Shown one piece after another: positions 1-64,000 of a stretch of DNA of 64,000 bases. The DNA is from Paeniglutamicibacter gangotriensis Lz1y (GTDB taxonomy: Bacteria > Actinomycetota > Actinomycetes > Actinomycetales > Micrococcaceae), in the NCBI RefSeq assembly GCF_000348945.1, contig NZ_AOCK01000004.1, forward strand, positions 124,001 to 188,000. The letters run 5' to 3'. Under the pieces are notes generated by a model. It had not been told where the DNA came from and did no database searches. It saw only the letters and a program-made list of their open reading frames with translations. The position numbers and the translations under genes are program-made. Each line of letters opens with the position of its first letter. Within the stretch, counting starts at the first letter, position 1.

Positions 1-269
1 CATTCTTGCAGTATTCGGCCACACGGTGGCCCGCTGCCGGCTCGCGGGCGCGGCCGGGCAGCACGAATCCGCGCCGGCAGTGCCTTCCCCGCACACGATC
101 GAGCGCCCTCAGAAAGGTTCTACGTGTCTGGGCCCAGGGGGCCTTCACGCGCACCCGGTGCCGGGACCACGCTGAGGGGATGGAAGATCAGAGTCGATTT
201 GTAGCCCGGCCGACGTCGGCGGACCGGCGCAACCTGCACCTACCGGCATTGAGGGTGGCCCGCGCCCGG
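1..269. other. left-edge region without a convincing gene
   Basis: I see no supported gene here. The frame of the following CpaE-like gene stays open back to position 6, but the first ~60 residues are arginine-rich and unlike a protein start. A minus-strand frame stays open from about 150 to the left edge (about 49 residues) and could be the 5' end of a divergent gene outside the window; codon use is mixed, so I do not call it. Confidence 0.4.
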
Positions 270-1499
270 ATGGAACCGGTGGTGGTGGGCTCCGGCGGCG
301 GAGCTGCGCCGCGAACGGAGGTCAAGACGTCCACCGGGATGCCTCCGCAGTCTCCGGAGCCTCAGCTGCCTCCGGTACCGCAGCTGCCGACACAGCCGCG
401 GGCTGTTGCCGCCGCGGACCCCGGTGCAGGTGCCCAGAGCCAGGCCAGGCCCGCGGAGCTGGCTCGCGCGATCCTGTTCAGCCGTGACATGGAACTGGCT
501 CAGGTGCTGGCAGAAGTAGCGGTGGGGGCCGGGGTGCAACTGCTGCTCTGCCGGGACGCCGCCGAGGCGGCCGAGCACCGCGAGGAGGTGATCCTGGTGG
601 GGGTCGACGCCGTGGCGGAAGTCGATGCCCGGCTGGCCACCGCCGCCCTGGTGTTCACCGGGCGGGAAGAAAACCAGGACGTGCTGTGGCGTGCCGCGGC
701 CTCCTGCCCCGGGGCGCGCGTCGCGGTGCTCCCACAAGCAGCCCCCTGGCTCGGCGAATACCTCGGCGAGCTGGGCCTGCATGCCGGCCGCGCGCACACG
801 GCCATCGTTGCCGGCGGTGCAGGAGGCACCGGAACCACCACCTTCGCCGCGTTGTTGGCCGCGACCCTGACATTGGATGGGCACCGGACGCTGCTGCTGG
901 ACGCGGACCCGCATTCTTCGGGTATCTGGCCGTTGTTGCGGGCCAGAGAACCAGACGGACTGGGCTGGGAGGACTTGCGCAATTCCCGCGGGCAGCTGTC
1001 CCCGGGCCAATTGGCGGAGATCCTGCCACTGGCGGCGGGCACCGCAGTGCTCTCCTGGGTGCGGGACCCGGGCTGCTTCGTCCCCTCGGAAGCCTTGGTC
1101 ACCGAGGTCCTTGCTGCCTCGCGGCGCATCTACGAACATATCGTCATCGACGCCGGGCATCTGGCCGGCATCCCGGGACCGATGACGGCGCTGGCCAACA
1201 CCAGGTTGCTGGTTCTCCCGGCGAGCGGTCCGGCCGCCGCCGGGGCCGGGCGACGGCTGGGGGAGCAGGCCGCGCACTGGCGGCTGATCCTCTCCGGGAG
1301 GCTCGCCTCCGGGACGGATACCCGCGAGCTGGCCCGGCGTGCAGGGATCGAACCCGGCGGCTACTTCGCGCCGTCGCGTCGCATCGGACGTGCCGCGGCC
1401 GACGGGGCACTGATGAATGTGCTGGCCCGCCGCCGGCTGCGCGCCGCTATCACCGTTCTGGGCTCCGGTGCGCAGCGTGCCGCGGGGCAAGCGGCATGA
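270..1499 (+). CDS. CpaE-like ATPase of the tad (helicase/secretion neighbourhood) locus
   Basis: About 409 aa if translated from the ATG at 270; ATGs at 180 and 339 are alternatives and none has a good ribosome site. The N-terminal third is proline/alanine-rich, followed by a receiver-like segment. A deviant Walker A motif (GGAGGTGTTT, about residue 182) is followed by a ParA/MinD-type strand with LLLDADPHSSG. This is the layout of actinobacterial CpaE-like/Ssd proteins encoded beside tadA, thought to position or regulate the pilus or secretion machine. The stop overlaps the tadA start (ATGA), so the two are translationally coupled. Family assignment is firm; the exact start and the cellular role are not. 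Confidence 0.8.
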   Translation: MEPVVVGSGGGAAPRTEVKTSTGMPPQSPEPQLPPVPQLPTQPRAVAAADPGAGAQSQARPAELARAILFSRDMELAQVLAEVAVGAGVQLLLCRDAAEAAEHREEVILVGVDAVAEVDARLATAALVFTGREENQDVLWRAAASCPGARVAVLPQAAPWLGEYLGELGLHAGRAHTAIVAGGAGGTGTTTFAALLAATLTLDGHRTLLLDADPHSSGIWPLLRAREPDGLGWEDLRNSRGQLSPGQLAEILPLAAGTAVLSWVRDPGCFVPSEALVTEVLAASRRIYEHIVIDAGHLAGIPGPMTALANTRLLVLPASGPAAAGAGRRLGEQAAHWRLILSGRLASGTDTRELARRAGIEPGGYFAPSRRIGRAAADGALMNVLARRRLRAAITVLGSGAQRAAGQAA

Positions 1500-2812
1500 G
1501 CCCGCAGCTGCCCGGGGACCCGATTCGGCAGTCTCCCCGAGCCCCATCGGCCCGCGGACGGCGTCGCTGGGGTCCGGGAGCGCCGGCGCCCGGGGAAGGG
1601 AACGCCGCCGCCGAGGAGCAGGTGTTGGAGGAGATCCGCCGCCGGGCACTGGAGCAGAGCGGCGGGCTCAACGATCTGGATCTGGCCCAGGCCGTGCAGG
1701 CCTCCGGCCGGGTGATGGGTGCAGCCTCCAGCACCGCGATGCTGCGCAGCCTCAATGACGACATCCACGGGCTCGGCGTGCTCGAACGTCTCGCCCAGGT
1801 CCCGGGCACCACCGACATCCTGGTGGATGCCGCCGGGCGGGTCTGGGTCGATGGCAGCACCGGGCTGCACACCTCCGATCTGGCCTTCGGGGACCCGTCG
1901 CAGATCCGCGCGCTGGCCGTACGTCTGGCCGCGGCAGGGGGCCGGCGGTTGGACGACGCGGCACCGTTTGTCGATGTCTGCCTGGGAAACTACCGGATCC
2001 ACGCGGTGCTGCCACCGATCTCCACCGGCGGACCGCTGCTTTCCATCCGCATCATCTCCTCACGCAGCCAAGCGCTACACACCCTGGTCCCTGACCCTGC
2101 CTGGCTCGCAGCGTTGGAAGCCATCATTGCGGCGAAGCTGAACTTCTTGGTCTCCGGCGGTACCGGGGCGGGCAAGACGACGTTGTTGGCCGCGATGTTG
2201 GCCTGTGTCCCGGGGAACCAGCGGATCATCGTGGTGGAGGACTCCGCCGAGCTTGCCCCCGCCCACCCGCACCTGATCGGGCTGCAGGCCCGCGGCGGCA
2301 ACGTGGAAGGTGCCGGGCAGATCGGCATGGACGTGCTGGTGCGTCAGGCCCTGCGGATGCGCCCCGACCGGCTGGTGGTGGGCGAATGCCGGGGTGCCGA
2401 GGTGCGCGAATTCCTTGCCGCGATGAACACCGGGCACGAGGGAGCGGCAGGCACGCTCCATGCCAACAGCATCCTGGCGGTGCCGGCGAGGCTCACGGCG
2501 ATGGGCGCGCTGGCTGCCATGGATGCCCCGGCCACCGCTCTGCAGGCCGCCAGTGCCCTGGATGTGCTCATCCACATGCGACGCGACCCCGCCACCGGTG
2601 CCAGAAGACCTGTTGCCCTGGGCAAGGTCGTACTGGGTCCAACCGGCACCCTGGGTGTGCAGACGATCCATCTGGACCCCACCGCGGGCTCCGATCATCG
2701 GCTCGAGGGTGCTCACGGTAACGATGAGCCCGGAACCGGCGGTTCGGATCCGGACGCGTTGGCCTGGTTCCGTTCGCGCCTGGCGGCAGCGGGCCAGGTG
2801 AGCCCGTGGTGA
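1496..2812 (+). CDS. tadA: TadA/VirB11-family secretion ATPase
   Basis: A 438-aa hexameric-type traffic ATPase that should power assembly of a Flp/Tad pilus-like structure at the inner face of the membrane. Walker A GGTGAGKTT lies at residues 221-229. An acidic strand (IIVVEDSAEL, 244-253), the VirB11-type Walker B region (MRPDRLVVGECRGAE, 288-302) and the His box TGHEGAAGTLHAN (312-324) follow. The start is the ATG in the ATGA overlap with the CpaE-like gene. The open frame continues far upstream, but that part is a shadow of the preceding gene. The stop overlaps the tadB start. The order CpaE-like, tadA, tadB, tadC is the usual actinobacterial one. Confidence 0.92.
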   Translation: MSPQLPGDPIRQSPRAPSARGRRRWGPGAPAPGEGNAAAEEQVLEEIRRRALEQSGGLNDLDLAQAVQASGRVMGAASSTAMLRSLNDDIHGLGVLERLAQVPGTTDILVDAAGRVWVDGSTGLHTSDLAFGDPSQIRALAVRLAAAGGRRLDDAAPFVDVCLGNYRIHAVLPPISTGGPLLSIRIISSRSQALHTLVPDPAWLAALEAIIAAKLNFLVSGGTGAGKTTLLAAMLACVPGNQRIIVVEDSAELAPAHPHLIGLQARGGNVEGAGQIGMDVLVRQALRMRPDRLVVGECRGAEVREFLAAMNTGHEGAAGTLHANSILAVPARLTAMGALAAMDAPATALQAASALDVLIHMRRDPATGARRPVALGKVVLGPTGTLGVQTIHLDPTAGSDHRLEGAHGNDEPGTGGSDPDALAWFRSRLAAAGQVSPW

Positions 2813-3582
2813 GCGCACTGCTGGCGGTCTTGCTGGCGGGGATAGGAACCTGGTGGTGGCTCGGGCCCCCGGAGCCCGGTTACCACCGGAGCTCACGCAC
2901 GGCAGCGGGCCTGCGACACCGCAACCCCGGGAGCCCGCAGGCCACAGCTGGCCGGGCGACGGACTCGGGCCACCGTCGCCGACACCCGGATCGGGCCGGT
3001 GATGCCGAGGAATACGCCGGCTTCATCCGCCAGCTCGCCGCCCTGCTGCGCGCCGGTACCGGCCCGGGCGCAGCCTTCGGGTTGCTGGCCGGGATCTGGG
3101 CCACCGGCACCGGCCCGGTCGCCGCGGACGTGCATGCCGGAACCACCCGGGCACTGACACAATTGCATACCGGCGGCACCCTGCAGCAGGGTTTCTACGC
3201 TCACGCCGAGGACTCCACAAGGGATGGGGGCAACCAGCGGCTGTGGACGCGGCTGGCCTGGTGTCTGGCGATCTGCGAAGAATCTGGTGCGGCGCTCGCC
3301 GATCTGCTTGACACCTTGGCCGAGGATGCGGAAACCTCCGCGGACATGCACCGGGCGTTGCAGGCCGCGCTCGCCGGACCGCGCGCCACCAGCCGGCTGC
3401 TGACCTACCTGCCGGCCATCGGATTGGGCCTGGGCCAGCTGCTGGGCATCAATCCGGTGCTGGTGCTCACCGGGCATCCCGCGGGCCGCATCTCCCTGGT
3501 CGTGGGGATCTGCCTGTGGTTGGGCAACCGGCTGTGGTGCGCGCGACTGCTGCGGGCCGTGGGCAACAAGGTTCCGGTATGA
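2806..3582 (+). CDS. tadB: TadB-like type II secretion F-domain membrane protein
   Basis: 258 aa from a GTG that overlaps the end of tadA. It has one N-terminal membrane segment (about residues 2-20), a soluble region containing a T2SSF-type helical domain (about 70-185), and hydrophobic segments near 200-245. TadB and TadC form the membrane platform of Tad pili. It is shorter than classical TadB proteins, as is usual for the actinobacterial versions. The stop forms an ATGA overlap with the next gene. The call rests on hydropathy pattern and operon position; sequence conservation in this family is weak. Confidence 0.8.
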   Translation: MVSALLAVLLAGIGTWWWLGPPEPGYHRSSRTAAGLRHRNPGSPQATAGRATDSGHRRRHPDRAGDAEEYAGFIRQLAALLRAGTGPGAAFGLLAGIWATGTGPVAADVHAGTTRALTQLHTGGTLQQGFYAHAEDSTRDGGNQRLWTRLAWCLAICEESGAALADLLDTLAEDAETSADMHRALQAALAGPRATSRLLTYLPAIGLGLGQLLGINPVLVLTGHPAGRISLVVGICLWLGNRLWCARLLRAVGNKVPV

Positions 3583-4208
3583 GCCCCGACGCGTGGGGAT
3601 CCCTGCTGCCGGCGCTGCTCGCGCTTTTGCTCGGTGGCGCATCGGCGTGGCTGATGTGCGCAGGATCCGCACTCAAGGTCCCTCTCAGGGCTCGGCCAAG
3701 GCTCCGGTCATGGACCAAACCGGGGATGCGTCAGCGCCCCGGCGACACCACCTGTCAACCGGCCAGTCACACCCCCGGCCATACCACCGGCGCTCCGGAA
3801 CCCGTGCCGCTGGTGCTGGAAATGTGCGCGACGCTACTGGAATCCGGGCTGCCGATCCGTTCGGTACTGCGCATCATCGGCACCAACGTCCCAGGATACG
3901 AGTCGCTGCTGCTGATCTCGCGCGCACTTGACCTGCATGTTGGATGGGATCGGGCCTGGAGCCAAGGCACCACCAGGGCCCGCGAGCTCGAACAAGCCCT
4001 GCGCTTGACACGGCTTTCCGGTGCACCGGCCGCGGGCCTGTTGCGCTCGAGCGCGGTGGCTGCCCGCAAACGCGAGATCCGCCGGGCCGAGGCACGCGGC
4101 GCCGAATTCGGCATCAAACTGGTGATCCCGCTGGGGCTGTGCGCCCTGCCGGCATTCATCGCCCTGGGCGTGGTGCCCGTGGTGATTTCCCTGCTTCCAC
4201 AATTCTGA
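3579..4208 (+). CDS. tadC: TadC-like type II secretion F-domain membrane protein
   Basis: 209 aa, started at the ATG in the ATGA overlap with tadB rather than at the upstream GTG at 3516. An N-terminal membrane segment (about 5-25) is followed by the F domain (about 60-150). The C-terminal hydrophobic stretch contains IPLGLCALPAFIALGVVPVV, typical of actinobacterial TadC-type proteins. It is the probable partner of TadB in the pilus platform. A hairpin follows it at 4249-4267, before the pilin-like gene. Confidence 0.8.
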   Translation: MSPDAWGSLLPALLALLLGGASAWLMCAGSALKVPLRARPRLRSWTKPGMRQRPGDTTCQPASHTPGHTTGAPEPVPLVLEMCATLLESGLPIRSVLRIIGTNVPGYESLLLISRALDLHVGWDRAWSQGTTRARELEQALRLTRLSGAPAAGLLRSSAVAARKREIRRAEARGAEFGIKLVIPLGLCALPAFIALGVVPVVISLLPQF

Positions 4209-4248
4209 ACATCTGAGCACCGCGGCACTTATCCCCACCCCGCCTCCG

Positions 4249-4267
4249 GTCCCGCCCACGGCGGGAC
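4249..4267. other. hairpin between tadC and the pilin-like gene
   Basis: GTCCCGCC (4249-4256) and GGCGGGAC (4260-4267) form a perfect 8-bp stem with a 3-nt loop. There is no T-run, so it is more likely an mRNA-processing or stabilising stem than a full terminator. Its place between assembly genes and the pilin-like gene would allow different expression levels; that is inference. Confidence 0.45.
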
Positions 4268-4377
4268 GGCAGCGCGCAGACTCGATTCTGGAAGCAGCAC
4301 CCCGCAGACGCTGCGGAAGGCACCCGTTTCCGCCGATCCAGGAGCAACCGCCACCCAACAACACGAAGGACAGAACC

Positions 4378-4626
4378 ATGGACAACCATCTCTCCGATTC
4401 AACTCCCGGCCACCTTGACCTGCACCTCGACGACGACCAGCCAGAGGGGGAGCCCGCAGTGCCCTCGACCGGGATCTTGGCCGACGAAGCAGGCAGCACC
4501 ACCGCCGAATTCGCCATCGTCACCCTGGCCGCCGTGGCTTTCGCCGGACTGCTGGTCAGCATCCTCTCCAGCGGAGACGTACGCGGAATGCTGATGAGTC
4601 TGATCCGCCAGGCCCTGTCGTTCTGA
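4378..4626 (+). CDS. DUF4244 small Flp-pilin-like membrane peptide
   Basis: 82 aa with an AAGGA ribosome site 7 nt before the ATG. A hydrophilic acidic leader of about 35 residues precedes AGSTTAEFAIVTLAAVAFAG and a single hydrophobic helix. The Gly-Ser-Thr-Thr-Ala-Glu-Phe sequence resembles the prepilin peptidase site of Flp pilins (small residue, then Glu at +5). DUF4244 proteins regularly occupy this slot in actinobacterial tad loci, so it is the best candidate for the structural subunit. Function is inferred from motif and position. Confidence 0.8.
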   Translation: MDNHLSDSTPGHLDLHLDDDQPEGEPAVPSTGILADEAGSTTAEFAIVTLAAVAFAGLLVSILSSGDVRGMLMSLIRQALSF

Positions 4627-4647
4627 GAACGCCGTAGGAGGCACACC

Positions 4648-4992
4648 ATGGCCAGGGAATCACAAACGGGTTCAAGCACCGCCGAGGTGGCCGTACTGCT
4701 GCCTGCCGTGGCGATCTTGCTGGCCGTGGTGGCCGGCGCCGGCGTCGTAGGAGGCCAACAGGTCCGCATTCAACAGGCGGCCAGTGCCGCGGCCAGGGAA
4801 CTGGCACGCGGCACCTCCGCCGCCGAGGCCATCGGCACCGCGCACCGCCTCGCCGGGGAACAAATCAGCATCAGTGCCACCGCGTCGGGTGGTTACGGCC
4901 ATGTGCGGGTGGTCTCGGCAGTGGATCTGCCGTTGCTGGGCCCCATCGAGTTACACGCGGAAGCCAACGCCAGGATGGAGCAGCAACCATGA
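4648..4992 (+). CDS. TadE-like pseudopilin
   Basis: 114 aa; AGGAGG lies 7 nt before the ATG. The N-terminus is a pilin-type signal: a short polar leader, then GSSTAEVAVLLPAVAILLAV forming a membrane helix (about residues 9-35), followed by a small periplasmic or extracellular domain. TadE-like proteins are minor pseudopilins of Tad systems. The last 4 nt overlap the next start (ATGA). No prepilin peptidase gene is present in the window. Confidence 0.8.
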   Translation: MARESQTGSSTAEVAVLLPAVAILLAVVAGAGVVGGQQVRIQQAASAAARELARGTSAAEAIGTAHRLAGEQISISATASGGYGHVRVVSAVDLPLLGPIELHAEANARMEQQP

Positions 4993-5435
4993 TCCGGACC
5001 GCTGCCCCGGGAACCTTCCGTCGGGCCGCCCCAGGATCTGGCCTGGCCCAGAGTGCCGGCCCCGAACGCGGCAGCGGAACGGTGCTGATGCTGGCCGTGG
5101 TGTGCATGGCGGTTTTGGGGCTAGTGGCGGTGCTGATGTTCACTGCGGCCTCGCAGGCCGGGGCCAAGGCCGCGACTGCGGCGGATCTTGCGGCCCTGGC
5201 TGCCGCGGACGCTGCCCGACTGCTGTTGCCGGGGGACCCGTGCGCCGTCGCGGCCACCACGGCGGCGGCCAACCAGGCAACAGTTCAAGGCTGCCGCCGG
5301 GAAGGCCGCGGCGGGGAGATCGTCAGGGTGCACGTCGTAGTGCACGTCTCGCCGGTGGGCTGGATGCCGGAGTTTCTCCAAGCGCATGCGGTGGCACGTG
5401 CCGGCCCGCCGCCACAGCCCTGGCGCGGCGAGTAA
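4989..5435 (+). CDS. Rv3654c-family TadE-like secreted/membrane protein
   Basis: 148 aa. A roughly 28-residue basic leader ends in GPERGSGTVL, followed by one membrane helix (about 30-52) and an alanine-rich segment AATAADLAALAAADAARL typical of the Rv3654c/TadE-like family of the helicase/secretion neighbourhood. Two cysteines (in GDPCAV and QGCRR) could form a disulfide outside the cell. It is the last gene of the tad operon and converges on the helicase gene with an 18-bp gap. Confidence 0.75.
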   Translation: MIRTAAPGTFRRAAPGSGLAQSAGPERGSGTVLMLAVVCMAVLGLVAVLMFTAASQAGAKAATAADLAALAAADAARLLLPGDPCAVAATTAAANQATVQGCRREGRGGEIVRVHVVVHVSPVGWMPEFLQAHAVARAGPPPQPWRGE

Positions 5436-5453
5436 TCCCCGCGGCCGGACCTA

Positions 5454-7799
5454 CTACACCAAAGGCAACCCTGCGGAGGCCCGCTGCGCTTCGGACAAGA
5501 TGGCGGACAGCAGGCGCACGGCCCCGGCCTTGTCCAACGGGTTATTCTTGTTCCCGCATTTGGGCGATTGCACGCAAGAGGGGCATCCGACGGCGCATTC
5601 GCAAGCCACGATCGCATCTCGGGTTGCCCCGAGCCAGGCACGAGCCGCTTCGAATCCACGCTCGGCAAATCCTGCCCCGCCGGGGTGCCCGTCGTAGACG
5701 AAGATCGTCGGCATCCCGGTGTCCATGTGCAGCGCGGTGGAGACCCCGCCGATGTCCCACCTGTCGCTGGAGGCCACCAACGGCAACAGCCCGATGGCCG
5801 CGTGCTCGGCCGCATGCAGCGCCCCGGGGAATTCTTCGGCGGTGATCCCGGCGGCCTGCATCCGGGTTTCGGGGATGGTGAACCACACGGACTTGGTGTG
5901 CAGGTCCCTGGCCTCCAACTCCAGCGGCTCCTCGGACAGGATCTCGTTGCTGCTCACAGACTTGCGCTGGAAGGAGACCACCTGGGTGGTCACGACGACT
6001 TCCCCGAAGTGTGCGGTGACCGGCCCCCACACCAGCGAGCGGTCGTCGGTGACAACCTCGACCGTGGTGATGTCCCGTGCCTGCGTGTAGAAGTCCGGGT
6101 TGGCTCGGGTGACCATGACGCAGTGGTCGGTTTCGTTCAGCTCATCAACCACGTAGGTGGCACCCTGGTGCACATAGATGGCACCGTCGTGCGCCTGATA
6201 ATGGGTCTGCGGAGAATCCATGGTGCCCAGCAGTGCCCCGGTGTCGGACTCGATAATGCTCACCGGTCCGCCGCCGTCGGCGCGCAGGTTCACCATCGAT
6301 GCTGCATGTTCCGGGTGGGTCCAAAACCATCCGGCCGGACGGCGGCGCAGGAACCCGCGCTTCACCAACGACTCGAGCAGCCCTTGGGCGCTGGGCCCGA
6401 ATGCGGCCAAGTCCTCGGTGCGCAACGGCAGTTCCTCGGCTGCTGCACACAGGTGTCCGGAGAGCACATAGGGGTTTTCCGGGTCAAAAACGGTGGCCTC
6501 CACCCCGGCCTCGAAGATCGCCTCAGGGTGGTTGACCAAGTAGGTGTCCAGCGGGTCGTCGCTGGCCACTAGCACCGCCAGCGAATCCTGTCCTGCACGT
6601 CCGGCACGCCCGATCTGTTGGAAAAATGAGGCTCGGGTCCCGGGCCAGCCGGCCACCAGCACCGCGTCGAGACCGGCCACGTCGATGCCCAGCTCCAGTG
6701 CGGAGGTGGAAGCGACGCCCAGGAGCCGTCCGTCGCGCAGCGCGTTTTCCAGTTCGCGGCGTTCGGCAGGCAGATACCCCGAACGGTAGGCGGCCACCCT
6801 CTCGGGCAGTGACGGGTGGACCGAATCAACCATCGACCGGGTGATCGCGGCGATGGTCTCGGCTCCGCGCCGGGATTTGATGAACGCCAGGGTCCGCACC
6901 TGGGAACACACCAGGTTCGCCAGCAGGTTCGAGGTTTCGGCGATGACAGTGCGACGTGTGGGTGCGCCGTTCTCTCCGTGCAGTTCGGTCAGCGGAGGTT
7001 CCCACAGTCCGATGGTCACCGAGCCCTTGGGGGAGAAATCGTTGGTGACTTCTTCGGCCGGGGCTCCGATGAGCCGGGAGAAGGAAGCGGCAGGGTCGGC
7101 ACTGGTGGCCGAGGCACCAATAAACACCGGATCGGCACCGTAGTGTGCGCAGATTCGACGCAGACGGCGCAACAGGTTGGCGATATTGGAGCCAAAGACC
7201 CCGCGGTATGAGTGGGCCTCGTCGACGACCACGAACTTCAGTCGGCGCAGCACCCGGGCCCACCACGTGTGGTTGGGCAAGATGCCATAGTGCAGCATGT
7301 CCGGATTGGAGAGGATGAAGTTCGAGTGGTCACGGATCCAGCGCCGTGCCGACACCTCGGTGTCTCCGTCATAGCCGGCGGCCCGCACACTTGGCAATCG
7401 GTAGCCTTCGATGGCCTTGAGCTGGTCGGCGGCCAGTGCCTTGGTCGGCGCAAGATAGAGCACCGTGGCGTCGTTGGGAATCAAGCTGGCCTTCTGCCCC
7501 TCGGCTGAAGTGTGGATCGCATTCAAGGCAGGCAGTTGGTAGGCCAGTGACTTGCCCGAGGCAGTTCCGGTGGCCACGATGGTGTGTTTGCCTTCGTGTG
7601 CGAGGTTGGCGGCCTGGATCTGATGGAGCCATGGGGTCTGCACGCCGGTGCGCTCGAAAGCGCTGCGGACCTCGGGGTGCACCCAGTCGGGCCAGGGGCC
7701 GGGCACTGCGTCGCGGGCTTCGATGATCCTGGAATGGAGCAGCGCCTGGGGCGTGGGCCCGTGACCCAGCAGAGCGATCTGTTCCGAGTAAACGTTCAC
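5454..7799 (-). CDS. YprA/Hrq1-like DEAH-box helicase with DUF1998-type Cys cluster
   Basis: 781 aa starting at a GTG. It is a superfamily 2 helicase with Walker A ATGTASGKS (77-85), DEAH box VVDEAHSYRG (191-200), helicase motif VI QQIGRAGRAGQ and a C-terminal four-cysteine set in CECAVGCPSCVQSPKCG, characteristic of the DUF1998/MrfA-type metal-binding region. Family members act in nucleic-acid repair. This gene gives the actinobacterial tad locus its name 'helicase/secretion neighbourhood', yet it is convergent with the operon rather than part of it. Any functional link to secretion is unproven. Confidence 0.9.
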   Translation of the reverse strand: MNVYSEQIALLGHGPTPQALLHSRIIEARDAVPGPWPDWVHPEVRSAFERTGVQTPWLHQIQAANLAHEGKHTIVATGTASGKSLAYQLPALNAIHTSAEGQKASLIPNDATVLYLAPTKALAADQLKAIEGYRLPSVRAAGYDGDTEVSARRWIRDHSNFILSNPDMLHYGILPNHTWWARVLRRLKFVVVDEAHSYRGVFGSNIANLLRRLRRICAHYGADPVFIGASATSADPAASFSRLIGAPAEEVTNDFSPKGSVTIGLWEPPLTELHGENGAPTRRTVIAETSNLLANLVCSQVRTLAFIKSRRGAETIAAITRSMVDSVHPSLPERVAAYRSGYLPAERRELENALRDGRLLGVASTSALELGIDVAGLDAVLVAGWPGTRASFFQQIGRAGRAGQDSLAVLVASDDPLDTYLVNHPEAIFEAGVEATVFDPENPYVLSGHLCAAAEELPLRTEDLAAFGPSAQGLLESLVKRGFLRRRPAGWFWTHPEHAASMVNLRADGGGPVSIIESDTGALLGTMDSPQTHYQAHDGAIYVHQGATYVVDELNETDHCVMVTRANPDFYTQARDITTVEVVTDDRSLVWGPVTAHFGEVVVTTQVVSFQRKSVSSNEILSEEPLELEARDLHTKSVWFTIPETRMQAAGITAEEFPGALHAAEHAAIGLLPLVASSDRWDIGGVSTALHMDTGMPTIFVYDGHPGGAGFAERGFEAARAWLGATRDAIVACECAVGCPSCVQSPKCGNKNNPLDKAGAVRLLSAILSEAQRASAGLPLV

Positions 7800-7854
7800 C
7801 GCTTCATTGTGGCATCACCGGGCCGAGGCCGACGCCACGGGAGCATCGGCGCAT

Positions 7855-7894
7855 AAAAAAGTGGTGGGTTTCGTCGATGCGAAACCCACCACTT
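7855..7894 (-). terminator. terminator of the GNAT gene at 7907
   Basis: GTGGTGGGTTTCG (7861-7873) pairs perfectly with CGAAACCCACCAC (7880-7892), and the stem extends by two A-T pairs. The plus strand carries AAAAAA at 7855-7860, so a minus-strand transcript ends the stem with a U-run. Confidence 0.85.
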
Positions 7895-7906
7895 AGATGC
7901 GGAGGA

Positions 7907-8575
7907 TCAGGATTCGTGAGTTCCTTCAAAAAGTACGACGTTGCCCAAGTCGGTCCAACCAAGGGACTGGTAAAGCTGCTGCCCGTCGATGCTGGCGATT
8001 AGCAGGCCCTCCTCGACGTCATGTTCCAAAGCCAGGGAGACCAGCGCACGCATGGTCAGGCTGCCCAATCCGCGGCGACGAAATTCGGGTGCGGTGATGA
8101 TGCGGTCGAAGATGGCATAACCGTTCACTGCGGAGACGTGGCCGCTCGCGGCCACGACCTCTGGCTCGTCCACGGGGTGGACGGAAATATAGGCGTGCGA
8201 CTGGTCGCGTTCTATCTGGAAGGCGAATCCGTCGGCCGGACGCGGTTCCTCCACATCGTGGCCGCTCATCTCGGTAACCATGAGCACTTCGTCGGAATTG
8301 AGCACCTTGAGCCCGGCGGTCTGGGCAGCTTCGATCAGCGAGGATGTTTCGTTGGCGAAGGCTGTCAGACGACGCTTGGGGTGCTTGTGCAATGTCTCGG
8401 CGACGGCCACCAACTCTTCGTTGGATGGCTCATAGATTACATATTCCCAGTCGCCTGAGGTGTCGTGGCGCAGGGCGGCATGGACGCGGCCCTCGTGCCT
8501 GCTCTCGTAGCCTCGAGCACCGGCCCAGCCGGATACCCAGGTACCAATTAGTTCATCGCTTGCAGAAGATCCCAT
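7907..8575 (-). CDS. GNAT-family N-acetyltransferase
   Basis: 222 aa. The C-terminal half has the GNAT acetyl-CoA-binding pattern: FDRIITAPEFRRRGLGSLTM (R/Q-x-x-G-x-G/A type loop), a following helix, and the late LYQSLGWTDLG motif. The N-terminal half has no recognised domain and may be a second, degenerate GNAT fold. The substrate cannot be told. A TAGGGT box lies 6 nt before the ATG, pointing to a leaderless mRNA. Confidence 0.8.
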   Translation of the reverse strand: MGSSASDELIGTWVSGWAGARGYESRHEGRVHAALRHDTSGDWEYVIYEPSNEELVAVAETLHKHPKRRLTAFANETSSLIEAAQTAGLKVLNSDEVLMVTEMSGHDVEEPRPADGFAFQIERDQSHAYISVHPVDEPEVVAASGHVSAVNGYAIFDRIITAPEFRRRGLGSLTMRALVSLALEHDVEEGLLIASIDGQQLYQSLGWTDLGNVVLFEGTHES

Positions 8576-8581
8576 GTTGAG

Positions 8582-8587
8582 ACCCTA
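8582..8587 (-). promoter_or_regulatory. -10 box (TAGGGT) of a leaderless transcript
   Basis: TAGGGT on the minus strand lies 6 nt before the ATG of the GNAT gene, which places the transcription start at or near the start codon. No Shine-Dalgarno sequence is present. Confidence 0.5.
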
Positions 8588-8699
8588 CCCCGTGAACTGC
8601 CTACAAGTGGTGCATATAGGGGAACTGTTGCAACCTTGAAACACTGCGTTAACCTGGTGATGGTTGGCACATGACGTACACCGCTCCGGTTTTAGGCTC

Positions 8700-8705
8700 T
8701 ACCCT
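8700..8705 (+). promoter_or_regulatory. -10 box (TACCCT) of a leaderless transcript
   Basis: TACCCT lies 7 nt before the GTG at 8713. There is no ribosome site, so trhO is probably leaderless. This spacing decided the start chosen for trhO. Confidence 0.5.
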
Positions 8706-8712
8706 TAATAGC

Positions 8713-9627
8713 GTGTCGCAGAACCGAATTGTCTTGTACTACGCCTTTGTCCCGCTAGCCGATCCAGCCGCCATCCGCCTCTGGCAGCGAGCCCTCCTGG
8801 AACGCTGGGGCCTGCGTGGCCGCATCATCATTTCCAAGGACGGCATCAACGGAACCGTCGGGGGTGGAATCAAGGACGTCAAAAAGTACGTCAAAGCCAC
8901 TCGGGAGTACCCGCCCTTCAAAAAAATGGACATCAAATGGTCCGAGGGTTCGGCCGACGATTTCCCTCGCATCTCTGTTAAGGTTCGTGACGAAGTGGTC
9001 TCCTTTGGGGCCCCCGGTGAGCTGGAAGTCGACGAAAACGGTGTGGTCGGTGGGGGCACGCACCTTAAACCTGAAGCGTTGCATGAGCTGGTCGAAACCA
9101 AGAAGGCCGACGGCAAGGAAGTGCTGTTCTTCGATGGCCGCAACGCCTTCGAAGCGCAGATCGGCAAGTTCAAGAATGCGATTGTGCCGGATGTCGAGAC
9201 CACCCACGATTTCATCACTGAGATCGAGTCGGGAAAATACGACGCGATGAAGGACCAACCGATCGTCACCTATTGCACCGGAGGTATTCGCTGCGAAGTG
9301 CTTTCGGCTCTGATGGTCAAGCGCGGCTTCACCGACGTGTACCAAATGCAGGGTGGCATTGTGCGCTATGGGGAAACTTACGGAGACAAAGGCCTGTGGG
9401 AAGGGTCACTATATGTCTTTGATAAGCGCATGCACATGGAATTCAGCGACGATGCGGTCACCATCGGCACATGCGTGGGCTGCGAGGCTCCGACGAACAA
9501 GTTCGAGAATTGTTCGAATCTCTCCTGTCGCAACCTCCGACTATTCTGCACCGATTGCGCCGCGCAGGATGAGCTGCGCCGGTGCCCCGACTGCGTTGCA
9601 GAGACCAAAGCTGCTCTCGAAGCCTAG
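8713..9627 (+). CDS. trhO: tRNA uridine-5-hydroxylase TrhO (YceA family, rhodanese domain)
   Basis: 304 aa from the GTG at 8713; an ATG at 8671 would add 14 residues. TrhO hydroxylates U34 of tRNAs in an oxygen-dependent step of 5-hydroxyuridine-derived modification. The N-terminal acylphosphatase-like domain ([15 protein letters not shown]) is followed by a rhodanese domain with catalytic-type Cys188 in [11 protein letters not shown] (second Cys at 194). A C-terminal cysteine-rich tail ([24 protein letters not shown]) could bind metal. Length and motifs match the family fully. A strong terminator follows. Confidence 0.92.
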
Positions 9628-9687
9628 CCCGACCACCAGACTGTTCCGCGACCGCCGAATGTCGGTACTTTTCTAGGCAACGCCACA

Positions 9688-9735
9688 TGGGCGGCCCGTT
9701 TCCAGCACTTTGCTGGAAACGGGCCGCCCATTTTT
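9688..9735 (+). terminator. strong terminator after trhO
   Basis: A perfect 20-bp stem (9688-9707 with 9711-9730) with a 3-nt loop CTT is followed by TTTTT. It ends the trhO transcript. It also shields the minus-strand HNH gene, whose end lies about 70 bp to the right. Confidence 0.9.
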
Positions 9736-9805
9736 GTGTCCAAGTGATCTCGATTGGCCCATGGCGTGCTGCAGGGGTGAACAGTGGTGTCGTGGCAAAG
9801 GGTTC

Positions 9806-11614
9806 CTAGAACAAAGGTGGGTTCTGGGTGGGTGTGCGCCAGTAAGCGTTGCGTCGGGGTTGTTGTTCAGGGTCCATAAACTTGGGCAGGATGACGCTGA
9901 AGAGCCCGTCGAGGTCTCTAGTCACGGTGAGTAATCCGGTGTGTCTGGCGTGGTGGTGGGATGTGCATAGCGGTCGGCCTTGGTTGATGTTTGTGGTGCC
10001 GCCGGTGGCCCATTGCTCGTCGTGGTCGATCTCGCAGTGTTCCGGTGGGACGGTACATCCGGGGAAAAGACAGCCGCCGTAGATGCCCAAGATCGCTTCG
10101 CGCATGTAGTCGGGAAAGAAGCGTTCTTCTCGACCGAGGTCCAGGATCTGGGATTTGCCGTTCAGAGTGATGGGCAGGGCTCCGCCATTACATAGGGTTT
10201 GCCGGAGTTCGGCGGGCGTCAGTTTTTGGCCGCGGCCGGTGATGCCGTGGGTTTCGGCCAGACCGCGTAGTTCATTCAGGGTTGCGATGACCACGGTGGT
10301 GGGGGAGGGCAGTCCGATGGTCTTCTTGCCGGTGCGTGCTTGGCCTGCTGTTTTGAGGAGGTTGAGCAATCCTTGGAGGTGACGCTGCGGTGGAGTGAGT
10401 CCGTCGGGTCCGTAGGTGGTGGTGTTCATGGTGTCCGGGGTGGCGATCTTGGCGAGCGGGACCAAGCCGTTGCCGTTGCTGTTGAGCCGGGTATCGGGGT
10501 CCTCGGGGTCTAGGGAGAGGTTCCTGATGGTTTCCGGGTCGGTGAGCGGGGTTCCGGTGGCCGGGTCCACGAGGAAGTCGGGGAAGCTGGTGCTCGGTGC
10601 CGCGGTCTCGCTGGAGGTCGACTGGTCGTTGGAACCGTTGGAACCGTTGGAACCGTTGCCGTCCGTGTTCGTGGTGGTGCGGGCTTGGGCGAGCAGTCCG
10701 TCGCGGTCGCCTGCTTTGGTTCGAGGGTTGTCGGTGCTGGCACACATGGCCAGCAGGGCTTCGGTGTCTCGGGGCAGGGTGCGGAGCAGGAATTCGCCCA
10801 GGCCGCCAGTGGTGCCGCGGTAGAACATCCCGGTCTTGGTGCGCAGGATTTCTTCGGGAATGTCTTTGGCACCGTCTTCGAGGGTGGTTTGGATGCCGGT
10901 GAGGAGTTTGGCGGTGGTGCGGGGGTCTTCGCGGCGCACGGATTCGGCGACTTGGTCTTCGAGTTTCCCGGCCAGCAGCGTGGGGTTGGGGTGCTGATTG
11001 ATCTGTGGTGTGAGTTTGTCGAGTTTGCGGGCTGCTGTTCCGATTTCGGCGGGGTCCGCGGTGCCGTCGGCGAGGTCTTTGGCCAGGACGGGGAACCGTG
11101 CGGGGGTGTGGATGCCGTGGATGTCGGTGCCGGGCAGGAGGCGGTCGATGGCGCGGACGCGTTCGCGGGCCTCGTAGAAGCCGATGTGTAGGAATCCGGC
11201 GAGGAATTCGGTGGTGTCTTTGAAGACGAGGCGGCCGGTGGGGACGGTGGCCGGGTCATGGGGCAGGGATGAAACACCGGTGAGGTAGTCGCTGGGGTTC
11301 TGGTGGATGGCGGCGAGGGCGTCGAAGGTGGTTTCGGGGAGTTCGTGGGCCAGGGTGCGTCGGGCGGTGCCTGCGGCCAGGAGCCGGGCGTGGGCTGCGG
11401 TGCGGTGCGCGTCCTCGGCGGCGTGGGCGAAGAGGGCTGCCTGCACTGGTGAGTTGGTGTGTGCGGCGACTCGGCGGGCGAGGTCGCGGGCCAGGTTTTG
11501 GGCTTCGATCAGGGCGCGGAGTTCATCGTCCGTTGACAGATGGTGTCCCGGGGTGCCGCGGGTTGGCCCGGCGGTGAGATTGATGAACTCGGTGGTGTCC
11601 ATGTGTTCCAGCAT
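9806..11614 (-). CDS. DUF222 and HNH endonuclease domain protein
   Basis: 602 aa. The N-terminal DUF222 domain (about 20-290) is joined by a low-complexity linker, including a repeated Gly-Ser-Asn run, to a C-terminal HNH nuclease at 515-560. The nuclease has CLFPGC, the ...EIDHDEQWATGG core and CTSHHHARHTG, so metal-binding Cys and His residues are intact. Such proteins are abundant and multicopy in Micrococcaceae and are often called 13E12-repeat-like; their biological role is unknown. The start could be the second Met at 11602. No mobile-element ends were found around it. Confidence 0.88.
   Translation of the reverse strand: MLEHMDTTEFINLTAGPTRGTPGHHLSTDDELRALIEAQNLARDLARRVAAHTNSPVQAALFAHAAEDAHRTAAHARLLAAGTARRTLAHELPETTFDALAAIHQNPSDYLTGVSSLPHDPATVPTGRLVFKDTTEFLAGFLHIGFYEARERVRAIDRLLPGTDIHGIHTPARFPVLAKDLADGTADPAEIGTAARKLDKLTPQINQHPNPTLLAGKLEDQVAESVRREDPRTTAKLLTGIQTTLEDGAKDIPEEILRTKTGMFYRGTTGGLGEFLLRTLPRDTEALLAMCASTDNPRTKAGDRDGLLAQARTTTNTDGNGSNGSNGSNDQSTSSETAAPSTSFPDFLVDPATGTPLTDPETIRNLSLDPEDPDTRLNSNGNGLVPLAKIATPDTMNTTTYGPDGLTPPQRHLQGLLNLLKTAGQARTGKKTIGLPSPTTVVIATLNELRGLAETHGITGRGQKLTPAELRQTLCNGGALPITLNGKSQILDLGREERFFPDYMREAILGIYGGCLFPGCTVPPEHCEIDHDEQWATGGTTNINQGRPLCTSHHHARHTGLLTVTRDLDGLFSVILPKFMDPEQQPRRNAYWRTPTQNPPLF
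10631..10657 (-). repeat. 9-bp tandem repeat coding Gly-Ser-Asn units in the HNH gene
   Basis: The 9-mer GGAACCGTT occurs three times in a row on the plus strand. Read from the gene strand it encodes a repeated Asn-Gly-Ser linker between DUF222 and the HNH domain. Copy number could vary by slippage. Confidence 0.8.
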
Positions 11615-12003
11615 GCGCTGTCCGGGGTGGCGGTGGGGGCACTAACCCAAATCTGTGGATAACTATTTCCGGGGTCAGCAGGCCGCCGGAGGGTGCTTGC
11701 CCGGCGCCGCAGAACCGAACAGAACAGCATCACCCGGGCGTATCTGAGAAGGACTGTCAGGGAGATTCCGAACGTGGCTAAGTCCCAGCTGAAGAGCCTG
11801 CCGCCCATAAGACATTCCGTCTTGGACCCAATGGCTCCGTCGTTGGAGATCTCCTGAGGAGCGCTCGATGTCCGCTTGGTCCGCCAGCGTGCGCGAACCA
11901 ACGATGTCGATGATCGCTGATGCAACGATTGGGACCGGACGCGTGACAGCAAGGCCTGTCTAGTGATGGGCCGAGTATAGGAAGAACTCTAATAATTTGT
12001 TGC
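11615..12003. other. 389-bp gap holding a SatD-like remnant
   Basis: Between the HNH gene and the next GNAT gene there is no intact gene. Most of the gap is taken by the decayed minus-strand frame described at 11675-11947. No terminator or repeat was recognised. Confidence 0.5.
11675..11947 (-). pseudogene. remnant resembling the N-terminus of a SatD-family protein
   Basis: A minus-strand frame of about 90 codons begins TRPVPIVASAIIDIVGSRTL and continues ADQADIERS, which looks like the opening of SatD-type proteins (hydrophobic strand, then a D-x-V-G-S-R motif). It has no start codon: GTC stands where a GTG would be expected, directly after an in-frame TAG. Similarity is lost after roughly 30 residues, and the frame stops at 11675. 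I read it as a truncated, start-less remnant. The match is short and made from memory. Confidence 0.35.
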
Positions 12004-12588
12004 TTATGAGGTGGGTTCCTCCGCCGGCCACATGCCAACTCTCCCGTCGCCGGGGGAAAGCATCTCCGACTCGGTATGGAAGATGTGCAGGCCGCGGGCC
12101 TGATAGTTGGCGGTGGCAGCGGGCCCATCGAGTGAACAGGTGTGCACCCAGACGCGAGTCACCGGCGAGAACCCCTCGAAACGATGATCCAAGTCCCAAG
12201 CCCGGGCGATGGCCTCGGTCAGCAGCGCCCCGCCCAGCCCGCGGCCGATGGCGTGCGGGAACAGCCCGAAATACATGATCTCCACCTCGGTGCCTGCCTC
12301 CCCGGGGCGACCGACCAATTCGACGTAGCCGCCGGGCGCCCCCTCGAGGTAGAGCACGTGGGTTTCGGTGCCCGGGGTGCGCAACAGCGCGTCCCATTGT
12401 GAACGCGGCAACTCAAGCCTGTCGGTCCAATTCCATGAACTGCCCACACCGCGGTAGAGGAACTTGCTGAACTCCGGGGTGATTGCCTGGACCCGTTCGA
12501 TGCGTGCCCCGGCCGGCAGCCCCCGCTCGGAGGGATTCAGCCCGTCGCGCGAGAGCATCTGCAGATGTGTAGTGGTGACCTCGATCAT
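12004..12588 (-). CDS. GNAT-family N-acetyltransferase
   Basis: 194 aa from the ATG at 12588; longer starts are shadows of the divergent gene's upstream region. The GNAT core is complete: VEIMYFGLFPHAIGRGLGGA carries the acetyl-CoA loop, followed by LLTEAIARAW and the late strand/helix VWVHTCSLDGPAATANYQARG, a common Asn-Tyr substrate-side motif of RimI-like enzymes. The substrate is unknown. A TATGCT box lies 7 nt before the ATG, so the message is probably leaderless and shares a short divergent control region with the methyltransferase gene. Confidence 0.82.
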   Translation of the reverse strand: MIEVTTTHLQMLSRDGLNPSERGLPAGARIERVQAITPEFSKFLYRGVGSSWNWTDRLELPRSQWDALLRTPGTETHVLYLEGAPGGYVELVGRPGEAGTEVEIMYFGLFPHAIGRGLGGALLTEAIARAWDLDHRFEGFSPVTRVWVHTCSLDGPAATANYQARGLHIFHTESEMLSPGDGRVGMWPAEEPTS

Positions 12589-12595
12589 GGGTTCT

Positions 12596-12601
12596 AGCAT
12601 A
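12596..12601 (-). promoter_or_regulatory. -10 box (TATGCT) of a leaderless transcript
   Basis: TATGCT on the minus strand is 7 nt before the ATG at 12588. It is back-to-back with the TAGACT box of the divergent methyltransferase gene. Confidence 0.5.
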
Positions 12602-12633
12602 GGGAAGAAAGTGCCCGCGTTTGGCCACGCCGA

Positions 12634-12639
12634 TAGACT
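12634..12639 (+). promoter_or_regulatory. -10 box (TAGACT) of a leaderless transcript
   Basis: TAGACT lies 7 nt before the GTG at 12647. No ribosome site is present between them. Confidence 0.5.
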
Positions 12640-12646
12640 GTTAAGC

Positions 12647-14260
12647 GTGACTTCCACCGATGACTTTGCCCAGGTTCCCGACGCCCCGCGCAGTGACGAC
12701 ATCCACTTGATCGACGGGTTCGCCGCGGATCTGCGGGCCGCTGGCTACGGCCATGAAGCCATCACCGCGTTCCTGGGCTTCTCCGCCCACGAGGCGTTGA
12801 TGCGCGACGCGCTGATCCCGGCGCTACGACTCATTGCTGCCCAACAGGTCCCCACCGCCCTGGGAACGATGCTGGGACTATTCATGCTCGGCGCCGAAGC
12901 CAGCGGAGAAGACGTGGCAGCTGCCTTTCCGGCAACCGGCACCCAGGGCCTGCTTCGGCTAGGCATCCTGGAGCAGGCAAAGGAGAGCGGCGGCATGTGG
13001 CGCTCCTTGGTGGACATTCGTCCGCACGCTTCGGACAGCGACGCGGAGATCTGGGTGGCCAGCGACCTCGGCGCACACCAACGCCCGGGCGTGCTGCGCC
13101 ACGACCACGTGCTGGGTATCGGACAGGCCTCGTTGACGCTGGCCCAGACGACCATCCGCCCGACGGTGGATACGGCACTGGACTTGGGGACCGGCTGCGG
13201 GATCCAGGCGTTCCACCTGCTCTCCCACGCCCGCCGGGTGATCGCCACCGATATCTCGGCCCGGGCGCTGGGCTTCACCCGATTCAACCTGCTGCTCAAC
13301 CATGAGGGTCTGGGCCTTGACCCGCAGGACCTGGGCGATCGCATCGAGCTGCGCTTGGGTTCGTTGCTGGAGCCGGTCGAGGGCGAGCACTTCGACCTGG
13401 TGGTCTCCAACCCGCCGTTTGTCATCACCCCGCGCATCGCCGATCGGGAATCGGCGGAGCGTTTCACATACCGCGACGGCGGGATGCCCGGAGACAGCCT
13501 GGTGGCCACCCTGGTACGGACGATCCCCGGGATCCTGAACCCGGGAGGCAGCGCGCAGATGCTGGCCAACTGGGAGATCACCGCGGCGGCAACCCCGGAG
13601 CAGGAGCCGGCATGGGACGTCGGGCCGCGCTCCTGGATCGAGTCCGACACCGAGGCCTGGTTCATTCAGCGCGAGGCCGTCGGGCCCACGCAATATGCCG
13701 AGACCTGGCTGCGCGATGCCTCGCAGGGACGGGATGCGGGGGAGTTCGCGGTGCAATACGGCGCCTACCTCGATGACTTCGCCTCGCGCAACGTGGATTC
13801 CATCGGCTTCGGCATGGTGTGGTTGCGCCGGCCGTTGGTGGGTGCCCGCGGCATGGGCCAACTTTTCGAAACCATCGGCCACCCCATCGAGCAGCCGATC
13901 GGCGCATATTTGGCCCGAGACATTGCCGTGGCCGACGAGTTGGAGGCCGGCCGGATCGATGAGATGCACTTGGTGGTGGCCGAGGATGTCACCGAGGAGC
14001 GTCACCAGCGTCCGGGCGCCGAGCACCCCGGGGTCATCTTGTTACGGCAGGGGGCCGGTTTGCGGCGGACCGAAATCATGGATACCGCACTCGCCGGTTT
14101 TGTTTCGGCCTGCGACGGCGATCTTGACGTGTCATCCCTAGTCGGAGCGTTGGAGTCGCTGGTCGGGGGAGAAGATCCGGAGTTTTCCTCGCGGCTGCGT
14201 GAAGGGGTTGTTCGGCTTATTAAGCGTGGCTTCCTGTTGGAGATGCGAAACAACCGCTAA
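12647..14260 (+). CDS. class I SAM-dependent methyltransferase (DUF7059-type, HemK-like core)
   Basis: 537 aa from the GTG at 12647, chosen because a TAGACT box lies 7 nt upstream. An N-terminal helical region (about 1-90) precedes a Rossmann methyltransferase. Motif I is DLGTGCGIQAFHLL at residue 179, motif II is VIATDISARALGF, and the catalytic-type NPPF motif (VVSNPPFVI) is at 255-258. NPPF implies methylation of a planar amide or amino nitrogen (Gln, or a base exocyclic amine). The long C-terminal part is poorly characterised. The target, a translation factor, rRNA or DNA, cannot be decided. Confidence 0.82.
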   Translation: MTSTDDFAQVPDAPRSDDIHLIDGFAADLRAAGYGHEAITAFLGFSAHEALMRDALIPALRLIAAQQVPTALGTMLGLFMLGAEASGEDVAAAFPATGTQGLLRLGILEQAKESGGMWRSLVDIRPHASDSDAEIWVASDLGAHQRPGVLRHDHVLGIGQASLTLAQTTIRPTVDTALDLGTGCGIQAFHLLSHARRVIATDISARALGFTRFNLLLNHEGLGLDPQDLGDRIELRLGSLLEPVEGEHFDLVVSNPPFVITPRIADRESAERFTYRDGGMPGDSLVATLVRTIPGILNPGGSAQMLANWEITAAATPEQEPAWDVGPRSWIESDTEAWFIQREAVGPTQYAETWLRDASQGRDAGEFAVQYGAYLDDFASRNVDSIGFGMVWLRRPLVGARGMGQLFETIGHPIEQPIGAYLARDIAVADELEAGRIDEMHLVVAEDVTEERHQRPGAEHPGVILLRQGAGLRRTEIMDTALAGFVSACDGDLDVSSLVGALESLVGGEDPEFSSRLREGVVRLIKRGFLLEMRNNR

Positions 14261-14271
14261 AGTTTTTTTGT

Positions 14272-14916
14272 ATGACCCAGAACACTTCGCCGAGGCCGGT
14301 CGCCGACGGCCCCGGAATGGCGCCGGCGCCACCCCAACCGGTGTCCATTAGCGACCCCCAGGCTATTCGGGCTTTGGCCCACGAGGCGCGACTGACGGTG
14401 CTCGAAGAACTCTTCGCTTCGCAGGCCACACGCACCGCCACCGAACTGGCCACCCGCTGCGCCTTAACACCCAGTGCCATGAGCTATCACCTGCGAGCGC
14501 TGGAAAAATATGGTTACGTCGTCAGGGCGGCCAGCGAGGGTGATGGGCGTGAGCGTCGGTGGAAGGCAGCAGGCAGTTCGCTGGTGCTTGGATCATTGAC
14601 GGATTCGACCAGCGCGAAGAACGCCTACCTGAATGTGCAGCTTAATGCCTTCCGCGACAGGCTCTCGGCGGAAATCGCCCGACGCGACAAGGAACGCAAA
14701 GACGGCAAGGAACCGCCGGCCGACCGTGCCCCGGTGTTGACCACCGGTGTGGTCTTCCTCTCCGAGCCCCAACGCAAGGAGTTCATCACCCGGGTCTATG
14801 ACCTGCTCTACGAATACGAGGAGCTGGCCGAACCAGAGGCCCGCGGAGTAGACGGTGAACGGCTCTATTACATGCTCTCCTTCCTCCCGGAAATACGGGA
14901 GACCAAGGGGCTCTAG
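14272..14916 (+). CDS. ArsR-type winged-helix transcriptional regulator
   Basis: 214 aa. The winged helix spans about residues 25-100: ALAHEARLTVLEELFA, then TATELATRCALTPSAMSYHL as helix-turn-helix, then ALEKYGYVVRAASEGDGRER as wing. The C-terminal half is charged and helical, with no metal-binding Cys pattern, so it is not a classical arsenic sensor. It starts 11 nt after the methyltransferase gene. TAAAGT lies 8 nt before its ATG and overlaps the upstream stop, so a second leaderless promoter is possible. Confidence 0.8.
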   Translation: MTQNTSPRPVADGPGMAPAPPQPVSISDPQAIRALAHEARLTVLEELFASQATRTATELATRCALTPSAMSYHLRALEKYGYVVRAASEGDGRERRWKAAGSSLVLGSLTDSTSAKNAYLNVQLNAFRDRLSAEIARRDKERKDGKEPPADRAPVLTTGVVFLSEPQRKEFITRVYDLLYEYEELAEPEARGVDGERLYYMLSFLPEIRETKGL

Positions 14917-15009
14917 GCGGGCCTGTGCGGCGGGGCGAAAAATGTGCCGTGGGGCGCCAGCTTGCTTTCGGCCGCAAGAATGCGGCTAACCTAGAGCAGG
15001 GAATGTGTC

Positions 15010-15029
15010 GTGCGCCCACTTTGGCGCAC
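15010..15029 (+). promoter_or_regulatory. small hairpin in the topA 5' region
   Basis: GTGCGCC (15010-15016) pairs with GGCGCAC (15023-15029), ending 14 nt before the AGGAG ribosome site of topA. It could modulate topA translation; there is no T-run. Confidence 0.3.
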
Positions 15030-15052
15030 CACTGGTTGCTACTAGGAGTGTT

Positions 15053-17854
15053 GTGCCCGCCAAGGCCAAGGAAAAGACCGGAATGAAGCTCGTGATCGTG
15101 GAGTCCCCGGCGAAAAGTAAGTCGATCGCCAAGTATTTGGGCGACGGCTTCGAAGTCGATGCCTCGGTAGGGCACATCCGCGATTTGGCGCAACCCGCCG
15201 ATCTTCCGGCGGAGATGAAGAAGGGCCCCTACGGAAAGTTTGCCGTGGACGTCCACAACGACTTCGATCCCTACTACGTCGTGTACCCGGAGAAGAAGAA
15301 GCGGGTGGCCGAACTCAAGGCCAAGCTCAAGGGTGCCGACGCGCTCTATCTCGCAACCGATGCGGACCGCGAAGGCGAAGCCATCGCGTGGCACCTGCTC
15401 GAGGTGCTCAAGCCCAAGGTTCCGGTGTACCGCATGGCCTTCACGGAGATCACCCAAGAGGGCATCAACCGTGCGATGGAGAACATCCGCGAGCTGGACA
15501 CCGACCTGGTCAACGCCCAGGAAACCCGCCGCGTCCTTGACCGCCTGTACGGCTACGAGATTTCCCCGGTGCTCTGGCGCAAGGTGGCCCGCGGCCTATC
15601 CGCCGGACGCGTGCAGTCCGTAGCGACCCGGCTGGTTGTCGAGCGCGAACGCGAACGCATGGCCTTCCGCAACGCCTCCTACTGGGACCTGGCCGGCACC
15701 TTCGCCACGTCCAACGGCGAATCCTTCGGCGCCAAGCTCTCCTCCGTCGACGGGGCCCGGGTGGCCACCGGCCGCGATTTCACCGACCGTGGCGAATTGA
15801 AGACCCCGAAGTCCGGTTCCATCGCACATTTGGACGAGGCCAAGGCCACCGCCCTGGCGCAGGGACTGGAAGAGGCCGACTTCGCTGTCACCTCGGTCGA
15901 CGAGAAGCCCTACACCCGCCGGCCTGCCGCACCTTTCACCACCTCGACGCTGCAGCAGGAAGCCAGCCGCAAGCTGCGCTGGAGCTCGAAGTCCACCATG
16001 CAGGTCGCTCAGCGCCTGTATGAAAACGGTTACATCACCTACATGCGTACCGACTCGGTGTTCCTGTCCAACGAGGCAGTCAACGCCGCGCGCAAGCAGG
16101 CCGCCGAGCTCTACGGATCCGAATCGGTGCCCGCTTCCCCACGGCTTTACAAGGCCAAGTCAGGTGCGGCGCAGGAAGCCCACGAGGCCATCCGCCCCGC
16201 CGGTGACTCCTTCCGCCGACCGGCAACGGTCCGCGCGCAGCTCTCGGGCGACGAGTTCAAGCTCTACGAGCTGATCTGGAAGCGCACCGTCGCCTCGCAG
16301 ATGGCCGATGCCAAGGGTTTCACCGCCACCATCAAGCTGGCCGGGGAATCCACCACCGGGCAGGTCGCCGAGTTCTCGGCTTCCGGCACCGTGATCACCT
16401 TCCGCGGCTTCATGTCCGCCTACGAGGAGGGCCGCGACGCCGCCCGCGAGGCCGAGGCCGCAGTGGCAGCCGAGGACGCGCGCCTGCCGCAGCTGAAGGT
16501 CTCCGATGCGCTGGCAGGCACCGGCATCGACGCCAGTGGCCACACCACCTCCCCGCCGGCACGCTACACCGAGGCCTCGATCGTCGCGGAGCTTGAAGCC
16601 CGGGAGATCGGCCGGCCCTCGACCTTCGCCCCGACCATCTCCACCATCATGGACCGCGGCTACGTGACCAAGCGCGGTGGCGCCCTGGTGCCCAGCTGGG
16701 TCGCGTTCTCCGTGGTGCGCCTGCTGGAGGAGCACTTCGGCAAGTACGTCGACTACGACTTCACCGCACGGCTGGAAGATGACCTGGACGAGATCGCCCA
16801 CGGTCAGAAGGGCCGTTCGGCCTGGCTGAAGGACTTCTACTTCGGCTCCGCCGAAAGTGGCGAAGCCGGCCTGGAATCGGTGGTCAACAACCTGGGCGAC
16901 ATCGACGCCCGCGCCATCAACTCCATCGACATCGCCCCGGGCATCGTGCTGCGCGTGGGCAAGTTCGGCCCGTACCTGGAGAAGCCGCTGCCGGCCGGCG
17001 CCCCCGAGGACACCACCCCGGAGCGCGCCAACGTGCCCGAGGACCTGGCCCCCGATGAGCTCACCGCCGAGAAGGCCATCGAGCTCATGGAAAACCAGGG
17101 CCCGGGCGAAATCGTATTGGGTATCGATGATCAGACCGGGCGCACCATCGTGGCCAAGGAGGGACGCTACGGCGCCTACGTCACCGAGGTCATTGTGGAG
17201 CCCACCGCCGAGGAACTGGCCGCGCTGCCCGTGGAGTACTACAAGAACGGCAAGCCCAAGCCGCCGAAGAAGCCGGTCAAGGCCAAGCCGCGCACCGGGT
17301 CACTGTTCAAGACGATGAGTGTGGAGACCGTCACGCTCGAGGAGGCGCTGCGGCTGATCTCGCTGCCGCGTGTGCTCGGCGTCGACGCCGAGGGCGTGGA
17401 AATCACGGTGCAGAACGGCCGGTTCGGGCCCTACCTGAAGAAGGGCACCGACTCGCGTTCCATTGGTACCGAGGAGGAGATCTTCACCATCACCCTCGAA
17501 GAGGCGTTGGAAATCTATTCGACGCCCAAGGTCCGCGGTGCTCGAGCCGCGGTGCCGCCGCTGGCCGAGTTCGGTGTGGACCCGGTCTCGGAGAAGAACA
17601 TCGTGGTCAAGGAGGGCCGCTTCGGTGCATACATCACCGACGGGGTCACCAACATCACGATCCCGCGTGACACCACCTTGGAGGAGCTGACCCGCGAGCG
17701 GGCCATCGAGCTGCTGGCGGACAAGCGTGCCCGCGGACCGGTCAAGCGGAGTAGTGCAGCCAAGAAGGCACCGGTGAAGAAGGCTCCTGCCAAGAAGCCT
17801 GCCGCGAAGAAGGCACCGGCTAAAAAGCCGGCCGCCAAGAAGACCGGCAACTAG
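15053..17854 (+). CDS. topA: DNA topoisomerase I (type IA)
   Basis: 933 aa from a GTG preceded by AGGAG; the ORF could extend 16 codons further, without support. The enzyme relaxes negative supercoils through a 5'-phosphotyrosine intermediate. The TOPRIM domain opens with [14 protein letters not shown] and has its acidic metal site in [15 protein letters not shown] (D103, D105). The catalytic tyrosine is Y330 in [10 protein letters not shown]. Instead of the zinc fingers of the E. coli enzyme, the C-terminal part has several repeated topoisomerase C-terminal domains and a Lys/Ala/Pro tail (about 893-933), as in other actinobacteria. Confidence 0.97.
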
Positions 17855-17891
17855 CAACCCGCGGTCAGGGACCACACATGAGGATAAGCGC

Positions 17892-18917
17892 ATGAGGCTG
17901 GGCGTACTGGATATCGGATCGAACACGGTCCATTTGTTGCTGGTCGACGCGTATCCGGGCGCCCGCCCGGTGCCCTTCGCCTCGCACAAGCGTCCGCTGT
18001 CGTTGGTGGCCTACCTGGATGAACACGGGGCCATCACTCCCGAGGGCCAGAGAGAACTGCTGGACTTCGTGCACGAGGCGGCGCAATTTGCGATCAACCA
18101 CCAGGCCGAAGACCTGTTGGCCTTCTGCACCTCGGCGATCCGCGAATCGGCCAACGGCGAAGAGGTCCTGGCCCGCATCATGGCCGAGACCGGGGTGAAG
18201 TTGACCGAACTCACCGGCGAGCAAGAGGCCGGAATGACGTACTACGCGGTGCGGCGCTGGTTCGGCTGGAGCTCGGATTCGCTGCTGAATCTGGACATGG
18301 GCGGCGGTTCCTTCGAACTGGCCCTGGGCCGGGACGAATTCCCCACCGTGGCGCACTCGGTGCCGCTGGGGGCCGGGCGGCTGACCCGGCGCTGGCTGGA
18401 AGCGGACCCGCCCTCCATCAAGGACGTCAAGGCGTTGCGCCACCACGTGCGCGAGGTGCTGGCCGATCCGGTGGCCGAAATGCGCCAATTCGGCAAGCCG
18501 ACGCTGGTCACCGGGACCTCAAAGACCTTCAGGTCGCTGGCCCGGATCACCGGGGCCGCCCCCTCCGCGGAGGGTCCCTACGTCAAGCGGGTGCTGCGCG
18601 CCGAATCATTGAAGGTCTGGACCAACCGGCTCACCGCGATGAACTGGTCCGAACGCGCGGAGCTGCCCGGGGTCTCGGCCATCCGCGCCCCGCAGTTGCT
18701 CGCCGGCGCCATCGTCGCCCTGGAGGCGATGGACGCGCTGAAGGTTAAATCCCTGCGCATCTGCCCGTGGGCCTTGCGCGAGGGATTGATGCTGCGCCGC
18801 TTCGACCACGTCCTTTTTGACTCCACCGTGCCGCTCAGTAGTAGCGTGGGAGTCGGAGAGGTCGCCCTGGGCCGGTCCTCGGTAATGTCGGCGGCCCCGG
18901 GCAGCAACATACTGTAG
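17892..18917 (+). CDS. Ppx/GppA-family exopolyphosphatase
   Basis: 341 aa, 37 nt after topA. ASKHA-fold motifs are clear: [17 protein letters not shown] near the N-terminus (phosphate 1), FCTSAIRES and [14 protein letters not shown] (phosphate 2). The late [14 protein letters not shown] segment is also typical of Ppx proteins. At about 340 aa it lacks the C-terminal HD-type domain of long Ppx enzymes, as is normal for actinobacterial Ppx1/Ppx2-type proteins. It may hydrolyse polyphosphate or (p)ppGpp-related nucleotides; these cannot be distinguished by sequence. Confidence 0.88.
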
Positions 18918-18939
18918 CAACAGACAAGGGGCAGGTTCC

Positions 18940-19779
18940 ATGGTCGAGTCATCCAAGGGCGGCAACGCACCGATCCCGGTGGCGCTCTCCAGCGCTTCGG
19001 TCTACCCGCTGAACGTCCACGACGCCTTCGCGGTGTCCCACGACCTGGGCTATGACGGGGTTGAGGTGCTGGTGACCGGAAACCAGGTCTCGCAGGACGC
19101 CCTGGCACTGAATCGGTTGGCCGAACGCTACGAACAACCCGTGATGGCCATTCACGCCCCCACGCTGTTGCTGACCCAGCAGGTCTGGGGGACCGCCTGG
19201 AACAAGATTGAGTCCGCTGCCTCCATGGCGGTGCAGGTCGGTTGCGACGTGGTGGTCGCTCACCCGCCGTTCCGCTGGCAGGGCACCTACGCGACCGAGT
19301 TCGCCACCGGCATCCGCCGCATCATGGAGGAATACGGGATCAAGATCGCGGTGGAAAACATGTACCCGTGGCGGGCTCGGGGACGCGAAGCCAAGATGTA
19401 CCTGCCGCATTGGAACCCCGTCCCGGAACCCTACGAGTTTGTCACCTGGGACTTCTCACACTCCGCGATCGCGGACATGGACTCGGCGGTGGCCATGCGC
19501 GATTTGGGGACGCGACTGACCCACGTGCACCTGTGCGACGGGCTGAACAACGGCAAGGACGAGCACCTGGTCCCGGGTCGCGGCACCCAGCCGGTCATCG
19601 AAGCCATCGAATACCTGCGCGACTCGGCGTGGGATGGAGTAGTCGCCGTGGAAGTCTCCACACGCAAGGCCAAGGGCGCCGGTGAGCGCGAGGCCTGGCT
19701 GGGCGAAACCCTTCAGTTCGCCCGGCGGCACCTGGCCCCGGTCAGCACGGGCGCCGAATCCGGTAGCCACTCCATCTAG
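18940..19779 (+). CDS. sugar phosphate isomerase/epimerase-like TIM-barrel protein
   Basis: 279 aa, 22 nt after the Ppx-like gene and probably in the same operon. It belongs to the xylose isomerase-like/AP endonuclease 2 TIM-barrel family. Metal-ligand strands include DVVVAHPPFRW, KIAVENMYPWRA (Glu), WDFSHSAIADMD (Asp, His), THVHLCDG (His), LVPGRGTQ and VVAVEVSTR (Glu). All expected ligand positions look intact, so it should be an active metal enzyme. Its substrate is unknown. Confidence 0.8.
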   Translation: MVESSKGGNAPIPVALSSASVYPLNVHDAFAVSHDLGYDGVEVLVTGNQVSQDALALNRLAERYEQPVMAIHAPTLLLTQQVWGTAWNKIESAASMAVQVGCDVVVAHPPFRWQGTYATEFATGIRRIMEEYGIKIAVENMYPWRARGREAKMYLPHWNPVPEPYEFVTWDFSHSAIADMDSAVAMRDLGTRLTHVHLCDGLNNGKDEHLVPGRGTQPVIEAIEYLRDSAWDGVVAVEVSTRKAKGAGEREAWLGETLQFARRHLAPVSTGAESGSHSI

Positions 19780-19831
19780 GACCTGGCACGACGGCGGGCC
19801 CCCGGGGAGCGGACATGGAAGAATGGGGGAC

Positions 19832-20692
19832 ATGACTTCAGTGCCTTCGACTTCAGCCCCAGCCCGGACCAAACTCGCCTTCCTAGGCACCGGATCCATG
19901 AACGGTGCGGTGCTGCGCGGCATCATCGCCTCCGGTTACGACCCCGCGGACATCACCGCGACCCTGCGCAGCGACACCCGGGCCGAGGCGTTGCGCAGCG
20001 AAACAGGTGTCACGGTGTTGATCGGTGCCGATGAGCCCGATGCCAACTCCCACGCGGCGCGGGAGGCAGACATCGTGTTCTTGGGCGTCAAGCCCGTGGG
20101 CATCACCACACTGTGTGACGAGATCAAGGATGTGCTCAAGCCCGACGCCGTGGTGGTCTCCGTTGCCGCTGCCATCACCATCGAGATGATGGCCGGACAT
20201 CTGGCCCCGGGTCAGCCGGTGGTCCGGTCGATGCCCAACACCCCGTTGAAGGTCGGCGCCGGCGCGGTGGCCCTGTCCGCGGGCGAAACCGTCACAGCCG
20301 ATGCCCTGGCCCAGATCGTCAAGCTGCTCAGCGGTTCCGGCGTGGTGCACGTGGTTCCCGAATCCCAGCAGGACGCGGTCTCGGCCGTCAGCGGCTCGGG
20401 GCCGGCCTACGCGTTTTACCTGGCCGAGGCCATGGCCGCGGCAGGAATCAAGCTGGGACTGGACGCGGCTCTGGCCACGGATCTGGCCCGGGCCACCGTT
20501 GCCGGGGCGGGCAAGATGCTCTCCGACCCGCAGGCCGACCCCTCGGCGCTGCGTCTGGGCGTCTCCAGCCCCAACGGCACCACCGTGGCGGCCCTGGCCA
20601 CCTTTGATGCCGAGGACATGAGCGGGATCATCGCCCGTGGGGCTGCTGCCGCTGCGGCACGCGCGGCACAGATCACCGAAGAACTTACCTAG
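19832..20692 (+). CDS. proC: pyrroline-5-carboxylate reductase
   Basis: 286 aa, started at MTSVPST; the longer open frame overlaps the upstream gene. It catalyses the last step of proline synthesis, NAD(P)H-dependent reduction of P5C. The Rossmann motif is KLAFLGTGSMNGAVLRGI near residue 15. The signature VRSMPNTPLKVGAGAVAL and the C-terminal family pattern (SAVSGSGPAYAFYLAEAM, then ...SPNGTTVAAL) are intact. It lies 52 nt after the isomerase gene and is closed by a strong hairpin. Confidence 0.95.
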   Translation: MTSVPSTSAPARTKLAFLGTGSMNGAVLRGIIASGYDPADITATLRSDTRAEALRSETGVTVLIGADEPDANSHAAREADIVFLGVKPVGITTLCDEIKDVLKPDAVVVSVAAAITIEMMAGHLAPGQPVVRSMPNTPLKVGAGAVALSAGETVTADALAQIVKLLSGSGVVHVVPESQQDAVSAVSGSGPAYAFYLAEAMAAAGIKLGLDAALATDLARATVAGAGKMLSDPQADPSALRLGVSSPNGTTVAALATFDAEDMSGIIARGAAAAAARAAQITEELT

Positions 20693-20701
20693 CAGCCAGC
20701 A

Positions 20702-20757
20702 GAAAAGGGTTCCCCCGCTGCACCTCCAGAAATGAAGGTGCGGCGGGGGAACCCTTC
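20702..20757. terminator. bidirectional terminator between proC and trkA
   Basis: A 21-bp stem (20705-20725 with 20736-20756) with one G-T pair. On the minus strand the stem is followed by TTTTCT; on the plus strand only a short CTT follows. It serves the convergent genes proC and trkA. Confidence 0.75.
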
Positions 20758-20791
20758 TGTGACGTTGAGCCTGGCCCGGGGGCCGGTGGGC

Positions 20792-21463
20792 CTAGGGCCG
20801 TGAGGCGAAGCGTTCGAGCAGATCCACGTGCCCGGAGACAATCAAGATGTCGCGCCGGGTGACCTTGGTATCCGGCTGGGCATAGGTGAAGTCTTCGCCG
20901 GGGGATTTCACACCCACCACGGTGATCCCGTACTTGGAGCGGACCTGGGACTCGGCCAGCGTGAACCCCTGAGTTTCCTTCGGCGGGTACATCTTCACGA
21001 TCGCAAAGCCGTCGTCGAACTCAATGAAGTCCAGCATCCGACCGCCCACCAGGTGCGCGGCGCGCACTCCGGCATCGGCCTCCGGATAGATCACGTGATT
21101 GGCGCCGATGCGGGTGAGGATCTTGCCGTGCGAGGGCGTGATGGCCTTGACCCAGAGGTGCTCGATGCCCAGATCCACCAGGTTCACGGTGATCAGCACG
21201 GAGGACTCGATGGAGGTGCCCACCCCCACCACGGCGGAGGTGAATTCCTGGGCGCCGAGCTGGCGCAGCGCATCGATGTTGGTCGCGTCGGCCTCCACCA
21301 CGTGGGTGAGCACCGAGGCCCACTTCTGCACCAGTTCCTGGTTCCGTTCGATGGCCAGGACCTCGCGGCCCTGCTTGACCAGTTGCTCGGCCACCGAGGC
21401 GCCGAAGCGACCCAGCCCGATGACCAGCACCGGGGCGTTGTGCTCGGGTTTCTTCTCAGCCAA
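20792..21463 (-). CDS. trkA: TrkA/KtrA-type potassium uptake regulatory subunit
   Basis: 223 aa from a TTG that overlaps the end of the upstream TrkH gene by 8 nt (coupled translation). The RCK_N domain (about 10-130) has the dinucleotide-binding VIGLGRFGASVAEQLVKQG and acidic strand end IERNQ. The RCK_C domain (about 140-220) follows, ending RDILIVSGHVDLLERFA. It is a cytosolic ring subunit gating K+ transport through TrkH. The single-RCK layout fits KtrA/CeoB types rather than the duplicated E. coli TrkA. Confidence 0.92.
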   Translation of the reverse strand: MAEKKPEHNAPVLVIGLGRFGASVAEQLVKQGREVLAIERNQELVQKWASVLTHVVEADATNIDALRQLGAQEFTSAVVGVGTSIESSVLITVNLVDLGIEHLWVKAITPSHGKILTRIGANHVIYPEADAGVRAAHLVGGRMLDFIEFDDGFAIVKMYPPKETQGFTLAESQVRSKYGITVVGVKSPGEDFTYAQPDTKVTRRDILIVSGHVDLLERFASRP

Positions 21464-22895
21464 TGATCGGCCTCTCTTCGGGGAAGTGGTACAGCTGGTT
21501 GCGCTGGCGCAAGGTCAGCGCTGATGCAAGGGTAATCGTACCGATTCGGCCGGCAAACATCAGCGCGGAGAGCACGTATTTGCCCGCAGGCGGAAGTTCG
21601 GCCGACAAGTTGGTGCTCAACCCCACCGTGGCGAAGGCCGAGATCGACTCGAACAGTGCCCGGGAAAGCGAGGTTCCGCTGATGGCCAGCAGTGCGGCGG
21701 TGGCCAGCATCACCAGCGTGGCACCGAGCACGATGACGGAAATAGCCACCCGCATGGTGCCCTCGGGGATGCGCCGGCCGAAGGCCCGCACATCGGTGTC
21801 GCCGCGGGCCTCGGCGAAGATCGCTAAGAACATCACCGCAATGGTGGTGACCTTGATGCCGCCGGCCGTGGAGGCCGAACCGCCGCCGGCAAACATCAAC
21901 GCGTTGGACAGCAGCATCGTCACCTCGTTGATCTGCGACTGGTCCACCAGGTTGAATCCGCCCGAACGAGTCATCACCGAGGCGAACACGGAATGGATGA
22001 TCTTATCGCCGGGGTTCATGGATCCGATGGTGTCGGGGTTGGACCACTCCGCCACGGCCCAGAACAGCGAACCGCCCACCAACAAGATGGAGGTAACCAG
22101 CAGCGTGAGCTTCGCGTGCAGCGACCATTTCCTGGCGTTGTACCGGTGCGCCAGCAACACCATCAGCACCGGGAAGCCCAAGGAACCCAAAAAGACCCCG
22201 AGCATTAGCGGCACCAGGATCCACAAGTCGGTCTCGTAGGGCACCAGCCCGTCGGAGTGCGGGGTGAAGCCGGCATTGTTGAACGAAGAAATCGAATAGA
22301 ACACCCCGTGCCAGATCGCCTCGGACAGCGGTTCACCCAGGATCAAGAAGCGCGGGATCAGCATCAGGGCGAGCACCGACTCGATGGCCACCGAGGTGGT
22401 AATCACGATGCGCAGCAGCGAACCCACCTCGCCCAGGGTGGAGGCCGCGGAGGTGTTCATGGAGTTCTGTGCCATCAGTTTCCCGCGCACGCCCAGGCGC
22501 TTGGAAACAGCCAAGGAGAGCACCGAGGCCAGGGTCAGGATTCCCAAGCCACCAACAAACACCGCGATGATCATCACCAGCTGCCCGAAGAAGGACCAAT
22601 GGGTGGCCGTGGAGACCACTGTCAGGCCGGTGACGCAGACGGCAGAGACGGCGGTGAACAGCGCATCAACGAAGGGTGTTGGCTCGTTGGTGACCGAGGC
22701 GACAGGCAGCGAGAGTACCGAGGCAAAGAGCGCGATCACCAAGGTGAAAGCGAAAAGCGCTAGCCGTGCGGGGGAGCGGACCGTGAAGTCGGCGATCAGC
22801 GTGCGCCACTGCGCCACGCGCGCGCGCCATTTGCCCGATGCGCCTGAACCGGCGCCGGACCGTCGTGCTGGTTCAAAAAAGGGAGGGAATCCCAT
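21456..22895 (-). CDS. trkH: TrkH/KtrB-type potassium transporter
   Basis: 479 aa from the ATG at 22895 (MGFPPFFE); the 25 residues before it in the open frame do not look coded. It is a polytopic membrane protein with the four-repeat K+ channel-like fold. Pore segments include TAVSAVCVTGLTVVSTATHW, SSFNNAGFTPHSDG, GSASTAGGIKVTT and SISAFATVGLSTNLSAE, each with the conserved selectivity glycine. It forms a K+ uptake system with the overlapping trkA. Confidence 0.92.
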   Translation of the reverse strand: MGFPPFFEPARRSGAGSGASGKWRARVAQWRTLIADFTVRSPARLALFAFTLVIALFASVLSLPVASVTNEPTPFVDALFTAVSAVCVTGLTVVSTATHWSFFGQLVMIIAVFVGGLGILTLASVLSLAVSKRLGVRGKLMAQNSMNTSAASTLGEVGSLLRIVITTSVAIESVLALMLIPRFLILGEPLSEAIWHGVFYSISSFNNAGFTPHSDGLVPYETDLWILVPLMLGVFLGSLGFPVLMVLLAHRYNARKWSLHAKLTLLVTSILLVGGSLFWAVAEWSNPDTIGSMNPGDKIIHSVFASVMTRSGGFNLVDQSQINEVTMLLSNALMFAGGGSASTAGGIKVTTIAVMFLAIFAEARGDTDVRAFGRRIPEGTMRVAISVIVLGATLVMLATAALLAISGTSLSRALFESISAFATVGLSTNLSAELPPAGKYVLSALMFAGRIGTITLASALTLRQRNQLYHFPEERPIIG

Positions 22896-23102
22896 GGTGT
22901 TTGGCTCGACTCCAGGACGTGGATAACTTCGGCGGAAGCCGCTGCCCCGCAAGCTCCCACAATAAACCATGCCGCGGGCCGGCGCGCGGGCAATGGCGGC
23001 GACTCGCGGCAGCGCCGGGCCCCGGGGCGTTCAAGGCGCGGCGCCTGGATGGATACGCACGTCACACGAGTGTCTTAGCGCACAGCCCGGGTGTCGATCG
23101 CG

Positions 23103-23108
23103 TAACCT
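23103..23108 (+). promoter_or_regulatory. -10 box (TAACCT) of a leaderless transcript
   Basis: TAACCT lies 6 nt before the GTG at 23115 of the acuC-like gene. Confidence 0.5.
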
Positions 23109-23114
23109 GAGAAG

Positions 23115-24317
23115 GTGTTTGCCGCAAAAGAGCCAGTGCCCCCGACCCAGGTGATCTGGAGCGAAGCGATGATGGCCTATCGCTTCAGCGAGACCCACCC
23201 CATGCACCCGCTGCGGCTGGAGCTCACCGCGAGGCTCTGTGCCGATCTGGGCCTCTTCGAGCGCGCCAACCTCACCCTGGTCGCCCCGCCGGTGGCCACC
23301 GATGAGCAACTTGCCGCGGTGCATGATCCTGACTACATCGCCGCCGTTCACGAGGTCAGCGCCACTCCGGAGATTCCCAACGAATCCCGTGGCCTGGGCA
23401 CCGAGGACAACCCCGCATATGCCGGGATCCACGAGGCCAGCGCCCGGCTGGCCGGAGGCTCGCTGGTGGCGGCCGAGGCCATCTTGGAGGAACGGTCGCT
23501 GCACGTGGTGAACTTCGGTGGCGGCATGCACCACGCGGCCGCCGGCAAGGCCAGCGGCTTTTGCATCTACAACGATGCCGCACTGGCCATCCAGCGGTTA
23601 CTGGACGGCGGCGTGAAACGGGTCCTGTACATCGACGTCGACGCCCACCACGGGGACGGGACCGAATCAATCTTCTGGAATGACCCGCGGGTCATGACCA
23701 TCTCCATCCATGAAACGGGCATGTCGTTGTTTCCCGGCACCGGGTTTGCCAACGAGATCGGCGGGCCCGGCGCCGAGGGCACCGCGGTGAACATCGCTGT
23801 GCCCCCACGCACCAGTGACGCCGCGTGGCTGCGCGCCTTCCACGCGGTGGTCCCGCAACTCACCGCGGCCTTCGCCCCGGAGGTGATCGTCTCCCAGCAC
23901 GGCTGCGACGGGCACCGCGACGACGACCTGTCCAATCTGCGCCTGAGCGTTGATGCGCAGCGGCAGAGTGCACTGGACATCGCCGAGCTCGCCCGCACAC
24001 ACTGCGACGGGCGTTGGATCTCCACCGGCGGGGGCGGCTACAACACCCACTCGGTGGTGCCGCGGGCCTGGAGTCACCTGGTGGCCGTGGCCTCGGGCAA
24101 ACCGGTGCCCCTGGCGACCCCGGTCCCTGCTCCCTGGCGTGCCTATGTGCATGAGCGCTACGGGATCTGGCCACCGGAAACCATGGGGGATGACGCGGAA
24201 TTGTGGTGGCGCTCCTGGGAGGTCGGTTACGACCCGGCTGACCCGGTGGACCGCACCATCATGGCCACCCGCAAGGAAATCTTCCCGTTCTTCGGGTTGG
24301 ATCCCTGGTTCGACTGA
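23115..24317 (+). CDS. acuC: AcuC-type class I histone deacetylase-like enzyme
   Basis: 400 aa from a GTG. It is a zinc-dependent deacetylase of the arginase/HDAC fold. Active-site motifs are present: FGGGMHHAAAGKASGFCIYND (tandem His), VLYIDVDAHHGDGTES (Asp and His zinc ligands), ISIHETG, and the late WISTGGGGYNTH. In Bacillus the homologue removes acetyl from acetyl-CoA synthetase; here the substrate is inferred. A TAACCT box 6 nt before the GTG suggests a leaderless mRNA. An ArsR regulator follows. Confidence 0.9.
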   Translation: MFAAKEPVPPTQVIWSEAMMAYRFSETHPMHPLRLELTARLCADLGLFERANLTLVAPPVATDEQLAAVHDPDYIAAVHEVSATPEIPNESRGLGTEDNPAYAGIHEASARLAGGSLVAAEAILEERSLHVVNFGGGMHHAAAGKASGFCIYNDAALAIQRLLDGGVKRVLYIDVDAHHGDGTESIFWNDPRVMTISIHETGMSLFPGTGFANEIGGPGAEGTAVNIAVPPRTSDAAWLRAFHAVVPQLTAAFAPEVIVSQHGCDGHRDDDLSNLRLSVDAQRQSALDIAELARTHCDGRWISTGGGGYNTHSVVPRAWSHLVAVASGKPVPLATPVPAPWRAYVHERYGIWPPETMGDDAELWWRSWEVGYDPADPVDRTIMATRKEIFPFFGLDPWFD

Positions 24318-24351
24318 TCCGCCCCAAGATGCCAAGTGCCGTATATGCGGA

Positions 24352-24357
24352 TAGGGT
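24352..24357 (+). promoter_or_regulatory. -10 box (TAGGGT) of a leaderless transcript
   Basis: TAGGGT lies 6 nt before the GTG at 24364 of the ArsR-type gene. Confidence 0.5.
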
Positions 24358-24363
24358 TATGGG

Positions 24364-24813
24364 GTGGCTCATGAAGATATTTTTTCCGCACTGGCAGACC
24401 CTACTCGGCGTCGGCTGATCGAGGCCCTGCGCGAGGATTCGTGCTCGGTCGGTTCCCTGGTTGAATCCTTGGGCGTCTCCCAACCGACGGCGTCAAAACA
24501 CCTCAAGGTGTTGCGCGAAGCCGGCTTGGTTTCGATGCGCGCCGATGGGCAGCGCCGCTACTATGCGCTGGAACTGGAAACGTTCATGGAGCTGCAGTTC
24601 TGGCTGCACCGCTATCTTCCCCCGGCGCCCGCTCTGGCCCTGGTGCCAGATGTCTACCAAGATCCGGCGACCCCCCACGAAACTTCCAGCCAGGCCACCG
24701 TTGCGGCGGCACAGTTGGGTCGCACCGTGGGCCGTGGACTCGAACAGGTCACCGGGCGTGCCCAAGACTTCTTGGAGCGGTTTCCAAAACCGAAATTTGG
24801 ACGAAAGCGCTAG
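24364..24813 (+). CDS. ArsR-family transcriptional regulator
   Basis: 149 aa from a GTG. The winged helix fills residues 1-85: IFSALADPTRRRLIEALRE, SVGSLVESLGVSQPTASKHL (recognition helix) and VSMRADGQRRYYALE (wing). A variable C-terminal tail ends in basic residues. No metal-binding ELCVC-type motif is present. It is likely leaderless. The target is unknown; acuC upstream and gdhA downstream are the nearest candidates. Confidence 0.85.
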   Translation: MAHEDIFSALADPTRRRLIEALREDSCSVGSLVESLGVSQPTASKHLKVLREAGLVSMRADGQRRYYALELETFMELQFWLHRYLPPAPALALVPDVYQDPATPHETSSQATVAAAQLGRTVGRGLEQVTGRAQDFLERFPKPKFGRKR

Positions 24814-24998
24814 TCAACGCCGAATAATCAGGCGTAAGTGGGGGATCTGGGTCGACAAAAACGTTACGTGGTCAGCTCCGCATAAGTAGGCCCGGATTGT
24901 GCCGCCGGGCACTGCCGTGGCATTCTCTAGGGCGGGGCAGCGTCGCCAGTCATGGCGGTAGCGTGCCCTCGTGCCTGCCCCAAGTGATGAGGAGATAA

Positions 24999-26345
<1,347 letters not shown>

Positions 26346-26376
26346 TCCTGCCTGTCCACCCCTAGAGCCGCGTGTG

Positions 26377-26434
26377 AAGGGCCGAGGGTGGCCATCGGAA
26401 CTACGACGTTCCGATGGCCACCCTCGGCCCTTTT
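26377..26434 (+). terminator. strong terminator after gdhA
   Basis: A perfect 25-bp stem (26377-26401 with 26408-26432) with a 6-nt loop, ending in TTTT at 26431-26434. It insulates gdhA from the aromatic leader that begins about 85 bp further on. Confidence 0.9.
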
Positions 26435-26479
26435 CTGTTGGCATAAGTCGCCATGTGTCGTCGAGTCCGATCCGTGTGT

Positions 26480-26509
26480 TTGTGCTTTCGGAAGCGGTGG
26501 GCGTACATT
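26480..26509 (+). promoter_or_regulatory. promoter of the aromatic leader and DAHP synthase
   Basis: TTGTGC (26480-26485) as -35, an 18-bp spacer, and TACATT (26504-26509) as -10. The leader ATG is 7 nt after the -10 box, so the leader peptide is probably translated from a leaderless 5' end. Confidence 0.6.
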
Positions 26510-26516
26510 TTCACCT

Positions 26517-26576
26517 ATGACTAATCGTTGGTATGCGTATTTTGTGTCGGCTCTGGAGGGGCCTAAGACGCGATAA
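26517..26576 (+). CDS. aromatic amino-acid leader peptide upstream of the DAHP synthase gene
   Basis: A 19-residue ORF, MTNRWYAYFVSALEGPKTR, with Trp-Tyr-Ala-Tyr-Phe at residues 5-9. Four aromatic residues in five codons immediately before an aromatic-pathway gene is the hallmark of a ribosome-mediated attenuation leader. It is too short for ordinary ORF calling. It starts 7 nt after a TACATT box. The Trp-Tyr-Ala codons (26529-26537) form the 5' arm of one RNA stem, and the next codons form the 5' arm of a competing stem, so ribosome stalling would change the fold. A comparable leader before aroF is known in Corynebacterium glutamicum; this sequence is its apparent functional analogue. Confidence 0.8.
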   Translation: MTNRWYAYFVSALEGPKTR

Positions 26577-26743
26577 TTTCGCATACCCACCTTCAGAGCC
26601 GACAAGGGCCGCAAGCTATTGCTTGCTGGCCCTTCGCTATTTTCAAAATAGCGGCCCTGAAGGAATACGGAGACGTGTCAGCAGGGCCGCACCCAAACCG
26701 AGCGGCCCCGGCACACACGTGCAGGGCTGAGATTGAAAGGCCC
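26530..26743 (+). promoter_or_regulatory. attenuator-like leader RNA with mutually exclusive stems
   Basis: Stem 1: GGTATGCG (26530-26537) with CGCATACC (26580-26587). Stem 2: 26545-26559 with 26590-26604, 15 bp with one G-T pair; it interlocks with stem 1, so they compete or form a pseudoknot. Stem B: 26604-26616 with 26621-26634, 13 bp with one bulge. Stem C: 26635-26641 with 26647-26653. Alternative pairs: CCTTCA (26590-26595) with TGAAGG (26658-26663), GGGCC (26606-26610) with GGCCC (26653-26657), and GGGCCT (26559-26564) with AGGCCC overlapping the Shine-Dalgarno region (26738-26743). There is no T-run terminator, so control may act on translation or through Rho. Confidence 0.7.
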
Positions 26744-26747
26744 GACC

Positions 26748-27848
26748 ATGAGCATCGTCACCGCCACAGAGCAGCGCATCAACACCAATGAACGCGTGCT
26801 GGGCATCACCGAACTTCCCACTCCGGCCGAGCTGTTGGCCGAGCTTCCCGTCGGGGATGCTCAGGGGTACCGGATCATGCGGGCCCGTCAGGAAGTCCGG
26901 GCCGTACTCTCGGGGCTCGATGAGCGCCTACTGGTCATCATTGGCCCCTGTTCGATCCACGACCCGGCAGCGGGGCTTGAATACGCCGTCAGTCTTGCCG
27001 CAGCGGCCAAGGAACACGAAGGCGAGCTGCTGGTGGTGATGCGCAGCTACTTCGAAAAGCCGCGCACCACCGTTGGCTGGAAAGGCTTGGTCAACGACCC
27101 TCATCTGGATGGCAGCCACGATATGGCTTCAGGCCTACGCACGGCACGCGAATTCATGCTCGCCGCCAGCGACTTGGGCCTCCCGCTGGCCACCGAATTC
27201 CTTGAACCGATCAGCGCCCAATACCTCTCCGACGTCATCAGCTGGGGTGCCATCGGCGCACGCACCACCGAAAGCCAGACGCACCGCCAGCTGGTCTCCG
27301 GCCTCTCGATGCCGGTCGGATTCAAAAACGGCACCGACGGGTCCGTGCAGGTGGCGATCGACGCGTGCCAAGCCGCCAGCGCCCCGCAGTCGTTCATGGG
27401 GATCAGCGAGGAAGGACGCACCTCGATCGTAGAAACCGCCGGGAACCAGGATGCCCACTTGATCCTGCGCGGCGGCGCCGACGGCCCGAATTTCGCTGAG
27501 GAACCTGTGGCACAGGCGTCGGCCGCCATGGAAAGTGCTGGTATGAACCCGCGGGTGATAGTCGATGCGTCGCACGCGAACTCGGGCAAATCCCACGTGC
27601 GCCAGGGCGAAGTCATCGAGGCGCTGGCCGAGCGTATTGCCGCAGGCGATCACACCATCGCCGGCATCATGGCCGAGAGCTTCCTGGTTGCAGGTGCCCA
27701 GAAGCACGACCCGGATCTCGTGGCAGCAGGATCCGATGTACTTTCGCACTTGACCTACGGGCAGTCCGTCACCGATGCCTGCATGGGCTGGGACAAAAGC
27801 GCCGAGCTGCTGGAAATCTTGGCCGGCGCGGTGCGTGCCGCACGCTGA
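26748..27848 (+). CDS. aroG: 3-deoxy-7-phosphoheptulonate (DAHP) synthase, class I
   Basis: 366 aa from the ATG at 26748, with GAAAGG 7 nt upstream. It condenses phosphoenolpyruvate and erythrose 4-phosphate, the entry step of aromatic amino-acid synthesis. AroAI-type motifs are intact: VIIGPCSIHDPAAGLEYA, MRSYFEKPRTTVGWKGLVNDP, GAIGARTTESQTHRQL, PVGFKNGTDGS, and VIVDASHANSGKSH. Length fits the E. coli AroF/G/H type, which are feedback-controlled by Tyr, Phe or Trp. The leader in front suggests control by aromatic aminoacyl-tRNA supply as well. Confidence 0.95.
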   Translation: MSIVTATEQRINTNERVLGITELPTPAELLAELPVGDAQGYRIMRARQEVRAVLSGLDERLLVIIGPCSIHDPAAGLEYAVSLAAAAKEHEGELLVVMRSYFEKPRTTVGWKGLVNDPHLDGSHDMASGLRTAREFMLAASDLGLPLATEFLEPISAQYLSDVISWGAIGARTTESQTHRQLVSGLSMPVGFKNGTDGSVQVAIDACQAASAPQSFMGISEEGRTSIVETAGNQDAHLILRGGADGPNFAEEPVAQASAAMESAGMNPRVIVDASHANSGKSHVRQGEVIEALAERIAAGDHTIAGIMAESFLVAGAQKHDPDLVAAGSDVLSHLTYGQSVTDACMGWDKSAELLEILAGAVRAAR

Positions 27849-27894
27849 CCAGCTTCCGGCGATGAAGCACCCACCCCTTGGTATAACCTTCACA

Positions 27895-27934
27895 TGGTTC
27901 ACATTGGCCCCGTAAGCCCCTAAACTGTGAACCA
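27895..27934. promoter_or_regulatory. inverted repeat upstream of the BldC-like gene
   Basis: TGGTTCACA (27895-27903) and TGTGAACCA (27926-27934) are perfect 9-bp arms separated by 22 bp. A further TTCACA starts at 27889, making a direct repeat with the left arm. No T-run follows. It may be an operator for the downstream regulator or a weak hairpin after aroG. Confidence 0.35.
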
Positions 27935-28035
27935 ACCGCATAGGGTATCTTGGGGTGTTGGTGTGGGCAAGGAACAATCGTTGTTTGGCGCCGATGTGTG
28001 GCTTCTATGTGAAAATTTGTCAGGAGAATCTGGGA

Positions 28036-28248
28036 ATGGTCGAATCGCAAAACTTTGCCAGCGCGCGTTTCATGACGGTGGCGGAAGTTGCTGAGGTAAT
28101 GCGCGTGTCGAAGATGACCGTTTACCGCCTCGTTCATTCAGGCGATTTACCCGCAGTGCAGTTCGGTCGTTCTTACCGCGTGCCAGAAACCGCGGTGCAG
28201 GAATACCTGCGTGCAGCCGGGTACGGACGGGACTCCAGTACCGGCTAA
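28036..28248 (+). CDS. BldC-like/excisionase-type helix-turn-helix DNA-binding protein
   Basis: 70 aa from the ATG at 28036, with AGGAG 9 nt upstream; the longer open frame (from 27955) is unsupported. The whole protein is one MerR-like winged helix: FMTVAEVAEVMRVSKMTVYRLVHSGDLPAVQFGRSYRVPETAVQEYL. It resembles the small conserved HTH proteins found upstream of bS22 in many actinobacteria. It probably binds DNA as a filament or dimer. Targets are unknown. Confidence 0.85.
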   Translation: MVESQNFASARFMTVAEVAEVMRVSKMTVYRLVHSGDLPAVQFGRSYRVPETAVQEYLRAAGYGRDSSTG

Positions 28249-28394
28249 CGCCCCCGTATTTTTTCGGAGTGGTCAAAATCTGCTCCGGAAGCAGGTAATC
28301 TGTTAAGGAACGTTTAACGTCCAGTTGGCTATTCTGGTGCTATGGTGCCGAAGAAATAGTAGTCGGCAATCGAATCAGTTTGTGAGGAACCAGT

Positions 28395-28493
28395 ATGGGC
28401 TCTGTTGTAAAGAAGCGCCGCAAGCGTATGTCTAAGAAGAAGCACCGTAAGCAGCTTCGTAAGACCCGTCACCAGCGTCGTAATAAGAAGTAG
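28395..28493 (+). CDS. 30S ribosomal protein bS22 (AURKAIP1/COX24-domain)
   Basis: 32 aa beginning MGSVVKKRRKRMSKKKHRKQ and ending in RRNKK; more than half the residues are Lys or Arg. It matches the tiny actinobacterial small-subunit protein bS22, seen bound near 16S rRNA in mycobacterial ribosomes. The MSKKKHRK core is the AURKAIP1/COX24 motif. A possible -10 box (TATGGT) lies at 28341-28346. The gene is closed by a bidirectional terminator and is easily missed because of its size. Confidence 0.95.
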   Translation: MGSVVKKRRKRMSKKKHRKQLRKTRHQRRNKK

Positions 28494-28528
28494 ATGCCGG
28501 CTCCGGGCATGCCCGGAACCTAGCATGT

Positions 28529-28568
28529 GAAAAGGTGCGTTTCCCTTGAAGGGGAAACGCACCTTTTC
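28529..28568. terminator. bidirectional terminator after bS22
   Basis: GAAAAGGTGCGTTTCCC (28529-28545) pairs perfectly with GGGAAACGCACCTTTTC (28552-28568). The A-rich left flank and T-rich right end allow it to work for both bS22 and the convergent HAD gene. Confidence 0.85.
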
Positions 28569-28611
28569 CTATATCTAGGCAGGTGCTGGATGGCCGAAGA
28601 AGCCGTTGAGG

Positions 28612-29427
28612 TCACGGACGTCGGCGCAAGGCCCCAATGCTGCGCCACAGTCCCCAAAGTGCACCGGAGATTCCAGCTGCCTTCAAACCGAAGGTTGCGG
28701 CCTTGCGACCGGTGCGGAAATCGTAGATGGGCCAATTCCGATCGCTTGCATGGCGGCGCAGCTTGCCATCCGGATTGATTGCTACGGGATGGCCCACTAG
28801 TTCGAGCAAGGGGATGTCGTTGTGTGAGTCGCTGTATCCCCAGCATTGGGCCAACTCCAAGCCTTGTTCGGTGGCAAGATCGCGGATCGCGGAGGCCTTG
28901 GCTTGGCCATGGAGGATTTCGCCAACTAACTTGCCGGTGTAGACGCCCTCGACATGCTCCACATTCGTACCAAGGGCACCGCTGAGCCCCAATCGCCGGG
29001 CCATCACCGAAGCAACTTCCAGCGGGGTGGCGGTGACCAGCCAGACCTGGCGACCGGCGAGCATATGTTGGTCGGCGATGGCGAGGGTCCCCGGCCAGAT
29101 TTTCGACTCAATGAATTCGTCATAAATTTCATCCCCGAGCGCAACCATGTCGGCCACGGAGAACCCGGAAGCTAGCAGAAGGGCCCGGTCACGGATGGCG
29201 TGGATGTCTCCCATGCTTTCCCCGCGGGTGACAAACCGCAACTGGTGGACGGCGAACCACGCCACTTCGCGCAGGGTAAAAGCCCGGCGTTGGTACATTT
29301 TTCGGGCAACGGCGAACAAAGAGGCCCCACGCATCATGGTGTTGTCGACATCAAAAAATGCGGCTGTGGTGCCGGAGCTCACCGGCACTTGCCCGTTGCG
29401 GGAGGCGTCATAAGGGTTGGAGGGCAT
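28612..29427 (-). CDS. HAD-IB family hydrolase (SerB/CicA-like)
   Basis: 271 aa from the ATG at 29427; the longer frame is a shadow of the divergent glutaredoxin-like gene. HAD motifs are complete: motif I AAFFDVDNTMM (nucleophile and acid Asp), motif II VWLVTATPLEVAS, a motif III lysine in the GEILHGQAKA region, and motif IV WGYSDSHNDIPLLELVG. Subclass IB members dephosphorylate phosphoserine or other small phosphoesters. The substrate here is unknown. A TACACT box lies 6 nt before the ATG. Confidence 0.88.
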   Translation of the reverse strand: MPSNPYDASRNGQVPVSSGTTAAFFDVDNTMMRGASLFAVARKMYQRRAFTLREVAWFAVHQLRFVTRGESMGDIHAIRDRALLLASGFSVADMVALGDEIYDEFIESKIWPGTLAIADQHMLAGRQVWLVTATPLEVASVMARRLGLSGALGTNVEHVEGVYTGKLVGEILHGQAKASAIRDLATEQGLELAQCWGYSDSHNDIPLLELVGHPVAINPDGKLRRHASDRNWPIYDFRTGRKAATFGLKAAGISGALWGLWRSIGALRRRP

Positions 29428-29433
29428 CCGACC

Positions 29434-29439
29434 AGTGTA
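29434..29439 (-). promoter_or_regulatory. -10 box (TACACT) of a leaderless transcript
   Basis: TACACT on the minus strand is 6 nt before the ATG at 29427 of the HAD gene, divergent from the glutaredoxin-like gene. Confidence 0.5.
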
Positions 29440-29464
29440 TTGCACACTTGTTTCACCGGAGCGG

Positions 29465-29470
29465 TAGCGT
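29465..29470 (+). promoter_or_regulatory. -10 box (TAGCGT) of a leaderless transcript
   Basis: TAGCGT lies 6 nt before the ATG at 29477. A GGAG 1 nt before the ATG is too close to act as a ribosome site. Confidence 0.45.
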
Positions 29471-29476
29471 TGGAGC

Positions 29477-29731
29477 ATGAGCCGTGTGCAGAGCCCAAAA
29501 GAGATCACGTTGTTGGTTCGTCCCGGATGCCACTTGTGCTCCGCGGCGAAGAAAACGGTCGACGAAGTGACCAATCGGCTGGGACTTACTTGGGAGAGCG
29601 TGGACATTGACCATGATCCGGGTCTGTTGGCCCAGCACTCGGACGAGGTGCCGGTGCTTCTGGTCGACGGAAAGGTCCGTGACTTCTGGGTCATCGACCC
29701 GGAACGCCTCGAAACCCTGCTGACCAGCTAA
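29477..29731 (+). CDS. glutaredoxin-family (DUF836-like) small thiol protein
   Basis: 84 aa. The thioredoxin-like fold is shown by ITLLVRPGCHLCSAAKKTV (CxxC at about residues 18-21), the following acidic strand ESVDIDHDPGLL, and the cis-Pro segment EVPVLLVDGK. It is usually located directly upstream of rex in actinobacteria, which fits a redox role. The protein partner is unknown. The gap to rex is 80 bp, and rex has its own TATTTT box. Confidence 0.85.
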   Translation: MSRVQSPKEITLLVRPGCHLCSAAKKTVDEVTNRLGLTWESVDIDHDPGLLAQHSDEVPVLLVDGKVRDFWVIDPERLETLLTS

Positions 29732-29799
29732 CGCAAAGGGCCCCGCCTGATGCAGCCCGTGAGTCATGGATCTGCGGGCGGCGAAGCCATCGCGGGCGG

Positions 29800-29805
29800 T
29801 ATTTT
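29800..29805 (+). promoter_or_regulatory. -10 box (TATTTT) of a leaderless transcript
   Basis: TATTTT lies 6 nt before the ATG of rex at 29812. No ribosome site is present. Confidence 0.5.
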
Positions 29806-29811
29806 ACGAAG

Positions 29812-30558
29812 ATGTCCAAGGAATCGAGCCAGAACAGAATGCCCACAGAGCACCATCCAGCAGACGCTGACCAAGCCGTTCCGGAACTGGGCCTCGACAT
29901 GATCGAGGGACAGCCAGTGACGGGATCGCTTGGGCGTATCCTTCCGGAGGCTACTCTGGCCCGTCTGACCCAGTACCTGAGAGCGTTGAACGCCATGCAG
30001 GCTCGGGGGGACGAGCAGACTTCATCAGGAGTCTTGGCCGCGGAAGCCGGCGTCAACCCGGCCATCCTGCGCAAGGACCTCTCGCTCCTGGGCTCCTATG
30101 GAACCCGCGGCGTGGGGTATGTGGTCATGGAATTGACAGAACATATCTCCAAGGCCATGGGCCTGCTGCGTCAGTGGCGCGTCGCAATCATCGGGGCAGG
30201 AAACCTGGGTCGCGCTCTTTCCGGCTATGGCGGATTCAGGAGCCGGGGCTTTGAGATTGTGGCATTGCTGGACTCGGCCCCCGAGGTCGTTGGCACGGTT
30301 GTGGGGGACCTGCAGGTCCAAGACATCGCGGATATGGACGAGATACTGGCCAGTGCCGAGGTGAACATTGCTGTCCTGTCGGTACCGGGAGGGGCAGCAC
30401 AGGACCTATGCAACAAGTTGGTTGAGCGCGGCGTACGAAGCATCCTGAGCTTTGCGCCGGTGGTTCTCCAGGTTCCTACCGGAGTCAACCTCAGGAAGGT
30501 CGATCTGGCGACCGAACTGCAAATCCTTGCTTACCACGCCCAAAACCTGGATACCTAG
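29812..30558 (+). CDS. rex: redox-sensing transcriptional repressor Rex
   Basis: 248 aa. Rex senses the NADH/NAD+ ratio and represses respiratory and fermentation genes. The N-terminal winged helix (about 40-115) contains LARLTQYLRALNAM, NPAILRKDLSLLGSYGTRGVGY and the wing. The Rossmann domain has VAIIGAGNLGRALSGY and a C-terminal domain-swap helix. An extra polar N-terminal tail of about 35 residues is common in actinobacteria. Cytochrome c and menaquinone genes in the window are plausible targets, but I found no convincing Rex box. Confidence 0.95.
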   Translation: MSKESSQNRMPTEHHPADADQAVPELGLDMIEGQPVTGSLGRILPEATLARLTQYLRALNAMQARGDEQTSSGVLAAEAGVNPAILRKDLSLLGSYGTRGVGYVVMELTEHISKAMGLLRQWRVAIIGAGNLGRALSGYGGFRSRGFEIVALLDSAPEVVGTVVGDLQVQDIADMDEILASAEVNIAVLSVPGGAAQDLCNKLVERGVRSILSFAPVVLQVPTGVNLRKVDLATELQILAYHAQNLDT

Positions 30559-30596
30559 CGGTTCCAGGTTTGTCCAGGCGCTATTTTCAGGCAAAC

Positions 30597-30650
30597 AAAA
30601 ACGGTCCGTGCGACCCGACCGCGAACGGTTGGGTCCCACGGACCGTTTTT
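30597..30650. terminator. bidirectional terminator between rex and the proline-rich gene
   Basis: AAAAACGGTCCGTG (30597-30610) pairs with CACGGACCGTTTTT (30637-30650). Further inner pairing (GACCC with GGGTC; ACCG-CGAA-CGGT) makes one long rod. A- and T-runs on the two sides suit both convergent genes. Confidence 0.85.
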
Positions 30651-30659
30651 CGTCACTTT

Positions 30660-31439
30660 CTAGCGGTAACCGGCTGCGCGGGCAGCGCGGCGGGCAGCGA
30701 TGAACTGGCTGGAGGGACGCAGCCAAGCGAAGACCACGCCAACGACGCCCAGGATGATCGCGACCAGCATCAGCAATCCGGTTCCGAGGCTCAGCAGTGA
30801 AAGTGCCGCAAAGATCGTCGCAAAGATCCGGGCCACGTTGCTGCCCTTACGGATCATGAATGCGATCAATGCGTAGATTGCCAACGAGATCACGGCGATA
30901 ACAACAACGACCGTTTGGATGGTGGGGAGCATTCCCATGACGTCATCCAGGTTCATCCCCGAATTTGCAAGCTGCTCTTCCATCCCCTCCATCGAAGCCA
31001 GTTCGGCGCGCAGCGATGCGGCGTTCAGACCGAAGATCGAGGTGATCATGGCCACCGCTGCAACAACGCCGGCCGCCAAGATGGCCCAGAAGGAGGTGTC
31101 TAGTTCTTTTGGACGATGTGTGGGCATCTGGGGAGCTGCAAAATTTCCCTGCAGCGGGACCTGGAACCCACCAGCCTGCGGCTGCTGGCCGTAAGGGGAC
31201 GGTGCCTGAGGCGGCTGGCCATAGGGCGACGGTGCCTGAGGCGGCTGGCCATAGGGCGACGGTGCCTGCGGCGGCTGACCGTAAGGGTTGGGTTCCTGGG
31301 AACCGTACTGTGGCGGCTGCCCATAAGGAGGCTGTCCGGCTGCATTTGGATCCTGCGGTGCGCGCTGCCCGTACTGGGGTGCGTTCGGTTCGCCGTTTGG
31401 CGTCTGGGGGTTCTGCGGATCGTTGCCAGGGGTGGACAT
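30660..31439 (-). CDS. proline/glutamine/tyrosine-rich membrane protein
   Basis: 259 aa. The N-terminal ~105 residues are disordered and rich in Pro, Gln, Gly and Tyr, with three nearly identical decapeptides (PYGQPPQAPS). Four hydrophobic segments follow (about 116-138, 172-192, 200-220 and 222-245). Such 'PYGQ' tails are frequent in actinobacterial cell-envelope proteins and precede small membrane domains of unknown function. I cannot assign a role. The ATG is preceded by AAGGAG about 6 nt upstream. Confidence 0.8.
   Translation of the reverse strand: MSTPGNDPQNPQTPNGEPNAPQYGQRAPQDPNAAGQPPYGQPPQYGSQEPNPYGQPPQAPSPYGQPPQAPSPYGQPPQAPSPYGQQPQAGGFQVPLQGNFAAPQMPTHRPKELDTSFWAILAAGVVAAVAMITSIFGLNAASLRAELASMEGMEEQLANSGMNLDDVMGMLPTIQTVVVVIAVISLAIYALIAFMIRKGSNVARIFATIFAALSLLSLGTGLLMLVAIILGVVGVVFAWLRPSSQFIAARRAARAAGYR
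31171..31290 (-). repeat. 30-bp tandem repeat in the proline-rich gene
   Basis: Two identical 30-bp units (31201-31230 and 31231-31260) are flanked by diverged copies at 31171-31200 and 31261-31290. They encode the PYGQPPQAPS decapeptides. Being a multiple of three, copy changes keep the frame. Confidence 0.85.
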
Positions 31440-31502
31440 ATCCTGCTCCTTAGGTTGAAAGATACTTCTTACCCTTCACGATATAGGGTCAGGTTTCTCT
31501 TG

Positions 31503-31529
31503 AAGCCCTCCAAAAGGATGGCTTTTCTT
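31503..31529 (+). terminator. orphan terminator-like hairpin in the 31440-31708 gap
   Basis: AAGCCCTCC (31503-31511) pairs with GGATGGCTT (31516-31524) with one mismatch and an AAAA loop, followed by a T-rich stretch. No plus-strand gene ends just before it; the gap otherwise holds only the promoter area of the phosphatase operon. It could end a short unannotated RNA or be chance. Confidence 0.3.
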
Positions 31530-31708
31530 CTCACGAGGGTAGTTTGCCCACGAACGAGCCAAATTGGCCAGTAGTTACCGTGCGACAAGGAACGACTCTT
31601 GTACAAGCTGTAGAAAACTTTGGCCGGGGTGGCCTATTCCTGCTGGCACAAGGGCGGAATCAGGATTCTGGTTTAGGTAACGGCACAAAATTTTGAGACA
31701 CTTAACCC

Positions 31709-32371
31709 ATGTCGACTGCTACTGTTCACCTTCTTCGTCATGGCGAAGTGTATAACCCTGACAGGGTGCTCTACGGTCGTCTACCCGAATTCCACCTGTC
31801 TGATCTTGGCCATCAAATGGCTGATCGGGCTGCCGAGTTTTTTACCGCGCAGCGAAACGCTGGGGCGAATATCACCCATCTGGTCTCCTCTCCGCTGGTG
31901 CGGGCGCAGGAGACCGCGGAGCCCACGGGCAAGGCCCTGGGTCTGGACATCGTGACCGATGATCGGATCATCGAAGCGGCGAACCGTTTCGAGGGACTCT
32001 CCAGAATCAAGAACCGACTGAAGGAACCTAAATACTGGTCCTACGTCGTCAACCCATTTCGTCCATCCTGGGGGGAGCCCTATCGGGGCCAGGTTGAACG
32101 AATGATGACCGCCATTGTGGAACATCGCGATCGTGCGGTGGAACTTGGCGGCCGCGGGGCGGAAGCCATTTTGGTCAGCCACCAGCTGCCAATCTGGGTC
32201 ACGCGCCGCTCAGCCGAAGGCAAAGCCCTGTGGCACGACCCGCGGAAACGCGAGTGCACTCTCACGTCCGTGACTAGCCTGGACTTTGAAGGTGAAAGTC
32301 TGGTCGCAGTCCGTTATGCAGAACCTAGCGTGGACCTCCTGGCCAACGCTGCGAACATCCCTGGAGCTTGA
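31709..32371 (+). CDS. histidine phosphatase family protein (first gene of the ccs operon)
   Basis: 220 aa. The phosphohistidine motif is VHLLRHGEVYNP at the N-terminus, and the second histidine is in AEAILVSHQLPIWV. This member regularly precedes the ResA-CcdA-ResB-CcsB cluster in Micrococcaceae, but its role there is unknown. It ends 4 nt before the next start. No clear promoter or ribosome site was identified. Confidence 0.88.
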   Translation: MSTATVHLLRHGEVYNPDRVLYGRLPEFHLSDLGHQMADRAAEFFTAQRNAGANITHLVSSPLVRAQETAEPTGKALGLDIVTDDRIIEAANRFEGLSRIKNRLKEPKYWSYVVNPFRPSWGEPYRGQVERMMTAIVEHRDRAVELGGRGAEAILVSHQLPIWVTRRSAEGKALWHDPRKRECTLTSVTSLDFEGESLVAVRYAEPSVDLLANAANIPGA

Positions 32372-32375
32372 GATC

Positions 32376-33002
32376 ATGACCGATCCCATCTCGTCCCAAG
32401 CCCAGCGCTTGGGACGACGTACTTTTTTGCGTGCCGCCATGCTTGGAGCTGCAGTGCTGCCGCTTGCCGCATGCGTGGGCGAAGAAGACCCTCTGGCCAA
32501 GCAGGCACGTGAGGGCAACAACAAGAATTACATCGCCGGGGATGGATCGGTGCAGGAATACGGTCCGGAATCTCGTACTGAGCCGGTGGAGATCGAGGCA
32601 GTGGCCTACGACGGACAAAAAATTGATTCAGCAGACTGGATCGGACAAGTCACGGTCCTGAACTTCTGGTACGCAGCCTGTGCACCATGCCGCATCGAGG
32701 CACCGCACCTGGTCGAACTCAGCAAGGAGTTCGACGGCAAAGCTGAGTTCCTTGGCATCAACGTGCGCGACGAAAAGGAAGCCGCCGAGGCATTCGAGCG
32801 TACCTTTGGCATCAAGTACCCCTCCGTGCAAGACACCCAGGGGACGATCCAGCTTGCCATGACCAAGTACGTACCGCTCAAGGCGGTGCCCACCACGCTC
32901 GTCATCGACAAACAAGGAAGGGTCTCGGCACGGATCCTGGGTGTTGCCGAGAAGGCAACGCTCAAGGCCTTGATCACTACGGCACTGGCAGAAACGTTGT
33001 GA
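32376..33002 (+). CDS. TlpA/ResA-like thioredoxin lipoprotein
   Basis: 208 aa from the ATG at 32376 (GGAG 10 nt upstream). The signal begins with LGRRTFLRAAMLGAAVLPLA and then AAC: a twin-arginine motif followed by a lipobox, so it is likely a Tat-exported lipoprotein. The thioredoxin-like domain has the redox pair in WYAACAPCRIEAPH (CxxC) and the cis-Pro in KAVPTTLVID. It should reduce apocytochrome c thiols before haem attachment, fed by CcdA encoded next. The stop overlaps the ccdA start. Confidence 0.92.
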   Translation: MTDPISSQAQRLGRRTFLRAAMLGAAVLPLAACVGEEDPLAKQAREGNNKNYIAGDGSVQEYGPESRTEPVEIEAVAYDGQKIDSADWIGQVTVLNFWYAACAPCRIEAPHLVELSKEFDGKAEFLGINVRDEKEAAEAFERTFGIKYPSVQDTQGTIQLAMTKYVPLKAVPTTLVIDKQGRVSARILGVAEKATLKALITTALAETL

Positions 33003-33790
33003 TCCACCCCGCGCTAAACGCCGCAGTGGCCGTAGCACAGGGCAACCCCTTCGCGGAGATCGTCATGGACGGATCCTTGCTGCTCGCCGTTCCCGTTGCC
33101 ATTCTCGCCGGGCTCGTTTCCTTCCTTTCGCCGTGCGTCCTGCCGTTGGTTCCAGGTTATCTGGGATACGTTACCGGGTTGTCCGGGGCGGACCTTGCTG
33201 AGCAGAAACGCGGGCGCATGTTAACGGGCATCAGCCTGTTCATCCTTGGATTCACCGCCGTGTTCGTCTTGGCCGGAAGCATATTTTCACAGGTTGCGTA
33301 CTGGATGCAGTACAAGGGATCCTGGGTCACCCAGCTGCTCGGTGTCGTCGTGATCCTCATGGGCATTGTGTTCATGGGAGGCTTCTCCTTCATGCAGCGT
33401 GATGCCAAGATCCACCGCAAGCCCCCGGCAGGTCTATGGGGCGCCCCCGTCCTGGGCGTGACTTTTGGTCTTGGATGGGCCCCGTGTATAGGACCCACGT
33501 TGGCCGCAGTACTTGCCATGAGCACGGGACCAGACGCGAGCGCGGCCAAGGGCGGACTACTGACCTTCTTTTACTGCATGGGTCTGGGGCTACCGTTTGT
33601 ATTCATTGCCCTCGGACTTCGCCGCGGTATGGGTGCCTTGAAGTTCTTCCGCCGCCACCAGCTGGCCGTCATGCGGCTTGGCGGTGGTCTGCTCATCCTC
33701 CTGGGCGTCCTAATGGCCACGGGCCTCTGGGGTACCTGGGTCTCGCAATTACAAAACTGGTTCGCTAGTGAAGTGCAGTTGCCTATCTAA
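32999..33790 (+). CDS. ccdA: CcdA-type thiol-disulfide transporter
   Basis: 263 aa from a GTG in a GTGA overlap with the ResA-like gene. Six membrane segments. The two redox cysteines are in SFLSPCVLPLVPGY (TM1) and GLGWAPCIGPTLAAV (TM4), each with the flanking prolines of the family. It carries electrons from cytosolic thioredoxin across the membrane to the ResA-like protein. The stop TAA overlaps the resB ATG. Confidence 0.94.
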   Translation: MIHPALNAAVAVAQGNPFAEIVMDGSLLLAVPVAILAGLVSFLSPCVLPLVPGYLGYVTGLSGADLAEQKRGRMLTGISLFILGFTAVFVLAGSIFSQVAYWMQYKGSWVTQLLGVVVILMGIVFMGGFSFMQRDAKIHRKPPAGLWGAPVLGVTFGLGWAPCIGPTLAAVLAMSTGPDASAAKGGLLTFFYCMGLGLPFVFIALGLRRGMGALKFFRRHQLAVMRLGGGLLILLGVLMATGLWGTWVSQLQNWFASEVQLPI

Positions 33791-35409
33791 TGGGAAAGCC
33801 AGATATGAAAAAAGACGTTGCTGTTCCGGCGCTCGGGTTCCTGGGCATGGTGCGTTGGGCTTGGACCCAACTCACCAGCATGCGTACCGCGCTGTTCCTG
33901 CTACTGCTCCTGGCAGTGGCAGCGGTGCCCGGTTCGCTCTTTCCCCAGCGCTCGGTCAATCCTGAGCAGGTGACCACCTACCTGACCAACAAACCGACTG
34001 CCGGTGAATGGCTAGACCGCTTTCAGCTCTTCGACGTGTATTCTTCCGTCTGGTTCTCCGCCATCTACCTGCTGCTGTTCATCTCGCTGATTGGTTGCAT
34101 CCTTCCGCGGGTGAAGAAGCATGCCAAGGCGCTGCGCACCCCTCCGCCGCGCACCCCTTCACGGCTGAACCGCCTGCCGCAAAACGGAACCATCCAGATC
34201 CAGTCGGCTTCCGAATCGGGTCTCAGCGATGGGCAGATCGTCGAGCAGGCCGCCAAGCTGCTCAAGAAGCGTGGATACCGCTCCGAAGCCCGCCTCGAGG
34301 GCACCAGCCCGTCGGTGGGTGCCGAGCGCGGCTACGTAAGGGAAATCGGCAACCTCTTGTTCCATATTTCATTGGTGGGGCTCTTGGCCTCGGTGGGAAT
34401 CGGCGGGGCTTTCGGCTACAACGGCCAGCGTGTCCTGGTTGAGGGGGAGACCTTCGTGAATTCCCTCGTGTCCTACGACTCCTTCAAACCCGGGACCATG
34501 TTCAAGGAAGATTCCCTGGACCCGTACTCGGTGAAGCTGGACAAGTTCAACATCACCTTTGACCGCGAATCCACCACACACTTCGGCCAGCCCATCGATT
34601 TCACCGCCGAGGTCGAAACCCGTCGCAGTCCGGATGCAGAGCCGCAAAAGGAAACCATTCGGGTCAACCACCCCCTGCGCATCGATGGCGCCGACATGTA
34701 CTTGGTCGGCAACGGATACGCTCCCGTGGTCACGGTGAAGGACGGCGACGGAAACGTAGCCTTCAGCGGACCGGTTACCGCAGTGCCACAAGATGGAATG
34801 TACACATCGCTCATGGTGATCAAGGCCCCGGATGCAAAACCAGACCAGTTGGGCTTCCAGGGTTTCCTCCTTCCCACGGCAGTCACCGATGAAACCGGGT
34901 TCGCCGTTTCTGGGGACCCGAACGCCATCAACCCGCAGCTTCAGCTGAACTCGTACTACGGAAATCTGGGACTGGACGATGGACAGCCGCAGAACGTGTA
35001 CGTCCTTGAGACCGACGAGCTCAAGGAACTGAATAACCGCAGCCTCGATGCAGGAGGCATCGTCTTGGGCGCCGGACAGACCTACGAACTACCCGATGGT
35101 AAGGGAAGTATTTCCTTTGACGGGCTCAAACGCTTTATCGGTGTCGATATCGCTTATGACCCGAGCAAGCGTCCTGTCGGGATCTTTGCCGCCCTGGCCC
35201 TGCTGGGTCTGGCCATCTCGCTCTTCACCGCACGCCGCCGTGCCTGGGTGAAGGTCAAAACGTCGGTTGACGGATCTGGCCATGAAGAGCGGATAATTGA
35301 ATATGGATTGTTGGCCCGTGGTGAAGACCATGGACTTGAATCCGAAGCCAAGGAGCTGCGTAAGCTTCTTGAGCAGCAGTGGCCCGCCGTTGAGCGAGCC
35401 GGAGTCTAG
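33790..35409 (+). CDS. resB: cytochrome c biogenesis protein ResB (Ccs1)
   Basis: 539 aa. Three N-terminal membrane segments (about 35-55, 85-105 and 195-215) and one near the C-terminus (about 460-480) enclose a large extracytoplasmic domain. The early SMRTALFLLLLLAVAAVPGS and the later HISLVGLLASVGI segment are typical of ResB. It forms the System II cytochrome c synthase with CcsB and attaches haem at CxxCH sites. It overlaps ccdA by 1 nt and lies 8 nt before ccsB. Confidence 0.94.
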   Translation: MGKPDMKKDVAVPALGFLGMVRWAWTQLTSMRTALFLLLLLAVAAVPGSLFPQRSVNPEQVTTYLTNKPTAGEWLDRFQLFDVYSSVWFSAIYLLLFISLIGCILPRVKKHAKALRTPPPRTPSRLNRLPQNGTIQIQSASESGLSDGQIVEQAAKLLKKRGYRSEARLEGTSPSVGAERGYVREIGNLLFHISLVGLLASVGIGGAFGYNGQRVLVEGETFVNSLVSYDSFKPGTMFKEDSLDPYSVKLDKFNITFDRESTTHFGQPIDFTAEVETRRSPDAEPQKETIRVNHPLRIDGADMYLVGNGYAPVVTVKDGDGNVAFSGPVTAVPQDGMYTSLMVIKAPDAKPDQLGFQGFLLPTAVTDETGFAVSGDPNAINPQLQLNSYYGNLGLDDGQPQNVYVLETDELKELNNRSLDAGGIVLGAGQTYELPDGKGSISFDGLKRFIGVDIAYDPSKRPVGIFAALALLGLAISLFTARRRAWVKVKTSVDGSGHEERIIEYGLLARGEDHGLESEAKELRKLLEQQWPAVERAGV

Positions 35410-35417
35410 GAGACCGA

Positions 35418-36446
35418 ATGGAAAACAACATTCCCACGATCAACGTGGCCTTGGGACAGTACAGCGACTTGTTCATGTTGCTTGCCGCAATCGTCTATGC
35501 GTCGGCCTTCGTGGCCTTCGCATGGGACCTGGCGAAATCAAGCAAGCTCATCCAGGAAATTGACGCTGCGACGATTGCCACCGAAAAGAAGGTTCTCGTG
35601 GCGGCGGGCGCCGCCGATGCCCCTCCAGCTGCCAGCACTGAGAACGCGTTGGTTAACGATTCGATGGATTACACCGTGGCATCGGCCAAGCGCATGGCCG
35701 CCAAGATCGCGGTCTCTCTGACTTGGCTCGGCGTGCTGCTGCAGGGATTTGCCGTGGTCGCCCGCGGTGTTGCTGCCGCCCGTGTCCCATGGGGCAACAT
35801 GTACGAGTTCCTGTCTACAGGTTCCTTCCTGGTGGCCCTGGTGTTCTCGCTTGTGTTGCTGAAGAAGGACCTGCGCTTCATGGGTACCTTCGTCCTTGGC
35901 CTTGTCACAGTGATGCTGTGCGGCGCCACCATGGGCTTCCCGACACCGGTTGCACACTTGGTTCCCGCCCTGCAGAGCTACTGGCTGATCATCCATGTGT
36001 CCATCGCGGTGCTGGCAGCGTCCCTGTTCACCATCACCTTCGCGATGAACGTCCTCCAGCTGCTCCAGCATGCACGCATGGATTCGCTGGCTGCCGGAAA
36101 ACCCGACAAATTTCCATTCATGCGCCTTGTACCGGGCGCTGCTCCGCTGGAGAACTTCGCCTACCGCATCAATGCGGTGGCCTTCGTGATGTGGACCTTC
36201 ACGGTCATGGCCGGCGCCATTTGGGCCGAAGCCGCCTGGGGTCGCTACTGGGGCTGGGACACCAAGGAAGTCTGGAGCTTCGTCATCTGGGTTGTCTACG
36301 CGGGCTACCTGCACGCCCGCGCAACGGGCGGCTGGACCGGTGCTCGCTCGGCATGGCTGAGCATCATCGGATACCTCTGTATCGTTTTCAACTTCACCAT
36401 CGTGAATATTTATTTCAACGGCCTTCACTCGTACGCGGGGCTCTAA
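35418..36446 (+). CDS. ccsB: cytochrome c biogenesis protein CcsB (ResC), haem handling
   Basis: 342 aa, about eight membrane segments. The tryptophan-rich haem-binding WWD-type motif is WAEAAWGRYWGWDTKEVWSF. Conserved histidines lie in the segment LIIHVSIAVLAASLF and near the C-terminus (NGLHSYAGL). It partners with ResB. It is the last gene of the operon, followed by a hairpin terminator. Confidence 0.95.
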   Translation: MENNIPTINVALGQYSDLFMLLAAIVYASAFVAFAWDLAKSSKLIQEIDAATIATEKKVLVAAGAADAPPAASTENALVNDSMDYTVASAKRMAAKIAVSLTWLGVLLQGFAVVARGVAAARVPWGNMYEFLSTGSFLVALVFSLVLLKKDLRFMGTFVLGLVTVMLCGATMGFPTPVAHLVPALQSYWLIIHVSIAVLAASLFTITFAMNVLQLLQHARMDSLAAGKPDKFPFMRLVPGAAPLENFAYRINAVAFVMWTFTVMAGAIWAEAAWGRYWGWDTKEVWSFVIWVVYAGYLHARATGGWTGARSAWLSIIGYLCIVFNFTIVNIYFNGLHSYAGL

Positions 36447-36464
36447 GACCTCGGTTCGATATCT

Positions 36465-36504
36465 AGTGCCCCCGCCTCCTGCTGAACGGAGACGGGGGCA
36501 CTTT
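36465..36504 (+). terminator. terminator after ccsB
   Basis: AGTGCCCCCG (36465-36474) pairs with CGGGGGCACT (36493-36502), with partial inner pairing, and ends in TTT. Confidence 0.7.
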
Positions 36505-36505
36505 G

Positions 36506-36862
36506 GTGTTAACCCGGGGCGTTGGGGCCTCCTGGCGGTCCGCGGGGGGAGAGTTCCTGTCGTGCCCCTACGCCCAAAACGTTTTCTTGCGGCGGACCTC
36601 CCGCAGGTTCCCCCGCGAGAGCGCATCGGTGGCGCAGGAGAGCGTGTTGGCATTCGCCCGACACGAGGAACGGCGCCCGCCGCAAGACAGTATGCGTGAT
36701 TGACGTCACTGTTGGAAATTTGGATATCTGGTCGAGATGTACTCGGAAATGCCGCAACTGGTCCCCGATTTAGCCGGATCTGCGGCAATTTCGGCAAAAA
36801 TCACTCAAGAGGGCCCTCGATTAGGCGACCGGACATTCCGCTGTTACTGTTGTATCTACCGA
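36506..36862. other. gap between the ccs operon and the initiator tRNA
   Basis: I see no gene in this stretch. Short open frames on both strands lack ribosome sites and normal composition. The last ~150 bp are clearly less GC-rich, as expected for a promoter region; TATCTA at 36853-36858 is a possible -10 box of the tRNA gene. Confidence 0.4.
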
Positions 36863-36936
36863 CGCGGGGTGGAGCAGTTCGGTAGCTCGCCGGGCTCATA
36901 ACCCGGAGGTCGCAAGTTCAAATCTTGCCCCCGCCA
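36863..36936 (+). tRNA. initiator tRNA-fMet (anticodon CAT)
   Basis: A full cloverleaf of 74 nt without encoded CCA. The acceptor begins CGCGGGG, and position 1 (C) is mispaired with position 72 (C), as required of initiators. The anticodon CAT is at 36897-36899 in a stem with the three G-C pairs (GGG/CCC) that mark initiator tRNAs. The T arm is GCAAG-TTCAAAT-CTTGC. A terminator follows. Confidence 0.95.
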
Positions 36937-36941
36937 CAAAG

Positions 36942-36980
36942 AAGAAGCTCTTGTTCCAGATCTTGGAACAAGAGCTTCTT
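36942..36980 (+). terminator. terminator of the initiator tRNA
   Basis: AAGAAGCTCTTGTTCCA (36942-36958) pairs perfectly with TGGAACAAGAGCTTCTT (36964-36980). The following T-run is weak (GCATTT). Confidence 0.75.
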
Positions 36981-37399
36981 GCATTTCCCGGGTTCAGGGG
37001 CCTGGGCCCTTTCTCATGGACGATCGGGATGTCCTCCGTCAGGTGTGGGGAGGGGATCAATATGATCTCCCGGTGCTGTCCTGGAGCAAGAAACCTTGCT
37101 CGCACCGAACCTGTTCCCACGAGGGTCTTCTCGGCACGGGGAACATGGCGTTCGTGACTGGGTTCGGCCCCGGACCGGTCCTCAGGGGCATTCATCGTTC
37201 GTCCCCTTGAACCCTGACTCGTGTACGTCGACGGAGTATCTGGGAGTTTGGACGCGGTCACGAAGCCACCGATTCGATCGGTGTTGCTTGCCGGAATTCT
37301 GACCCTGATGCTAGGCTCAGCAGTTATCGGCCAATGATCATCGCCGACGCAATCGCCCCCCGTATCAGGGGACTGTTCTGAACTGAAGGGAAGTGCACC
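36981..37399. other. gap before the small ORF and rtcB
   Basis: No gene is supported. A long minus-strand open frame crosses the gap but reads through the tRNA gene and is rejected. A short palindrome GATCAATATGATC is present near 37058. TAGGCT near 37313 could be part of a promoter for the following small ORF. Confidence 0.35.
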
Positions 37400-37498
37400 A
37401 TGCTGAATCTGCAAATGACCCAGCCACGTGAATACTTCCAGCGCGCCAATAAGCGCCAGCTTCAGCAAGAACAAGACCACCGGTTGCACAGCTCATAG
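37400..37498 (+). CDS. possible 32-aa glutamine-rich small protein
   Basis: ATG at 37400 is preceded by AAGGGAAG with a 6-nt spacer, a good ribosome site. The peptide begins MLNLQMTQPREYFQRANKRQ and ends HRLHSS. It is hydrophilic, with about 20% Gln, and resembles nothing I know. A terminator-like hairpin follows at 37524-37558, so the ORF and hairpin form a self-contained small transcription unit upstream of rtcB. Coding status is uncertain: third-position GC is only moderate. It could instead be part of a noncoding RNA. Confidence 0.4.
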   Translation: MLNLQMTQPREYFQRANKRQLQQEQDHRLHSS

Positions 37499-37523
37499 AC
37501 TTCTGCACGCCAGCAGCAAGACA

Positions 37524-37558
37524 AGCCTCGCAACCACCATGGTTCGGGGCTTCTTTTA
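37524..37558 (+). terminator. terminator-like hairpin before rtcB
   Basis: AAGCC and AACCA on the left pair with TGGTT and GGCTT on the right, with an imperfect middle, followed by CTTTTA. It ends whatever is transcribed from the 37400 region. Confidence 0.55.
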
Positions 37559-37638
37559 TGGATCCGATCGATTCCCCGGACCTTTCTCACATGCTCTGAA
37601 TCCACAGGGCATGGATCCTCACATCAGAAAGCGAAACC

Positions 37639-38805
37639 GTGGAGACCATCAACAGCCGGCTCAAAAACTGGGCATCCATCTTGGATGAGAAGACCCGCGA
37701 GCAGGCCATCACCGCCTCGAGGATGCCATTCATCTTCCCCCATCTAGCTTTGATGCCGGACGCGCACCTCGGCAAGGGCGCAACCGTAGGATCCGTGATT
37801 CCGACGCTGGGGGCTATCATCCCCGCCGCCGTCGGAGTCGATATCGGATGCGGCATGATTGCTGTCAAGACCCAGTACACCTCACGTCAGCTGCCCAAGA
37901 ACCGTAAACCATTGCGTGAGGACATCGAACGGGCGATCCCGCTTTCGGCTGGCAAATACAACCGCAAGGTCGTTGCCACAGCAGCTCCTCGTATCGCAGA
38001 ACTGGTGGAAACGGCCCGCAAGGCCGGCTTCGACCCGGCCGACTACGCGGGAAACTGGGAGCTGCAGCTCGGTTCGCTGGGTTCGGGGAACCACTTCATT
38101 GAGGTGACACTGGACGAGGACGAGAACGTCTGGCTGTTCCTGCATTCCGGGTCCCGGGGAGTAGGAAACCGGATCGCGACCAAACACATCAAGGTTGCGC
38201 AGCAGGTAGCGAAAAAGTACTGGATCGAGCTGCCGGACCCGGACCTTGCCTACTTGGTCGAGGGTACCGAAGAATTCGACACCTACATCCGGGAATTGCG
38301 CTGGGCACAGCAGTTCGCCCTGCTGAACCGCGAAGAAATGATGGACCGAGTCATCCGGCAGTTCAGCGAATGGGTCGGCGGCGAGGTGCGGGAGCTCGAA
38401 CGGATCAACTGCCACCACAACTTCACCGAGAAGGAGACCCACTTCGGGAAATTTGTCTGGATTTCGCGCAAGGGCGCCATCCGGGCCCGGGAAGGGGACC
38501 CGGGCCTGATCCCGGGTTCCATGGGCACCGCGTCCTATGTGGTGGTCGGCAAGGGCAATGCCGTGGCGATGGATTCATCACCGCATGGTGCCGGACGGGA
38601 ATACTCCCGTTCAGCCGCCCGCAAGACCTTCAGCGTCGAGCAGCTGCGTGAAGCGATGAAGGGGATCGAATACCGCGACTCCGAGGCCTTCATCGACGAG
38701 ATTCCGGGGGCCTACAAGCCCATTGACCAGGTCATGGAAGATGCCTCCGAGCTGGTGGCGGTGAGGCACAAGCTGCGCCAGATCATCAACGTCAAGGGAG
38801 ATTAA
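37639..38805 (+). CDS. rtcB: RtcB RNA-splicing ligase
   Basis: 388 aa from a GTG, the length of short bacterial RtcB proteins. RtcB joins 2',3'-cyclic phosphate or 3'-phosphate RNA ends to 5'-OH ends using GTP and Mn2+. Metal and GMP motifs are intact: MPDAHLGKGATVGSVIP (D41, H43), GVDIGCGM (C71), LGSLGSGNHFIEV, FLHSGSRGVGN, ERINCHHNF, and the guanylylated-histidine region MDSSPHGAGREYSR. No rtcA, archease or prfH gene is next to it, so it stands alone. Confidence 0.95.
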   Translation: METINSRLKNWASILDEKTREQAITASRMPFIFPHLALMPDAHLGKGATVGSVIPTLGAIIPAAVGVDIGCGMIAVKTQYTSRQLPKNRKPLREDIERAIPLSAGKYNRKVVATAAPRIAELVETARKAGFDPADYAGNWELQLGSLGSGNHFIEVTLDEDENVWLFLHSGSRGVGNRIATKHIKVAQQVAKKYWIELPDPDLAYLVEGTEEFDTYIRELRWAQQFALLNREEMMDRVIRQFSEWVGGEVRELERINCHHNFTEKETHFGKFVWISRKGAIRAREGDPGLIPGSMGTASYVVVGKGNAVAMDSSPHGAGREYSRSAARKTFSVEQLREAMKGIEYRDSEAFIDEIPGAYKPIDQVMEDASELVAVRHKLRQIINVKGD

Positions 38806-38855
38806 ACAAAGGAGCCGGGCAGTCCAGGGATTTTTCCTGGGCTGCTCGGCCTTTG
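38806..38855. terminator. terminator after rtcB
   Basis: CCGGGCAGTCCAGG (38814-38827) pairs with CCTGGGCTGCTCGG (38836-38849) through two G-T pairs; the loop contains TTTTT, and AAAGG/CCTTT extend the base. It suits both convergent genes. Confidence 0.65.
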
Positions 38856-38871
38856 ACACGTTAGCGAATGA

Positions 38872-39288
38872 CTACGGTGTGTGCCGGGGTGTGTCTTCGG
38901 TCGGGTTGCCGCCCTCGTCGCGGGGGTCGCTTTCGTCGCTGACCTTGCGTTCGCGGGCCTCGAGCTCGGCCTCCTTGCGGCGCAGCGCGTCCTCCCGTGC
39001 CTTGTGACGGGCCTGGGTTTCGAGGTTGCGGAGGAAGTCCTTGTCATCGTCGGGCGCACCGGTGGTGGGCCTGCGGGCCTGGTTCGGCTGATTATAGGTG
39101 CTGGCGGCCGGACGGCCGAGCCAGAACCACAATCCGGCGCCCACCAAGGGCAGCAGGATGATCGCAGCCACCCAAGCAGACTTAGGCAGCGAACGAACGT
39201 CGCTCGGACGCGCTCGCACGCATTCGATCAAGGCGTAGATGGTTACTGCGAGTGCAACCAACGCCAAAAAAATAAAATTCCTAACCAT
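38872..39288 (-). CDS. small membrane protein with a PLD-nuclease N-terminal (PLDc_N) domain
   Basis: 138 aa. Two membrane segments (about 4-23 and 39-60) surround VRSLPKSAWVAAIILLPLVG and are followed by LWFWLGRP, the typical PLDc_N (cardiolipin-synthase N-terminal) pattern. The C-terminal half is a charged, probably coiled-coil region (KAREDALRRKEAELEARERK). No phospholipase catalytic domain is attached. Function unknown. Leaderless by position: TAGACT lies 6 nt before the ATG. Confidence 0.85.
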   Translation of the reverse strand: MVRNFIFLALVALAVTIYALIECVRARPSDVRSLPKSAWVAAIILLPLVGAGLWFWLGRPAASTYNQPNQARRPTTGAPDDDKDFLRNLETQARHKAREDALRRKEAELEARERKVSDESDPRDEGGNPTEDTPRHTP

Positions 39289-39294
39289 GGGTAC

Positions 39295-39300
39295 AGTCTA
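39295..39300 (-). promoter_or_regulatory. -10 box (TAGACT) of a leaderless transcript
   Basis: TAGACT on the minus strand is 6 nt before the ATG at 39288. Confidence 0.5.
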
Positions 39301-39328
39301 ATGAATTTAACTGTGTACTGGCTGCGTC

Positions 39329-39334
39329 TAGACT
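39329..39334 (+). promoter_or_regulatory. -10 box (TAGACT) of a leaderless transcript
   Basis: TAGACT lies 6 nt before the GTG at 39341 of the DUF4229 gene. The GGAGGGG in between directly abuts the start, too close for a ribosome site. Confidence 0.5.
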
Positions 39335-39340
39335 GGAGGG

Positions 39341-39610
39341 GTGCAGTTCTTCAAGTACACCGTGATCCGGTTAGCCATTTTCTTCGTCATTTTCCTTCCA
39401 CTGGTCTTTTTGCTCCAATGGCCGCTTTACACGGCAGGCTTGATTGCCTTGGTGATCGCCTTCGCCCTGAGCTACCTTTTCCTGAACAAAATGCGTCTGG
39501 CGGCAAACGCCGATGTACAGAAAATGTTTGACTCGCGGGGCCCCAAAAAGTCCAAACATGACCTGGAAGACGAGGCAGCCGAAGACCGGTTCCTCGATGA
39601 CGACAAGTAG
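39341..39610 (+). CDS. DUF4229 small membrane protein
   Basis: 89 aa from a GTG. Two membrane segments (about 10-26 and 30-48) with the family pattern KYTVIRLAIF and ALSYLFLNKMR, then a charged cytosolic tail ending DDDK. DUF4229 proteins are actinobacterial and of unknown function, often near menaquinone genes; here the men genes are 4.5 kb away. Confidence 0.88.
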   Translation: MQFFKYTVIRLAIFFVIFLPLVFLLQWPLYTAGLIALVIAFALSYLFLNKMRLAANADVQKMFDSRGPKKSKHDLEDEAAEDRFLDDDK

Positions 39611-39701
39611 TTTTTTGCTGTAACGCGCCAGCAGGGCTGGGAGTCGCACACTACGGTGTCCGGGTCCCGGCCCCGCTGACGTTGAACGTTCTTGCGGTTA
39701 G

Positions 39702-40367
39702 TTAGAATCCAGGCCCCGGAGAATGTTGCAGATCCGCCGCTAAGAGCTCACGGGCATGTGCCAGATGCGTATCGAGTGCCCGTGCCGCGCCGTCCGGATC
39801 CCCGGCCCGGATCCTGTCCAGGATTGCCGCATGCTCGTCGGCGATACGCTTGTTATCCAGCAGTTCCATGGACTGCACGCGAGTCATGCACAGTCGCACC
39901 TCGCCCAGTAGTGAGCGGTACATGGCGCTGGTGCGAGTATTGCCCATTGCGTCGACCAGAGCAGTGTGGAATTCCATGTCCGGGGCGATGAGCGCGGTGG
40001 CCGGTTGGGGGATGCGGGCGACGATCTCGGTGTTCGCAAGGACTGCCGCTGGTGGAACGGTAGCTGTGGCTGCCAGCCGGCGCACCACTTCCGATTCCAC
40101 GATGGACCGAGCGACGTAGATATCGCGAACCGCTTCGGCGCCCAGCATCTTGACACGGGCCGTCTTGTGCGCGCCGCGCTCCAACAGGGCGTCCGCCACC
40201 AACCTTTCGATAGCTGCCTTGGCCGTGGGCCTGGCTACGTCATAGTTGCCTGCTACCTCGGCCTCGGTCAGCGCCGTTCCCTGGGCGAGGACGCCCTCGT
40301 AAATCCGCAACCGCAGATCGGCCACGATGGCATCAATGATGGATAGCGGGATGACGCGGCGACTCAT
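39702..40367 (-). CDS. GntR-family (FCD-type) transcriptional regulator
   Basis: 221 aa from the ATG at 40367. The winged helix is LTEAEVAGNYDVARPTAKAA with the following wing (residues ~30-80). The FCD ligand-binding domain (~90-215) shows the expected metal-site Asp/His pattern (DMEFHTALV, ADEHAAILD, LDTHLAHA). It is divergent from the D-lactate dehydrogenase-type gene, with a palindrome between them. It probably represses that gene and releases on a hydroxy- or carboxylic acid, as LldR/GlcC-like regulators do. Confidence 0.88.
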   Translation of the reverse strand: MSRRVIPLSIIDAIVADLRLRIYEGVLAQGTALTEAEVAGNYDVARPTAKAAIERLVADALLERGAHKTARVKMLGAEAVRDIYVARSIVESEVVRRLAATATVPPAAVLANTEIVARIPQPATALIAPDMEFHTALVDAMGNTRTSAMYRSLLGEVRLCMTRVQSMELLDNKRIADEHAAILDRIRAGDPDGAARALDTHLAHARELLAADLQHSPGPGF

Positions 40368-40440
40368 ATAGTTACGGATCCTTGGGCTGGCAGTCAACGG
40401 GAAGGCAACGTGGCAGCTGGTCGAAACGCGAGCTTGATAG

Positions 40441-40454
40441 ACAAGTGCACTTGT
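40441..40454. promoter_or_regulatory. GntR-type operator palindrome
   Basis: ACAAGTGCACTTGT is a perfect 14-bp palindrome in the 156-bp divergent region between the GntR gene and the FAD/Fe-S oxidase. It is flanked by two copies of TAGACAA (40438 and 40455). Size and place fit an FCD-GntR operator. Confidence 0.65.
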
Positions 40455-40511
40455 TAGACAATACTAGGGTCGGAGGTTGTCTGGGTTCAAGCCCCGGATG
40501 CATATCCGACG

Positions 40512-40517
40512 TATTGT
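40512..40517 (+). promoter_or_regulatory. -10 box (TATTGT) of a leaderless transcript
   Basis: TATTGT lies 6 nt before the ATG at 40524, downstream of the GntR-type palindrome, so repressor binding would cover the promoter. Confidence 0.5.
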
Positions 40518-40523
40518 CACTAG

Positions 40524-43349
40524 ATGGAACGGAAGCACCACGCCTTGATTCCCACATTGCGACGCGCCTTGTCGAGCGACGACCAGCTTACCGAGCGCGC
40601 CATCGACCTGCACGCCTACGCCAACGATGCCTCGCACTTCCTGCTCACCCCACAGGCAGTCGCCATCCCCGGCAACGCCGGAGAAGTCGGGGCACTGCTC
40701 AAGGCCAGCGCCGAGCTCAAGCTGCCGTTGACCTTCCGCTCCGGCGGAACATCGCTTTCCGGCCAGGGAGTCACCGACGCGTTGCTGGTCGATGTGCGAA
40801 AAAACTTCAAGGACATCGAAGTCCTGGACGGGGGACTACGAGTCCGTGTCCAGCCGGGGGTCACGGTGCGCGCGCTGAATGCACGGTTGGCACGTTATGG
40901 GCGTAAGTTCGGACCGGATCCGGCCTCCGAGATCGCCTGCACCATTGGCGGCGTGGTGGCCAATAATTCCTCGGGAATGCACTGCGGGACGGTGGATAAC
41001 GTCTACCGAACTCTTGAATCCTTGGTCATCGTGCTCACCAGCGGAACCGTCATCGACACCGGTGCGGCCGACGCCAACGAGAAGCTCCGCACCCTGGAAC
41101 CTGCGCTTTTTGACGGGTTAGAGGCACTGAGTCGCCGGGTGCGGTCCAATGCCGAATCGGTGGCCATCATCAAGCACCAGTTCTCCATGAAAAACACCAT
41201 GGGCTACGGGCTGAACTCCTTCCTCGACCATCAGGACCCGGCCCAGGTCCTGGCCCACCTGATCGTGGGTTCCGAGGGAACGCTCGGCTTCGTCGCGGAG
41301 GCGACCTTCAGGACCGTCCCGTCGTACAAACACGTCACCACCTCCTTGTTGGTGTTCGAGGACCTGTTCACGGCCAACGAATCTCTCGAAGCGCTGGTGG
41401 GATCCGGTGCGGCAACGGTCGAACTGATGGATTCGCTCTCGCTGAAGGTGGGCCAGAACCTGCCCGGGACCCCTGGCATCGTGGCTGGACTCAACGTGGA
41501 ATCTCATGCAGCGTTGCTGGTGGAGTACACGGCAACCGATGCCGAAGGCCTTGCCCAACGCCAAGCTCAGGGCGAGACGTTGGCGAACTCGCTCAAGCTC
41601 AGCGCTCCGGCCACGTTCAGCCCGGACCTCGCCACCCGCACCCAGCTGTGGAAACTTCGCAAGGGACTCTACGCCTCGGTGGCCGGAGCCCGCGCCCAGG
41701 GAACTACGGCCTTGCTGGAGGACGTGGTGGTGCCGGTCCCCGCCCTCGCGAGTACCTGCGCAGAACTCTCGGTGCTCTTTGACCGCTACGGATACGAAAA
41801 TTCGGTGATCTTCGGGCACGCCAAGGACGGCAACGTCCACTTCATGCTCACCGACGGCTTTCACAGCAAGGACCAGATCGATCGATATTCGGCCTTCACC
41901 GAGGACATGGTCGACCTGATCCTGGGGGAGGGTGGGTCGCTCAAGGCCGAACACGGTACCGGACGGGTCATGGCGCCCTATGTTCGACGCCAGTACGGTG
42001 ACGAGCTGTACTCGGTCATGCGCGAGATCAAGACGCTCTTGGACCCGGCCGGCCTGCTGAACCCCGGGGTGATCCTAGATGAGGATCCACAGGCCCACCT
42101 GAAGCACATCAAGCTCACTCCAGCCGTGGACTCCGAGGTGGACCGCTGCGTGGCCTGCGGCTACTGCGAGCCGGTCTGCCCCTCGCGGAACCTGACGCTG
42201 ACCCCGCGCCAACGCATTGTCACGCTGCGCGCCATCGAAACCGCGCGTCTGGCCGGGGACAGCGCGTTGGTCGCGGCCCTGGAAAAGGACTACTCCTACG
42301 AATCGGTGGACACCTGCGCGGTCGATGGCATGTGCCAGACCGCCTGCCCTGTGGACATCAATACCGGAACCCTGGTGAAGAAACTGCGTGCCAAGGAGGC
42401 AAACAAGCTCGAAGGCGCGGTGTGGGACGCCGCCGCCAAACACTGGTCGGCGGTGACCCGCGGTGCGGGAACAATGCTGGGAATTGCCGAGAAGCTCCCG
42501 GAGCCGCTGCTGCGTGGCGCCAACCAGCTCGGGCGGGCGGTGCTGGGTGCCGATACCCTGCCGTTGTACTCCGCCGAACTGCCCGCCGGAGGCTCCACTC
42601 GCGCACGTGAGGCCCCGGAAGGTGAACCGGCCGCCGTCTACTTCCCGGCCTGCGTGAACACCATGTTCGGCCCGGCGGATCCGGCGCAGGGAGGAATCCA
42701 AGAAAGCTTCAGCGCCCTGGCCCGCCGGGTGGGCGTGGAACTGCTGGTGCCCGAGGGCATCGACTCGTTGTGCTGCGGCACCCCATGGTCCTCAAAGGGG
42801 ATGGAAGCCGGAGGCGCCTCCATGGCCGAGCGCACCGTCGCAGCCCTGCGCACGGCCAGCGGCAACGGTGAGCTTCCGATCCTCTGTGACGCCTCCTCCT
42901 GCACCGAGGGCTTGCGCCACTGCCTCGAGAATGAAACAGTTCCCCCCGGCGGCAGGGCCCTGCGCATCATCGACGTGGTGGACTACACCGCCGAACACAT
43001 CCTGCCGCTGCTACCCGAGGGGCAGAAGGTCACGTCCCTGGCGTTGCACCCGACCTGCTCCTCCACCCGCATGGGCCTGAACCCCGCGCTGGCCCAGGTG
43101 GCCGAGGCCGTGGCACAAAGTGTGGAGATCCCCGAAAACTGGGGCTGCTGCGGTTTTGCCGGGGACCGCGGGATGCTGCACCCCGAGCTCACCGCCTCGG
43201 CCACCGAAGAGCAGGCAGCCGAGGTCCGGGACTTCGCAGCCGCCACCCACGCCTCATGCAACAGGACCTGTGAACTGGGCATGACCCGGGCCACCGGGCA
43301 ACCCTATGAGCACGTGCTGGAACTGCTGGAGCGCAGCACCCGGCCCTAG
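40524..43349 (+). CDS. FAD-binding and Fe-S D-lactate dehydrogenase-type oxidoreductase
   Basis: 941 aa fusion. FAD_binding_4 domain (~40-210) with PLTFRSGGTSLSGQGV and ACTIGGVVANNSSGMHCG; FAD-oxidase C-terminal domain (~225-525) with VIFGHAKDGNVHFML and KAEHGTGRVMAP. Two 4Fe-4S clusters follow, in CVACGYCEPVCPS (from about 541) and CAVDGMCQTACPV. C-terminal cysteine-rich domains have CCGTPWSSKGM, HPTCSSTRMG and WGCCGFAGDRG. This is the layout of membrane-associated D-lactate or D-2-hydroxyacid dehydrogenases feeding electrons to quinone. The divergent FCD regulator fits lactate control. The substrate is inferred. Confidence 0.9.
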   Translation: MERKHHALIPTLRRALSSDDQLTERAIDLHAYANDASHFLLTPQAVAIPGNAGEVGALLKASAELKLPLTFRSGGTSLSGQGVTDALLVDVRKNFKDIEVLDGGLRVRVQPGVTVRALNARLARYGRKFGPDPASEIACTIGGVVANNSSGMHCGTVDNVYRTLESLVIVLTSGTVIDTGAADANEKLRTLEPALFDGLEALSRRVRSNAESVAIIKHQFSMKNTMGYGLNSFLDHQDPAQVLAHLIVGSEGTLGFVAEATFRTVPSYKHVTTSLLVFEDLFTANESLEALVGSGAATVELMDSLSLKVGQNLPGTPGIVAGLNVESHAALLVEYTATDAEGLAQRQAQGETLANSLKLSAPATFSPDLATRTQLWKLRKGLYASVAGARAQGTTALLEDVVVPVPALASTCAELSVLFDRYGYENSVIFGHAKDGNVHFMLTDGFHSKDQIDRYSAFTEDMVDLILGEGGSLKAEHGTGRVMAPYVRRQYGDELYSVMREIKTLLDPAGLLNPGVILDEDPQAHLKHIKLTPAVDSEVDRCVACGYCEPVCPSRNLTLTPRQRIVTLRAIETARLAGDSALVAALEKDYSYESVDTCAVDGMCQTACPVDINTGTLVKKLRAKEANKLEGAVWDAAAKHWSAVTRGAGTMLGIAEKLPEPLLRGANQLGRAVLGADTLPLYSAELPAGGSTRAREAPEGEPAAVYFPACVNTMFGPADPAQGGIQESFSALARRVGVELLVPEGIDSLCCGTPWSSKGMEAGGASMAERTVAALRTASGNGELPILCDASSCTEGLRHCLENETVPPGGRALRIIDVVDYTAEHILPLLPEGQKVTSLALHPTCSSTRMGLNPALAQVAEAVAQSVEIPENWGCCGFAGDRGMLHPELTASATEEQAAEVRDFAAATHASCNRTCELGMTRATGQPYEHVLELLERSTRP

Positions 43350-43390
43350 GATGGTGGGCTGCGGCCCGGCGGTGGGCTCCTGCTGTTGTC

Positions 43391-43443
43391 CGCTTCCTGC
43401 GTCCGTGGTGGGACACGCTTTTCGGCCACTGACGCAGGAAGCG
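43391..43443. repeat. 13-bp inverted repeat after the dehydrogenase gene
   Basis: CGCTTCCTGCGTC (43391-43403) and GACGCAGGAAGCG (43431-43443) are perfect arms with a 27-nt loop that contains CTTTTC. It may be a terminator with a large loop or a REP-like element; no T-run follows. Confidence 0.5.
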
Positions 43444-43463
43444 CGGGCCTAATGATCCGTTGA

Positions 43464-43469
43464 TAGCCT
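43464..43469 (+). promoter_or_regulatory. -10 box (TAGCCT) of a leaderless transcript
   Basis: TAGCCT lies 6 nt before the ATG at 43476 of the SAP-domain gene. Confidence 0.45.
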
Positions 43470-43475
43470 CATGCC

Positions 43476-44057
43476 ATGAACGCCACTGATATTCCGGAGC
43501 GTCCGTGGCTGAGCCCGGCTCTCGACGGCACCGAATTCGCCAGGTGGTACTGGACGAAGAACGAGCTGGTGGCCTTTGCCCGGCAGCAGGGGATTCGCAC
43601 TGGCGGGGGCAAAGCCGAACTCGCCGGACGGCTCATGGCGTTCCTGGACGGAACCCCCATCCCTGCCCCCGTGGTGCGCAAGCGGGCAGGGAAGCAACTG
43701 GCACCCCCACTGTCATGACACACGGTGGTGCCGCCGGGACAGCGCTGCAGCCAGGTCCTCAGGCTATGGCTCACCGAACAACTGGGTCCCGGGTTCCACT
43801 TCGATGCGCCCATGCGGGAGTTCTTTGCCGTAGCGAACGGAACCACGACACGTGCCGATGCGCTCGCACACTGGTCGGCGACCAGGGGTGCCGAACCGCG
43901 GCTCATTGATCAGCAATTCGAGTTGAACCGCTTCACCCGCGACTGGCATGAACAGAATCCGGGCGGCAGCAGGGAAGAGATGCTCGCCGGATGGAAACAG
44001 TACCGCTCGCTTCCCGCCGACGTGCGCCGCGGCCCAGTATCGGTCATCGATCGTTGA
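43476..44057 (+). pseudogene. SAP-domain/DUF6434 protein interrupted by an in-frame TGA
   Basis: The first part (80 codons) contains a SAP-like DNA-binding motif: FARWYWTKNELVAFARQQG and TGGGKAELAGRLMAFLDG. A TGA at 43716-43718 stops it. The same frame continues with no shift into the DUF6434 part: VVPPGQRCSQVLRLWLTEQL, FHFDAPMREFFAVANG, FELNRFTRDWHEQNPGG. In homologues these two parts form one protein of about 190 aa. The second part could restart only at a GTG without ribosome site. The likely reading is one recent nonsense mutation; a sequence error or stop readthrough are alternatives. Confidence 0.75.
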
Positions 44058-44087
44058 GCTGGTGGAACGTTCGAGGTACCTCGGTAC

Positions 44088-44978
44088 CTAGGCCAGCGCC
44101 TTGTCCATCACGATGGCCACGGTGAACAATGCGGCGTAGACAAGGTTGATGATGCCGGTCTGCTTGAGCACCGGGATCAGGGCTCCGGGATCGTGCTTGC
44201 GCAACACGATCCAGCACGGGGCCAGGCACAACAGCGCGGTGAGCAGAATCAGCCACATCCACGGGTGGGTGGAGACCAGCACCAACGGCAGCAAGATGGC
44301 CACCGCCAGCATCATCACGTAGCTAACCCGTGCCACCGGGTCACCCAGCCGCACGGCCAGCGTCAACTTGCCGACCTCACTGTCGGTGGGGATATCGCGG
44401 ATATTGTTGGCCATGAGCAGGGCAGTGGCCATGAGCCCGGTGCCCACGGCACCGAGGTAGGCGGGCAGCGTGAGCTGCTGGGCCTGGGTGTAAGTGGTCC
44501 CCAGGGTCGCCACGAGGCCGAAGAAGATGAAGACGAAGACCTCACCGAGCCCCCGGTAGCCGTAGGGGTTCTTGCCACCGGTGTAGCCCCACGCAGCCAA
44601 GATTGCGGCGACGCCCACCAGCAACAACGGCCAGGACGCGGTGTACACCACCAGGAAGGCCCCGACGATACCGGCCAGCCCGTAGCAGACGAAGGCCGCG
44701 TTGCGAACGGTTGTGGGTTTAGCCAGTCCGGAGCCGGTGAGCCGCAGCGGGCCCACGCGCACGTCGTCGGTGCCCCGGATGCCGTCCGAGTAATCATTGG
44801 AGTAGTTCACCCCGACCTGCAGCAACAGGCCGACGGCCAGGGCCAGGACGGCCTCGAACCAGGCCAGCTTCCCGGTGATGTCCACGGCGGCAGCGGTGCC
44901 GATCACCACCGGTGCAATCACGATGGGCAGGGTACGCAGGCGTGCCCCCGCAACCCATTGGGCAATTGTAGCCACCAT
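44088..44978 (-). CDS. menA: 1,4-dihydroxy-2-naphthoate polyprenyltransferase
   Basis: 296 aa UbiA-family enzyme with about nine membrane segments. It prenylates and decarboxylates DHNA to demethylmenaquinone. The first Asp-rich motif is VGVNYSNDYSDGIRGTDD and the second is MANNIRDIPTDSEVGK. PLRLTGSGLAKP is a typical MenA segment. It belongs with menE and menB located 1.6-4 kb upstream on the same strand, separated from them by a transporter gene. Confidence 0.94.
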   Translation of the reverse strand: MVATIAQWVAGARLRTLPIVIAPVVIGTAAAVDITGKLAWFEAVLALAVGLLLQVGVNYSNDYSDGIRGTDDVRVGPLRLTGSGLAKPTTVRNAAFVCYGLAGIVGAFLVVYTASWPLLLVGVAAILAAWGYTGGKNPYGYRGLGEVFVFIFFGLVATLGTTYTQAQQLTLPAYLGAVGTGLMATALLMANNIRDIPTDSEVGKLTLAVRLGDPVARVSYVMMLAVAILLPLVLVSTHPWMWLILLTALLCLAPCWIVLRKHDPGALIPVLKQTGIINLVYAALFTVAIVMDKALA

Positions 44979-45016
44979 CAGTCCTCTCGCTGCTGGGAAA
45001 AAACATGCAGCCCTTA

Positions 45017-45044
45017 TTCTCCCCCGCGCGCGGGCGGGGGAGAA
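45017..45044 (-). terminator. hairpin between the fatty-acid transporter and menA
   Basis: TTCTCCCCCGC (45017-45027) pairs with GCGGGGGAGAA (45034-45044) around a 6-nt loop. No U-run follows on the minus strand, so it may terminate only partly and let menA be transcribed from upstream. Confidence 0.5.
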
Positions 45045-45068
45045 ATTGTGCGGGAGCCGGAGTCTTCC

Positions 45069-46436
45069 CTAGAGCGAGACGATGAACAGGGTTGCGGCGA
45101 AAACCACGCCCGAGGCGATCAAGACGATGGTGGTGTACCCGAGGATGTCACGCATCTTCAACCCGGCGATGGCCAACAGCGGCAGGGCCCAGAACGGTTG
45201 GATCATGTTGGTCCACTGGTCGCCGTAGGCCACCGCCATGATCGGGATCGCCGGATCCACACCCAATTCCGCGGCCGCGGTGAGCATGATCGGAGCCTGC
45301 ACAGCAAATTGACCGCCGCCGGAGGGAACAAAGAAGTTCACCAACCCGGCCGAGAGGAATGCCAGCATGCCGAAGGTCTGCGGCGTGGAAATGGAAACGA
45401 ACACGTCGGAGAGGATCTGAATCAGCCCGGTCCCGGTCATGATGCCCAGGATCCCGGCGTAGAGCGGGAATTGCAGCAGGATCTCCCCGACATTCGAGGC
45501 GGCGTGCTTGGTCAGCGCCATCAGCTCGAAGGGGCTGCGCACCACCAGCAGGATCAGGGCCAGGAAAGACCAGTTCACGATGTCCAGGGTCAGCGTGCCC
45601 CCGGTGGAGAAATGGATGACCAGGTAGGCCACCAACATGGCCCCGAGCAACAAGGTCGGCAGTCGACTGGCATCCAACCGGTCAGCGGGTGTGGTGACCG
45701 TATCGTCGATGGCCACGAGGTCTTCGCGTGAGTCGGTGGCCAACTCCACGATCTTGTCGTCCCCGCGCGGCGCCACCAGATAGAGTGCCAACGCGACCAA
45801 GAGGATGGTGGCCACGGTGGCAATCATGTTCCACGAGGAGAAGGTGGTCTCGGAGATCGACAGCGGCCCACCGAGCTGCTTGGCGATGAACGAGTCGGGG
45901 GTGGCCGCCGTGAGCGGACCCGAGCCCGAATAGCCCATGTGCCAGACCACGAACCCGGCGAAGCCCGCGGCGACGAGCATCGGGAAGTGGAAGCGGATGC
46001 CACGTTCGCGTCCCTGGGCCGCGACCTCTCGGGCCAAGAGTCCGCCCACCACCAGGCCCAGGCCCCAGGTGATCAGCGAGGCCACGGCCGCCACCAGGAA
46101 CACAAACACGTAGCCCTGGAGCGGGGCCTTGGGGATCCGCCCGAGGAAGCGCAGGAGTTTGCGCACCGGGCGGGTGTTGGCCAGGATGAATCCGAGCATC
46201 AGCACCAACGCCATTTGGGTGATGAAGGCCAACAGGCCCGAGAGCCCGTCGCCCCAGCTTTGCACGATCAGCAGCGGGCCGGACCCGGTGACCAGCAGTG
46301 CCAAGATGGCCACAATGAAGGTCAGGACGATGGCGAAGACCAGGGCCGAGGGGATGAACCGCTCAACCAGGTTGTTGATGGGCCGCATGGCCCGGGAAAT
46401 TGCTGTTCCACCGTGTGGCGGGGCGGTTTTGCTCAT
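45069..46436 (-). CDS. short-chain fatty acid transporter (AtoE/TIGR00366 family)
   Basis: 455 aa from the ATG at 46436, with AGAGGTG about 7 nt upstream; the longer frame extends into the menE end. About eleven to twelve membrane segments. Family-typical stretches include RFIPSALVFAIVLTFIVAIL, LPLYAGILG-type loops, FFVPSGGGQFAVQAP and YGDQWTNMIQPFWALP. It likely imports butyrate or acetoacetate-type acids. It lies between menA and menE, which is unusual for a men operon. Its substrates might feed the beta-oxidation genes at 52-55 kb. Confidence 0.9.
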   Translation of the reverse strand: MSKTAPPHGGTAISRAMRPINNLVERFIPSALVFAIVLTFIVAILALLVTGSGPLLIVQSWGDGLSGLLAFITQMALVLMLGFILANTRPVRKLLRFLGRIPKAPLQGYVFVFLVAAVASLITWGLGLVVGGLLAREVAAQGRERGIRFHFPMLVAAGFAGFVVWHMGYSGSGPLTAATPDSFIAKQLGGPLSISETTFSSWNMIATVATILLVALALYLVAPRGDDKIVELATDSREDLVAIDDTVTTPADRLDASRLPTLLLGAMLVAYLVIHFSTGGTLTLDIVNWSFLALILLVVRSPFELMALTKHAASNVGEILLQFPLYAGILGIMTGTGLIQILSDVFVSISTPQTFGMLAFLSAGLVNFFVPSGGGQFAVQAPIMLTAAAELGVDPAIPIMAVAYGDQWTNMIQPFWALPLLAIAGLKMRDILGYTTIVLIASGVVFAATLFIVSL

Positions 46437-46587
46437 GAACAACACCTCTTTGTGCAGATCTGGCAGGGTTCTCGGCCGATGAACCTGGCCGCCCCATGAC
46501 CCGGACCACATTACGTCAATCGGTGAGCACCTACCGGGAACGCCCGGGGCCGGGCACAGGGCACGTGTTGGCACCGAGACCGGTGGA

Positions 46588-47715
46588 TCAGCCTTCGGCG
46601 CCGCCAAGCAGCGCGGTCAGCGACAAACGATCGGTCTTCCCGTTGGGCAGCATCGGCAGTGCCGGCAGGTTGCGCAGACGGCGCGGGACCGCCGGGGCAC
46701 CGAGCGCCTGGCGCACCGCCGCGGCGAGGGCCTCGGGGGAGACGGTTCCGACGTAGGCGGCGCCGACCTGCTGGCCCCATTGCGCATCGGGGACCGGGAC
46801 CACTGCCGCCGCGCTCACGCCCGGCACCGATTCCAACACCTGCTGGACCTCGGCTGCCGAGACCTTCACCCCTCCGGTGTTGATCACATCGTCCGCGCGG
46901 CCTCTCACCGAGAGCACTGAATCTTCGTAGCTGCCTAAATCGTCGGTCGCGTACCAGCGCACCCCGGCGTCGTCGGTGCTGAAGTGCTGGGCGGTCAGTT
47001 CCGGGTTTCCCAGGTAGCCGGAGGCGATGGTGCTCCCGCCGAGCCAGATGCGTCCCTCGACGGTTTTGATGTGGACTCCGGGCAGCGCACGGGCGTCGTA
47101 GACGCACCCGCCACTGGTCTCGCTGGAACCATAGGTCAGATGCAGATTTAGGTCATGGGCGGCGGCCTGATCACGTACCGCATGCGAGGCGCGTGCCCCG
47201 CCGAGCAGGATCGCGTCGAAACGCTTCAGGCTCGCCAGCGTCTCCGCGCTCGGATCGGTGAGCAGCCGCTGCAGCTGGGTAGGCACCAGCGAGACGATGC
47301 GGCGGCGATCGGTCAGGGCCGAGGCCGCTGCATTAAAGCCTGCCGCGTCGAAACCCGCCTCCAGGTCCATGGCCCAGGGGCGGGTCCCCGCGTACAGGCT
47401 GCGCGTCAGCACCGCCAACCCCGCGACGTAGTGCAGGGGCAGGGCCAACAGCCACTGGCCCTCAAAACCCAGGTATTCGGCGGTGGCCATGGAGGAGGAG
47501 GCCAAGGCCTCGACCGACAGAGCGGTGCGCTTCGGGGTGCCGGTGGACCCCGAGGTGCGCACCACCGCCGCGATCTCTTCCAGACCCTCCAGCTCCGCCT
47601 GATCCACGGAGTTCAGCCGGTAGTCGTTGGCGGTGGCTCCGGGAAGAAATTCCGCCGCGGGCCCGTCCTGGTTGAGGGCTGCGGACAGGGCCGTGAGGGC
47701 GGCGTCTGGATTCAT
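46588..47715 (-). CDS. menE: o-succinylbenzoate-CoA ligase
   Basis: 375 aa acyl-adenylate-forming enzyme, the short form usual for actinobacterial MenE. The P-loop is VVRTSGSTGTPKRTALS (about residue 50). Later motifs are HLTYGSSETSGG, RWYATDDLGSYEDSVLSVRGRADD and GVKVSAAEVQQVLES, with the catalytic lysine in LPNGKTDR. It activates OSB in menaquinone synthesis. It is 21 nt after menB and co-directional. Confidence 0.92.
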   Translation of the reverse strand: MNPDAALTALSAALNQDGPAAEFLPGATANDYRLNSVDQAELEGLEEIAAVVRTSGSTGTPKRTALSVEALASSSMATAEYLGFEGQWLLALPLHYVAGLAVLTRSLYAGTRPWAMDLEAGFDAAGFNAAASALTDRRRIVSLVPTQLQRLLTDPSAETLASLKRFDAILLGGARASHAVRDQAAAHDLNLHLTYGSSETSGGCVYDARALPGVHIKTVEGRIWLGGSTIASGYLGNPELTAQHFSTDDAGVRWYATDDLGSYEDSVLSVRGRADDVINTGGVKVSAAEVQQVLESVPGVSAAAVVPVPDAQWGQQVGAAYVGTVSPEALAAAVRQALGAPAVPRRLRNLPALPMLPNGKTDRLSLTALLGGAEG

Positions 47716-47736
47716 AGGTGGCTGAGGTCCTTGGTC

Positions 47737-48708
47737 TTAGAAGTAGTACGGGTGGGCGGACCAGTCGGGGTCGCGCTTTTCCAAGAAGGCATCCCGGCCT
47801 TCGACGGCCTCATCGGTCATGTAGCCCATGCGGGTAGCTTCACCGGCGAATACCTGCTGCCCGGCCAACCCGTCGTCGGCCATGTTGAAAGCGAACTTGA
47901 GCATGCGAATGGCCTGCGGGGATTGCTTGGCAATATCCGCTGCATACTCCAGTGCGACGTCTTCGAGTCGCTCGTGGTCCACTGCCTCGTTGACTGCGCC
48001 CATGGCCACCATGTCCTCGGCCGAGTGCTCGCGGGCCAGGAAGAAAATCGAGCGAGCGTTTTTTTGTCCAACCTGGCGGGCCAGCAGTGCCGAACCGTAG
48101 CCGGCGTCGAAGGAACCGACGGTAGCATCGGTCTGCTTGAACTTGCCGTGCTGCTTTGAAGCGATGCTCAAATCCGAGACCACGTGCAGCGAGTGCCCAC
48201 CGCCGGCTGCCCAGCCGTTGACCACGGCAATGACGACCTTGGGCATGGTGCGCATCAGGCGCTGGACCTCGAGGATGTGCAGGCGCCCGGCGCGGGCCGG
48301 GTCGATGGAATCGGCGGTCTCGCCCTCGGCGTACCGGTAACCGTCGCGGCCGCGGATGCGCTGGTCGCCTCCGGAACAGAAGGAATGTCCGCCGTCCTTG
48401 GGGGAGGGGCCGTTGCCGGTGAGCAGCACCGTGGCCACATCCGAGCTCATGCGGGCGTGGTCCAACACCCGGTAGAGCTCGTCCACCGTGCCGGGGCGGA
48501 ACGCGTTGCGGACCTCGGGGCGGTTGAAGGCAACGCGCACGCACGGCAGGTCCCGCAGGATTCGCCCGCTGTCATCGCGTTCGACCTGCCGGTGGTAGGT
48601 CATGTCTTCAAGGTCGAAGCCCTCGACCATGCGCCAACGCATGGGGTCGAAGATGTCGGAAACTTTGTCTGGCAACTGGGAAGTGGAATCTACGGTGCTC
48701 ACAGTCAT
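47737..48708 (-). CDS. menB: 1,4-dihydroxy-2-naphthoyl-CoA synthase
   Basis: 323 aa from the ATG at 48708 (MTVSTVDS); the longer open frame is upstream DNA. It is a crotonase-fold enzyme that cyclises OSB-CoA to DHNA-CoA. Motifs are FNRPEVRNAFRPGTVDEL, FCSGGDQRIRGRDGY (oxyanion loop), VNGWAAGGGHSLHVVSDL, QTDATVGSFDAGYGSALLARQVG, and a C-terminus ending RDPDWSAHPYYF, which closes the active site of the neighbouring subunit. It is first in the menB-menE pair. Confidence 0.95.
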   Translation of the reverse strand: MTVSTVDSTSQLPDKVSDIFDPMRWRMVEGFDLEDMTYHRQVERDDSGRILRDLPCVRVAFNRPEVRNAFRPGTVDELYRVLDHARMSSDVATVLLTGNGPSPKDGGHSFCSGGDQRIRGRDGYRYAEGETADSIDPARAGRLHILEVQRLMRTMPKVVIAVVNGWAAGGGHSLHVVSDLSIASKQHGKFKQTDATVGSFDAGYGSALLARQVGQKNARSIFFLAREHSAEDMVAMGAVNEAVDHERLEDVALEYAADIAKQSPQAIRMLKFAFNMADDGLAGQQVFAGEATRMGYMTDEAVEGRDAFLEKRDPDWSAHPYYF

Positions 48709-49103
48709 GAATGCTATCGGTTGCCGAGCCCCGCGGGCCAAATACCCTCCGCGCGTCGTCTCCGTCGCCAGGGCACGGCGGCCGTGCGGCATCCGGTGCC
48801 GATCCTCGGCCCCCGGCACGTCCCAAACTGTTGAACAATTCATACTGGCTTTTTGGTGACGAGTGTGATCTGCCTCAAAGTGGATTCCGACCAGCACACT
48901 TGTGTTTCTTGTGGTGGCGTGTATCACGGTTTGATCCGGCGATTTCTGCCACTTCCGACTTCATGAAGCGAGTAAAAGTGCGGTACGTTTACCGTTTGCA
49001 CCCCACCGGATATGTGCCCGGGCATCCTGAAGCGGGTCTGGCCGGGTGTCTTCCCCCGCGTTGACCCATGCGGGGTTGAAAGTATCACCAAAGGAGTTAC
49101 ACG
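48709..49103. other. 395-bp divergent intergenic region of menB and the permease
   Basis: No gene is supported. TTGACC near 49060 followed by TATCAC 16-17 bp later is a promoter-like pair for the permease, but it would leave almost no 5' leader before the AAGGAG ribosome site, so I do not rely on it. No repeats or terminators were seen. Confidence 0.35.
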
Positions 49104-50555
49104 TTGGAACCCCACAACGTCACCGATCACCAGCAACATGCGCCCGCCCAGGACGCAACGCTGACCGCCGAAGGCTACAAAAAGACCCTGACCCGGCGCC
49201 ACGTCCAGATGATCGCCATGGGCGGAGCCATCGGCGTGGGCCTGTTCATGGGCGCAGGTGGTCGCCTGGCCTCGACCGGACCGGCGTTGATCTTCTCCTA
49301 CGCACTCGCCGGGGTGATTGCCTACTTCCTGATGCGGGCGCTGGGCGAGCTGATCATGTACCGCCATTCCTCGGGTTCCTTCGTTTCCTACGCGGGGGAA
49401 CTTTTTGGATCCAAGGGAGCTTACGTCTCTGGTTGGATGTACGTGCTGAATTGGGTTATGACCGGGATTGCCGAGCTGATCGCCATCGGCCTGTACTTCA
49501 CTTACTTTTTCCCCGGTGTTCCGGTGGAAGCCGCTGCGCTCTGCGCCCTGGGCTTGTTGGTGGCTGTCAACCTCTTCAGCGCTAAGGCCTTTGCGGAGTT
49601 TGAGTTCTGGGCTTCCTTCCTCAAAGTCGCGGCAATCGTGCTCTTCTTGCTGATCGGCATTTACCTGGTGGCAACCAACGCCCAGGTCGGTGACGGTCAC
49701 GCGGCGGTGGGTAATTTGTTCGCCAGCGAAGGTGGCATGTTCCCCCGAGGCGTCCTGATCTCCATCTTGGTGCTGAACGCGGTGATCTTTGCCTACAACG
49801 GCATTGAGCTTGTTGGCATCACCGCCGGTGAAATGGAAGATCCAGTCAAGGAAGTTCCCGCAGCCATCCGCGCCGTGGTGGTGCGCATCGTGGTCTTCTA
49901 CGTGGGTTCGGTAACCCTGCTGGCGATGCTCCTTCCGTGGAATCAGTTCAAGGCCGGGGAAAGCCCGTTTGTGACGGTCTTTGACCAGCTGGGGTGGGGT
50001 TGGATCGGCGGGGTGATGAACTTCGTGGTCATCACTGCCGCGCTGAGCTCCTGCAACTCTGGTCTGTACTCCATCGGCCGCATTTTCCGCGCCATGGCCA
50101 ACAACGGTCACGCGCCGGCGTGGCTGACCAAGATGAACAAGCGCCATGTTCCCTACGCTGCCATTTGGGCCATTGCCGCCGTCTACGTTGTTGGTGTCAT
50201 GTTGAACATCTGGTTGGGTGGAACCTACGCGTTTGACCTTGCCCTGAACACCGCATCCATTGGTGTGCTCTTCACGTGGGCGGCAATCTTTGGCTGCCAG
50301 ATCATGTTGCGCAGGAAGAAGGGCAAGATCTCCGCGCTTCCCATGGCTGGTTCTCCGTACACCAGCTGGGCGGGTTTGGCGGCTCTTGCCATCATCACGG
50401 TGCTGATTGGTTTTGACACCATGACCGGCCAGGATGGCGAGGTCTTCCACCTGGGCTTGTATACCATCGCCTGTATCCCGGTGATTGCTGTTGGCTTGTG
50501 GATTGGCTGGCGCAAGGTCCGCCACAACAAGCCGAATTCGGAGCTGTACGCCTAG
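49104..50555 (+). CDS. amino acid permease (AAT family, APC superfamily)
   Basis: 483 aa from a TTG with AAGGAG 6-7 nt upstream. Twelve membrane segments. The TM1 helix-break motif is MIAMGGAIGVGLFMGAGGRL, followed by GPALIFSYALAGVIAYFLMRALGEL and the family block FAYNGIELVGITAGEMEDPVK. The family imports asparagine, GABA, aromatic or basic amino acids by H+ symport; AnsP-like and Gab/CycA-like members cannot be told apart here. A strong bidirectional terminator follows. Confidence 0.9.
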   Translation: MEPHNVTDHQQHAPAQDATLTAEGYKKTLTRRHVQMIAMGGAIGVGLFMGAGGRLASTGPALIFSYALAGVIAYFLMRALGELIMYRHSSGSFVSYAGELFGSKGAYVSGWMYVLNWVMTGIAELIAIGLYFTYFFPGVPVEAAALCALGLLVAVNLFSAKAFAEFEFWASFLKVAAIVLFLLIGIYLVATNAQVGDGHAAVGNLFASEGGMFPRGVLISILVLNAVIFAYNGIELVGITAGEMEDPVKEVPAAIRAVVVRIVVFYVGSVTLLAMLLPWNQFKAGESPFVTVFDQLGWGWIGGVMNFVVITAALSSCNSGLYSIGRIFRAMANNGHAPAWLTKMNKRHVPYAAIWAIAAVYVVGVMLNIWLGGTYAFDLALNTASIGVLFTWAAIFGCQIMLRRKKGKISALPMAGSPYTSWAGLAALAIITVLIGFDTMTGQDGEVFHLGLYTIACIPVIAVGLWIGWRKVRHNKPNSELYA

Positions 50556-50585
50556 CCAGCCGGCCTAAACACGCAGGGGGAAGAA

Positions 50586-50642
50586 AAACGGCGGGTGGGG
50601 TGACTACGGGAAGTTCCCGTGGTCACCCCCACTCGCCGTTTG
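50586..50642. terminator. bidirectional terminator between permease and MHS transporter
   Basis: A stem of about 25 bp with small mismatches: 50586-50612 pairs with 50614-50641 (outer AAACGGCG with CGCCGTTT; inner TACGGGAA with TTCCCGTG). AAAAA on the left and TTTG on the right serve the convergent genes. Confidence 0.8.
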
Positions 50643-50710
50643 TTGTCTCAGGACGCCCCCACTGCCTACCGGTACTTCTCGGAACCTGTCAGTGGAACGA
50701 CGCAGGACTG

Positions 50711-52120
50711 TTAGTGCTGCTCGACGGAATCGACCAGGATGCCGGTTTCATGCGCGTCGGGCACTGCCGTTCCACGCAACGAAGCGCCGGCGGTTTCCGG
50801 CATATGCCGTGTGGCAATGAAACCGATGATGCAAGCGAGCATCATGTAGACCGCGGGGAAGAGCAAGAAATCGGTCTTCTCGATCACTGCTTGGTTGACG
50901 ATGGCGGCGGTGCCGCCAAAGATCGCGGTGGCCACGTTGTAGGTGATGGCGAAGCCGGCGAACCGTACGTGCGAGGGAAACATCGCCGGGAACGTCGCGG
51001 TGATGGTGGCCAGCTGCGGGATATACAACAGGCCCAAGACCGCGAAGCCCAAGATGGCCAGCGGGAAACTCTTGCCCATGAGCCAGAACATCGGCAGGGC
51101 CAGCACGAACAAGCCCACCAGCGAGGCGTACCACAGGGGTTTACGGCCCACCCTGTCCGAGAGCGAACCTGTAAACGGGATCACCGCCATCATGGCAACC
51201 TCGCCGACGAGGATCACTACCAAGGAGGCCTTCGAATCGAGCCCGAGCTGTTGCTCGAGGTAGGTCGGCATGTAGCTGAGCAACGTGTAGTTCACGATAT
51301 TCAGGGCCACTACCAGGCCACCCATGACCAGCATGGGGCGCCAGTAGGAGCGAATGAGCTCGCGCAACGAGCTCTTCTCCTGGACCTCGCCGCGCTCTTC
51401 AAGTTCCTGGAACACTGGGGTGTCCTCAAGCTTGTTTCGCATGTAGAGGCCGATCAGGCCCATGGGCAGCGCGAGCATGAACGGCACGCGCCAGCCCCAC
51501 GACATCATCGCGTCATCGCTCAAGGCCAGCTGGAAGCCAAGCATGACTCCGGTACCCAGGGCGAAACCGCCCAAGGTGCCGAATTCCAAGAACGAACCAA
51601 AGAATCCACGGCGCTTGTCCGGCGCGTATTCGGCCATGAAGGTCGCCGCACCGCCGTATTCACCGCCGGTGGAGAAGCCCTGCACCATGCGCAGGAACAC
51701 CAGCAGGATCGGAGCCAGCACGCCTACCTGGTCAAAGGTGGGCAAGACGCCGATCAGGAAGGTTGCGGCCGACATCATCAAGATGGTGAGGGCGAGGATG
51801 TGCTTGCGGCCGAGTTTGTCGCCCAGCGGACCCCACACCAGTCCGCCCAAGGGGCGGACCAAGAACGAGAGCGCGAAGGTGGCCAAGGCCATCAGCGTCC
51901 CACCCTCGGTGGGGAAGAAGTGGACGGTGATGTAGGTCAAGGCCACGGCATAGACGCCATAGTCGAACCACTCTGTGAGGTTTCCCATGGCCGAGGCCGC
52001 CGTGGCCTTGCGGATCTCGCTGCGTCCCGCTGTGGTGGACATGTCGGGACCTATGTCTTCGCCGAAATCGACAGGCGAGGTTACATCTGAGGGGGAGGGT
52101 TGGCTGTTATCCGGTTGCAT
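50711..52120 (-). CDS. MHS-family MFS transporter (ProP-like)
   Basis: 469 aa from the ATG at 52120, with GGAG 5 nt upstream; six further codons lie before it in the frame. Twelve membrane segments. Metabolite:H+ symporter signatures are MGNLTEWFDYGVYAVALTYI at TM1, GPLGDKLGRKHILALTI, FLRMVQGFSTGGEYGGAATF and LSDRVGRKPLWYAS. The family moves osmolytes such as proline and betaine, or organic and aromatic acids. Divergence from the paa-type thiolase would allow a carboxylate or aromatic-acid role; this is inference. Confidence 0.9.
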   Translation of the reverse strand: MQPDNSQPSPSDVTSPVDFGEDIGPDMSTTAGRSEIRKATAASAMGNLTEWFDYGVYAVALTYITVHFFPTEGGTLMALATFALSFLVRPLGGLVWGPLGDKLGRKHILALTILMMSAATFLIGVLPTFDQVGVLAPILLVFLRMVQGFSTGGEYGGAATFMAEYAPDKRRGFFGSFLEFGTLGGFALGTGVMLGFQLALSDDAMMSWGWRVPFMLALPMGLIGLYMRNKLEDTPVFQELEERGEVQEKSSLRELIRSYWRPMLVMGGLVVALNIVNYTLLSYMPTYLEQQLGLDSKASLVVILVGEVAMMAVIPFTGSLSDRVGRKPLWYASLVGLFVLALPMFWLMGKSFPLAILGFAVLGLLYIPQLATITATFPAMFPSHVRFAGFAITYNVATAIFGGTAAIVNQAVIEKTDFLLFPAVYMMLACIIGFIATRHMPETAGASLRGTAVPDAHETGILVDSVEQH

Positions 52121-52464
52121 TACTGCTCCGATTGCCATTCAGCTTTGCGTCGACCGAATGTCCGCCCTGGCCCATGATGACTGCTTTGGGCGGTAACGAT
52201 CCACGATCCGGGCGGCGGCCCGGAGTTGGTCAAGTGGAAGACACTACTCCGGAGCTGGCCTTGCGTCAAAGATCTAGCCCCGTGTGTCGCTTGAGGTTGA
52301 CCGCGCTTGCAACGAGGTGCGATTCTGTAGGTGAACGATTGGTCGGTAATTATGTTGCATCCCATTCGGGAGCGTCAACCGTGGCCAAAACACGGCGCAC
52401 CAGGGGCTCTTGCCACGGAGAATTTCCCGGCGGGACCACTGCGCCGAATGACAAAGGAGTTGTA
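52121..52464. other. 344-bp divergent control region of the transporter and thiolase operon
   Basis: No gene is supported here. The region contains the PaaR-like site at 52330-52351 and, nearer the thiolase, the ribosome site AAAGGAG (52453-52459). The thiolase frame is open through the whole gap but lacks a plausible start before 52465. Confidence 0.5.
52330..52351 (-). promoter_or_regulatory. PaaR-like operator upstream of the beta-oxidation operon
   Basis: Read on the minus strand the site has ATTACCG, then CA and ATCG with the spacing of the actinobacterial PaaR (TetR-family) consensus as I remember it, i.e. half-sites ACTnACCG and CGGTnAGT around a CG centre. About 12 of 16 fixed positions agree. 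A second site with the same spacing precedes paaZ. Confidence 0.45.
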
Positions 52465-53688
52465 ATGACTGAGGCTTTCTTGGTGGGCGGAGCCCGCACC
52501 CCGGTAGGACGCTACGGCGGCGCGCTGAGCAGCGTGCGCCCCGACGATCTGGCCGCGTTGACGATCCGCGCGGCGGTGGAACGAGCGGGAATCGACCCCT
52601 CCGACGTCGACGAAGTCATCTTCGGCAACGCCAACGGCGCGGGCGAGGAAAACCGCAACGTCGCCCGCATGGCCTGGCTGCTGGCCGGCTTCGAGGACAC
52701 GGTCCCGGGCATCACCGTCAACCGTCTATGCGCCTCGGGCATGAGCGCGATCACGATGGCCAGCCACATGATCAAGGCGGGAGCCGCCGATATCGTGGTT
52801 GCTGGCGGCGTCGAGTCCATGTCGCGCGCCCCCTGGGTCATGGAAAAGCCCGATAAGGCCTTCGCTAAGCCAGGTGCCAGCTACGACACCTCCATCGGCT
52901 GGCGCTTCCCGAACCCCGAGTTCCTCTCCGGTGAGTTCTCCCGCGATGGCAAGGCCACCTTCTCCATGCCGGAGACAGCCGAAGAAGTCGCCCGCGTCTA
53001 CGGCACCAGCCGTGAGGACTGCGACGCCTTCGCCGTGCGCTCGCACGAACGAGCCATTGCCGCCATCGAGGCAGGGCACTTTAAGGACGAAATCGTTCCG
53101 GTGACGGTGAAAACCCGCAAGGGTGAAACCATCGTTGATACCGACGAGGGCCCGCGCCCCGGCACCACCGCCGAAGTGTTGGCCAAGTTGCGCCCCGTGG
53201 TGGCCGGTGGCTCCGTGGTCACCGCCGGCAACGCTTCCACGCTCAACGACGGCGCCTCTGCCATCATCGTGGCCTCCGCGGCAGCCATCAAGAAGTACGG
53301 ACTCACCGCCCGCGCGCGCATCATTGACGGTGCCTCCGCCGGCGTAGCACCGGAAATCATGGGAGTGGGTCCGGTTCCGGCAACCCGCAAGATCATGGAA
53401 CGCTCCGGCCGCAAAATTGAGGACCTGGCGGCGGTGGAACTGAACGAGGCCTTCTCCTCGCAGTCCCTGGCCTCCATGCGCGAGCTCGGACTGGACCCGG
53501 AAATCGTGAACCGCGACGGCGGCGCCATCGCGCTGGGCCACCCGCTGGGCTCCTCCGGCTCGCGCATCGTGATCACCCTGCTGGGCCGTCTGGAACGCGA
53601 GGCCAAGGACGGCGGGTCCAAGCTCGGTTTGGCCACCATGTGCGTGGGCGTCGGCCAAGGTGCCGCACTGCTCATCGAGGGAGTCTAG
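52465..53688 (+). CDS. acetyl-CoA C-acyltransferase (PaaJ/PcaF-type thiolase)
   Basis: 407 aa from the ATG at 52465, with AAAGGAG 5 nt upstream. Thiolase motifs are complete: nucleophilic C89 in NRLCASGMSAITMASHMI, VAGGVESMSRAPWV, NEAFSSQSLASM, GGAIALGHPLGSSGSRIV (His) and MCVGVGQGAALL (second Cys). It cleaves a 3-oxoacyl-CoA with CoA. The arrangement with hydratase and dehydrogenase genes and the paa-like operator suggests 3-oxoadipyl-CoA in phenylacetate breakdown, but ordinary fatty-acid substrates are possible. Confidence 0.9.
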   Translation: MTEAFLVGGARTPVGRYGGALSSVRPDDLAALTIRAAVERAGIDPSDVDEVIFGNANGAGEENRNVARMAWLLAGFEDTVPGITVNRLCASGMSAITMASHMIKAGAADIVVAGGVESMSRAPWVMEKPDKAFAKPGASYDTSIGWRFPNPEFLSGEFSRDGKATFSMPETAEEVARVYGTSREDCDAFAVRSHERAIAAIEAGHFKDEIVPVTVKTRKGETIVDTDEGPRPGTTAEVLAKLRPVVAGGSVVTAGNASTLNDGASAIIVASAAAIKKYGLTARARIIDGASAGVAPEIMGVGPVPATRKIMERSGRKIEDLAAVELNEAFSSQSLASMRELGLDPEIVNRDGGAIALGHPLGSSGSRIVITLLGRLEREAKDGGSKLGLATMCVGVGQGAALLIEGV

Positions 53689-53690
53689 GC

Positions 53691-54473
53691 ATGGCGGAGC
53701 GCTTGGAGCCTTCCGGTTTCACGACCCTGAAGCTCACCGAGTTCGATGACCGGCTCTATGTCCAACTTGACCGCCCGGAGGTCAGGAACGCCATCGACCA
53801 ATTGATGGTCGACGAACTACACGCGGTGTGTGCCTACCTGGAACGCACACCGAAGGTCATGGTGCTCTCCGGCACCCCCGCGGATCCGGAAACCGGCACG
53901 AAGGGCATCTTCGCCTCCGGTGCCGATATCGCCCAGCTGCGGATGCGCCGCCGCGACGATGCACTGGCCGGAATCAACTCGGGCATCTTCGATCGGATCG
54001 CCAAGCTGCCGATGCCCGTCATCGCTGCCCTTGACGGGTTCGCGTTGGGCGGCGGGGCCGAACTGGCGTACGCGGCGGACTTCCGCATCGGCACCCCCGA
54101 ACTGCGCATGGGCAACCCTGAAACCGGCCTGGGCATCATGGCCGCCGCAGGTGCCACCTGGCGCCTGAAGGAACTTGTGGGCGAACCTGTCGCTAAGGAA
54201 ATCCTGCTGGCCGGCAAAGTGCTCAAGGGCGATGATTGCCTGCGTGTCGGGCTCATCACCGAGCTCGTCGAGGGCAGGGATCTGCTGGAAGCCGCCTCCG
54301 CGCTGGCTGACCGTATCGGCAAGCAGGACGTGCTGGCCGTGCGCATCACCAAGTCCGTGTTCCACGCCCCGCGCGAAGCACACCCCGTCATCGACACCCT
54401 GGCCCAGGGCATGTTGTTTGAGTCCCAAGCCAAGTTTGACCGCATGGCTGCCTTCTTGGATCGGAAGAAATAA
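53691..54473 (+). CDS. enoyl-CoA hydratase/isomerase (PaaF/PaaG-like)
   Basis: 260 aa from the ATG at 53691, 2 nt after the thiolase stop. Crotonase fold: LDRPEVRNAIDQLMVDEL, the oxyanion-hole segment KGIFASGADIAQLRMRR, then PMPVIAALDGFALGGGAELAYAADFRI and the catalytic-type NPETGLGIMAAAGATWRL (Glu). It hydrates or isomerises the enoyl-CoA intermediate between the dehydrogenase steps. It ends 2 nt before the next start, so the three genes form a tight operon. Confidence 0.9.
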   Translation: MAERLEPSGFTTLKLTEFDDRLYVQLDRPEVRNAIDQLMVDELHAVCAYLERTPKVMVLSGTPADPETGTKGIFASGADIAQLRMRRRDDALAGINSGIFDRIAKLPMPVIAALDGFALGGGAELAYAADFRIGTPELRMGNPETGLGIMAAAGATWRLKELVGEPVAKEILLAGKVLKGDDCLRVGLITELVEGRDLLEAASALADRIGKQDVLAVRITKSVFHAPREAHPVIDTLAQGMLFESQAKFDRMAAFLDRKK

Positions 54474-54475
54474 CA

Positions 54476-55348
54476 ATGACTACACTTCCCAACACGCTCC
54501 CGGCCAAGGTCGGCGTACTCGGCGGCGGACGCATGGGCGCCGGCATCGCCCACGCCTTCTTGATCAATGGCTGCGACGTGGTTGTCGTCGAGCGCGACGA
54601 GGCTTCCGCACAGGGCGCCCGCGAACGTGTCGAGTCCGCAGCCGCCAAGTCGATCGAGCGTGGCTCGGTCGACGGGAACCTGGGTGAGATGCTCACCAGA
54701 TTCGATGTTTCGGTCAACTACGCGGCCTTCGCCGACCGCGAGCTCGTCGTCGAGGCCGTCCCGGAAATCTGGGACCTGAAGGTCTCCTCGCTCAAGAGCG
54801 TCGAAGAGCACCTTGCCTCCGGCGCGATCCTGGCCTCGAACACTTCCTCACTGTCGATGAGCGGGCTGGCCGCCGAACTGCAGCGCCCGGAAAACTTCCT
54901 GGGCCTGCACTTCTTCAACCCGGTGCCGGCCTCCACGCTCATCGAGGTGGTCATCGCCAAGCAAAGCTCCGATTCCGTCATCGAGGCGGCCCGCGGCTGG
55001 GTCAAGGCGCTGGGCAAGACCGCGGTGGTCGTCAACGACGCCCCGGGCTTCGCCTCCTCCCGTCTGGGTGTGGCCATCGCGCTGGAAGCCATGCGGATGG
55101 TCGAGGAAGGCGTCGCCTCCGCCGAGGACATCGACAACGCGATGGTGCTGGGTTACAAGCACCCGACCGGGCCGTTGAAGACCACTGACATCGTGGGCCT
55201 TGATGTGCGTCTGGGCATTGCCGAGTACCTGCACGAGACCCTCGGCGATCGTTTTGCCCCGCCGCAGATCCTGCGTGAGCTGGTGGCCGATGGCCACTTG
55301 GGCCGCAAGACCGGCAAGGGCTTCTACGACTGGAACGATTCCAAGTAG
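54476..55348 (+). CDS. 3-hydroxyacyl-CoA dehydrogenase (PaaH/FadB2-like)
   Basis: 290 aa. The NAD-binding motif is KVGVLGGGRMGAGIAHAFL at residues 11-29. Catalytic and family signatures follow: SNTSSLSMSGLAAEL, NFLGLHFFNPVPASTLIEVV (His) and VVNDAPGFASSRLGVAIALEAMRM. The C-terminal helical domain has LGYKHPTGPLKTTDIVGLDV, and the chain ends KTGKGFYDWN. It oxidises a 3-hydroxyacyl-CoA to the thiolase substrate. It is the last gene of the three-gene operon. Confidence 0.92.
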   Translation: MTTLPNTLPAKVGVLGGGRMGAGIAHAFLINGCDVVVVERDEASAQGARERVESAAAKSIERGSVDGNLGEMLTRFDVSVNYAAFADRELVVEAVPEIWDLKVSSLKSVEEHLASGAILASNTSSLSMSGLAAELQRPENFLGLHFFNPVPASTLIEVVIAKQSSDSVIEAARGWVKALGKTAVVVNDAPGFASSRLGVAIALEAMRMVEEGVASAEDIDNAMVLGYKHPTGPLKTTDIVGLDVRLGIAEYLHETLGDRFAPPQILRELVADGHLGRKTGKGFYDWNDSK

Positions 55349-55363
55349 CCCGTCGTTTGGCTG

Positions 55364-55411
55364 CAGCCGGTGCCCCCGTGGTGTGCGATCCACGACCCAG
55401 GGCACCGGCTG
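55364..55411 (+). terminator. hairpin after the beta-oxidation operon
   Basis: CAGCCGGTGCCC (55364-55375) pairs perfectly with GGGCACCGGCTG (55400-55411). There is only a weak T-run (TGTTTG) after it. Confidence 0.55.
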
Positions 55412-55525
55412 TGCTGTTTGCTGCCGGCGGTGTTGCAAGAAACCGTCGGTGATCTTCGGTAGCGTGGGGCCAAGCCCGCAGACCGCGTTACGGGTCTTGC
55501 CATCGAGGGGAGAACAGAGCCACTG

Positions 55526-55795
55526 ATGTATGTTTTCACCAGCAGCATGGAGGTGCCGGCCGAACAGGCACAGGACTTCGAGGGCCGTTTCATCGAGCAC
55601 CTGTGCAACATCTTCCCCGATGTTCCCGGGCTTGCCTCGGCGGAACTGGAATACCCGCAGGGCCAGGACGCCCGGCACACCGTGGTGCTGGAGTTCGCCT
55701 CCGAGGCGGACTGCGCCGCCTTCGGCACGGCCGAGGAATTTGCCGCGGTGTTTTCCGCAGGCTTGTGGGAGCAGAGTGGAGCGTGGTCCGCGTGA
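55526..55795 (+). CDS. small ABM-like (dimeric alpha/beta barrel) protein
   Basis: 89 aa. The sequence (EVPAEQAQDFEGRFIEHLCN, GLASAELEYPQ, HTVVLEFASEADCAAFGTAE) has the rhythm of antibiotic-biosynthesis-monooxygenase-like ferredoxin folds, in which small proteins dimerise to degrade or sense quinones or haem. No catalytic residue can be pointed to. Its stop overlaps the start of the phosphatase gene (GTGA), so they are probably coupled. Confidence 0.6.
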   Translation: MYVFTSSMEVPAEQAQDFEGRFIEHLCNIFPDVPGLASAELEYPQGQDARHTVVLEFASEADCAAFGTAEEFAAVFSAGLWEQSGAWSA

Positions 55796-56487
55796 ACGAT
55801 TCGATGCACCAGCCGAACTGGGAAGGCGCTGTCAATGCGCGCCAGGTGCTGGGGAAGATCTACCGCATGGGCCGCAGCGAATGGTTGACCACCACCGGGT
55901 GGCAGCAGGCCTACGCCGATGGTGTGCGCACGGTCATCGACCTGCGCAATCCCGACGAACGGGTGCGTCGGCACACCGACCCGAGCGTTGATGAGGCGGC
56001 CAAGGCCGGGATCAGCATCATCAATTCGCCCACCGAGGAACCTGGCCACCCCGAGTTCGAGGCACTGGCCGTGCCGTATATGAACCACCCGCGGATGTAC
56101 CCGGAGAACCTCGCGTTTTTCCCCGAACGCATCGCCGAGGTGTTCCATCGGATCGCCGCGGCCGAAGGAAAAATCGTGCTGCATTGCTCGGCGGGACGTG
56201 ACCGCACCGGGCTGATTGTCTCGATGCTGCTCGAATTGGTGGACCGCGAGGATTTGCTTGAACCCCACTATGAGGCGGCGCTGCGCGGGATCAACGACTG
56301 GCACCGGATCAGCAGCTATAAGCACCCACATGAGTCCTACATCGAGGAACAAGACCTCCTCGGTCCGCTGCGTGAGCGGTTGGAGGCGCTGGGCGAATTT
56401 GTTCGAACGCTACGTGTCGATGACTTCCTGCGGGAGCACGGGCTCAGCGACGCGGAGCTGGGTCAGATCAAAGACCGGCTCTCCTGA
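55792..56487 (+). CDS. tyrosine-protein phosphatase (PF13350-type)
   Basis: 231 aa from the GTG in the overlap with the previous gene; an ATG at 55804 is the alternative. The dual-specificity phosphatase loop HCSAGRDRTG is at 131-140 (Cys132, Arg138). The N-terminal NARQVLGKIYRMGRSEWLTT and VRTVIDLRNPDE segments are typical of MptpB-like and related bacterial lipid/tyrosine phosphatases. The substrate, protein or phosphoinositide-like, is unknown. Confidence 0.88.
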   Translation: MNDSMHQPNWEGAVNARQVLGKIYRMGRSEWLTTTGWQQAYADGVRTVIDLRNPDERVRRHTDPSVDEAAKAGISIINSPTEEPGHPEFEALAVPYMNHPRMYPENLAFFPERIAEVFHRIAAAEGKIVLHCSAGRDRTGLIVSMLLELVDREDLLEPHYEAALRGINDWHRISSYKHPHESYIEEQDLLGPLRERLEALGEFVRTLRVDDFLREHGLSDAELGQIKDRLS

Positions 56488-56518
56488 ACATGTCCCGGGC
56501 CTGAGAGTCGGTGCATCG

Positions 56519-56524
56519 TAGTCT
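56519..56524 (+). promoter_or_regulatory. -10 box (TAGTCT) of a leaderless transcript
   Basis: TAGTCT lies 6 nt before the ATG at 56531 of the broken GNAT gene, so the promoter appears to have outlived the gene. Confidence 0.4.
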
Positions 56525-56530
56525 GAAAAC

Positions 56531-56893
56531 ATGACACAGATTCTCCCCGTGACGCTGACCGGTTCGCTGGTCACGCTCGAACCGCTGGAAAAATCCCACC
56601 ACGATGAACTGGTTGCCGCGGTGCGCGATGGGGACCTCTGGAAACTTTGATATACGGCGGTGCCGTCGCCGGATCAGATGGGCGCGGAGATCGACCGCCG
56701 GCTGGGGTTGCAGGCATCCGGATCGATGCTGCCCTTTGTCACCCGGCGCACGGCCGATTCGGTGGTGTTGGGCATGACCACCTATATGGATATCGACGCA
56801 GAGCTGCCCAGGGTGGAGATCGGCTCGACCTGGAATCGGGCCTCGGTGCGCGGGACCGGTACCAACGTCGATGCCAAGCTCCTGCTGCTCACC
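56531..56893 (+). pseudogene. GNAT acetyltransferase: in-frame TGA, then truncated
   Basis: The start reads LTGSLVTLEPLEKSHHDELV and DGDLWKL, then TGA at 56648-56650, and the same frame continues YTAVPSPDQMGAEIDRRLGL, SMLPFVTRRT, VVLGMTTYMDID and VEIGSTWNRASVRGTGTNVD. In homologues the stop position is a tryptophan (LWKLWYTAVPSP), so TGG has become TGA. At AKLLLLT the similarity ends abruptly, and DNA coding for the middle of an epimerase follows in another frame. The C-terminal third of the GNAT is lost. Confidence 0.8.
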
Positions 56894-56895
56894 GG

Positions 56896-57522
56896 GCGAA
56901 GTCCGCGTGCGAGGAAGAGAGCATGCGGTACCGCAACGGGAGGGTGCTGGTGGTGCGCCCGGGGCTGATCGGTGGTCCCGGGGACCCGAGCGGACGCAGC
57001 ACCTACTGGCCGTTGCGCTTCGCCGAACACCGGGATCCGGTTCTCGTCCCGAAGGTGTCCGAGGGGGAAGCCCGTGTGCAAATCATCGATGTGCGCGATC
57101 TTTCCGCTTTTATTCTCGAGGCGGGACTTGCCGGGGAGCACGGTTACGTCAATGCCGTGGATGAGGTGCATGCCTTCGGGCTCGTGCTCAAGTTGGCCCG
57201 GGAAGCGGCCGCGGCTGTGGCAGCCTCCGACGGATATCCAGTCCTCGAGCAACGGATGGTTGACTATGAAGTTTCTCGGATGGCGGCGGACTCGGTGAAT
57301 CCGTGGACAGGTCCCACCTCGTTGCCGCTGTTGCTGCCGCAGGAGGACGGATTTGCAGGGTTTGCCCGGCGTGCGGATGCCCGTGCCCTGTCTCTGGGGT
57401 TGCACCGGCGGAGCCTGCGGCAGATGTTTGAAGACATCGTCAGTGCCGGGGAGGGCCTCGAGGTGGATTCGCTGCGTTCCGGACTCACCGCGGCGGAAGA
57501 ACGAAGGATCCTCGGTGGCTGA
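56896..57522 (+). pseudogene. NAD-dependent epimerase/reductase, N-terminus deleted
   Basis: The frame begins AKSACEEESMRYRNGRVLVV and continues RPGLIGGPGDPSGRSTYWPL, VQIIDVRDLSAFILEAGL, ending DSLRSGLTAAEERRILGG. This matches the C-terminal two thirds of actinobacterial epimerase-like reductases. The Rossmann dinucleotide-binding half (about 120-140 residues) is missing, so it cannot be active. It directly abuts the truncated GNAT, the signature of one deletion that fused two neighbouring genes. Confidence 0.75.
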
Positions 57523-57560
57523 GGAGCCAGCCCCAGCCGGATGAGCCTTGGTGTCGGTGT

Positions 57561-57590
57561 TTGACAGGCGGCATACGCGGGCCGCAGGAT
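57561..57590 (+). promoter_or_regulatory. promoter of the ABC-F gene leader
   Basis: TTGACA (57561-57566), an 18-bp spacer and CAGGAT (57585-57590). It would give a leader RNA of roughly 150 nt before the ABC-F start. Confidence 0.5.
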
Positions 57591-57623
57591 TGGAACGTCC
57601 CATTGTCTAGGAACGGACCAGAC

Positions 57624-57715
57624 GTGCTTGTAGTTCTCGCCTTCGCCTAACCGCGCCAAGGAAACCCCCATGCCCTGACCCCTGTGACCGGGGGTAGAAC
57701 GAGGCCATGGTGAAG
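57624..57715 (+). promoter_or_regulatory. leader with short uORF and alternative stems before the ABC-F gene
   Basis: A nine-codon ORF (57624-57650; GTG start, peptide MLVVLAFA) has AGGAA 10 nt upstream. Its last codons CTTCGCC (57641-57647) can pair with GGTGAAG (57709-57715), and ACCCCC (57664-57669) with GGGGGT (57690-57695). A second small ORF (57707-57778, starting MVKFRRIHRRNEY) overlaps the ABC-F start in another frame. Short hydrophobic leader peptides before ABC-F resistance genes are known to sense ribosome-stalling antibiotics. Confidence 0.4.
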
Positions 57716-57749
57716 TTTCGGCGCATCCACCGTCGAAACGAGTACAAAC

Positions 57750-59414
57750 ATGCAGCACCTCAATCCCATCATCGTTGACGGCCTTGGCTTTTCTTGGCCC
57801 AATGGCGGCACCGTCTTTGAGGGTCTCTCCGCCACGTTCACGCGCGGAACCACCGGGCTGATTGGGCCCAATGGCTCGGGCAAATCCACACTCTTGCGAT
57901 TGATCGCCGGCGAGCTGGCACCTGTTCGGGGTGCCATCCACGTGGACTCACCACCGGCCTACCTGGCACAAGACCTCGTCCGTGATACCCACCGCAGCGT
58001 GGCCGAGCTCATGGGTATTTCCGCCACGATGGCGGCGCTACACCGCGTCTTGGGCAACACCACCGAGGATCTCGAGCGGGACATGGAAACCATCGGGGAC
58101 GACTGGGATCTGGAGGAACGTTCTGCTGCACTGCTGAACGGATACCTGCAGGGGCAGGTCACCCCGGAATTCCTGGCTCGCACCGTGGCTACGCTTTCGG
58201 GCGGCGAAACCATGGCCGTGGGCCTGGCCGGCATAGAACTCCGCAGGGCAGGCATCATGCTGCTGGACGAGCCGACGAACAACCTGGACCGATCCGCTCG
58301 TCACCGGCTGTACGACATGGTCCAGCGGTATGCCGGAACCATGGTGGTATCCACCCACGACAAGACGCTGCTGCGGCTGCTCGACTCGCTGGCGGAGCTG
58401 CGCCCGGTGAATGTGCGGGCGCTGAAGGCCGAGAAGTTTGACCTGGTGCGTTTCGGAGACTGGGATTCCCGGGCCGAGGCCCTGGGACACGAGAGCGAGA
58501 GTGCCGCCCGTCGACTCAGCGATGCCCGGAGCAAACTGGCCATCGAAAACCGCCAGCGACGCGAGGCGGAGACCAAGATCGCCAGGCGCTCCAAGCAGGG
58601 CAAGAAGGCAGCCGAATCGATGCCCAAGATCTTGGCCAACGCGCTGCGCAACAAGGCCGAAGTGTCAGCTGCCAAGAACCGCGGCATCATGAAATCGCAT
58701 GAAGACGATGCCGCCGCGGAACTGGCTGCCGCGCGTGATGCGGTGCCGGTGGACCTGCGCATCGCGATCAACTTGCCGGACACCCGGGTGCCGGCCGGGC
58801 GCAGCATCGTGGAGATCCCGGTCGCCGAGATCTTCCGTGGGGTGGTGTTCGAAGATGCTCAACCGATGGATGCGGACGCACTGCTTGAAATCCGGGGGCC
58901 CGAACGCATTGGGCTGGCCGGGGCCAACGGGGTTGGAAAATCGACGTTGTTGGGCCAGCTCGAGGACGGTGCCAAGGTGCCGACGGGATTTCTGCGCCAG
59001 CGTCTTGATGACGAGGGCTCGGAAGGCTGGGCGGGTCTCCACGACGGAATGAGTATGTTGGAGAACCTTCGCCTCGCGGCGCCGGGCCTGGAACCGGGGA
59101 ACTTGCGGGAGAAGTTGGCAGCGTTCCACTTCCGTGGGGGCCGGGTTGATGAACCGGTGTCACAGTTATCGGGCGGGGAACGGTTCAGGGTTGCCTTGGC
59201 GATGATCCTGTTGGCCGACCCCGCACCTCAGCTCCTGCTGCTGGACGAACCGACGAACAACCTGGACATGGCCACAGTTGAGCAGTTGCTCTCCGCACTG
59301 GAGTCGTTTGGCGGTGCCATGGTGGTGGCCAGTCACGACGAGGAATTCCTCGCCGCGCTGGCCACGGATCGTGTCTGGGATATGCAGCGGAGGGTTACAT
59401 CGCCGGACGCATGA
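57750..59414 (+). CDS. ABC-F subfamily ATP-binding protein
   Basis: 554 aa, two ABC domains and no membrane segments. Domain 1: Walker A GLIGPNGSGKSTLLRL (about 36-51), signature LSGGE, Walker B IMLLDEPTNNLDRSA. A charged linker (about 230-330, rich in Arg/Lys/Glu) corresponds to the P-site tRNA interaction motif. Domain 2: Walker A GLAGANGVGKSTLLGQL, signature LSGGE, Walker B LLLLDEPTNNLDMAT. ABC-F proteins act on the ribosome, either as translation factors or by dislodging antibiotics. The leader before the gene favours regulated ribosome protection. Confidence 0.9.
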   Translation: MQHLNPIIVDGLGFSWPNGGTVFEGLSATFTRGTTGLIGPNGSGKSTLLRLIAGELAPVRGAIHVDSPPAYLAQDLVRDTHRSVAELMGISATMAALHRVLGNTTEDLERDMETIGDDWDLEERSAALLNGYLQGQVTPEFLARTVATLSGGETMAVGLAGIELRRAGIMLLDEPTNNLDRSARHRLYDMVQRYAGTMVVSTHDKTLLRLLDSLAELRPVNVRALKAEKFDLVRFGDWDSRAEALGHESESAARRLSDARSKLAIENRQRREAETKIARRSKQGKKAAESMPKILANALRNKAEVSAAKNRGIMKSHEDDAAAELAAARDAVPVDLRIAINLPDTRVPAGRSIVEIPVAEIFRGVVFEDAQPMDADALLEIRGPERIGLAGANGVGKSTLLGQLEDGAKVPTGFLRQRLDDEGSEGWAGLHDGMSMLENLRLAAPGLEPGNLREKLAAFHFRGGRVDEPVSQLSGGERFRVALAMILLADPAPQLLLLDEPTNNLDMATVEQLLSALESFGGAMVVASHDEEFLAALATDRVWDMQRRVTSPDA

Positions 59415-59823
59415 CGCTCTTGGCATGTGCGACATGCTCCGGAGCATGGGCAACCGCCCGGGCACCGACCTCGGCCAGCGCGATGATGGTGAAGGCATTA
59501 ATCCCGTGAAGTGCCCCGACCCAGGCGGCGTCGAAGGCGAGGAAGGCGAACGCGATCTGCACTGCCACGGCCAGAAGGAGCCACAAGGCCCACTTCAAGC
59601 CGGCGTGGGCCAGCAAAGCGATGACCACCAGCACCAGCACGAGGACCGGAACGACGTACATCCCGATCATGCCGTGCAACATGGCGGTCATCGGAGGCTC
59701 GCCAGGGACCGTTCCGTTTTCCAAACCGGGGATCAACCCGAACATCGACCAAGCGATCAGGGCCGCCTGAATCACGACAGCGGCAGCGATGATGTGAGCA
59801 ACAACCTTGTATGCGGTACGCAA
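59395..59823 (-). CDS. small four-helix membrane protein (DUF6220-like)
   Basis: 142 aa from a TTG with AGAAAGGAC 7-8 nt upstream; the longer open frame has no better start. Four hydrophobic segments lie at about residues 5-25, 45-70, 75-95 and 100-125, with polar termini and a C-terminal His/Ala-rich tail. It resembles small DUF6220-type membrane proteins. Its 3' end overlaps the convergent ABC-F gene by 20 bp. Function unknown. Confidence 0.65.
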   Translation of the reverse strand: MRTAYKVVAHIIAAAVVIQAALIAWSMFGLIPGLENGTVPGEPPMTAMLHGMIGMYVVPVLVLVLVVIALLAHAGLKWALWLLLAVAVQIAFAFLAFDAAWVGALHGINAFTIIALAEVGARAVAHAPEHVAHAKSVMRPAM

Positions 59824-60048
59824 CTTGAATGTCCTTTCTAGGAATTGCTCAAGGTACCGAAAATGATGGCCAGCTGTGGCCACGTGGCCGCATTCTCATG
59901 CCTAAGGTGTGAATGTGTTTGTATCGTATGCGCGACCCAAGTGATTTTGATGGCTCAGGATAGCCCCGACACGGGCCCGATTACCAGCACAGTCGATGCC
60001 CCAATTCATCGAGGGAGGGTGCAGAGGAGAAGCTGAAAAACTGGATGT

Positions 60049-60376
60049 CTACCAAGCCTCGGCGATGAGCTTGGCCAACAGTTCCTCATCGTCGATGTCG
60101 AGTCCGCGCGATCGGAACCAGGCACAGATGTTTTGGCAGTCGCGTTGCAACAGCTCGATAGCGCGTTCGTTCCCCCCCGAGGTCGACAAATTGCGGTAAA
60201 TCGATGATCACCAGACGGTCCCCGGCGGCAAGCACGTTGTAGGCGGAGAGGTGGCCGTGGGCAAACCCCAGCCGTGCGAAGATCTTCATCGCCTCGACGA
60301 GTTGCTCCCAGTAGCGGCCCAGCCGGTCGGCGATCTGTGTGGCCCTGGATTGTGAAGTCGGTGAACTACTCAGCAA
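60049..60376 (-). pseudogene. RIO-type protein kinase: truncated and frameshifted
   Basis: The fragment reads YWEQLVEAMKIFARLGFAHG, then HLSAYNVLAAGDRLVIIDLPQ, matching the catalytic loop and metal-binding strand of RIO kinases (usual HGDLSAYN...IIDLPQ). The catalytic Asp is His here. After FVDL a run of seven C (60172-60178 on the plus strand) shifts the frame; removing one restores NERAIELLQRDCQNICAWF and ending LLAKLIAEAW. The N-terminal half of the kinase is absent. Three independent lesions make it non-functional, though the homopolymer step could be a sequencing artefact. Confidence 0.75.
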
Positions 60377-60431
60377 CGCCCCGGTCAGCTAGCTCATCGA
60401 CAGGCTCCGTTCGAGCCCCGGGATAGCGGCA

Positions 60432-60872
60432 CTACTTTCTGATATCGATGATCAGGTTGGTGATCCGCAGGGTGCATAGGCGCTCGCCGGCCTCGTTCTC
60501 GATGAGAACTTGGTGGCTGGCCATGCGCCGGCCCAGACTGATGGGCGTCGCGGTGATCGTGATGGTCCCCTCGCGGGCGCCCTTGTGGTGAGTGGCCGAG
60601 ACGTCCACGCCCACCGCAGACTTGCCCATGGTCGAAGCATGTTTCACCGCGGCCCAGGAACCGACGGCTTCTCCCACGGCCAGGGAGGCGCCTCCGTGAA
60701 GCAGCCCGAACGACTGACGGTTCCCCTCCACCGGCATGGTCGCCACGACCTTGTCGACCGATTCCTCGATGATCTTGATGCCCATCTTCAGATCGAGCTC
60801 GCCCAAGGCAATCTGCCAGACGCCGTCGATGGAATTTTCCGCGGTGGGGGCGGTGGGGCGCGCTGCGCTCAT
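60432..60872 (-). CDS. hotdog-fold thioesterase (PaaI/MenI-like)
   Basis: 146 aa, one hotdog domain. The active-site block is SFGLLHGGASLAVGEAVGSW, with the His-Gly-Gly and the catalytic-type Glu of the YdiI/MenI branch, followed by GVDVSATHHKGAREG and LCTLRITNLI. It hydrolyses aromatic or DHNA-type acyl-CoAs. It is divergent from paaZ, fitting a PaaI-like role that rescues CoA from dead-end phenylacetyl-CoA derivatives. A DHNA-CoA thioesterase (MenI) role is also possible, since menB, menE and menA are in the same window but no other menI candidate is. Confidence 0.85.
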   Translation of the reverse strand: MSAARPTAPTAENSIDGVWQIALGELDLKMGIKIIEESVDKVVATMPVEGNRQSFGLLHGGASLAVGEAVGSWAAVKHASTMGKSAVGVDVSATHHKGAREGTITITATPISLGRRMASHQVLIENEAGERLCTLRITNLIIDIRK

Positions 60873-60957
60873 GATGGGTGGTTCTCCTGGATTCTCTCGG
60901 CCGTGTGGGGTCTCGGGCTCGTGGTGTTCTTACTCATACTGTACTGTGGTTGCTAAT

Positions 60958-60979
60958 ACTGACCGATCGTTCAGGAAGG
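60958..60979 (+). promoter_or_regulatory. PaaR-like operator overlapping the paaZ ribosome site region
   Basis: The site opens ACTGACCGATCG and continues TTCAGGAAGG; the left half-site ACTnACCG is perfect and the right half is degraded where it overlaps the Shine-Dalgarno sequence AGGAAGG. About 13 of 16 fixed positions of the remembered PaaR consensus agree. The inner CTGACCGATCGTTCAG is a near-perfect palindrome, typical of TetR-family operators. Confidence 0.6.
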
Positions 60980-60988
60980 TTTTCGTTG

Positions 60989-63118
60989 ATGACGACAATT
61001 CCCATGGCTCCCCTTGTTCCGAGCTTCATTCAAAACTCCTGGTGGACCCCGTCCGATCCGGCCGGCGGAACCTCCGTGCTGGATGCAAACACCGGTGAGC
61101 CCCTGGCCACGGTTAACAACAACGGGATGGATCTGGCGCAGGTCGTTGAATACGGCCGCACCGTGGGCCAGCGCGAGTTGGGCAAGCTGTCCCTGCACGA
61201 ACGCGCGCTCAAGCTCAAGGAGCTTGCACAGTTCCTCAACGAGCGCCGGGAGGAACTCTACGAGTTCTCCTACCGCACCGGTGCCACCAAGATCGACTCA
61301 ATGGTGGACATCGACGGCGGCATCGGGGTGCTGTTCACCTTTTCCTCCAAGGGACGGCGCGAACTTCCCAACTCCAACGTCATCCTCGACGGACCCATGG
61401 AAGTGCTCTCCCGTGACGGGTCCTTCGCCGGCGAACACATCTTCACCCGGATCCCCGGTGTTGCCGCGCAGATCAACGCCTTCAACTTCCCGGTCTGGGG
61501 CATGTTGGAGAAATTTGCTCCCGCCTTCATCGCCGGGGTGCCGACCATCGCGAAGCCAGCCACACCCACCGGCTATGTTTCCGAAGCCGCCGTGCGCCTG
61601 ATCGTCGAGTCCGGGATCCTGCCCGAGGGCTCGCTCCAGCTGATCTCCGGCTCCGCCCGCACGCTGCTCGATGTGCTGGATTACCGCGACATGCTTTCCT
61701 TCACGGGGTCTGCTTCCACCGCCTCGGCCCTGAAGTCCCACCAGAACGTGATCGACGGGGGAGTGCGCTTCACCGCCGAGACCGACTCGCTCAATGCCGC
61801 TATTCTGGGTCCCGACGCAGTAGTCGGCACCCCGGAATTCGACGCCTTCGTCAAGGCCGTCACCACGGAGATGACCTCCAAGGCCGGACAGAAGTGCACC
61901 GCGATCCGCCGCAACATCGTCCCCGCTGCACTCGTGGACGACGTGGTCAAGGCCGTGGGTGCACGGATCGATCAGCGTGTGGTCATCGGCGACCCGCGCG
62001 CCGAGGGCGTCACCATGGGCGCGCTGGCATCCCTGGAACAGCTGCGCGACGTGCGTGCCGCCGTCGAAGAGATGATTGCTGCCGGTGGCGAGATCGCCTA
62101 CGGCACCCTGGACGCACCGGTGGTGCGCACCACCTCGGGCGAAGACACAACTGTCGACGCCGGGGCCTTCATGTCTCCGCTGCTGCTCACTTGGGACGAC
62201 GTGGAGAACGACGCGGTGCACAGCCGCGAGGCTTTCGGTCCGGTCTCCTCGGTGATTGGCTATACCGACCTGGATGATGCCATCCGTCTGGCGGCCAAGG
62301 GCTCCGGCTCCCTGGTGGCCACGGTCTGCACCAACGACGCGGACACCGCACGCATCCTGACCACCGGCATCGCCTCGCACCACGGACGCGTGCACATGCT
62401 CAACCGCGAGACCGCACGTTCCTCCACCGGTCACGGTTCCCCGGTTCCGCACCTGGTCCACGGCGGCCCGGGCCGCGCCGGTGGCGGCGAAGAACTCGGC
62501 GGCATCCGCTCGGTCAAGCACCACATGCAGCGCACCGCCATCCAAGGTTCACCCAACATGCTCACCGCCGTCACCGGAATCTGGCACACCGGTGCCGACC
62601 GTGTGATTGCCGGGGACGCAGAATTCGGCGGCGTCGCAGAAGCAATCCACCCGTTCCGCAAGTCGCTGTCCGAGCTGAAGATCGGCGATGCCTTTGCTTC
62701 TCCGCTGCGCGAAGTCACCCTGGAGGAAATCACCGCGTTCGCCAACGAAACCGGTGACACCTTCTACGCGCACACCGATGCGGCGGCGGCTGCGGCCAAC
62801 CCGTTCTTCCCCGGCATCGTGGCCCACGGCTACCTGCTGGTGTCCTGGGCTGCAGGGCTCTTCGTCCAGGCGGCACCGGGCCCGGTGCTGGCCAACTACG
62901 GTCTGGAGAACCTGCGCTTCATCACCCCGGTACCCGACGGCGACTCGATCCGCGTGACCCTCACGGCGAAGAAGATCACCCCGCGCGTCACCGACGAATA
63001 CGGCGAGGTCGCCTGGGATGCGGTCATCAACAATCAGGCAGGCGAGATTGTGGCCACCTACGATGTGTTGACCCTCGTGGAGAAGGAAAACACCACCTAC
63101 GCTAACTGGGGCAAATAG
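60989..63118 (+). CDS. paaZ: bifunctional oxepin-CoA hydrolase / semialdehyde dehydrogenase PaaZ
   Basis: 709 aa from the ATG at 60989, with AGGAAGG 9 nt upstream. The N-terminal aldehyde dehydrogenase domain (~1-525) has PVWGMLEKFAPAFIAGVPTI, LSFTGSASTA and the nucleophile C303 in KAGQKCTAIRRN. The C-terminal MaoC/hotdog hydratase domain (~555-709) has FANETGDTFYAHTD and NPFFPGIVAHGYLLVSWAAG. PaaZ opens the ring of oxepin-CoA and oxidises the aldehyde in phenylacetate breakdown. Full length and both active sites are intact. The ring epoxidase genes (paaA-E) and paaK are not in the window. Confidence 0.94.
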   Translation: MTTIPMAPLVPSFIQNSWWTPSDPAGGTSVLDANTGEPLATVNNNGMDLAQVVEYGRTVGQRELGKLSLHERALKLKELAQFLNERREELYEFSYRTGATKIDSMVDIDGGIGVLFTFSSKGRRELPNSNVILDGPMEVLSRDGSFAGEHIFTRIPGVAAQINAFNFPVWGMLEKFAPAFIAGVPTIAKPATPTGYVSEAAVRLIVESGILPEGSLQLISGSARTLLDVLDYRDMLSFTGSASTASALKSHQNVIDGGVRFTAETDSLNAAILGPDAVVGTPEFDAFVKAVTTEMTSKAGQKCTAIRRNIVPAALVDDVVKAVGARIDQRVVIGDPRAEGVTMGALASLEQLRDVRAAVEEMIAAGGEIAYGTLDAPVVRTTSGEDTTVDAGAFMSPLLLTWDDVENDAVHSREAFGPVSSVIGYTDLDDAIRLAAKGSGSLVATVCTNDADTARILTTGIASHHGRVHMLNRETARSSTGHGSPVPHLVHGGPGRAGGGEELGGIRSVKHHMQRTAIQGSPNMLTAVTGIWHTGADRVIAGDAEFGGVAEAIHPFRKSLSELKIGDAFASPLREVTLEEITAFANETGDTFYAHTDAAAAAANPFFPGIVAHGYLLVSWAAGLFVQAAPGPVLANYGLENLRFITPVPDGDSIRVTLTAKKITPRVTDEYGEVAWDAVINNQAGEIVATYDVLTLVEKENTTYANWGK

Positions 63119-63153
63119 ACCCGGCCGCGCAGCACCTTCCGCCTCCGGATCAA

Positions 63154-63205
63154 GGGCCGGACGATCGCACTTCCCCTGGCATGGGGCAACGCGAGCGTCC
63201 GGCCC
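63154..63205 (+). terminator. hairpin after paaZ
   Basis: GGGCCGGACGATCGC (63154-63168) pairs with GCGAGCGTCCGGCCC (63191-63205) with one mismatch; CCCC and GGGG pair inside. Only a weak T-run (CTTTGG) follows. Confidence 0.6.
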
Positions 63206-63301
63206 TGTGCTTTGGCACCGGGATAAGTGCAAATGTGAGAGGGTAGCGATCATGGGGTGCCCGTAGGCTCCCCGTGCGCACAGAAGAGGAACGAGGCTTC
63301 G

Positions 63302-64000
63302 ATGGATACACCTACCCACCGGAACACCGGTATCTGGACCGAGCGCGAGCAGCTGGAATACTTCGACTCCAGCGAATTCACCGAGCTGCTGGTCGGCATC
63401 GTGGCCCCCATGGGCCTGGCCGAGGCTACCGTCACACTCGCGGAACTGCACCACCGGCCCGGGGCTGGGGTCTCGGGTGTTTATGCCGCAAGCAACGGCA
63501 CCGCATCGCTCTACCTGGGCGCCACTGCGGAGAAGCTGGAGACGGTACCCGAGGGATGCGTGCGCCTGGAGAACCCTCGAGGGACCATCACTATCTGGCT
63601 GCACCCTGCCGACCCACTGTTGCCCGGGCTCCGATTGGCCACCACCCCCGAACTGGTTGAGCAGGCCTGGGGCGTCGGCCGGGTGCTGGATGAATTGCGC
63701 ACCCTGGCCTACCGTCCGCTGCGCCGCGCGGTGATGCTGGCACGCTTCGATGACGGGAGCGAACTGTTCCTCAAGGTGCTGCGCAAAGACGCCGCCCTGC
63801 TGCACCACAAACACCTGGAGCTGCTGGGCGCAGGGATCCCCGCACCGGTACCCGCCGGGGAGCCGGTGGACCAAGTGCTGGCGTTCCGCCGTGCCACCGG
63901 TCAGCCGCTGGCCGAAGACCTCATGCATTCACCGGGCCTGCCACTGGAGCCGGCGAAGATTATCGGGCTGCTCGATGCGCTGCCCCGCTCCCTGATGCAG
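63302..64000 (+). CDS. aminoglycoside-phosphotransferase-like kinase (partial, runs off the right edge)
   Basis: At least 233 aa, open to the window end, starting at an ATG preceded by GAGGAACGAGG. The first ~110 residues are unlike known kinases; then PLRRAVMLARFDDGSELFLK and VLRKDAALLHHKHLELLGAG look like the ATP-binding strands and catalytic Lys of an APH-type kinase, followed by VDQVLAFRRATGQPLAEDL. The catalytic loop would lie beyond the edge. The substrate is unknown. Confidence 0.75.
   Translation, partial: MDTPTHRNTGIWTEREQLEYFDSSEFTELLVGIVAPMGLAEATVTLAELHHRPGAGVSGVYAASNGTASLYLGATAEKLETVPEGCVRLENPRGTITIWLHPADPLLPGLRLATTPELVEQAWGVGRVLDELRTLAYRPLRRAVMLARFDDGSELFLKVLRKDAALLHHKHLELLGAGIPAPVPAGEPVDQVLAFRRATGQPLAEDLMHSPGLPLEPAKIIGLLDALPRSLMQ

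Follow-up and report, generated by a model that had tools for sequence, protein, structure and literature searches.

3-Deoxy-7-phosphoheptulonate (DAHP) synthase carries out the opening step of the shikimate pathway and is the first enzyme of aromatic amino acid synthesis. Leaderless attenuators, including the AroR leader upstream of aroF in Corynebacterium glutamicum, were reportedly described by Neshat et al. in 2014. Cysteine-rich leaderless short open reading frames (ORFs) of mycobacteria are said to have been treated by Canestrari et al. in 2020, and for these we know of no relay of the a-c-d-d'-e type set out below. In the available text of PMC4046766 and PMC11802643, the leader of aroF in C. 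glutamicum carries F-Y-F, and in the latter, phenylalanine limitation gives a response and tyrosine limitation gives none. According to PMC1262725, the trp-type attenuators of Escherichia coli and of the trp genes of Corynebacterium and Streptomyces likewise have leader control codons and three complementary segments, the middle one being common to two exclusive stems; the LEU element before leuA in Actinobacteria likewise combines a leader peptide, crossing helices, and pairing to the Shine-Dalgarno sequence. The mycobacterial short ORFs, as presented in an excerpt of PMC4633059, are also short and upstream and were proposed to act as amino acid-responsive attenuators. The accessible portion of the 2005 survey (PMC1262725) records no conserved RNA structure ahead of phenylalanine or tyrosine genes in Actinobacteria, and a search of the open-licence literature gave no such leader in Micrococcaceae among the matches listed.

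The window, a 64,000-nucleotide stretch of Paeniglutamicibacter gangotriensis Lz1y DNA, contains an element that is best read as a rewired relative of C. glutamicum aroR. As with AroR, a small aromatic leader stands directly ahead of a type I DAHP synthase gene, with the order W-Y-A-Y-F here and F-Y-F there. Unlike the trp-type attenuators as far as the available text of PMC1262725 describes them, the leader has a c:d pairing that is not followed by a T-run, encloses two hairpins, and leads into a chain of pairings to the ribosome site. In the LEU element, it is the run of codons that pairs with the Shine-Dalgarno sequence, and the gene is another one (PMC1262725, in part); the mycobacterial short ORFs have cysteine codons (PMC4633059, in part), unlike the aromatic codons found here. 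What is new here is how widely the leader occurs, its biased codon use, its a-c-d-d'-e chain, and the prediction that the response depends on codon position.

The gene preceding the leader encodes an NADP glutamate dehydrogenase and has a terminator of its own (26381-26428, pattern scan); the stop codon of the leader is 171 nt upstream of the DAHP synthase ATG at 26748 (Table 1). The ORF, the TACATT box, and the 7-nt gap to the ATG were all as first described. The transcript is probably leaderless, with the message starting at the leader ATG, as judged from the sequence and backed by the conserved -10 spacing reported below; a consensus scan called no sigma-70 promoter for the leader. A pattern scan of 26300-26800 called no terminator in the leader itself, its sole call being the one after the glutamate dehydrogenase gene, in agreement with the predicted lack of a T-run terminator. 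A leaderless small ORF with at least four aromatics in five residues occurred once in the window; in 150 trials with first-order Markov random sequence, the rate by chance was 0.02 per 64 kb. Rfam 15 yielded no family at gathering score for 25500-28500 of the window and 11 loci; the only sub-threshold matches were microRNA families on the upstream terminator and, on the minus strand at the leader, the CPEB3 ribozyme (19.6 bits versus 35).

Table 1. Leader region of the DAHP synthase gene, in window coordinates
Feature	Position	Strand	Basis or remark
Promoter-like TTGTGC, 18 nt, TACATT	26480..26509	+	Sequence; -10 box (26504-26509) ends 7 nt ahead of leader ATG
Leader ORF MTNRWYAYFVSALEGPKTR, probably leaderless	26517..26576	+	Sequence; 59/59 sampled family genomes with enzyme
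Trp5 and Tyr6 codons, predicted sensing codons	26529..26534	+	Stall scan, three footprint edges
A, stem 1 5' arm	26530..26537	+	Pairs with A' (26580-26587), encloses a:b, crosses a:c
Segment a, stem 2 5' arm, within leader ORF	26545..26559	+	Own-versus-swapped test with c, p = 6.0e-9
Small local hairpin a:b (26549-26553/26559-26563)	26549..26563	+	0.99 in ribosome-free RNA to 26665
A', stem 1 3' arm	26580..26587	+	Sequence; folding
Segment c, stem 2 3' arm	26590..26604	+	First 11 nt also pair with d
Hairpin T, terminator-like, without clear T-run here	26604..26634	+	98% of cells paired
Hairpin P3 (26635-26642/26646-26653)	26635..26653	+	Four-pair version of relatives, 98.8% of cells paired
Segment d	26651..26663	+	Pairs with c (10 of 11 positions) or d'
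Segment d'	26682..26690	+	Pairs with d, ribosome-site segment e, or d''
Segment d'', extra in long form of genus	26702..26709	+	Predicted, RNA-length folding scan of window
Segment f, extra in long form; pairs with d'' or e	26723..26728	+	Predicted, folding of window
Shine-Dalgarno AAAGG (26736-26740) and segment e GGCCC (26739-26743)	26736..26743	+	Sequence; swap test
Type I DAHP synthase (3-deoxy-7-phosphoheptulonate synthase)	26748..27848	+	TIGR00034, 455.9 bits (cut-off 173.2)

Conservation of the leader was complete among the sampled family genomes that have the enzyme. A DAHP synthase match was present in 59 of the 149 family genomes searched, and a leader of the same kind preceded it in all 59, as the proposed check for a kept aromatic run in related genomes had required. 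The gap from TANNNT to the start codon was 6, 7, and 8 nt in 30, 25, and 4 of these genomes, respectively, in a scan that allowed 5 to 9 nt. At the order level, 75 of 297 genomes had a DAHP synthase match, and at the class level, 80 of 394. The leader is not universal, since only 12 of 25 class loci (L187 to L211) had one and 13 lacked it by the rule used. The family of G567 includes Mycobacterium and Dietzia, to judge by named relatives; an enzyme match was present in 211 of its 251 genomes, and the leader was found at 38 of the 49 loci examined; 7 of the 11 misses were loci cut by contig ends, where the fixed offset does not apply. The leader counts are low because the rule, which demanded three aromatics, missed two-aromatic variants (L175, L180, L182, and L087, by eye), and the figure of 99 among 150 upstream regions is not a rate, as the set includes non-actinobacteria. 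Named carriers included Arthrobacter, Sinomonas, Pseudarthrobacter, Dietzia, Mycobacterium, Mycolicibacterium, and the metagenome-assembled genome Candidatus Avipropionibacterium avicola. Micrococcaceae leaders had RWYAYF..ALEGP as their core motif, those of Dietzia and Mycobacterium had AYWRF..APGGA, and small-genome members of the family to which these two genera belong had RFYF. Relatives of the leader were also carried by other families of the order that includes Micrococcaceae.

Codon choice in the leader was strongly skewed. Up to segment a, the leaders of 43 nonredundant sequences used TAT 70 times, TAC twice, TTT 37 times, and TTC 5 times; the corresponding counts were 3, 190, 2, and 272 for the stretch of DAHP synthase gene included with these sequences. 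TAT and TTT made up 19.5% and 19.2% of their codon pairs in the 40 mechanical ORFs of at least 300 residues in the window. The preference for TAT and TTT is what selection for stalling would do, and selection for an unpaired A region is a possible alternative cause.

From 5' to 3', the RNA contains A (with the control codons), a, b, the stop codon, A', c, T, P3, d, d', and e. Stem 1 (A:A') has eight perfect pairs and stem 2 (a:c) 15 pairs with one G-U, and the two interlock, as claimed at the outset. Of the aromatic run proposed for stem 1, only parts of the Trp5, Tyr6, and Ala7 codons lie in it; Tyr8 and Phe9 fall outside. Segment c also pairs with d, d with d', and d' with e; neighboring pairs in the a-c-d-d'-e series share bases and hence are mutually exclusive. 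The first aromatic codon precedes a by a median of 17 nt (12 to 21), and a precedes c by a median of 28 nt (23 to 45), in the 43 sequences. Inspection by eye suggested that b might pair with the 3' arm of T, an idea given up because the ALEEP and mycobacterial types do not preserve this pairing.

Complementarity was examined with a swap test, in which the best ungapped helix between a sequence's own segments was compared with those of one segment against the segments of other sequences, because the whole-leader MAFFT alignment looked unreliable beyond d. The 43 representatives were taken from 96 sequences by k-mer overlap below 0.45; L076, L093, and L121 were left out before segment counts, and L040 and L073 were kept despite a poorly parsed d. 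Own segments outscored swapped ones at every step of the chain: a:c (p = 6.0e-9), c:d (p = 1.0e-4), d:d' (p = 1.7e-5, n = 42), and d' against the 20 nt ahead of the start codon (p = 5.8e-7, n = 43). The a:c result is partly favored because c was picked by its pairing with a; d':e is not favored in this way, since the e window was a fixed one and d' was selected for its pairing with d. Coding-window controls gave p = 0.57, 0.77, 0.91, and 0.97, and for c:d', d:e, and a:e, pairs that the scheme does not predict, the swap test gave p = 0.41, 0.17, and 0.84; compared with shuffled sequence, d:e had a marginal excess (p = 0.046). A d':e score of 14 was reached in 77 of the 96 sequences, by 48 distinct sequence pairs. 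There is thus conserved pairing at the downstream ribosome site, which bears out the suggestion that further alternative pairs reach it. In the 26 Micrococcaceae alone, the values were 5.3e-5 for a:c, 0.068 for c:d, 3.7e-4 for d:d', and 1.8e-4 for d' with the Shine-Dalgarno window, and we think that c:d is weak there because c hardly varies.

Stem 1 is conserved and lay far above shuffled sequence (p = 3.0e-8), but it showed no covariation against swaps (p = 0.12 in the 43 sequences and 0.61 in Micrococcaceae), as expected if A is fixed by coding. The covariation that had been asked of each stem in Micrococcaceae was accordingly found for stem 2 and not for stem 1. Stem 2 matters as proposed, but the real contest is between a:c and c:d, a pair that the original prediction did not name. 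Alignment A2 (20 of 23 listed sequences; L036, L039, and L047 left out) had 95.3% of cells paired for a:c, 98.0% for T, 88.9% for c:d, and 98.8% for P3, with the outermost c:d pair, counted separately, at 29.4%. None of 500 shuffles reached its covariation score in either state, and 6 of the 10 pairs of T had both sides changed. At one position shared by a, c, and d, the bases were T, A, and T in 67 of the 96 sequences, C, G, and C in 22, and other in 7, giving a three-way match in 89; among the 43 representatives, the numbers were 28, 11, and 4, which are sequence counts and not independent changes. Applied to the c-to-d alignment, RNAalifold returned 6 pairs of T and no others.

Folding confined to the RNA ahead of the ribosome, with the RNA ending just after d, predicted two exclusive states set by the position of the ribosome on the control codons. 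With Trp5 or Tyr6 of the window in the A site, a:c was 0.91 and c:d 0.00; at Tyr8, c:d was 0.04, 0.60, or 0.83, depending on the assumed footprint; and at Phe9 or any later codon, it was 0.80 to 0.83. Switching is therefore predicted for Trp5 and Tyr6 (and Ala7), is borderline for Tyr8, and is not predicted for Phe9. Of the mixed sensing of Trp, Tyr, and Phe that had been put forward, the first two amino acids are retained by folding, and equal three-way sensing is unsupported because no switch is predicted at Phe9. Across the 43 sequences, c:d was 0.60 without a ribosome; a ribosome placed on the first aromatic codon gave 0.12, on the last one 0.75, and on the stop codon 0.83. It was lower in the stalled state than at the stop by >0.2 in 37 sequences and higher in none. 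W and Y codons crowd 14 to 19 nt ahead of a, where a stall gave c:d of 0.11 to 0.12, and Phe is commonest 5 to 7 nt ahead of a, where c:d was 0.70. In ribosome-free window RNA ending at 26665, A:A' was 0.99. In 15 genomes of the genus, ribosome-free c:d was 0.74 just after d and 0.13 with RNA to the start codon, so that a default-off state would have to be kinetic. A simple ribosome mask on full-length RNA, which let the RNA pair across the ribosome, gave no clear switch and was abandoned.

Downstream of c, the predicted exchange continued. In RNA ending after d', d:d' was 0.83 without c and 0.27 with c in the 43 sequences; it rose without c by >0.2 in 32 of them and fell in 1. The window was an exception just after d', with d:d' at 0.97 with c and 0.91 without. 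When the window RNA was extended to 26747, the off state had c:d at 0.90, d':d'' at 0.86, and f:e at 0.79, and the on state had d:d' at 0.98, d'':f at 0.79, and f:e at 0.00; with 28 nt of coding sequence included, d':e was 0.73 off and 0.66 on. Equilibrium folding to the start codon left the Shine-Dalgarno sequence unpaired at 0.40 off and 0.42 on in the 43 sequences, at 0.52 and 0.48 in the 15 genomes of the genus, and at 0.61 and 0.19 in the window, the last being opposite to the direction of the model. Site opening energies were 9.82 off and 9.08 on (p = 0.02), a mean difference of 0.7 kcal/mol, with 25 of the 43 sequences up and 10 down. Because predicted accessibility shows no opening, the last step draws on covariation and on parity, by which starvation would lead to an open site; the conserved pairing at the ribosome site supports translation-level control, as originally suggested, as the probable output.

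The conservation and own-pair complementarity favor the predicted leader-peptide attenuator with competing stems, and on balance the element is probably a stall-controlled, ribosome-mediated attenuator of the DAHP synthase gene with a translation-level output. When Trp- and Tyr-tRNA are plentiful, the ribosome would reach the stop codon and sit between a and c; c would then pair with d, and d', left spare, would pair with the DAHP synthase ribosome site, so that little enzyme is made. In ribosome-free RNA, A:A' and a:b would temporarily leave c for d, giving a default-off state. A ribosome waiting at codons 5 and 6 for Trp or Tyr would have its front edge just short of a, which would allow a:c to form; d would pair with d' once the latter is transcribed, and the ribosome site would be freed. 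In the long form of the genus, d'' and f may extend the chain with its sign unchanged. Hairpin T, present in both states, may pause or partly terminate RNA polymerase.

Termination at T is the main rival reading, by which RNA polymerase stops after T (at about 26637) unless a stalled ribosome permits a:c, which at the base of T would weaken it, the downstream pairs being secondary. In the 43 sequences, a:c adjoins T (median gap, 0 nt; range, -2 to 4). A covariance model of the c-to-d region (R1, built from 30 of the 43 representatives) had matches in 31 of 345 class genomes, one of them in the genome of the window; these lay just upstream of type I DAHP synthase genes in all 22 cases with an E value of ≤1e-3, three of which were model sequences, and in 24 of 31 overall. 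Four of the remaining seven, GGCC-CTTCGYC-type hairpins, sat just after tRNA or tmRNA genes, and T is terminator-like because similar hairpins follow such genes. A U-rich tail follows T in the family members L039 and L047, in Mycobacterium L085, and in the C. glutamicum relative L292, which has no visible d segment. In AYFWF-type leaders (L287 and L289), c overlaps a terminator arm by eye, which would make a classical exclusive pair. The available portions of PMC11802643 and PMC11525245 call the aroF attenuation of C. glutamicum transcriptional, yet it is translational in that of PMC7356990. Against this rival, T formed whatever the ribosome position (0.93 and 0.95), so that no terminator exclusive with an antiterminator of the classical trp type was found, nor by eye any conserved pairing that excludes T; T in the window has no clear T-run and was not called by the scan; and the conserved complementarity of c:d, d:d', and d' with the Shine-Dalgarno window would be left unexplained. 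Transcription attenuation thus appears unlikely, although it carries appreciable weight. The initial view that classical termination is improbable holds as regards the missing T-run and is weakened by the resemblance of T to actinobacterial terminators that lack one.

Reinitiation at leader peptides has been proposed (PMC4833913, in the part available), and the ribosome site shows partial pairing in either state, as would suit stems that form a fixed brake on a leader acting by translation coupling or reinitiation, with no amino acid sensing. This is improbable given the distance from the leader stop to the ATG in the window, and the TAT/TTT bias and the spacing of W and Y codons to a fit stalling instead. 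A protein- or small-molecule-responsive RNA switch with an incidental leader ORF would suit the compact three-way junction that c:d forms around T and P3 in predicted folds and pair counts, but the conserved bases are accounted for by pairing and coding and no Rfam family reached gathering score, making this reading more improbable still. A chance ORF with chance stems, for which no supporting point was found, is refuted by the 59 of 59 conservation and the covariation and can practically be disregarded.

The C. glutamicum relative L292 allowed a closer comparison with the attenuator favored here. Its leader, MFAARFYFMTGSGASPRKLAINCAS, contains RFYF and has a TAAGGT box 8 nt ahead of the ATG, followed by a, c, and a T that adjoins c, in the same order as in the window. 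Since L292 carries RFYF, a, c, and T, the two elements are regarded as relatives, and the Corynebacterium counterpart that had been named as a functional analogue exists but appears to be a relative and not only an analogue; AroR of Corynebacterium would be a further relative. In L292, T is followed by a T-run, and inspection by eye shows neither d nor d' nor a chain to the ribosome site; the element in the window has the reverse, and because its T lacks a clear T-run, it is classed as a relative with changed output and not as the same attenuator. Folding of L292 gave a:c of 0.98 for a ribosome at the first Phe, which fell to 0.76 for one at Tyr and to 0.42 for one at the second Phe; these values agree only loosely with the response to Phe and not Tyr given in the available text of a review (PMC11802643). 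Compared with the published primer, the aroF start of L292 has 3 mismatches in 27 bases.

A tentative joint reading, held at somewhat less than an even chance, is that these leaders descend from one ancestral actinobacterial module, an aromatic leaderless peptide with an a-c-d triple, and differ in output and in codon-position specificity. Leaders of the Corynebacterium and AYFWF types would have a terminator as output; in Micrococcales and Mycobacterium, at least four exclusive helices would pass on the state of a stalled ribosome, like dominoes, over about 140 to 230 nt to the ribosome site. The codon about 11 to 22 nt ahead of a would set amino acid specificity, and therefore Trp and Tyr would be sensed here and Phe ignored. 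If true, coupling to Trp and Tyr charging would explain DAHP synthase control across many soil and industrial actinobacteria, and the leaders would form a natural series in which the same leader serves a transcriptional or a translational output. How far an RNA relay can reach and how codon position decides the amino acid sensed are further questions that it opens, and deregulated versions could serve the production of aromatic compounds. One further DAHP synthase gene, of type II, is located elsewhere in the genome of the window.

A reading frame in phase with the aromatic leader small ORF begins at an upstream GTG (26388) and stays open from 26388 to 26576, running across the strong terminator that follows the gene for glutamate dehydrogenase. 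Of the two possible starts, a leaderless one at 26517 is the more likely, and is favored over the GTG. The sub-threshold Rfam microRNA matches (mir-617) that arise from this terminator (26377 to 26440) are surely spurious.

Features flanking the leader and the DAHP synthase gene (window coordinates)
Feature	Position	Remark
Terminator of glutamate dehydrogenase gene	26377-26440	strong
Small excisionase-family DNA-binding protein gene	27955-28248	downstream of DAHP synthase

In the aroF leader of a close relative of Corynebacterium glutamicum (L292, approximately 1320 to 1500), the predicted fold with the ribosome at the stop codon has segment c paired with the U-tract, lengthening the terminator hairpin T. 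In that model, the c/U-tract pairing offers a possible route by which stem 2 (a:c) might weaken termination.

DAHP synthase genes were preceded by AYFWF-like leaders (QRAYFWF and variants) in six further loci, L285 to L289 and L291. In L287 and L289, a terminator with a T-rich tail was seen by eye, one arm of which is overlapped by segment c; judged by eye from sequence, this arrangement looks like a classical version of the same leader module. Aromatic-rich small ORFs likewise preceded DAHP synthase in L093, L121, L094, L125, and L119; their motifs were RFYYR with T-rich terminators (a Rubrobacter and an Actinobacteria MAG), FWFGYWR (Sorangium and Polyangiaceae MAGs), and LYYGYWYFF (a Dehalococcoidia MAG).

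Terminator-like hairpins lacking a T-run and ending 3' in CCTTCGYCGT were located immediately 3' of tRNA/tmRNA genes in four loci (L235, L236, L237, and L242). The window's own genome also carries a type II DAHP synthase gene (L212, C7:197061-198353). By eye, the excisionase-family sequence also adjoins DAHP synthase in several loci of the genus.
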